Virus record (IMG/VR): IMGVR_UViG_3300020457_000124
Location: 1 to 21,177 of that record
Source: a virus
DNA: 21,177 bases
Reading direction: 5' to 3' (one strand)
The position numbers were made by a program, and so were the translations under genes. Shown here one piece after another: positions 1 to 21,177 of this stretch. The notes under the pieces were generated by a model. The model was given only the letters and a program-made list of their open reading frames with translations, searched no databases and had not been told where the DNA came from. Numbering within the stretch: position 1 is the first letter of the stretch; each line of letters begins with the position of its first letter.

Positions 1-65
1 TTAAAGAGGTGATGTCCAAAGTACAGGAGGCACATCCACTTGCAAACCTGAGTCGCTTTACATAA
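1..65 (+). CDS. 3' end of an unidentified gene
   Basis: An open frame runs in from the window edge and stops at TAA 63-65, which overlaps the ATG of the next gene (TAATG). Only about 20 residues are visible, ending in NLSRFT, which is too little to assign a family. The tight overlap suggests it is translated in one operon with the PhoH-like gene. Confidence 0.6.
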   Translation, partial: KEVMSKVQEAHPLANLSRFT

Positions 66-841
66 TGCCAAGAGCAAGGAAGAAAACCAACGGTAATGGC
101 AACGGTAATGGTAATGCACCATTACAACCAATGTCTAAGAAGATGATGAAGAGGAAGAAACCAATTGATAAGTCATATATGACTGAGATCAAACCTCTTA
201 CTGACAATCAAACAATTGCGTTTGATGAGTATAAGAAGGGGAAGAATCTTCTATTGCACGGTGCTGCTGGTACAGGTAAGACATTCATTATGCTTTACCT
301 AGCACTTCAAGAGGTACTAGATGACACTTCACCTTATGAAAAGATATACATTGTAAGGTCATTAGTACCTACTAGAGAGATTGGTTTTCTTCCTGGTGAT
401 CACGAGGATAAGTCATACCTATATCAAATACCTTACAAGAATATGGTGAGGTATATGTTTGGTATGCCTGATGACAATTCATTTGAAATGTTGTATGATA
501 ATCTTAGGACACAGGGAACAATAGACTTCTGGAGTACCTCATTCATTAGAGGTACTACATTAGACAGTGCTATTGTAATAGTTGATGAGTTTAGTAACTT
601 GAATTTTCACGAGTTAGATAGTATAATAACAAGAGTAGGGGAAGACTCTAAGATTCTGTTCTGTGGTGACATCACTCAGACAGATCTAACAAGAGAGCAC
701 GAGAAGTCTAAGATATCAGACTTCATACAAATCCTTCAGGAAATGAAGGACTTTGCTTGCATTGAGTTTGGCATAGATGACATCGTAAGATCTGGTCTAG
801 TCAAACAATACCTTATCACAAAATATAATCTAGGTTTCTAA
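65..841 (+). CDS. phoH: PhoH-like P-loop ATPase
   Basis: This is a 258-aa protein of the PhoH family, a P-loop NTPase group common in marine phages and often considered an auxiliary metabolic gene, although its molecular role is unsettled. A Walker A motif GAAGTGKT lies at residues 66-73 and a Walker B strand IVIVDE at 170-175. A GDITQTD segment at 201-207 and a late arginine (R242, in DIVRSGL) match family motifs. The N-terminus is basic and carries an Asn-Gly repeat (residues 9-17) that looks disordered. The start overlaps the previous stop, and the stop overlaps the exonuclease ATG, so translation is probably coupled. The family call is firm; the function in infection is not established. 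Confidence 0.93.
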   Translation: MPRARKKTNGNGNGNGNAPLQPMSKKMMKRKKPIDKSYMTEIKPLTDNQTIAFDEYKKGKNLLLHGAAGTGKTFIMLYLALQEVLDDTSPYEKIYIVRSLVPTREIGFLPGDHEDKSYLYQIPYKNMVRYMFGMPDDNSFEMLYDNLRTQGTIDFWSTSFIRGTTLDSAIVIVDEFSNLNFHELDSIITRVGEDSKILFCGDITQTDLTREHEKSKISDFIQILQEMKDFACIEFGIDDIVRSGLVKQYLITKYNLGF

Positions 842-1530
842 TGAGTTTTACCTTTGTTGATGATCCTATCGTACCGATAGATGTTGAACCAGTATCAGAA
901 GATGGAGTAAGGTTCTACCCTATTCCTGGTGCTGATAAATACTATCCGAGTGTTACCTCAATCACATCGTTTCAGAACGCCAAATTCTTCGCAGCATGGA
1001 GAAAGAAAGTAGGTGAGTTGGAGGCTAATCAAATTACTGCTAGAGCAACACAAAGGGGTACTGCATTCCACAGTATTACTGAGGATTATATCAAAGATAA
1101 ATTAAATCTTGAGAAGTACTTGGAAAATAATCCATTATCTGTTAGAATGTTTCAGTCGGCCAAGACTACTCTTGATCGCATTGATAACATACACTGTTTG
1201 GAAACTTTCCTATACTCACATTACCTCGGACTCGCTGGTCGTGTAGACTGCATTGCAGAGTTTGATGGTGAGTTAGCAGTAATTGATTTTAAAACCTCAA
1301 CTAAAGAAAAGAAAGAGGACTGGGTTGAACATTACTTTGTTCAAGAGACTGCATACGCAGCGATGTTCCTCGAACTCACAGGTATTGAGGTAAAGAAAAT
1401 TGTCACACTCATTGCGGTTGAAGACGGGTCTGTACAAGTATTTCAGAAGTACAATCTTGATGACTATCTACAACTACTCAAATCATACATTGAAGAATTT
1501 GTTAGGGGGAAAAATGGCGAAAGAAGTTAA
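841..1530 (+). CDS. PD-(D/E)XK exonuclease, RecB/Cas4-like
   Basis: The 229-aa protein has the order of motifs of RecB-type nucleases. GTAFH (residues 73-77) contains the N-terminal histidine. AGRVD (132-136) supplies an aspartate, IDFKTS (148-153) gives the D149-x-K151 core, and QETAYA (168-173) is the helix that follows. Similar proteins are widespread in T4-like cyanophages near phoH and gp32 and are presumed to process DNA ends during replication, recombination or host DNA breakdown. ATG 841 overlaps the phoH stop. The 3' end overlaps the gp33 start by 17 bases. The nuclease fold is well supported; the polarity and substrate cannot be read from the sequence. Confidence 0.88.
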   Translation: MSFTFVDDPIVPIDVEPVSEDGVRFYPIPGADKYYPSVTSITSFQNAKFFAAWRKKVGELEANQITARATQRGTAFHSITEDYIKDKLNLEKYLENNPLSVRMFQSAKTTLDRIDNIHCLETFLYSHYLGLAGRVDCIAEFDGELAVIDFKTSTKEKKEDWVEHYFVQETAYAAMFLELTGIEVKKIVTLIAVEDGSVQVFQKYNLDDYLQLLKSYIEEFVRGKNGERS

Positions 1531-1771
1531 CCCCTTAGAAGATAAATTCTTAACTCCAACTAAATTCTCTCAAGAGATTGAGAGATTAGTTAAGAGCAGC
1601 GAAGGACTTATTACATACATCGAGGCAGTAGTTACTTACTGTCAAGAGCACGAGATAGAATTGGAAACTGTTCCTAAACTTATTTCTAAACCATTGAAAG
1701 AACGTCTTAAGCATGAAGCTCAGAGTCTTAATTATATGAAGCAAACTTCTAAAGGAGTATTACCTTTATGA
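1514..1771 (+). CDS. 33: gp33-like late transcription coactivator
   Basis: An 85-aa protein resembling T4-family gp33, which binds host RNA polymerase and, with the gp55 sigma factor and the gp45 clamp, activates late promoters. The ATG at 1514 is chosen because a purine-rich GGGGGAAAA stretch immediately precedes it. An upstream in-frame ATG at 1400 lies deep inside the exonuclease gene and would add 38 residues read from that gene's alternative frame. The body is mainly helical and charged (TPTKFSQEIERLV, then a helix to KGVLPL). It is shorter than T4 gp33 (112 aa) but in line with cyanophage versions. The stop overlaps the next ATG (ATGA). The many late-type TAAATA motifs in this window fit its presence. 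Confidence 0.82.
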   Translation: MAKEVNPLEDKFLTPTKFSQEIERLVKSSEGLITYIEAVVTYCQEHEIELETVPKLISKPLKERLKHEAQSLNYMKQTSKGVLPL

Positions 1772-2106
1772 CTAATGGTACATTTTTTAAATCGGAACAA
1801 GTACAGGAAAATTTAAACGATATATTTAATACCTATCACGAGATAGCATCTGTAACTAACCAACTTCCATCGATGAGTATGGAAGAAAGGGTAGAACATA
1901 TTGATAGGTGTAAGGTATTGATTGATAAACAAAAGACTTTTTACTTTAGATTATGTCTTGCCTCTAAGGATGATGCTGAGGCAGCAGATATGAAGATGAG
2001 AATAAATGCATTGTCACAAGCATTCGGTTATGCAGATCTTGCAGCGTGTATGGATGCTATGATAGCAACCCTTGACAATTCAAGGGGCACCATTGACAAC
2101 ACCTAA
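1768..2106 (+). CDS. DUF1825-like small protein, homologue of a cyanobacterial family
   Basis: A 112-aa, largely helical protein. Its opening (FFKSEQVQENL), a middle segment around RCKVLIDKQKTFYFRL and the overall length match what I recall of DUF1825, a family nearly universal in cyanobacteria and recurrent in cyanomyoviruses. I know of no settled function. It overlaps the gp33 stop (ATGA) and has an AAGGAG ribosome site about 10 bases upstream of its ATG. Its fixed position between gp33 and gp32 suggests a role in transcription or replication takeover, but that is inference. No membrane segment or catalytic motif is visible. Confidence 0.7.
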   Translation: MTNGTFFKSEQVQENLNDIFNTYHEIASVTNQLPSMSMEERVEHIDRCKVLIDKQKTFYFRLCLASKDDAEAADMKMRINALSQAFGYADLAACMDAMIATLDNSRGTIDNT

Positions 2107-2109
2107 ATA
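2103..2109 (+). promoter_or_regulatory. Late-type promoter motif CTAAATA upstream of gp32
   Basis: CTAAATA overlaps the stop of the DUF1825-like gene, 54 bases before the gp32 ATG. It resembles the T4 late -10 element TATAAATA and the CTAAATA/ATAAATA motifs reported upstream of cyanophage late genes. One motif in AT-rich DNA can arise by chance; the support comes from its gap position and from the same motif recurring before other units here. Confidence 0.45.
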
Positions 2110-2111
2110 GT

Positions 2112-2134
2112 ATGCTACGATTACACAGTAGCAT
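2112..2134 (+). promoter_or_regulatory. Hairpin in the gp32 leader
   Basis: A perfect 7-bp stem (ATGCTAC 2112-2118 with GTAGCAT 2128-2134, 9-base loop) lies just after the CTAAATA motif and 28 bases before the gp32 ATG. No T run follows, so it is not an obvious terminator. T4 gp32 represses its own translation through a structured leader, so this is a candidate operator; I did not find a clear pseudoknot partner. Confidence 0.45.
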
Positions 2135-2162
2135 TAATACACTCAATACGGAGAATACGATT

Positions 2163-3080
2163 ATGTCTTTTGCTTCACTAAAGAAAGCTGCCACTAAAGG
2201 TAGTACTCTTAGTAAACTGACACAAGAGATAGAAAAACTAAACCAACCTCAAGGTGGAGGAGGTTCTGACGAACGTCTTTGGAAACCTGAGTTGGACAAG
2301 TCTGGTAACGGTTATGCTGTTATTAGATTCCTTCCTGCTCCAGACGGAGAGGATATGCCTTGGGCAAAGATCTGGTCACACTCCTTCAAAGGACCTGGTG
2401 GTCAGTGGTACATCGAGAACAGTTTGACCACTCTAGGTCAGAATGATCCTGTCGGTGAATTGAACAGGGAACTTTGGAACAGTGGTCGTGAACAGGATAA
2501 GTCAACTGCTAGAGTACAGAAGCGTAAGCTTTCTTACTACTCTAACATATATGTTGTTTCAGATCCAGCACATCCAGAGAACGAAGGTAAGGTATTCCTA
2601 TACAAGTATGGGAAGAAAATCTTTGACAAATTAGTTGAAGCAATGCAACCTGCATTTGCTGATGAGACTCCACTAGATCCATTTAATCTATGGAAGGGTG
2701 CTGACTTTAAAGTCAAGATCCGTAAGGTTGATGGGTACTGGAACTATGATAAGTCAGAGTTCGCAGCACCTGCTACACTAGGTGGATTTGATGATGGAGA
2801 ACTTGAGGAAATCTGGAAGAAGTCATACTCACTTGCTGAGTTTGAAGCCGCTAAGAATTTCAAGTCATATGATCAATTAAAAGCAAGATTGAATCTTGTA
2901 TTAGGTAAATCTTCACCACGTCCTGCACCTGTTGCAGTTGATGAGAGTGAAGAGGAAGTTGTACCTGCTAACTGGGGTAAAGAAGTATCAGACTTCAGAG
3001 AAAAAGCAGTAGCATCTGCTCCTGCATCTGGTGAAGAAGATACTTTATCTTACTTCCAATCCTTAGCAGAAGAGGACTGA
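2163..3080 (+). CDS. 32: gp32-like single-stranded DNA-binding protein
   Basis: A 305-aa counterpart of T4 gp32, which coats ssDNA during replication, recombination and repair. ATG 2163 is preferred over an in-frame ATG at 2112 because GGAGA lies just upstream and the family's N-terminus begins near SFASLKKA. The OB-fold core carries WSHSF (71-75), QWYIEN (81-86) and FKVKIRKVDGYWNYDKS (182-198). The last 50 residues are acidic and end in SYFQSLAEED, like the T4 C-terminal tail that recruits partner proteins. The protein contains no cysteine at all, so the T4 zinc site (one His, three Cys) cannot form; only the histidine position (H73) appears kept. A hairpin terminator follows. Confidence 0.93.
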   Translation: MSFASLKKAATKGSTLSKLTQEIEKLNQPQGGGGSDERLWKPELDKSGNGYAVIRFLPAPDGEDMPWAKIWSHSFKGPGGQWYIENSLTTLGQNDPVGELNRELWNSGREQDKSTARVQKRKLSYYSNIYVVSDPAHPENEGKVFLYKYGKKIFDKLVEAMQPAFADETPLDPFNLWKGADFKVKIRKVDGYWNYDKSEFAAPATLGGFDDGELEEIWKKSYSLAEFEAAKNFKSYDQLKARLNLVLGKSSPRPAPVAVDESEEEVVPANWGKEVSDFREKAVASAPASGEEDTLSYFQSLAEED

Positions 3081-3094
3081 TTATAAACTGGCAC

Positions 3095-3119
3095 AAGGAG
3101 GACTTAATATCCTCCTTTT
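3095..3119 (+). terminator. Hairpin terminator after gp32
   Basis: AAGGAGGA (3095-3102) pairs perfectly with TCCTCCTT (3110-3117) around a 7-base loop. The stem can extend to 12 bp with one mismatch (GCAC on the left against TTGC on the right). A short T run forms the descending arm. It lies 14 bases after the gp32 stop and separates this unit from the next. Confidence 0.7.
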
Positions 3120-3124
3120 GCTGT

Positions 3125-3130
3125 TATAAT
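3125..3130 (+). promoter_or_regulatory. Sigma-70-type -10 element TATAAT
   Basis: A consensus TATAAT follows the gp32 terminator and lies 27 bases upstream of the secreted-protein ATG. No convincing -35 is visible; the spacing window falls inside the terminator loop. It could start early or middle transcription of the 3152-5117 genes using host polymerase. Confidence 0.5.
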
Positions 3131-3151
3131 TAGTATATTAAACGGAGAATT

Positions 3152-3565
3152 ATGAAACTAGCACCTCTTCTCTTGCTCCCATTCCTAGCAGCAGCACCAG
3201 TTCAGGCGGGGTGGCAAGATTTATTCACACAAACTGGAGGTAGATCCTCTGAAAAGTGTACAAAAAAAGTTTATAACGAAGTCTATGTACCAGGTAACTA
3301 CAACAATCCTGGATATGTAGAGTACGAAACAGAAGTTGTAGAAATCCCTTGTAATAACAGACCTTATCAGTCATCATACAATTCAAGTCCTAGACCTTAC
3401 AGACCTTCACGTGATGGAAATGAGTGTGGAGATGGTAAGTATGCTGGTGGTTTATTGGGTGGTGGTCTTGCTGCTGCTATCTCACAAGGAGATGGTCGTT
3501 GGTGGGCAATCCCATTAGGTGTAGTAGTTGGAAGTTCAATAGGTTGTGATATGGATGGAGGCTAA
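3152..3565 (+). CDS. Secreted protein with glycine-zipper-like C-terminus
   Basis: A 137-aa protein that starts with a signal peptide: a hydrophobic run of leucines and alanines from residue 3, then PVQA before G20, a good signal peptidase I site. The mature part has four cysteines (C36, C67, C92, C132), which could form two disulfides, and a Tyr/Asn/Pro/Arg-rich middle. The end (98-131, YAGGLLGGGLAAAI then PLGVVVGSSIGC) resembles glycine-zipper segments of small envelope proteins. GGAG stands just before the ATG. The family is unknown to me. Export to the host periplasm or envelope is the simplest inference. Its stop overlaps the next ATG. Confidence 0.72.
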   Translation: MKLAPLLLLPFLAAAPVQAGWQDLFTQTGGRSSEKCTKKVYNEVYVPGNYNNPGYVEYETEVVEIPCNNRPYQSSYNSSPRPYRPSRDGNECGDGKYAGGLLGGGLAAAISQGDGRWWAIPLGVVVGSSIGCDMDGG

Positions 3566-3879
3566 TGGATATACATGATATACCTGGTGTAGGTGGATTC
3601 TATACAAAGAAAGAAGTAGATTCTTTAATAAAGTCTGCTGTAGATGAAGCGAGAAAAATTGATGAAGCATCTATGGCAAAGCATAACAGAGATGCTACTA
3701 TCATTAGTATGATACTAGGATTTACTGCTCTTGCTTTGTTTGTTGATGGATTGCTTCGTATACTCGGTATCATTCCACCATTTATGGACATCGATGTTAA
3801 CGTTATTGATGACATTATAGATAAGGTAGAGAGTGACATACTACCTCTAGTTCAAAAGATTCCAAGAAGAAATTTTTAA
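3565..3879 (+). CDS. Small single-helix membrane protein, function unknown
   Basis: A 104-aa protein with one strong hydrophobic segment (about residues 44-71), flanked by a charged helix with KKEV and DEARK before it and an acidic Asp/Ile-rich stretch followed by a basic end (KIPRRNF). ATG 3565 overlaps the stop of the secreted-protein gene (TAATG), so the two are probably translated together and may both act at the host envelope. The size and single helix fit many phage accessory membrane proteins, including holin-like ones, but nothing specific supports a holin call. Confidence 0.65.
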   Translation: MDIHDIPGVGGFYTKKEVDSLIKSAVDEARKIDEASMAKHNRDATIISMILGFTALALFVDGLLRILGIIPPFMDIDVNVIDDIIDKVESDILPLVQKIPRRNF

Positions 3880-3882
3880 ATT

Positions 3883-4407
3883 ATGAAAATTATTAATGAT
3901 TTTTTACCTGAAGAACAGTTCAAAGGTCTTCAGTCATATGTTATGGGCGAGTTCTTTCCTTGGTGGTATAACACTGAGGTTGATTTCCCGAATGATAATT
4001 CATACTTAGATGATTATCAGTTTACACACGTGTTCTATGCTGCTAAAGGTGTTGAACCATTCCCTGAAGAAGAATCTAAGTATCCTGATGCTGTTATTTT
4101 AGATCCAGTCTCTGCATTACTTAAGATTAATAAACCAACGAGAATTAAGGCAAACTTATTACCAAGAACAGAGAATAGAATTATTTTTAATTTTCATAAT
4201 GATATTAAAGAAAAAGATACAGATTATCCAGGTCAAACAGCAATCTTTTACGTCAATACTAATGATGGGTACACAGAATTTGAAGATGGTACTAGGGTAG
4301 AAAGTGTGGCAAATAAAATTGTCATCTTTGATTCTAAGTTAAAGCATAGAGGAACTACTTGCACAAATCAGAAGACTAGAGTTGTAATCAATTTAAATTA
4401 TGTGTGA
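3883..4407 (+). CDS. 2OG-Fe(II) oxygenase-like protein
   Basis: A 174-aa protein with the iron-binding pattern of 2-oxoglutarate/Fe(II) dioxygenases. H105-x-D107 (in NFHND) and distal H155 (in LKHRG) would hold the metal, and R166 (in KTRVVINLNY) would hold 2-oxoglutarate. Strands such as TAIFYVN and KIVIFDS match the double-stranded beta helix. Such genes are frequent in cyanomyoviruses and are usually compared with prolyl hydroxylases; the substrate is unknown. It follows the membrane-protein gene after 3 bases and overlaps the next oxygenase-like gene, so the two may act as a pair. Confidence 0.82.
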   Translation: MKIINDFLPEEQFKGLQSYVMGEFFPWWYNTEVDFPNDNSYLDDYQFTHVFYAAKGVEPFPEEESKYPDAVILDPVSALLKINKPTRIKANLLPRTENRIIFNFHNDIKEKDTDYPGQTAIFYVNTNDGYTEFEDGTRVESVANKIVIFDSKLKHRGTTCTNQKTRVVINLNYV

Positions 4408-5117
4408 TGTTATTTTTCCCCATTACTATTGTTGATGATTTCTTTCCTGATCCTGATGCTGTATTAGAATTAGCAGAGAAAGTAGATTACGATCAACCAA
4501 AGAAGACGAATTATCCTGGTGTTAGTTCTAGTAAACGTTTATATGAAATTGATGAGAGGTTAGCACAATATACTATAGAAAAAATGCTATCTACTTATTG
4601 GGATCCTGATGCTCATGAGTTTCATTGGAATGTTGATTCAGACTTTCAAAAAATAACCCCTCATAAGAATCCATATCTTAATAAGGGGTTGATTCATACT
4701 GATAATATTGTTGGACATCTTGCTACTGCTATAGTATATCTGAATAAAAATGATAGTTATAATGCAGGAACTTCTTTCTATTACAAGAAGGATGGATTGG
4801 AATCTTCTTTAGTATCTAGTGAGAGTATCAATCAAAGTTATATCCAACAGACTAATGAGTTTCACGAGACTGGTGTAGAAACAGAACGGTTAACTAAAGA
4901 GATAGAAAATCATCGTAAACATTTTGAAGAAACGATGAGAGTACAAGCAAAATATAATAGAATGGTATTGTTTCCTTCAGAAATGTGGCATAGTCAAACC
5001 ACTTATGGTGATGAAACTAGGTATACTGTAAGGTGTTTTGTCACTGATGTTTTAGCTATGGTTAAACCAAATAAAGGTATGAAAGCAAGACCACCGATGC
5101 TACGCTATATGAATTGA
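4407..5117 (+). CDS. Second 2OG-Fe(II) oxygenase-like protein (DUF6445-like)
   Basis: A 236-aa protein opening with the same kind of motif as its neighbour (ITIVDDFFPDPDAV). Candidate metal ligands are H97-x-D99 (in IHTDN) and H195 (in MWHSQ), with R209 (in YTVRCF) as the likely 2-oxoglutarate ligand. Between the two halves lies a long charged helix (about 152-182) not present in the first oxygenase. ATG 4407 shares a base with the upstream stop TGA; a GTG one codon earlier is an alternative. The general pattern resembles DUF6445, a group I associate with cyanophages. The substrate is unknown. Confidence 0.75.
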   Translation: MLFFPITIVDDFFPDPDAVLELAEKVDYDQPKKTNYPGVSSSKRLYEIDERLAQYTIEKMLSTYWDPDAHEFHWNVDSDFQKITPHKNPYLNKGLIHTDNIVGHLATAIVYLNKNDSYNAGTSFYYKKDGLESSLVSSESINQSYIQQTNEFHETGVETERLTKEIENHRKHFEETMRVQAKYNRMVLFPSEMWHSQTTYGDETRYTVRCFVTDVLAMVKPNKGMKARPPMLRYMN

Positions 5118-5127
5118 ACCTTAAATC

Positions 5128-5169
5128 ATTATAAAAAAACCCCCTATTTGTGAGGAATCCATTATAAAA
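5128..5169 (+). repeat. Repeated CATTATAAAA near the oxygenase operon end
   Basis: The 10-mer CATTATAAAA occurs twice within about 40 bases, before the small open frame at 5197. The second copy reads on into TACTG and could serve as a promoter -10 region for that frame. Both copies are AT-rich, so coincidence is possible. Confidence 0.35.
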
Positions 5170-5196
5170 TACTGTGTAAGATTCAACACAATACAA

Positions 5197-5367
5197 ATGT
5201 CAGGAGATTTTTTCTCACATAATGATCAACAACCGCCTTTGTGCAAGGCATCAAAAGCAATGGATGAGATTAAAGAATCTCGATGGATTGATACTAATTA
5301 CATTCTAGAAATAGAAAGTATGATAGTTAATGCTAGGTACAGGAATGGTAGCCCAATGCAAGAGTAA
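5197..5367 (+). CDS. Possible 56-aa protein, unknown
   Basis: An open frame from ATG 5197 to TAA 5365-5367 encodes 56 residues, beginning MSGDFFSHND, with a central amphipathic segment (KASKAMDEIKESRW) and one cysteine. Codon use looks like that of neighbouring genes and it fills most of the gap between convergent units. No clear ribosome site precedes it. I recognise no family; it could be a small phage protein or a chance frame. Confidence 0.5.
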   Translation: MSGDFFSHNDQQPPLCKASKAMDEIKESRWIDTNYILEIESMIVNARYRNGSPMQE

Positions 5368-5383
5368 AGGGTCATATATTATT

Positions 5384-5421
5384 CGACTTTTAGTTCCAAA
5401 AAAGTCGGAAAAAAAAGTCGG
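5384..5421. repeat. Hairpin and repeat between convergent genes
   Basis: CGACTTTT (5384-5391) pairs with AAAAGTCG (5400-5407) around an 8-base loop, and a second AAAGTCGG copy follows at about 5413-5421. The block sits between the small rightward frame and the leftward gp53 stop at 5453. Neither strand shows a classic U tract right after the stem, so its role as a terminator is uncertain. It may still stabilise 3' ends. Confidence 0.45.
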
Positions 5422-5452
5422 CAAATTTTTTGGTCAAAAAGGTTTTTCTCAA

Positions 5453-6196
5453 TTAAACATCAATTGATGTAGAACCAGGTCCGTTATCGTAAGAAGTAAT
5501 TGTACTAGATTCGGCAGTTCGATCAACACTTGCACTAATATACCCTCTAGTATCAATAAACCTCTGAGCCACACTTAGTGTGGTTTTTTTATTGTTAGAA
5601 TCGTCTAATTCTGAATGTTCTTCATATGCGAGTTTATCTTCAAACTCGTCAATAATCATATTTGCGAGTTGTGTCGTTGGAATGCGTATTAGGCGTTTTT
5701 TATCATTTTCGTGACTTTCGTGTTCGTAGTTACTTACAGGATATATTGATTCTGTCTCTGATTTAGTTGTTCCATCTGGTAATACTGCTCTAAATGTAGA
5801 ATTCACCTCTATACCAGGTTTAACTACAACCGTATTTCCGTATTTTACCTCTTTAGTCTCATAATGGTGAAGACCGTCTATTTCGTCATATACCTCATTA
5901 CAGTATTTTTGTAAATCTGATTCTATTTTTGGCCATTGCGAATAAACGTCTGTAATGTTGTTTACTAGTAAAATAACCCAATCATAGAATTGATCACCTA
6001 ATACTGCTAATGCTACATCTGAAGGAGAAGACCCATCTGGTAATGTTGTAGTTTCAAACATTGTGACGTATTTTTCCAGATCATCTCTGATTTTACATCT
6101 TCTGAAAAGGTTCTTAACAAGACGATATTTGAATTCTTCATCGTCTGTAATACCTTCTCCAACATAAACATTTGGTAGTAAACTGAAATATGCCAT
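5453..6196 (-). CDS. 53: gp53-like baseplate wedge protein
   Basis: A 247-aa protein starting MAYFSLLPNVYVG and continuing with VKNLFRRCKIRDDL, the typical opening of cyanophage gp53. A segment with VLGDQFYDWVILLVNN is the hallmark of the family: a LysM-like region that in T4 lets gp53 join neighbouring wedges in the baseplate. It follows gp48 on the same strand with a 2-base gap, and its ATG has GGATGG-type purines upstream within the gp48 end. Near the C-terminus, a segment with NNKKTTLSV is encoded by DNA that forms a perfect terminator hairpin on the other strand. Confidence 0.88.
   Translation of the reverse strand: MAYFSLLPNVYVGEGITDDEEFKYRLVKNLFRRCKIRDDLEKYVTMFETTTLPDGSSPSDVALAVLGDQFYDWVILLVNNITDVYSQWPKIESDLQKYCNEVYDEIDGLHHYETKEVKYGNTVVVKPGIEVNSTFRAVLPDGTTKSETESIYPVSNYEHESHENDKKRLIRIPTTQLANMIIDEFEDKLAYEEHSELDDSNNKKTTLSVAQRFIDTRGYISASVDRTAESSTITSYDNGPGSTSIDV
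5569..5590 (+). terminator. Rightward intrinsic terminator inside the gp53 coding region
   Basis: CCACAC (5569-5574), loop TTA, GTGTGG (5578-5583), then seven T residues (5584-5590) form a textbook intrinsic terminator on the plus strand. It lies within and antisense to the 3' part of gp53. It would stop rightward transcripts that read through from the oxygenase operon before they run far into gp53 and gp48. Confidence 0.75.
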
Positions 6197-6198
6197 AT

Positions 6199-7281
6199 TT
6201 AATATCCATCCTCCACATCTGCTGCGGTAAGTAGTTTAGTTTCTGTAAATTGTACGTTTAAGACTACTGCTGGAACTTGCATTGTGTCAACGTCAGGAGC
6301 AGCTCGTTTTAGTGCGTTATATTGGTTATCTGGTGTATAGTTAACATTAATTGCAGAACATACAGAAGGGTGTATTTTGAAATGTAGTTCAGGATTGTTA
6401 TTTTGTGGCATTAAGTTACCTGATGGATCCATTCTCATAAAACGTATTTCAAATTTAGACGGAATTGTGAAATAACGTCTTGCTTCTGCATTTGTCATTA
6501 TTTGACTTTTATTGAATGGATCATCGTCTTTACGATCCCATCCAAATAGATCTTTCAATTTACTTAATGTCTCATCATATGGTTCGTACTTACTACCCTT
6601 TTCACCTAACTCAGTTCCTTTCTTTCTTGGTTTCCTTCCTAAGTCACCTGCTTCATAACTTGGGTGAGCCCCAGTTTTAAACCATTTAATAATCTGTGCA
6701 ATATCGTTAGCTTCATTTGGATTGCGAGATAATAGTTTAAAACTAAAGTTGTGATTACGAAAACTCATATTATTGAAGATTTGTTCCGTATAGGGGTTAA
6801 AAATTCTTCCCCTTGTCATCTGTTCTAAACTATTAACATCAATACTACCTTGCAATCCTAAGAATCCACTAATACTGTTTGCTGCTTGAGTTAATGCAGA
6901 TGCACCAAATTCAGGAACTGCTGCTCTTGCTGCAGTTTGTATTGTTGTTGCTAATGTATCAAAATTTATTTCACCATCTGTGTTTTGCATCATATTTGCG
7001 AGACCTATTCCACCAACTCCTAAATCAACCATTCTATAGTTTGCTTGATATTGAGTTGATAGTGATGGAGGCATAGCAAGATAGACTGTATCACTATGAA
7101 TCACTTTATTTGCATTAACAGATCCTAGATTCCCAGTATAGAATGATTTTGAATCATCTTGGAATTCCATTTGGAATTTTCTGAACCTTACGTAGTCAAT
7201 TGCGTAAGTTGCTCCTTCAGCATCGTTATGTCTGCTCCCGTGCATCACGGGGGCTCTTCGGGGATATCTATATATTGTCAA
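6199..7281 (-). CDS. 48: gp48-like baseplate tail-tube cap protein
   Basis: The protein has the gp48 pattern: a tube-like fold (SFRNHNFSFKLLSRNPNEA, then IIKWFKTGAHPSYE), a domain with KFEIRFM and FKIHPSVCSAINVNYTPDN, and the ending VVLNVQFTETKLLTAADVEDGY. In T4, gp48 sits on the baseplate hub and, with gp54, starts tail-tube assembly. The longest frame opens at TTG 7332, but a late-type promoter motif overlaps that area. I prefer TTG 7281 (AGG 7 bases upstream, product 360 aa starting before IYRYPRR); ATG 7245 (348 aa) is the alternative. It forms a two-gene leftward unit with gp53. Confidence 0.85.
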   Translation of the reverse strand: MTIYRYPRRAPVMHGSRHNDAEGATYAIDYVRFRKFQMEFQDDSKSFYTGNLGSVNANKVIHSDTVYLAMPPSLSTQYQANYRMVDLGVGGIGLANMMQNTDGEINFDTLATTIQTAARAAVPEFGASALTQAANSISGFLGLQGSIDVNSLEQMTRGRIFNPYTEQIFNNMSFRNHNFSFKLLSRNPNEANDIAQIIKWFKTGAHPSYEAGDLGRKPRKKGTELGEKGSKYEPYDETLSKLKDLFGWDRKDDDPFNKSQIMTNAEARRYFTIPSKFEIRFMRMDPSGNLMPQNNNPELHFKIHPSVCSAINVNYTPDNQYNALKRAAPDVDTMQVPAVVLNVQFTETKLLTAADVEDGY

Positions 7282-7289
7282 CTTATTGC

Positions 7290-7296
7290 CTAAATA
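7290..7296 (+). promoter_or_regulatory. Late-type promoter motif CTAAATA for gp4-gp54
   Basis: CTAAATA lies 21 bases before the gp4 ATG and 16 bases from the opposing leftward motif. A start a few bases downstream would leave a leader of only about 15 bases without a visible Shine-Dalgarno sequence. Confidence 0.55.
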
Positions 7297-7312
7297 TAAC
7301 GTGACCTCTTTA

Positions 7313-7319
7313 TATTTAT
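7313..7319 (-). promoter_or_regulatory. Late-type promoter motif ATAAATA for gp48-gp53
   Basis: Read leftward, the strand gives CATAAATATAAAGAGG. ATAAATA matches the T4-type late element, and AGAGG lies downstream before the proposed gp48 start. The motif overlaps the ATG of gp4 on the other strand. Confidence 0.6.
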
Positions 7320-7740
7320 GAAGTATAAGCAAGGAAAATACATTCCCAAGAAACCTAGTAAGTATAAAGGTGATCCTCGTAACGTAGTTTACAGATCATC
7401 TTGGGAATATAAGTTCATGCTTTGGTGTGATCAGACCTCTTCTGTCACAGAATGGGGTAGTGAAGAGATTGCTGTACCTTATATTTCACCTGTTGATGGT
7501 AAACGACATAAGTATTATCCAGATTTTTATGTCAAAGTGAATAATAAGAAATATATGGTTGAAGTTAAACCTGCAAAGCAAACAAAGGAACCTAAAATAC
7601 AAAGAAAGGTGACTAAAAGATATATTACTGAAGTTGTGACTTATGCTAGGAATCAGGCTAAATGGAATGCAGCAAAAGAATTTTGTAAAGATTACGGATG
7701 GGAGTTCATGTTAATTACAGAAAAGGAGCTTAAAGTATAA
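7318..7740 (+). CDS. 4: gp4-like head completion protein (nuclease-like fold)
   Basis: A 140-aa protein closely matching T4-family gp4, needed late in head completion before tails are joined. The opening MKYKQGKYIPKKPSKYKG and the block GSEEIAVPYISPVDGK are characteristic. E30 (in RSSWEYKF), D69 (in YYPDFYVK) and E82-x-K84 (in VEVKP) reproduce the E...D...ExK layout of TnsA-like endonucleases, so it may trim or act on packaged DNA ends; that activity is inferred. The ATG has no clear ribosome site, but the family's N-terminus supports this start. Its stop overlaps the gp54 ATG. Confidence 0.88.
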   Translation: MKYKQGKYIPKKPSKYKGDPRNVVYRSSWEYKFMLWCDQTSSVTEWGSEEIAVPYISPVDGKRHKYYPDFYVKVNNKKYMVEVKPAKQTKEPKIQRKVTKRYITEVVTYARNQAKWNAAKEFCKDYGWEFMLITEKELKV

Positions 7741-8678
7741 TGGGAATACCACCTGGAGGTTCGATACACGGTCCATATACGTCATTACCTAATCCTCAAG
7801 GGGCACATTACCCATCCTTGCAGGAGTTTATGTCCTTCTCCTTAAAGGATAAGGATTATTCCCCTGCGAATACTAATTTATTTTCGTTGCATTTAGCAAC
7901 ACCTCGTCTTCTTGGAAATTTTTCTGCTTCAAATTGGGATCAGGATGGCACATTGGGATATGATGATGCTACTTTTATTCCAGAATTAGGTAAGTTACAA
8001 AAGTGTTTGAATTTCTATTGCCAAACGGTTTCACTTCCAAGTAAACAGTTGACAACTGCTGCTCTTGTTAATGTTGGTACACCTACAAAATATGCTACAG
8101 GTACTGCATTTAGCCAAGTAAGTACTACGTTCATTATGCCTAGATCACAGCATACTAGGAATTTCTTTGAAAGATGGACTATGTTGATGGCTCCAGATTC
8201 TAATCAATATACAGATTATTATGATCTTTGTATTTCTCCTAGAATGATAATATATAAGTGGGAAAGAGGTGGTGGTCGTGATGTCAACTTAGAAAATCAA
8301 AATTCTCAATATCAACGTAAGATACCAGGAAAACCAGATCAAACTTGGGAATATCCATTTAATAAGGGTGATGATGATTGGGGAGCTGTAGGTAAAGAAT
8401 TAAGAGCATACAGATATAAGTTAACTGCTGCATGGGAATTGAGAAATGTATTTCCTTATAATATTGGATCTATTCAGTTAAATAACTCTGCTGCTCGTTC
8501 TATGACATTGACTGTTGGATTCTTCTTTGAAAGATATAGATTCTTTGCTGAACAAGATTTTGATAGTCCAGGTAAACGTAAAGGAATTGCTATGCCAATG
8601 GATAATTACGTTGATCCAATAACTGATGCCCAAAAAGTTTGGGCTGCTGTAGAAGCAACGCACGATAACTGGTATTAA
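7740..8678 (+). CDS. 54: gp54-like baseplate tail-tube initiator
   Basis: A 312-aa protein, close to T4 gp54 (320 aa), with a tail-tube-type fold. It carries LNFYCQTVSLPSKQL, then a domain with FERWTMLMAPDSNQYTDYYD and the ending strand pair FPYNIGSIQLNN and TLTVGFFFERYRF. In T4, gp54 binds the baseplate and nucleates gp19 tube polymerisation. AAGGAG lies 11 bases before the ATG, which overlaps the gp4 stop (TAATG). A gp19-type tube protein is possible, but the size and the nearby gp48 and gp53 favour gp54. Confidence 0.75.
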   Translation: MGIPPGGSIHGPYTSLPNPQGAHYPSLQEFMSFSLKDKDYSPANTNLFSLHLATPRLLGNFSASNWDQDGTLGYDDATFIPELGKLQKCLNFYCQTVSLPSKQLTTAALVNVGTPTKYATGTAFSQVSTTFIMPRSQHTRNFFERWTMLMAPDSNQYTDYYDLCISPRMIIYKWERGGGRDVNLENQNSQYQRKIPGKPDQTWEYPFNKGDDDWGAVGKELRAYRYKLTAAWELRNVFPYNIGSIQLNNSAARSMTLTVGFFFERYRFFAEQDFDSPGKRKGIAMPMDNYVDPITDAQKVWAAVEATHDNWY

Positions 8679-8694
8679 CCCCAGTTAAACCTCA

Positions 8695-8701
8695 CTAAAT
8701 A
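8695..8701 (+). promoter_or_regulatory. Late-type promoter motif CTAAATA upstream of gp26
   Basis: CTAAATA lies in the 44-base gap between gp54 and gp26, 21 bases before the gp26 ATG, the same distance as the copy before gp4. A 7-bp hairpin (8666-8687) at the gp54 stop precedes it. Confidence 0.6.
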
Positions 8702-8722
8702 ATTGTATGAATTGAATTCACT

Positions 8723-9433
8723 ATGCCATTACCTAAATTAAATGTACCTAAGTACAAACTGAAGTTACCGTCCGATAATAGGACTGTGAACTATAGACCC
8801 TTTCTTGTTAAAGAGGAAAAACTACTTTTATTAGCAACTGAAACAGGTAGTCAGGAAGATATTGTTGAGGCAATTAAAAGAATTATCGTTGATTGTACAG
8901 ACATTCACGATATTGATAATTTGCCTACTTTTGATATTGAATATGTTTTCCTTCAAATACGTACTAAGTCAGTTGGTGAAAGTGTAGAAGTACAAGTAAC
9001 TTGTCCTGATGACGAAGAAACTGTTGTTCCTGTCAAGATACCTTTGAATGAAATCAAAGTTAAGAAAGACAAGAAGCACAAGAAAGAGATCAAATTGGGA
9101 ACTGATATTATTTTAACAATGAACTATCCTAGTTTGGATACGTTTGTTAAGATGAATTTCCAAGATGAAGAACCTACTGTTGATGCTGTTTTTGAAATGG
9201 CAGCAGGATGCGTAAAGCAAATTGCTGATGCTGAACAAGTATATGATGCTATGGATACTCCTAAAGAAGAATTAATAGAATTCTTTGATCAATTGAGTAG
9301 TAAGCAATTCCAAGAAGTCCAAGATTTCTTTGATACTATGCCGAAACTTTCTCACGTAGTTAAGGTAACTAATCCTAAGACTAAAAAAGAAAGTGATGTA
9401 ACTCTTGAAGGATTGTCAGCTTTTTTCGCCTAG
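8723..9433 (+). CDS. 26: gp26-like baseplate hub / tail assembly chaperone
   Basis: A 236-aa protein of the T4 gp26 baseplate type (T4 gp26 is 208 aa). Typical stretches are YRPFLVKEEKLLLLA near the start, a variable acidic and lysine-rich middle (VPVKIPLNEIKVKKDKK), and MNYPSLDTFVKM. Gp26 is needed for hub assembly; its position just before the tape-measure gene suggests a chaperone role like lambda gpG (inference). The frame ends with codons GCT TTT TTC GCC TAG. The T run there is a slippery heptamer that could move part of the ribosomes into the -1 frame and add 65 residues. No clear Shine-Dalgarno sequence precedes the ATG. Confidence 0.85.
   Translation: MPLPKLNVPKYKLKLPSDNRTVNYRPFLVKEEKLLLLATETGSQEDIVEAIKRIIVDCTDIHDIDNLPTFDIEYVFLQIRTKSVGESVEVQVTCPDDEETVVPVKIPLNEIKVKKDKKHKKEIKLGTDIILTMNYPSLDTFVKMNFQDEEPTVDAVFEMAAGCVKQIADAEQVYDAMDTPKEELIEFFDQLSSKQFQEVQDFFDTMPKLSHVVKVTNPKTKKESDVTLEGLSAFFA
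9407..9412 (+). promoter_or_regulatory. Shine-Dalgarno-like stimulator upstream of the slippery site
   Basis: GAAGGA lies inside the gp26 coding region, 8 bases before the heptamer. Internal Shine-Dalgarno-like sites about 10 bases upstream raise -1 frameshifting in the E. coli dnaX case. The hexamer also encodes Glu-Gly, so chance is possible. Confidence 0.5.
9421..9427 (+). promoter_or_regulatory. Programmed -1 ribosomal frameshift site T_TTT_TTC
   Basis: In the gp26 frame the bases read T_TTT_TTC, an exact X_XXY_YYZ slippery heptamer. One codon (GCC) separates it from the TAG stop at 9431-9433. A -1 slip moves the ribosome to CGC 9427-9429 and into a 65-codon open frame ending at 9624, giving a 300-aa gp26/gp51-like fusion in place of the 236-aa product. 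Confidence 0.75.
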
Positions 9434-9624
9434 CTCTACTTCATACTACCTTACAAACTTATTATGAAGTCAATTTTGCATTAATACACCACCACAAGTG
9501 GTCGTGTGAGTATATTGATCATTTGATGCCTTTTGAGAAAGAGATTTATATGAATCTCTTAATGAATTATCTTAAAGAGGAGGATAAACGGATGAAGGAG
9601 GAGCAAACAAAGAATAAACAATAA
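9427..9624 (+). CDS. 51: gp51-like C-terminal extension of gp26, read in the -1 frame
   Basis: The -1 frame after the slip codes 65 residues from CGC 9427 to TAA 9622-9624. It begins RLALLHTTLQTYYEVN, continues with HHHKWSCEYIDHLMPFEKEIY and ends in a charged helix (LKEEDKRMKEEQ). The His/Trp segment followed by MPFEKEIYMNLL resembles the C-terminal domain of T4-type gp51 and the T part of tail chaperones. The frame is open only from 9409, after TGA 9406. Its first usable starts are TTG 9523 and ATG 9526, beyond the conserved-looking part, so it is best explained as the tail of a frameshift fusion. The GTG of the tape-measure gene follows 10 bases later. The gp51 name is by resemblance and position. 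Confidence 0.7.
   Translation, partial: RLALLHTTLQTYYEVNFALIHHHKWSCEYIDHLMPFEKEIYMNLLMNYLKEEDKRMKEEQTKNKQ
9438..9470 (+). promoter_or_regulatory. Hairpin downstream of the frameshift site
   Basis: ACTTCATA (9438-9445) pairs perfectly with TATGAAGT (9463-9470) around a 17-base loop, starting 10 bases after the heptamer. That spacing is slightly longer than the usual 5-9 bases but workable for a stimulatory structure. A second, weaker hairpin with one mismatch lies at about 9486-9507. Confidence 0.55.
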
Positions 9625-9634
9625 CTCGTAACTA

Positions 9635-12600
9635 GTGGCAATAAACAACTTCACACATAAGTTTGTAAATGCTGGAGTAAAAGGACCACTGACTCCAGGG
9701 TTATTTGCTGCCAGAAAATCTATTATGGCAACAAATAGATTGGGAGCCTCTATTGCGAGTATTGGTAATGTTGCTAATGATATTAGAAAGATTCGTTTGG
9801 CAAGTGCAGCTAATACAATATTAGCAGAACAGGCAGAACGTAGAAGATTACAAAGAGAAAGGGATGCTGAAGCTGAAGATGCAGCAGAATTAAATAAGGA
9901 TTTTGAAAAAGGTGGTGATAAATCCCGTAAACCATCAACGGCAGAAAAGAAGAAGGGTAATAAGTGGTTTGGTTGGATGAATGGGTTTTTAGCACCCATA
10001 GTCGAGTTTTTTGCTTGGTTAATTAAGCTAACGGTTATTAAGAGTCTCTTGGAATGGATGGGAAATCCAGAGAACAAAGAGAGACTAAAGACATTTTTAA
10101 AGAATTTTACGTTTGTTGTTAAAAAGCTTGCCAGCTTTGCATCTTGGATTGTAAAGGATAATATATTGGATGGAATGGCCCAATTATTTGGGTCTGGGGG
10201 TGAAGACGGCAAAGATTCATTTATGGATCGTGTTGTTGGTCTTGGTAAACTTCTTTTTGGTTTTACTTTACTGAGATGGTTCTTCAATCCTCTAGCGATG
10301 ATTGGGGATATTGCAGGGATTTTAGATTTTATATTAAACTGGAGAGTCCCTAGATTTAGGATAAAGGGATTACAGAGACTTTGGGGTAAACGGTTAAGGA
10401 AGGGTTGGAAGACTATAAAGAATAGTAAGCGAGTTAAATCGATAGTTAATGTCGCTCGAAAACTTGCTAACCCAATAATAAAACCCCTAAAGTTTTTTGT
10501 TAAGCAGGGTAAATTATTTAAAGCTGGGTTTAAAGGTGGTAATACTGCTGCAGATCTTGCAAAATTAACTGGAAGAACATTTACTCATATTGCCACTGGT
10601 GGTGACAAAGCCAAGGATATGGGCAAGATGTTCAAGGCTGGTGAGAAGACTAAAGACTTATTGTCACGATGGTTTGGTAAAGGTAGTGAAGGTGGCGGTA
10701 TGCTCGCCAAGATGAATGAGTGGCGTAAGTTTACAATGGGTAAGGCTGGTGACTTTGGTAAACTTATTTCTGGTAAATGGAAGGGTGCTGTTGAAACAGT
10801 AGCTAGTGGTACTAGGAGGATGAAGAAATGGTTGAGTAATGGTTGGGATTATTTGGCTTCTGCACCTAAGAAAGTACAGCAAGCAGCATTTAAGAGATTT
10901 GTTGAACCAATAGCTAAGAAAATCAAACCATTTACCAGTAGAATGCAGAAACTGGGTAAAGGTATAAAGGATTTATGGGCTGGCACACCTATTGGTAAGG
11001 TTGTTAATAAGTCAGCTAAGAAAGCCTCTAAAGGTCTTAAAGGAATTCCTGTTATTGGTGGTTTGGTCAACTTATATTTTGCTATTGATTCATTTAAGAA
11101 TGGTGATACTGTTGGTGGTGTATTAGAAAGTGTAGCAGGTATCTTAGAATTGGGTGGTGCTATTGCTACGGCAACTGGTGTTGGTGCAGCTCTTGGTGGA
11201 CCAATGATGATTCTTGGAGGAGTCATTGATGCTTATTTACTTTCTAGAATAATACCTGGTGGTGTAGGTGAAAGTGTAATGAATTGGGAACGGACTAAGG
11301 CTGTTCCTGCATTACAAACACCATTTGAAACTGCTAAACAAGGTGCAAATTACGTTAAGGACAGTCTTGGTAAGAAGATTGGGGAAACATTTGATGGTCT
11401 TAATAAGTTTATAAAAGGTGAAAAGGATGCTGAGAAAACAAGGCATTTAACTGATGAACGTAAGGATGGAGATGGTGTACCAGAGGGACAATGGCCAGAT
11501 GATGGTAAAGGTTCAGGTAAAGATGGTTCAGGTACAGGAGGAGATGGTAAACCTAAGAAAAATTGGTGGGAGTCATTTACTGGTGCATTTAAAAATAAAG
11601 GACCAATAAACACTAATAGAAGTAAGAGATCTCAAGGTGGTAACAATCAATCTTGGAGAACTAATAAAAATAATACTCCTAAAGTTAAAAAAGAATATAA
11701 GTGGTGGGATCCAAGAGGATGGGGATCTAAAGGTGTAGTAAAAGGGAGTAGATCCAGATTTGGAGAAAGTGGTGGTAAGATTCCTTTAGCATTCCTTGGT
11801 AAGGTTTTTAGAGGTATTAGTAGAGGTATTGGTAGTGTATTTAAAGGTATAGGTGGTGCTATTAAGGGGGTTATAGGTGGTATACAGGGGATAATGAATA
11901 GTCCTTTGGGACAAATATTATCATTTGCTCTACCAATAATGTTCCCTGCTGCTGCTTGGCTGGGACCAGTACTGAAAGGTTTAAATGCAGTATCCGCATT
12001 TGCGTCTGGTAATTATCTAGGCGGTATAATGAGTATGGCAGGTGCCATTGGTAGTATTGGTACTAATGCTGCTGGTGTGGTAACTGCTAAGTCCATAATG
12101 GGTACTCCTAACTGGATGATTCGATTGCGAACATCTGGTTTTGGAAACTTTATGTCAAATTTACCAGGTAATGTTGACAAGTTCTTAGGAAGTAAGATGG
12201 GTAAAATTGGAATGGGAATACTTCAGGGTAATTATGGTGCTGCATTTAATGCTGCTGTAGATGGAACTGGATTGGGTGCTATGTTGGCTAACTTTGGTAA
12301 CCAGATAGATTCTGCTGGTTTAGGTGGTATATTAGGATCTATACCAGGATTAGGCCCAGCACTACAGAATATTCCAGGAATATCAGATATTGTTGGTATT
12401 GGTCAATTAGTAACAGGTGATTTTACACCAACTGGATTCATTCAGAATATGGCAGATAGACACGGTTTGGGAGGTCTTTATGGTGCTATAATGGGTATGG
12501 CAGATGGTGGTGATTTTAATAATGGTCTTAGATCATTGGCAGCAGAATTGAATGTCCCTCAAGAAGTCTTTGGTGTTGTTGATACCTATGCTATGTTGAG

Positions 12601-12775
12601 TGAAGGTGGAATGTCTGAAAAACAATCAATACAAAATGCTATTGGTAGTTTGCAGATTTTGAGTATTCCAGTTGTTCTTAAACAAATGGTTACTGCACCA
12701 ACTCCAATAGAAACTGGAAAGAGTGGTGGAGGAGGTAATCCTTTGTCGGGTCTTTTAGGGCGGTTAGGGTTTTGA
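9635..12775 (+). CDS. Probable tape-measure / hub protein (gp29-like position)
   Basis: A 1046-aa protein following gp26/gp51-like, the usual place of a tape measure. GTG 9635 is the start: an in-frame stop lies just upstream, and the N-terminus (FTHKFVNAGVKGP) looks like that of its family. No Shine-Dalgarno sequence is near, so translation may be coupled to the preceding frame. It has a charged helical stretch (48-82), a hydrophobic helical module (118-220) containing WMGNPENKERLK, several Gly/Ala-rich hydrophobic segments (about 470-540 and 730-820), a linker rich in Gly, Asp and Lys (about 610-650) and a Gly-rich end. Tape measures set tail length, and this one is much longer than T4 gp29 (590 aa). 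The 118-220 module recurs in the next gene. Confidence 0.75.
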   Translation: MAINNFTHKFVNAGVKGPLTPGLFAARKSIMATNRLGASIASIGNVANDIRKIRLASAANTILAEQAERRRLQRERDAEAEDAAELNKDFEKGGDKSRKPSTAEKKKGNKWFGWMNGFLAPIVEFFAWLIKLTVIKSLLEWMGNPENKERLKTFLKNFTFVVKKLASFASWIVKDNILDGMAQLFGSGGEDGKDSFMDRVVGLGKLLFGFTLLRWFFNPLAMIGDIAGILDFILNWRVPRFRIKGLQRLWGKRLRKGWKTIKNSKRVKSIVNVARKLANPIIKPLKFFVKQGKLFKAGFKGGNTAADLAKLTGRTFTHIATGGDKAKDMGKMFKAGEKTKDLLSRWFGKGSEGGGMLAKMNEWRKFTMGKAGDFGKLISGKWKGAVETVASGTRRMKKWLSNGWDYLASAPKKVQQAAFKRFVEPIAKKIKPFTSRMQKLGKGIKDLWAGTPIGKVVNKSAKKASKGLKGIPVIGGLVNLYFAIDSFKNGDTVGGVLESVAGILELGGAIATATGVGAALGGPMMILGGVIDAYLLSRIIPGGVGESVMNWERTKAVPALQTPFETAKQGANYVKDSLGKKIGETFDGLNKFIKGEKDAEKTRHLTDERKDGDGVPEGQWPDDGKGSGKDGSGTGGDGKPKKNWWESFTGAFKNKGPINTNRSKRSQGGNNQSWRTNKNNTPKVKKEYKWWDPRGWGSKGVVKGSRSRFGESGGKIPLAFLGKVFRGISRGIGSVFKGIGGAIKGVIGGIQGIMNSPLGQILSFALPIMFPAAAWLGPVLKGLNAVSAFASGNYLGGIMSMAGAIGSIGTNAAGVVTAKSIMGTPNWMIRLRTSGFGNFMSNLPGNVDKFLGSKMGKIGMGILQGNYGAAFNAAVDGTGLGAMLANFGNQIDSAGLGGILGSIPGLGPALQNIPGISDIVGIGQLVTGDFTPTGFIQNMADRHGLGGLYGAIMGMADGGDFNNGLRSLAAELNVPQEVFGVVDTYAMLSEGGMSEKQSIQNAIGSLQILSIPVVLKQMVTAPTPIETGKSGGGGNPLSGLLGRLGF

Positions 12776-12777
12776 TA

Positions 12778-12784
12778 ATAAATA
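12778..12784 (+). promoter_or_regulatory. Late-type promoter motif ATAAATA upstream of the second large tail gene
   Basis: AATAAATAG sits in the 31-base gap between the two large tail genes, with GGAG between it and the ATG at 12807. Confidence 0.6.
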
Positions 12785-12806
12785 GTGTGATGGAGAACTT
12801 AATTTA

Positions 12807-15800
12807 ATGGCTATTAAGAAAACCACCAGAATTAATCTTTATAAGTTCGTTGATACGAAGATGGAATCTTCCAAGGCAGGAGGAGAAACCACTGCGATTG
12901 CGAAGAGTATCAATGCACAAACTTCAGCCATAAACAATATGGGTAGTACCATTAATGGTATTGCTAGTGTATTAGTTGATATAAAGAAGATTGAACTCCA
13001 TAAACTTAAGATGGAGGAGGATGCGAAAAGAAGATCCTTTAAACCTAAGTATGATAAGGTAAAACCTAACGCATTTAAAAAATTATTTCAGGCAGTAAAG
13101 GCATATAAGGTAAAGGGATTCTTAGAGAGTATGCTTTCTTTCTTGGGTGCTTTACTTAAGTTTTTAATTATTAAACCAGCTTTGCAATGGCTGGGAGACC
13201 CGAAAAATAAGGAGAAGATAAAAAAATCACTAGAGACATTAGATAAAGTTTTTAAATGGTTAACTAAGTTTCTTGGTGGGCAAATTGTTGCTACTGTTAA
13301 TGATTTAGCTGCTCTTCTTTCAGAAGATACTGATGGTTGGACAAAGGTAAAGAAATTTACTAAACTCTGGCTTAAGTTCTCAGCAGCAATGATAGGAATT
13401 AGATTTCTTAGAAATCCTGTCAAACTTTTAAGGCAAGTTAAGACTGTTGGTCGTCTTTTATTGGAGAAGACGAGATTTGCTAAGTTTCAATTAACTAAAA
13501 GAAAGAAATTTTTAACTAGAACTGGAGGTAGGGCTGGAAGATTCTTCCTTGGTGGATTTATTGGTGGTGCTGCTGTAGCAGCATTTATGAATTGGATGGT
13601 CAATAGAAATAAAGATGACCAAAGTGGTAGTGATGGTGAAGGTGATTCTAGTAGTACCAATGAGAGTGGTGATATTGGAAATAGTAGGGAAAAAGATAGG
13701 GCTAGATCTAAAAGAGATTTTGATCAGGATTTAACTAGTGCAATATATGGTGCGTTGGGTCTAGAGACTCCAAAACAGAAGAAAGAGAAAGAAAAGAAGC
13801 AGAAACAATGGTGGAATCCAGGTAATTGGTTTGGTGGTAAGAAGCAAGATGAAGATAAGAAAAAGAGTGAAAAGATTCCTAATTTCTTAGGGGTTCTTTT
13901 AAATTTACAAGGTGCTAATGAACAAGCTAAAGATCTAGTAAAGACATTTAATAGAGAGACTAACGATCTTAAGAGTAATTGGGCTGATGCTGATGGTACT
14001 GAAAAGGCACGAATAGGTCTTGGTCTTTTCAATCAGATTAAAGGTTTTCTTGGTGTAGAATCCGAAAAAATTGATTCAATTACCAGTAGAGCAGATGAGG
14101 TACTTCAGGGTACACAAAATGCAATGCAAAATGGTGATACTAATGTACTTAAAACTTTTCAAGAACTTCTTGGAAGGGAACAAGGTGGTATCGTTAAGAT
14201 GGCCAATGGTGGTCGTAGTGGTTTCATTGATGGTCCTGATACTGGATATCCAGTATCTTTAGACGGTAAGAAAGTTAATTTTATTGGTCATGGACTAGAA
14301 AAATTCGATATGAAAGGATCTAGTGCCTACGTAACACCAATTGATAATTTTGCTACAAGACAAGATCCAACTCTTACTAATAGAAAGGCAATAGAAGGTA
14401 AGAAGTTAGGATTCCATACAGATACATTCTTACCAAAAGCAAGTCAGGGTGGTGGATTTAATTTATTTAATCCAATGTCTTGGTTTAGTAGAGGTGGTAA
14501 AGAAAGTAGAGCAGATCAGTTCTTCAGAGGGGCTTACGGAGATAGAAATGTACAGATTCAAGGAAGTGGATTAGCAGCTCAAGTTGGTCGTAACCGTCAA
14601 AATTTAAATGCCATCATGCAGGATCTGGGATATAGTAAGGGTGGGATGCTTAGGATGATGGAAGGTGGTGGATTGATGACTGGGTTTGATTGGAAGAAGG
14701 GTAGTGCGTGGAAACCAAAGGGAGAAGGAAAGCAGAAACACGGAAAACCTTATGGATTCCCTCAAGCATATAGAGAACCTCAGTCTGGTGGTTTAGGAAT
14801 TCTTCAAAGAATGATTCTTGCTTCTGGTAGTGATGACCTTACAATGGCTCTATTGGCAAGAACTGTTATGAATAGAAAAGCAGTACTTGATGGTGGTGGA
14901 ACAGGATTTAAAGCAAAGAGTAGTAGTCTTTATGATATATTGATGGCTCCTGGTGAGTATCCTAATATTCAGAATAATAAGTTTGCACAAAATTATAATT
15001 CTGCTCAATTGAATAAGGCAGGGCAAGCAATTGGATTGGCTAAGAATTCTAAATTGCTTAGAGAAAGACTGCAAGAACAAGGAATAGATCCTCATACAGC
15101 AATGCAGATTGTTACTGCAACTACCTATAAACAAGGATCTCTTATTGGTAAGAAGCAATTGGGTGAGATGTTTGGACGTAAACAACAAGCACAATATGGT
15201 AAATTCCAATTTAGTGGTAGTAATAATCCATTATTAAGTAAAATTATGCCTGGTATGAATCTACAGAAGATGAAAGGATTACAGGGTATTGTTGGTGGAT
15301 TAATGGGTAAAGATGGTGAAGATAGTACAGCAGGTCAATTAATTAAGGCAATTGCTGGTGGTGGAAAAGGTGAAGCACCTGGAATGATGGATACTTTATT
15401 TGGTATGTTTGGAATGCCTACTAAGAAAGGTGGTGGTGGTAAAGGAAACCAAGGTGCTGGACCAATTGGTACTGCATTTAAAGCATTATTGGGTGGTAAG
15501 AAGAAAAAGAGTGGAAAAGAAAAGGATGCAGAACAGCAGAGGATGTTCAGAGAAAGACAGAAACAGAATATGATTCAACAGGGAGTTAATCAGAAAAATG
15601 CTGCTGCTAGAGAAACTATGGCACGTGCTCAGGAACTAACTAATACAACAATACAAGCAGTTTCTAAATCTAATGAGAAAGTTATGCAGGGTATTTCAAT
15701 TGCAAACCAGGCAGTACAAAGATCTGCTGCTTCTTCTCAAGGAGGAGGAGGTGGTGGAGGTGGTCTTATGGGATTCCTTAAGAAAACTGGTGCTGCCCTT

Positions 15801-15827
15801 CTTGCATCTCAAAAAGGTAAGTCATAA
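12807..15827 (+). CDS. Large tail protein, paralogue of the tape-measure-like protein
   Basis: A 1006-aa protein. Residues 103-207 match the module of the upstream gene (WLGDPKNKEKIK against WMGNPENKERLK; RFLRNP against RWFFNP). A Gly/Ala hydrophobic segment (about 237-265) and a linker rich in Ser, Asp and Lys follow. At about 465-560 come GGIVKMANGG, VNFIGHGLEKF and SSAYVTPIDNF, a block seen in many tail proteins. At about 669-770, LLARTVMNRKAVL and APGEYPNIQN recall SleB-type cell-wall hydrolases, but the catalytic Glu is not evident. The end is helical with a run of eight glycines. GGAG precedes the ATG, and the stop overlaps gp27. It is probably a virion component, perhaps injected or near the tail tip. 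Confidence 0.72.
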   Translation: MAIKKTTRINLYKFVDTKMESSKAGGETTAIAKSINAQTSAINNMGSTINGIASVLVDIKKIELHKLKMEEDAKRRSFKPKYDKVKPNAFKKLFQAVKAYKVKGFLESMLSFLGALLKFLIIKPALQWLGDPKNKEKIKKSLETLDKVFKWLTKFLGGQIVATVNDLAALLSEDTDGWTKVKKFTKLWLKFSAAMIGIRFLRNPVKLLRQVKTVGRLLLEKTRFAKFQLTKRKKFLTRTGGRAGRFFLGGFIGGAAVAAFMNWMVNRNKDDQSGSDGEGDSSSTNESGDIGNSREKDRARSKRDFDQDLTSAIYGALGLETPKQKKEKEKKQKQWWNPGNWFGGKKQDEDKKKSEKIPNFLGVLLNLQGANEQAKDLVKTFNRETNDLKSNWADADGTEKARIGLGLFNQIKGFLGVESEKIDSITSRADEVLQGTQNAMQNGDTNVLKTFQELLGREQGGIVKMANGGRSGFIDGPDTGYPVSLDGKKVNFIGHGLEKFDMKGSSAYVTPIDNFATRQDPTLTNRKAIEGKKLGFHTDTFLPKASQGGGFNLFNPMSWFSRGGKESRADQFFRGAYGDRNVQIQGSGLAAQVGRNRQNLNAIMQDLGYSKGGMLRMMEGGGLMTGFDWKKGSAWKPKGEGKQKHGKPYGFPQAYREPQSGGLGILQRMILASGSDDLTMALLARTVMNRKAVLDGGGTGFKAKSSSLYDILMAPGEYPNIQNNKFAQNYNSAQLNKAGQAIGLAKNSKLLRERLQEQGIDPHTAMQIVTATTYKQGSLIGKKQLGEMFGRKQQAQYGKFQFSGSNNPLLSKIMPGMNLQKMKGLQGIVGGLMGKDGEDSTAGQLIKAIAGGGKGEAPGMMDTLFGMFGMPTKKGGGGKGNQGAGPIGTAFKALLGGKKKKSGKEKDAEQQRMFRERQKQNMIQQGVNQKNAAARETMARAQELTNTTIQAVSKSNEKVMQGISIANQAVQRSAASSQGGGGGGGGLMGFLKKTGAALLASQKGKS

Positions 15828-17215
15828 TGAGTGAAAAAATAAGAACTTCTTCTGGTGAGATTGGATTTAAATGTAGTCTTTGGCGTAATGGTAAGAGGTT
15901 AGAAAACGCTGATGGTAAATATGAATTAGCTGAATTTATAAAGGGATTTGAAATAATTGAAGCTCTAGAATCTGCAACTATAGAAGCAAGGTTTGTTGTA
16001 GAAGATTCTGCTGGTATAATGGGAGCATTATCAGGATCAGAAGTATTTAAATTAACTATATTTCATCAGTCTGGTGATCGTGATTATTGGTTAAGATGTT
16101 ATCATATTGAAGATCGTAGTAGAACTAATCAAAGTTCTGATGTTTTTATCATTAACTGTGCATCAGATGAATATATTAAGAATGAAATAGCAAATGTTTT
16201 TGGACATACCGAAAAAATATTTTCTGGTGCTATAGAAGCATCACAGATTATTAGAAAACTAATTAGGAAAAAAGATTTTCTTAATAGTAAGAAGAGAGTA
16301 TATTTAGAATCTACTATCAATAGACAAAGACTTGTTATTCCAAATTGGAGACCATTAGATGTAATCTATTGGATTGCAGAACGTGCTATACGTAAGACTG
16401 AAAAGGGTGGTACATTACAAAATGGATTTAATTTTTGGGAGTCAGCTTTAGGATTTCATTTCCAATCAATAGATAAAATGATTGAAAATGTTAATAAGCA
16501 AGAGGAAAATAAAGCAACTGATGCAGTAAAGGGTGTACCTGCATTATATACATACACATATTCTCCAAAACAAATTGGTGGTGAAGAAGGTGGTGAAGAT
16601 CAGTTTAAAATTGACACTGTAGTTTTTCCTGATGAAAGAAGTTATCTTATGGGATTGAGACACGGTAGTTGGTCAGGGTATAGTATTGGATTTGATCCAG
16701 TTAATATTTCAAACTCTAAGGTTGGTGTTAGTACTGATATGAAGAAGGACAAGTATGAGTATGGTATTAAAAAATTATGGAAGAAGATGGCACATATTGG
16801 AGGTACAAATTATAAGAATCCAGTAACTCTAATGGATGATGAGATACAAACGATAATCAATAAACCAAAGAGAGTTCGTTATACTATGATGCCTAATCAG
16901 ATATTTGATCCAAAGTATGTAGATAATCCTCAGAAAAATTATAATGAACTTGTAGAACTTCAAGCATATGAATATCTACGTAGAGAGACATTTAAGAATA
17001 TTAAATTATTGATTACTATTCCTGGTAATTTGGATCTATATGCTGGATTTGGTATTGTTGTTAAAATACCTGCTACCTTTAAAGCTGGTAATACTCCTCA
17101 GATGGATAGGAAGTATAGTGGTAGGTATGTTATTGTTGGAGTAAGACATCATACAGGTGATGGTTTGAAGATGAAGACAGAGTTGTTGCTTGCACGTGAT
17201 AGTATGATAGGATAA
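15827..17215 (+). CDS. 27: gp27-like baseplate hub protein
   Basis: A 462-aa protein (T4 gp27 is 391 aa) with the gp27 pattern: an N-terminal domain with ESATIEARFVVEDSAG and VFKLTIF, the block IPNWRPLDVIYWIAERAIRK, then FNFWESALGFHFQSIDKM. The C-terminal part has DLYAGFGIVVKIPA and ends with GRYVIVGVRHHT. In T4, a gp27 trimer adapts the tail tube to the gp5 spike at the hub centre. ATG 15827 shares a base with the previous stop, and AAGG lies 9 bases upstream. The stop overlaps a late-type promoter motif. The partner gp5 follows two host-like genes later. Confidence 0.85.
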   Translation: MSEKIRTSSGEIGFKCSLWRNGKRLENADGKYELAEFIKGFEIIEALESATIEARFVVEDSAGIMGALSGSEVFKLTIFHQSGDRDYWLRCYHIEDRSRTNQSSDVFIINCASDEYIKNEIANVFGHTEKIFSGAIEASQIIRKLIRKKDFLNSKKRVYLESTINRQRLVIPNWRPLDVIYWIAERAIRKTEKGGTLQNGFNFWESALGFHFQSIDKMIENVNKQEENKATDAVKGVPALYTYTYSPKQIGGEEGGEDQFKIDTVVFPDERSYLMGLRHGSWSGYSIGFDPVNISNSKVGVSTDMKKDKYEYGIKKLWKKMAHIGGTNYKNPVTLMDDEIQTIINKPKRVRYTMMPNQIFDPKYVDNPQKNYNELVELQAYEYLRRETFKNIKLLITIPGNLDLYAGFGIVVKIPATFKAGNTPQMDRKYSGRYVIVGVRHHTGDGLKMKTELLLARDSMIG

Positions 17216-17218
17216 ATA
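17212..17218 (+). promoter_or_regulatory. Late-type promoter motif ATAAATA upstream of the CP12-like gene
   Basis: GATAAATAG overlaps the gp27 stop and lies 35 bases before the CP12-like ATG. A good ribosome site (CGGAGA) comes between. Confidence 0.6.
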
Positions 17219-17252
17219 GTATTGTTACCTACTAGTAACGGAGACAAAAATT

Positions 17253-17480
17253 ATGAAAACTATCGAAGAACACATTCAAAAAGATAGAGACATCCTTGAC
17301 AACCCAACAATTAGTCCTGCAGCTCGTAGGCATGTTGCAGAAGAGTTAAATGAATTAGAAACTTATCGTGAGCATCATATTGATGAGATCAATAATGGAG
17401 ATCATCACGATCCTAATACCATTGAACTATTCTGTGAAATGCATCCTGATGAGCCAGAGTGCCTAGTTTATGACGATTAA
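17253..17480 (+). CDS. cp12: CP12-like Calvin-cycle inhibitor
   Basis: A 75-aa protein whose end, IELFCEMHPDEPECLVYDD (57-75), closely matches the C-terminal element of CP12: two cysteines (C61, C70) with eight residues between and the VYDD tail. The segment AARRHVAEELNELE (23-36) resembles the CP12 core helix (AAWDAVEEL), though the tryptophan is not present. The N-terminal cysteine pair of many plant and cyanobacterial CP12s is missing. CP12 joins GAPDH and phosphoribulokinase into an inactive complex. Cyanophage CP12 is thought to slow the Calvin cycle so that host carbon flow favours the pentose phosphate route and nucleotide supply. GGAG precedes the ATG; the stop overlaps the CpeT-like gene. 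Confidence 0.82.
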   Translation: MKTIEEHIQKDRDILDNPTISPAARRHVAEELNELETYREHHIDEINNGDHHDPNTIELFCEMHPDEPECLVYDD

Positions 17481-17926
17481 TGAACAATTTTTTATTATGG
17501 TTACTTGGAACTTGGTCTAATAAAGTCCAAGCACAATCTGCTCCTACTCTCTATAGACAAGTATTTGTCAAGTGGGAGCAAGATGGGGATTACATACATT
17601 CAATACATTGGAATCGTAAGGAACCTGATAATCCTTACTTAAAAACAAATAAAAAATTAAAAGTACTCTCTGATACTGAAGTTATACTTGAGCATTGGGG
17701 TGGTACTTATAGTGGTTTTGAACGGAATGAAACTTGCGATATGACATTAAAGTTTGATGGACAAGCTTGGATGGGTAAGTTTGATACTAAGATGGATAAT
17801 ATTACTGGACACGCTGAACTTGGTGTGTATGGACATAAACTCTTTATGAGGGATAGATTCTTGGACTCTAAAGGTCGGATTGTTTGGGGTGCAGATGAAA
17901 TATACAGGTTCTTAAGAGTTCAATAA
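17480..17926 (+). CDS. cpeT: CpeT-like phycobilin lyase family protein
   Basis: A 148-aa protein matching cyanophage CpeT: LLGTWSNKVQAQSAPTLY (8-25), YRQVFVKW (25-32), HWNRKEPDNPYLK (43-55), ETCDMTLKFDGQAWMGKF (84-101) and a late GRIVWGADE (132-140). Host CpeT-type proteins attach phycobilins to phycoerythrin. The phage form has been proposed to affect host light harvesting, but activity on a substrate cannot be read here. ATG 17480 overlaps the CP12-like stop (TAATG), so the two are probably translated together. Alone among the tail genes in this stretch, this pair has host-metabolism roles. Confidence 0.82.
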   Translation: MNNFLLWLLGTWSNKVQAQSAPTLYRQVFVKWEQDGDYIHSIHWNRKEPDNPYLKTNKKLKVLSDTEVILEHWGGTYSGFERNETCDMTLKFDGQAWMGKFDTKMDNITGHAELGVYGHKLFMRDRFLDSKGRIVWGADEIYRFLRVQ

Positions 17927-17929
17927 ATA
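17923..17929 (+). promoter_or_regulatory. Late-type promoter motif ATAAATA upstream of gp5
   Basis: AATAAATAT overlaps the CpeT-like stop, 29 bases before the gp5 ATG. The ATG itself has only weak Shine-Dalgarno purines (GATGAG). Confidence 0.6.
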
Positions 17930-17951
17930 TAAATGATGAGATTCTAGTAAA

Positions 17952-20900
17952 ATGTTAGACACCCCACAAACAATTGATGGCATAATTAATGAAAATAGCA
18001 TTAATTTTGTAGGGAAGGATGGTTTCTTCTGGTGGGTAGGAGAAGTCGAAGATAATGAAGACCCTATGGAATTGGGTAGGGTTAGAGTTCGTGTGCTTGG
18101 ATATTACACTAATGTACAGGGTGGTACTACAGCAGATTTAAAAACAGAACATCTTCCTTGGGCAACAGTATTACAACATACATCTCAAGCAGGTAATGAT
18201 GGTCAAGGTGAATCATCTGGACAGTTGCAACCTGGTGCAGTTGTTATGGGATTCTTTATGGATGGTGATAGTGCTCAGATGCCAATAGTAATTGGTGTTA
18301 TGAGGGTTAATAAGTCTACAGAATCTAGAACTGTTAAAGAGTTTGCTTTCACTGGTGAAGATATGAAAGCAAGTAGTACAGGTACTATAAACCCTGCATC
18401 AAATAGACCAGGAGATCCTAATAGTATTAGGTCAGATAATTTTAGAAGACCAGGAATAACTAATAATAGTGTAGCAACAGTTGCTGCAACTACAACTACA
18501 GAGATTGGAGGTAAGGGTTCACCTCTTAATGTTGGTATGACACCAGGCATTAATGGTAGTACTGGTAACCCTCAGAAACCAAGACAACCTGAGAAACCAA
18601 TACCTGCTGCTAATGGTGTAGGTGGTCCTTGGAAGAGTTTAGATTATACTTTATCTTATCTTATTGAAGATCTTTCTGATACTGCTGGTTTATTAGTTAA
18701 GTCTGGTGATGGTTATTTAAATGTTGCTACAGGTAAAATAGTATTTCAGGGTGAATTACTTTCAAAGATACACAATTATTTGGGTGCTGTATATACTCAA
18801 GTAATAAGTGCAATGAGACTTTCTACTTCTAATCTTATTACTACATTAGAAACAGATACTTTACTTGGAAATGCAACTGGTGCTCCATATGCATTATCTA
18901 CTGTAATTCAACAGGCAGTAAATAAGATATTATCTGAATTGTGTCTCGTAGATTCTCAATTAGAAAACCTCATTAAAACACCTCTTGATGTGGTAACGAA
19001 CCAATTGGATACTTATCTATCAGGACTTATTGATAAATCTACATTTGTTAATGCAGGTATAGAAGAAGTTATTAGTACTGTTATTTGTAATGTTGAAAAG
19101 ATGTTGAATCAACTTAATACTGTTGTTAGTACAGCATCGACAATGGTAGAAAGTTATCCTGATGCAAAGGAGGTATTGGATACTTGGAAGGCAGGTAATA
19201 AAATTTTCTCAGAAAGAACTGATTTATTTGAACAAGAGAAGACTTTAACTGGTCTTATTGGATTATTTGTTCAGTTTATTGAAAGTAATTGTGATAGACC
19301 TATTAAGGGTGGTGAAGATACTGTTGGTTGGTATCCTCTATTTGGTGTAACTCATTGTACTCCAGATGAATATGCTCAAATACAGGTACTTAGAGGAGAT
19401 ACTAGAGGTAAATGTGGTGAATCTGTTACTATTTCTGGTGGTCTATTTGATTCTGTATTTGCAGAGGCAGATCCTTATTTAACTACTGCTAAGACACAAG
19501 TTAATGGTTCATTTGAATTATATGTTGGTACACCTGGTCGTCAAGCAACTATTATAAAGAGAGAAAATGGTACTACACATACTTCAGTAAGTTTGAATAA
19601 TGCTACACATCAAGAGTGGTTAGCAAAGACTAAGATTAAACAAGAACATCCAGAACTTACAGAAGAAGAAGTTGATGCAGCAGCGACAGAATCAGTTAGA
19701 TCTGCTATCAATACTACAACACAACAAACAGCTTGGGTTAGATCTGCTGATAATCTTCCAGATGGTGTAATAGGTTTATGGAGTGATTTCTTAAAGACTT
19801 ATGGTGTATATCCATCTAATACTGATGCATTACTTGGTAGTCATATTGGAACTTGGGAAGTCACTGCTACTGTAGCAGGTACATATACATTTGAAGTACA
19901 GGCAGATAATGAAGGAACTATAAAATGGAATGGTGCTACTATTGGTACAACAACTGTATATCAATCTCATAATGTAACTTCTACATTTCTTGTTGAAAAT
20001 GTTCAACCTGGTACTCATACTATTACTGGTATGATAGCAAATGTATGGACTGAAAAGAATGGTGGATTATGGGAAACAAACCCTGCTGCTCTTGCTTGGG
20101 TATTGAAAGATCCAAATGGTACTGTTATAAAAACATCTTTGGATGCATTTCCTATTAAAACTATTGCCAATGTTCAGTATGAAAAGTCTGGTGATGTTGG
20201 TAATTTACTTGCCGATCATATTAGTTGGGCAGGTACTAAAACTGAAGAAGTACACGGTGATGATTGTAAGGTTATTGATAACAACTATGTTAGAACTATA
20301 CAAGGTGACTATCACTTAAAGGTTACTGGTGATTGTCATATAGAAGTTGGTGGAGGATTCTTCTTTAGTGCTCAAGGTGCTCCAAAATCTGTTAGTAAAT
20401 ATGGAAGTACTAAGGATAGTAAGATACAAAAGCATACTATTAGTTTTGGATCTGATGTAGATATGGCAGTCAATGGTGCTACATTTGAATTCCAAGCAGC
20501 AAACTTAAGGATGGCAGCAACTAAGACATCTATTACAGGTAAGGAATATGAAAATGCTGCGAAACTTCAGAAACATTCTTCATTAGAACATATTATCAGT
20601 GCAGATAATTCTATAGAGATGGTTACTACATCACTATATCAGAAGATTAATATGAAGAATAATCCTTTTGCAGAGAAAGCAGGTATCACTACAGTATGTA
20701 ATGGATCTGTTGATTATTCACTATTTCCTGGTGGATCTCCTAATGATGCTATTCCAAGATTTACACTTAAGAATACTTCAGGACCAGTGTCTATGACTTG
20801 TGGTGCAAGTGGATATAACTTAAATGTTATGAACGGTGCATATAATGTTATGGCACACGAAGGACTTATCCGTATGGAATCTAAGAAAGGTCCAGCAACC

Positions 20901-20978
20901 ATTGCAGCAGCAGGTGCTATTGGTATCAATGCTGGAGGTGCCATTTCTCAAACTGGAACTTCTATTCACCTAAATTAA
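17952..20978 (+). CDS. 5: gp5-like baseplate central spike protein
   Basis: A 1008-aa protein. Residues about 14-118 form a gp5/VgrG-type OB fold (FFWWVGEVED, GRVRVRVLGYYT, LPWATVL, PGAVVMGFFMDGD, PIVIGVM). A proline-, glycine- and threonine-rich linker and a helical region follow. Residues about 630-730 (GTWEVTATVAGTYTFEVQAD, then TIKWNGATIG) look like a PA14-type or related beta-sandwich. The last 190 residues are repetitive strands (DCHIEVGGGFFFS, SVDYSLFPGG, AIGINAGGAIS) like the beta-helix needle of T4 gp5. I see no T4-type lysozyme domain, although T4 gp5 (575 aa) has one. It probably forms the trimeric tip on gp27. Confidence 0.8.
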   Translation: MLDTPQTIDGIINENSINFVGKDGFFWWVGEVEDNEDPMELGRVRVRVLGYYTNVQGGTTADLKTEHLPWATVLQHTSQAGNDGQGESSGQLQPGAVVMGFFMDGDSAQMPIVIGVMRVNKSTESRTVKEFAFTGEDMKASSTGTINPASNRPGDPNSIRSDNFRRPGITNNSVATVAATTTTEIGGKGSPLNVGMTPGINGSTGNPQKPRQPEKPIPAANGVGGPWKSLDYTLSYLIEDLSDTAGLLVKSGDGYLNVATGKIVFQGELLSKIHNYLGAVYTQVISAMRLSTSNLITTLETDTLLGNATGAPYALSTVIQQAVNKILSELCLVDSQLENLIKTPLDVVTNQLDTYLSGLIDKSTFVNAGIEEVISTVICNVEKMLNQLNTVVSTASTMVESYPDAKEVLDTWKAGNKIFSERTDLFEQEKTLTGLIGLFVQFIESNCDRPIKGGEDTVGWYPLFGVTHCTPDEYAQIQVLRGDTRGKCGESVTISGGLFDSVFAEADPYLTTAKTQVNGSFELYVGTPGRQATIIKRENGTTHTSVSLNNATHQEWLAKTKIKQEHPELTEEEVDAAATESVRSAINTTTQQTAWVRSADNLPDGVIGLWSDFLKTYGVYPSNTDALLGSHIGTWEVTATVAGTYTFEVQADNEGTIKWNGATIGTTTVYQSHNVTSTFLVENVQPGTHTITGMIANVWTEKNGGLWETNPAALAWVLKDPNGTVIKTSLDAFPIKTIANVQYEKSGDVGNLLADHISWAGTKTEEVHGDDCKVIDNNYVRTIQGDYHLKVTGDCHIEVGGGFFFSAQGAPKSVSKYGSTKDSKIQKHTISFGSDVDMAVNGATFEFQAANLRMAATKTSITGKEYENAAKLQKHSSLEHIISADNSIEMVTTSLYQKINMKNNPFAEKAGITTVCNGSVDYSLFPGGSPNDAIPRFTLKNTSGPVSMTCGASGYNLNVMNGAYNVMAHEGLIRMESKKGPATIAAAGAIGINAGGAISQTGTSIHLN

Positions 20979-20986
20979 AATACCTG

Positions 20987-20995
20987 TGGTATAAT
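20987..20995 (+). promoter_or_regulatory. Extended -10 promoter TGGTATAAT
   Basis: TGG followed by consensus TATAAT lies 7 bases before the next ATG and just after gp5. No good -35 is visible, which an extended -10 can tolerate. The position suggests an early or middle start, distinct from the late TAAATA motifs. Confidence 0.5.
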
Positions 20996-21001
20996 ATCGT
21001 T

Positions 21002-21163
21002 ATGGATGAACTACGACAACAGCAACTGATAGAACTCAAGGAAATCCTTGAGGATACTATTCAGTATTTCTGTGATGAAAACTTAGTATCAGGTGAAACT
21101 GCATGGACAATGGTCGGTGCTTTATCTGATGCAAAATTAAACGTGGAATTTACTAATGACTGA
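21002..21163 (+). CDS. 53-aa protein, unknown
   Basis: An open frame of 53 residues begins MDELRQQQLIELKEIL, an amphipathic helix, and ends SDAKLNVEFTND. It has one cysteine and is acidic. It follows a promoter-like TATAAT by only 7 bases, so it may have a very short leader. The stop overlaps a following ATG (21156), a coupling style used throughout the window, which favours a real gene. I do not recognise the family. Confidence 0.6.
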   Translation: MDELRQQQLIELKEILEDTIQYFCDENLVSGETAWTMVGALSDAKLNVEFTND

Positions 21164-21177
21164 CATTCAAGATGTAA
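21156..21177 (+). CDS. Start of a further gene, cut by the window edge
   Basis: ATG 21156 overlaps the previous frame (ATGACTGA) and reads MTDIQDV to the edge. The overlap style matches neighbouring genes, but seven codons cannot confirm a gene. Confidence 0.4.

Follow-up and report, generated by a model that had tools for sequence, protein, structure and literature searches.

The stretch of DNA analysed here, called the window below, comprises 21,177 nt (positions 1-21,177 of IMG/VR record IMGVR_UViG_3300020457_000124) from an ocean virus of the T4-like cyanophage type. It carries a gp26 gene, a gp51-like reading frame that continues from the gp26 3′ end in the −1 frame, and an ORF for a tape-measure-like protein. 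The features of the locus are:

8723..9433, plus strand: gp26 ORF, short form, 236 aa (PF12322, E 1.3e-73; phrog_150, E 1.3e-85)
9407..9412, plus strand: GAAGGA, candidate stimulator resembling an SD sequence, 8 nt ahead of the heptamer (such a motif is present in 94 of 102 representative loci)
9421..9427, plus strand: slippery heptamer T_TTT_TTC in gp26 phase
9427..9624, plus strand: gp51-like tail of the predicted long form, read in the −1 frame (R + 64 aa + stop)
9431..9433, plus strand: zero-frame stop TAG of gp26
9438..9470, plus strand: hairpin with arms 9438-9445 and 9463-9470, 10 nt past the heptamer, candidate stimulator
9635..12775, plus strand: tape-measure-like protein, 1046 aa (phrog_790, named 'endolysin', E 3.6e-116; position and size)

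The gp26 protein matched the profile of PF12322, a tail assembly chaperone/baseplate hub family, over its full length (247.7 bits; cutoff 24.5). An AlphaFold model built with a 50-sequence alignment reached a pLDDT of 84 (36 without the alignment), and its best named viral structure matches were mostly other baseplate hub/gp26 proteins. The PDB structure search with this model gave no significant match among those listed; the HK97 gp13 tail assembly chaperone (2ob9_B) had the highest probability among them (0.25, TM 0.42 on the target) but an E of 1.2, a result compatible with a TAC fold though no proof of one. A sequence search of the PDB returned no match, and NCBIfam yielded nothing useful.

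The ORF at 9635-12775 presumably encodes the tape measure protein. Gp26 and its tail (8723-9624) lie directly upstream of it, in the position of a lambda G/GT-type chaperone, where a first-pass annotation of the window had also placed them. In HTVC008M, the 'putative tail tape measure' comes one small ORF later. In the window, 9635-12775 and 12807-15827 encode adjacent tape-measure-like proteins of ~1000 aa which have ~230 N-terminal residues in common (28% identity, E 2e-12), apparently a duplicated pair of tail proteins that PHROGs names 'endolysin'.

The 3′ end of gp26 reads gaa gga ttg tca gct ttt ttc gcc TAG. The end codons GCT TTT TTC GCC TAG place the heptamer T_TTT_TTC (9421-9427) in gp26 phase, one codon ahead of the stop, as the first-pass annotation had proposed. 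A ribosome that slipped there would produce a long form of 300 aa (235 gp26 residues, one Arg and 64 further residues) besides the 236 aa short form; ORF coordinates and slip-site arithmetic bear out the product sizes given earlier. The short form would end in the zero-frame peptide ESDVTLEGLSAFFA. For the long form, SAFF-RLALLH had been put forward as a junction peptide. Trypsin cleaves this peptide at its Arg, so that the diagnostic tryptic peptide of the long form would instead be ESDVTLEGLSAFFR.

We examined the conservation of the heptamer in 199 gp26 loci from IMG/VR and named phages, which had been gathered by protein similarity with search patterns that never covered the shift site. 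In 198 of these loci, gp26 stopped 0-3 codons after an in-phase T_TTT_TT(C/T/G), the final base being C in 194, T in three and G in one, which answers the proposal to look for a conserved X_XXY_YYZ heptamer at gp26 3′ ends. Among 102 representatives (loci with <85% C-terminal identity), 98 carried exactly T_TTT_TTC, where Phe codon use and third-base T in these genes predict 8.6%. The codon preceding the T run ended in T in all 102, and the residue it encodes varied (S, A, N, D, T, G). Numerical P values for this conservation are overstated when sequences count as independent; the pattern nonetheless holds across families.

The sole locus lacking the heptamer was that of Stenotrophomonas phage IME-SM1 (L097, NC_054952; about locus position 2240). 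Here, a run of five Ts lets gp26 read on to 280 aa and leaves the tail in the +1 frame. Its sister Yut2 (L210) has six Ts (gat ttt ttc ggc TGA), which makes a sequencing difference in the IME-SM1 homopolymer likely.

Only two of the heptamers in the window led to a long −1 extension past the stop: T_TTT_TTC at 9421-9427 and T_TTA_AAT at 4392-4398. The latter was not considered further: the gene after it has its own GTG/ATG start and a 4-nt overlap, and the relatives of the two genes differ in phage records. The genes concerned, 3883-4407 and 4404-5117, are joined by GTGATG and are apparently distant relatives of one another (both weakly TIGR02466, both phrog_274).

Starting at 9409, the −1 frame stays open until its stop at 9624, and the tail sequence begins LALLHTTLQTYYEVNFALIHHHK. 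For the tail, phrog_634 (gp51, 'baseplate hub assembly catalyst') gave a match at E 3e-28, and phrog_150, to which gp26 belongs, matched with its C-terminal end (E 4e-4); the tail had matches in 574 phage records. Its median pN/pS was 0.18 (3392 pairs), whereas the same stretch gave 1.1 and 2.2 in the other two frames, both of which hold stops in every sequence. Judged by these substitution patterns, the tail frame is under strong purifying selection at the protein level, in agreement with the −1 frame coding anticipated in the first-pass annotation.

In the −1 frame, Arg directly follows the heptamer in 87 of the 102 representatives, while the zero-frame codon overlapping it specifies a range of residues (A, G, V, S, E and others). 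The conserved part of the −1 frame therefore reaches back to the slip site, which precedes every start codon available in the window's lineage. In the window, this frame offers its first start, TTG, at 9523, 31 codons beyond the junction, and then ATG at 9526; the window thus has no start ahead of the conserved region from which a free-standing gp51 could be made, as had been claimed. An ATG two codons past the stop overlap was present in 56 of the 102 representatives, mostly of a sister clade, but is missing from the lineage of the window. A separate tail could also start there by reinitiation, and phages of the sister clade might additionally make a short tail protein from this ATG.

We next compared RNA folding energies with those of dinucleotide shuffles (expressed as z). 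Across 99 divergent sequences, there was a sharp minimum in the 70 nt directly after the gp26 stop (mean z −2.05), while most of the other segments examined on either side gave z of about 0 to −0.6. A second, smaller dip (z −1.41; 96 sequences) lay ~200 nt past the stop, corresponding to ~9630-9700 near the start of the tape-measure-like gene.

In the sister clade, an 11-bp hairpin begins 5 nt past the heptamer; 84.5% of its cells were paired (at most 48% when the position was slid), and 30 cells had changed on both sides, compared with 9.7±2.3 in shuffles. The ATG at codon +2 falls within the 5′ arm of this conserved hairpin. The perfect 8-bp hairpin reported earlier in the window, 10 bases past the heptamer, does exist, but on its own was modestly better than chance (z −1.72; 12 of 200 shuffles were as good). 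In 34 near relatives, 73.5% of its cells were paired, compared with at most 43% in slid controls, and covariation was weak. RNAalifold predicted no consensus pairs for the clade of the window; it is therefore the position-specific z-scores and the sister clade that carry the case for a stimulatory structure. These point to a downstream RNA structure such as a −1 frameshift site would carry, and the window's own stem hints at it weakly. The SD-like stretch upstream of the heptamer encodes Glu-Gly, which is also conserved as protein; its conservation is therefore weak, and not independent, evidence for a stimulatory role.

Most GenBank records annotate gp51 as a separate small gene, which would be translated by reinitiation or coupling after the gp26 stop. 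Such CDSs are found in many phages, with starts that differ between records; stop/start overlaps are present in S-CRM01 and Rhizobium Y68, and the ATG at codon +2 would be a suitable start in the 56 representatives that have it. In the window and most of its near relatives, however, there is no start before codon +18 or +31, which lies inside the conserved domain, and the −1 frame is conserved from the heptamer onwards, upstream of any start. A separate gene also leaves the invariance of the heptamer unexplained, and T4 carries a fused long protein. We consider this explanation very improbable.

The probability that the polymerase rather than the ribosome slips on the T6 run, giving mixed mRNAs, is slighter still. 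The run is homopolymeric and the same product would be expected, but the phase of T_TTT_TTC, the final C in 194 of 199 loci and the downstream RNA structure form a ribosomal pattern. Six Ts are short for efficient polymerase slippage. That the heptamer is a chance occurrence beside a decayed or intergenic stretch could be argued from the abundance of in-phase X_XXY_YYZ heptamers in this AT-rich window (36 in 20 genes). Its conservation in 198 of 199 loci indicates that it is not due to chance, and together with the pN/pS of 0.18 and the homology to phrog_634 refutes this idea, to which we attach next to no probability.

In T4, genes 26 and 51 adjoin on opposite strands (3803-4429 and 4480-5229 of locus L102). 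The T4 record annotates their products as separate hub proteins and does not mention paralogy. We found that the two are paralogues (BLASTP E 2e-6). PF12322 matched T4 gp26 across its whole length, and in T4 gp51 it matched residues 1-201 (E 3.9e-52), which are followed by the tail that cyanophages encode in the −1 frame (phrog_634, E 1.2e-23). Since cyanophage gp26 plus tail is homologous to T4 gp51, gp26 and gp51 correspond to the short and long forms of one protein, which supports the interpretation offered in the first-pass annotation. The frameshift itself does not extend to T4: its gene 26 has lost the heptamer and ends in gag ttc ttt gag tta cta taa. By sequence comparison, T4 encodes the short and the long form as two divergent paralogous genes, while cyanophages and others use the frameshift.

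Cyanophage and vibriophage gp51 have been reported to be ~200 N-terminal residues short (PMC3037559); the 'missing' part corresponds to gp26. T4 gp26 and gp51 have been listed as hub assembly chaperones, and gp51 described as essential with unknown function (PMC3004832).

RB43 (L211) differs from T4 in having its gp51-like (2501-3241) and gp26-like (3237-3794) genes in tandem on one strand. Straboviridae infecting Vibrio, Aeromonas (Ah1) and Cronobacter (S13) also have the frameshift type. When a tree was built from the shared domain, one branch (99/94) set apart the frameshift genes and another (100/99) the gp51 genes; some branches are long and the tree cannot be rooted, so that it is compatible with either frameshift or duplication having come first. 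It is possible, but we regard it as doubtful, that gp26/gp51 outside T4-type Straboviridae generally have a −1 frameshift together with a conserved, covarying hairpin (in cyanophages, a pelagiphage, some vibriophages, and phages of Aeromonas, Cronobacter, Stenotrophomonas and rhizobia), and that the T4-type lineage replaced this arrangement once by gene duplication.

Taken together, the site and its frame, their conservation, the coding selection on the tail, the RNA structure signal and the homology to T4 gp26 and gp51, all read from sequence, make it highly probable that the tail assembly chaperone gene of this phage undergoes a programmed −1 ribosomal frameshift from gp26 to gp26-gp51. The first-pass annotation had proposed the same, and the lack of a tail start in the lineage also speaks for it. 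Most ribosomes would stop at TAG 9431 and release gp26, the short form (TAC-N). A minority would slip back by one base with P- and A-site tRNAs on TTT-TTC of the heptamer, aided by the downstream RNA hairpin and possibly by the upstream SD-like stretch, and would read the −1 frame to 9624, yielding the 300 aa gp26-gp51 (long form, TAC-NC). That slippage takes place in the cell, how often it does so, and that the products act as chaperones are inferred from these features. If the system works like lambda gpG/gpGT, the tape measure protein would be coated by numerous short-form and a few long-form copies, tail tube subunits would be recruited through the C-terminal tail of the latter, and both forms would then leave. 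Binding to the tape measure, a need in tail assembly and absence from the virion are putative properties assigned by homology.

The resemblance to lambda is one of organization: one gene, located immediately before the tape measure gene, gives a short and a long chaperone by a −1 shift close to its 3′ end. In contrast, lambda gpG/gpGT have no detectable sequence relation to gp26 or the tail, and the lambda slippery site is G_GGA_AAG. According to Atkins et al. (2016), conservation of the G-T frameshift is wide among long-tailed phages 'except T4' (PMC5009743). The tail assembly chaperones of Vandenendeviridae and Andersonviridae (PMC12846349) are likewise encoded upstream of the tape measure and use a −1 shift at a poly-T motif (an invariant GTTTTT), but belong to different phage families.

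The first-pass annotation was not aware of a description for T4-type gp26/gp51. According to two citing papers (PMC12846349, PMC10885494), Vladimirov, Gautam and Davidson (2022, Virology 566:9-15) had already identified tail assembly chaperone genes of T4-like phages. PRFect refers to that work for the duplicated arrangement of some T4-like phages, in which a short gene accompanies a fused long one; in the Adele paper, it is the reference for −1 frameshift signals of the poly-T kind in the TAC-N genes of T4-like phages. From the matching description and our homology results, we infer that the genes concerned are 26 and 51. As far as these citations convey, our finding of a frameshift is correct but essentially known; both cases involve poly-T signals, and the present one is another genome with the frameshift type. 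The breadth of conservation and the covarying hairpin may add to the earlier work.

These results suggest that 'gp51' in hundreds of marine phage records, where it has inconsistent starts or is left unannotated, should be re-read as the C-terminal part of a frameshifted chaperone. The role of T4 gp51 as the long form of a tape-measure chaperone likewise gains support.
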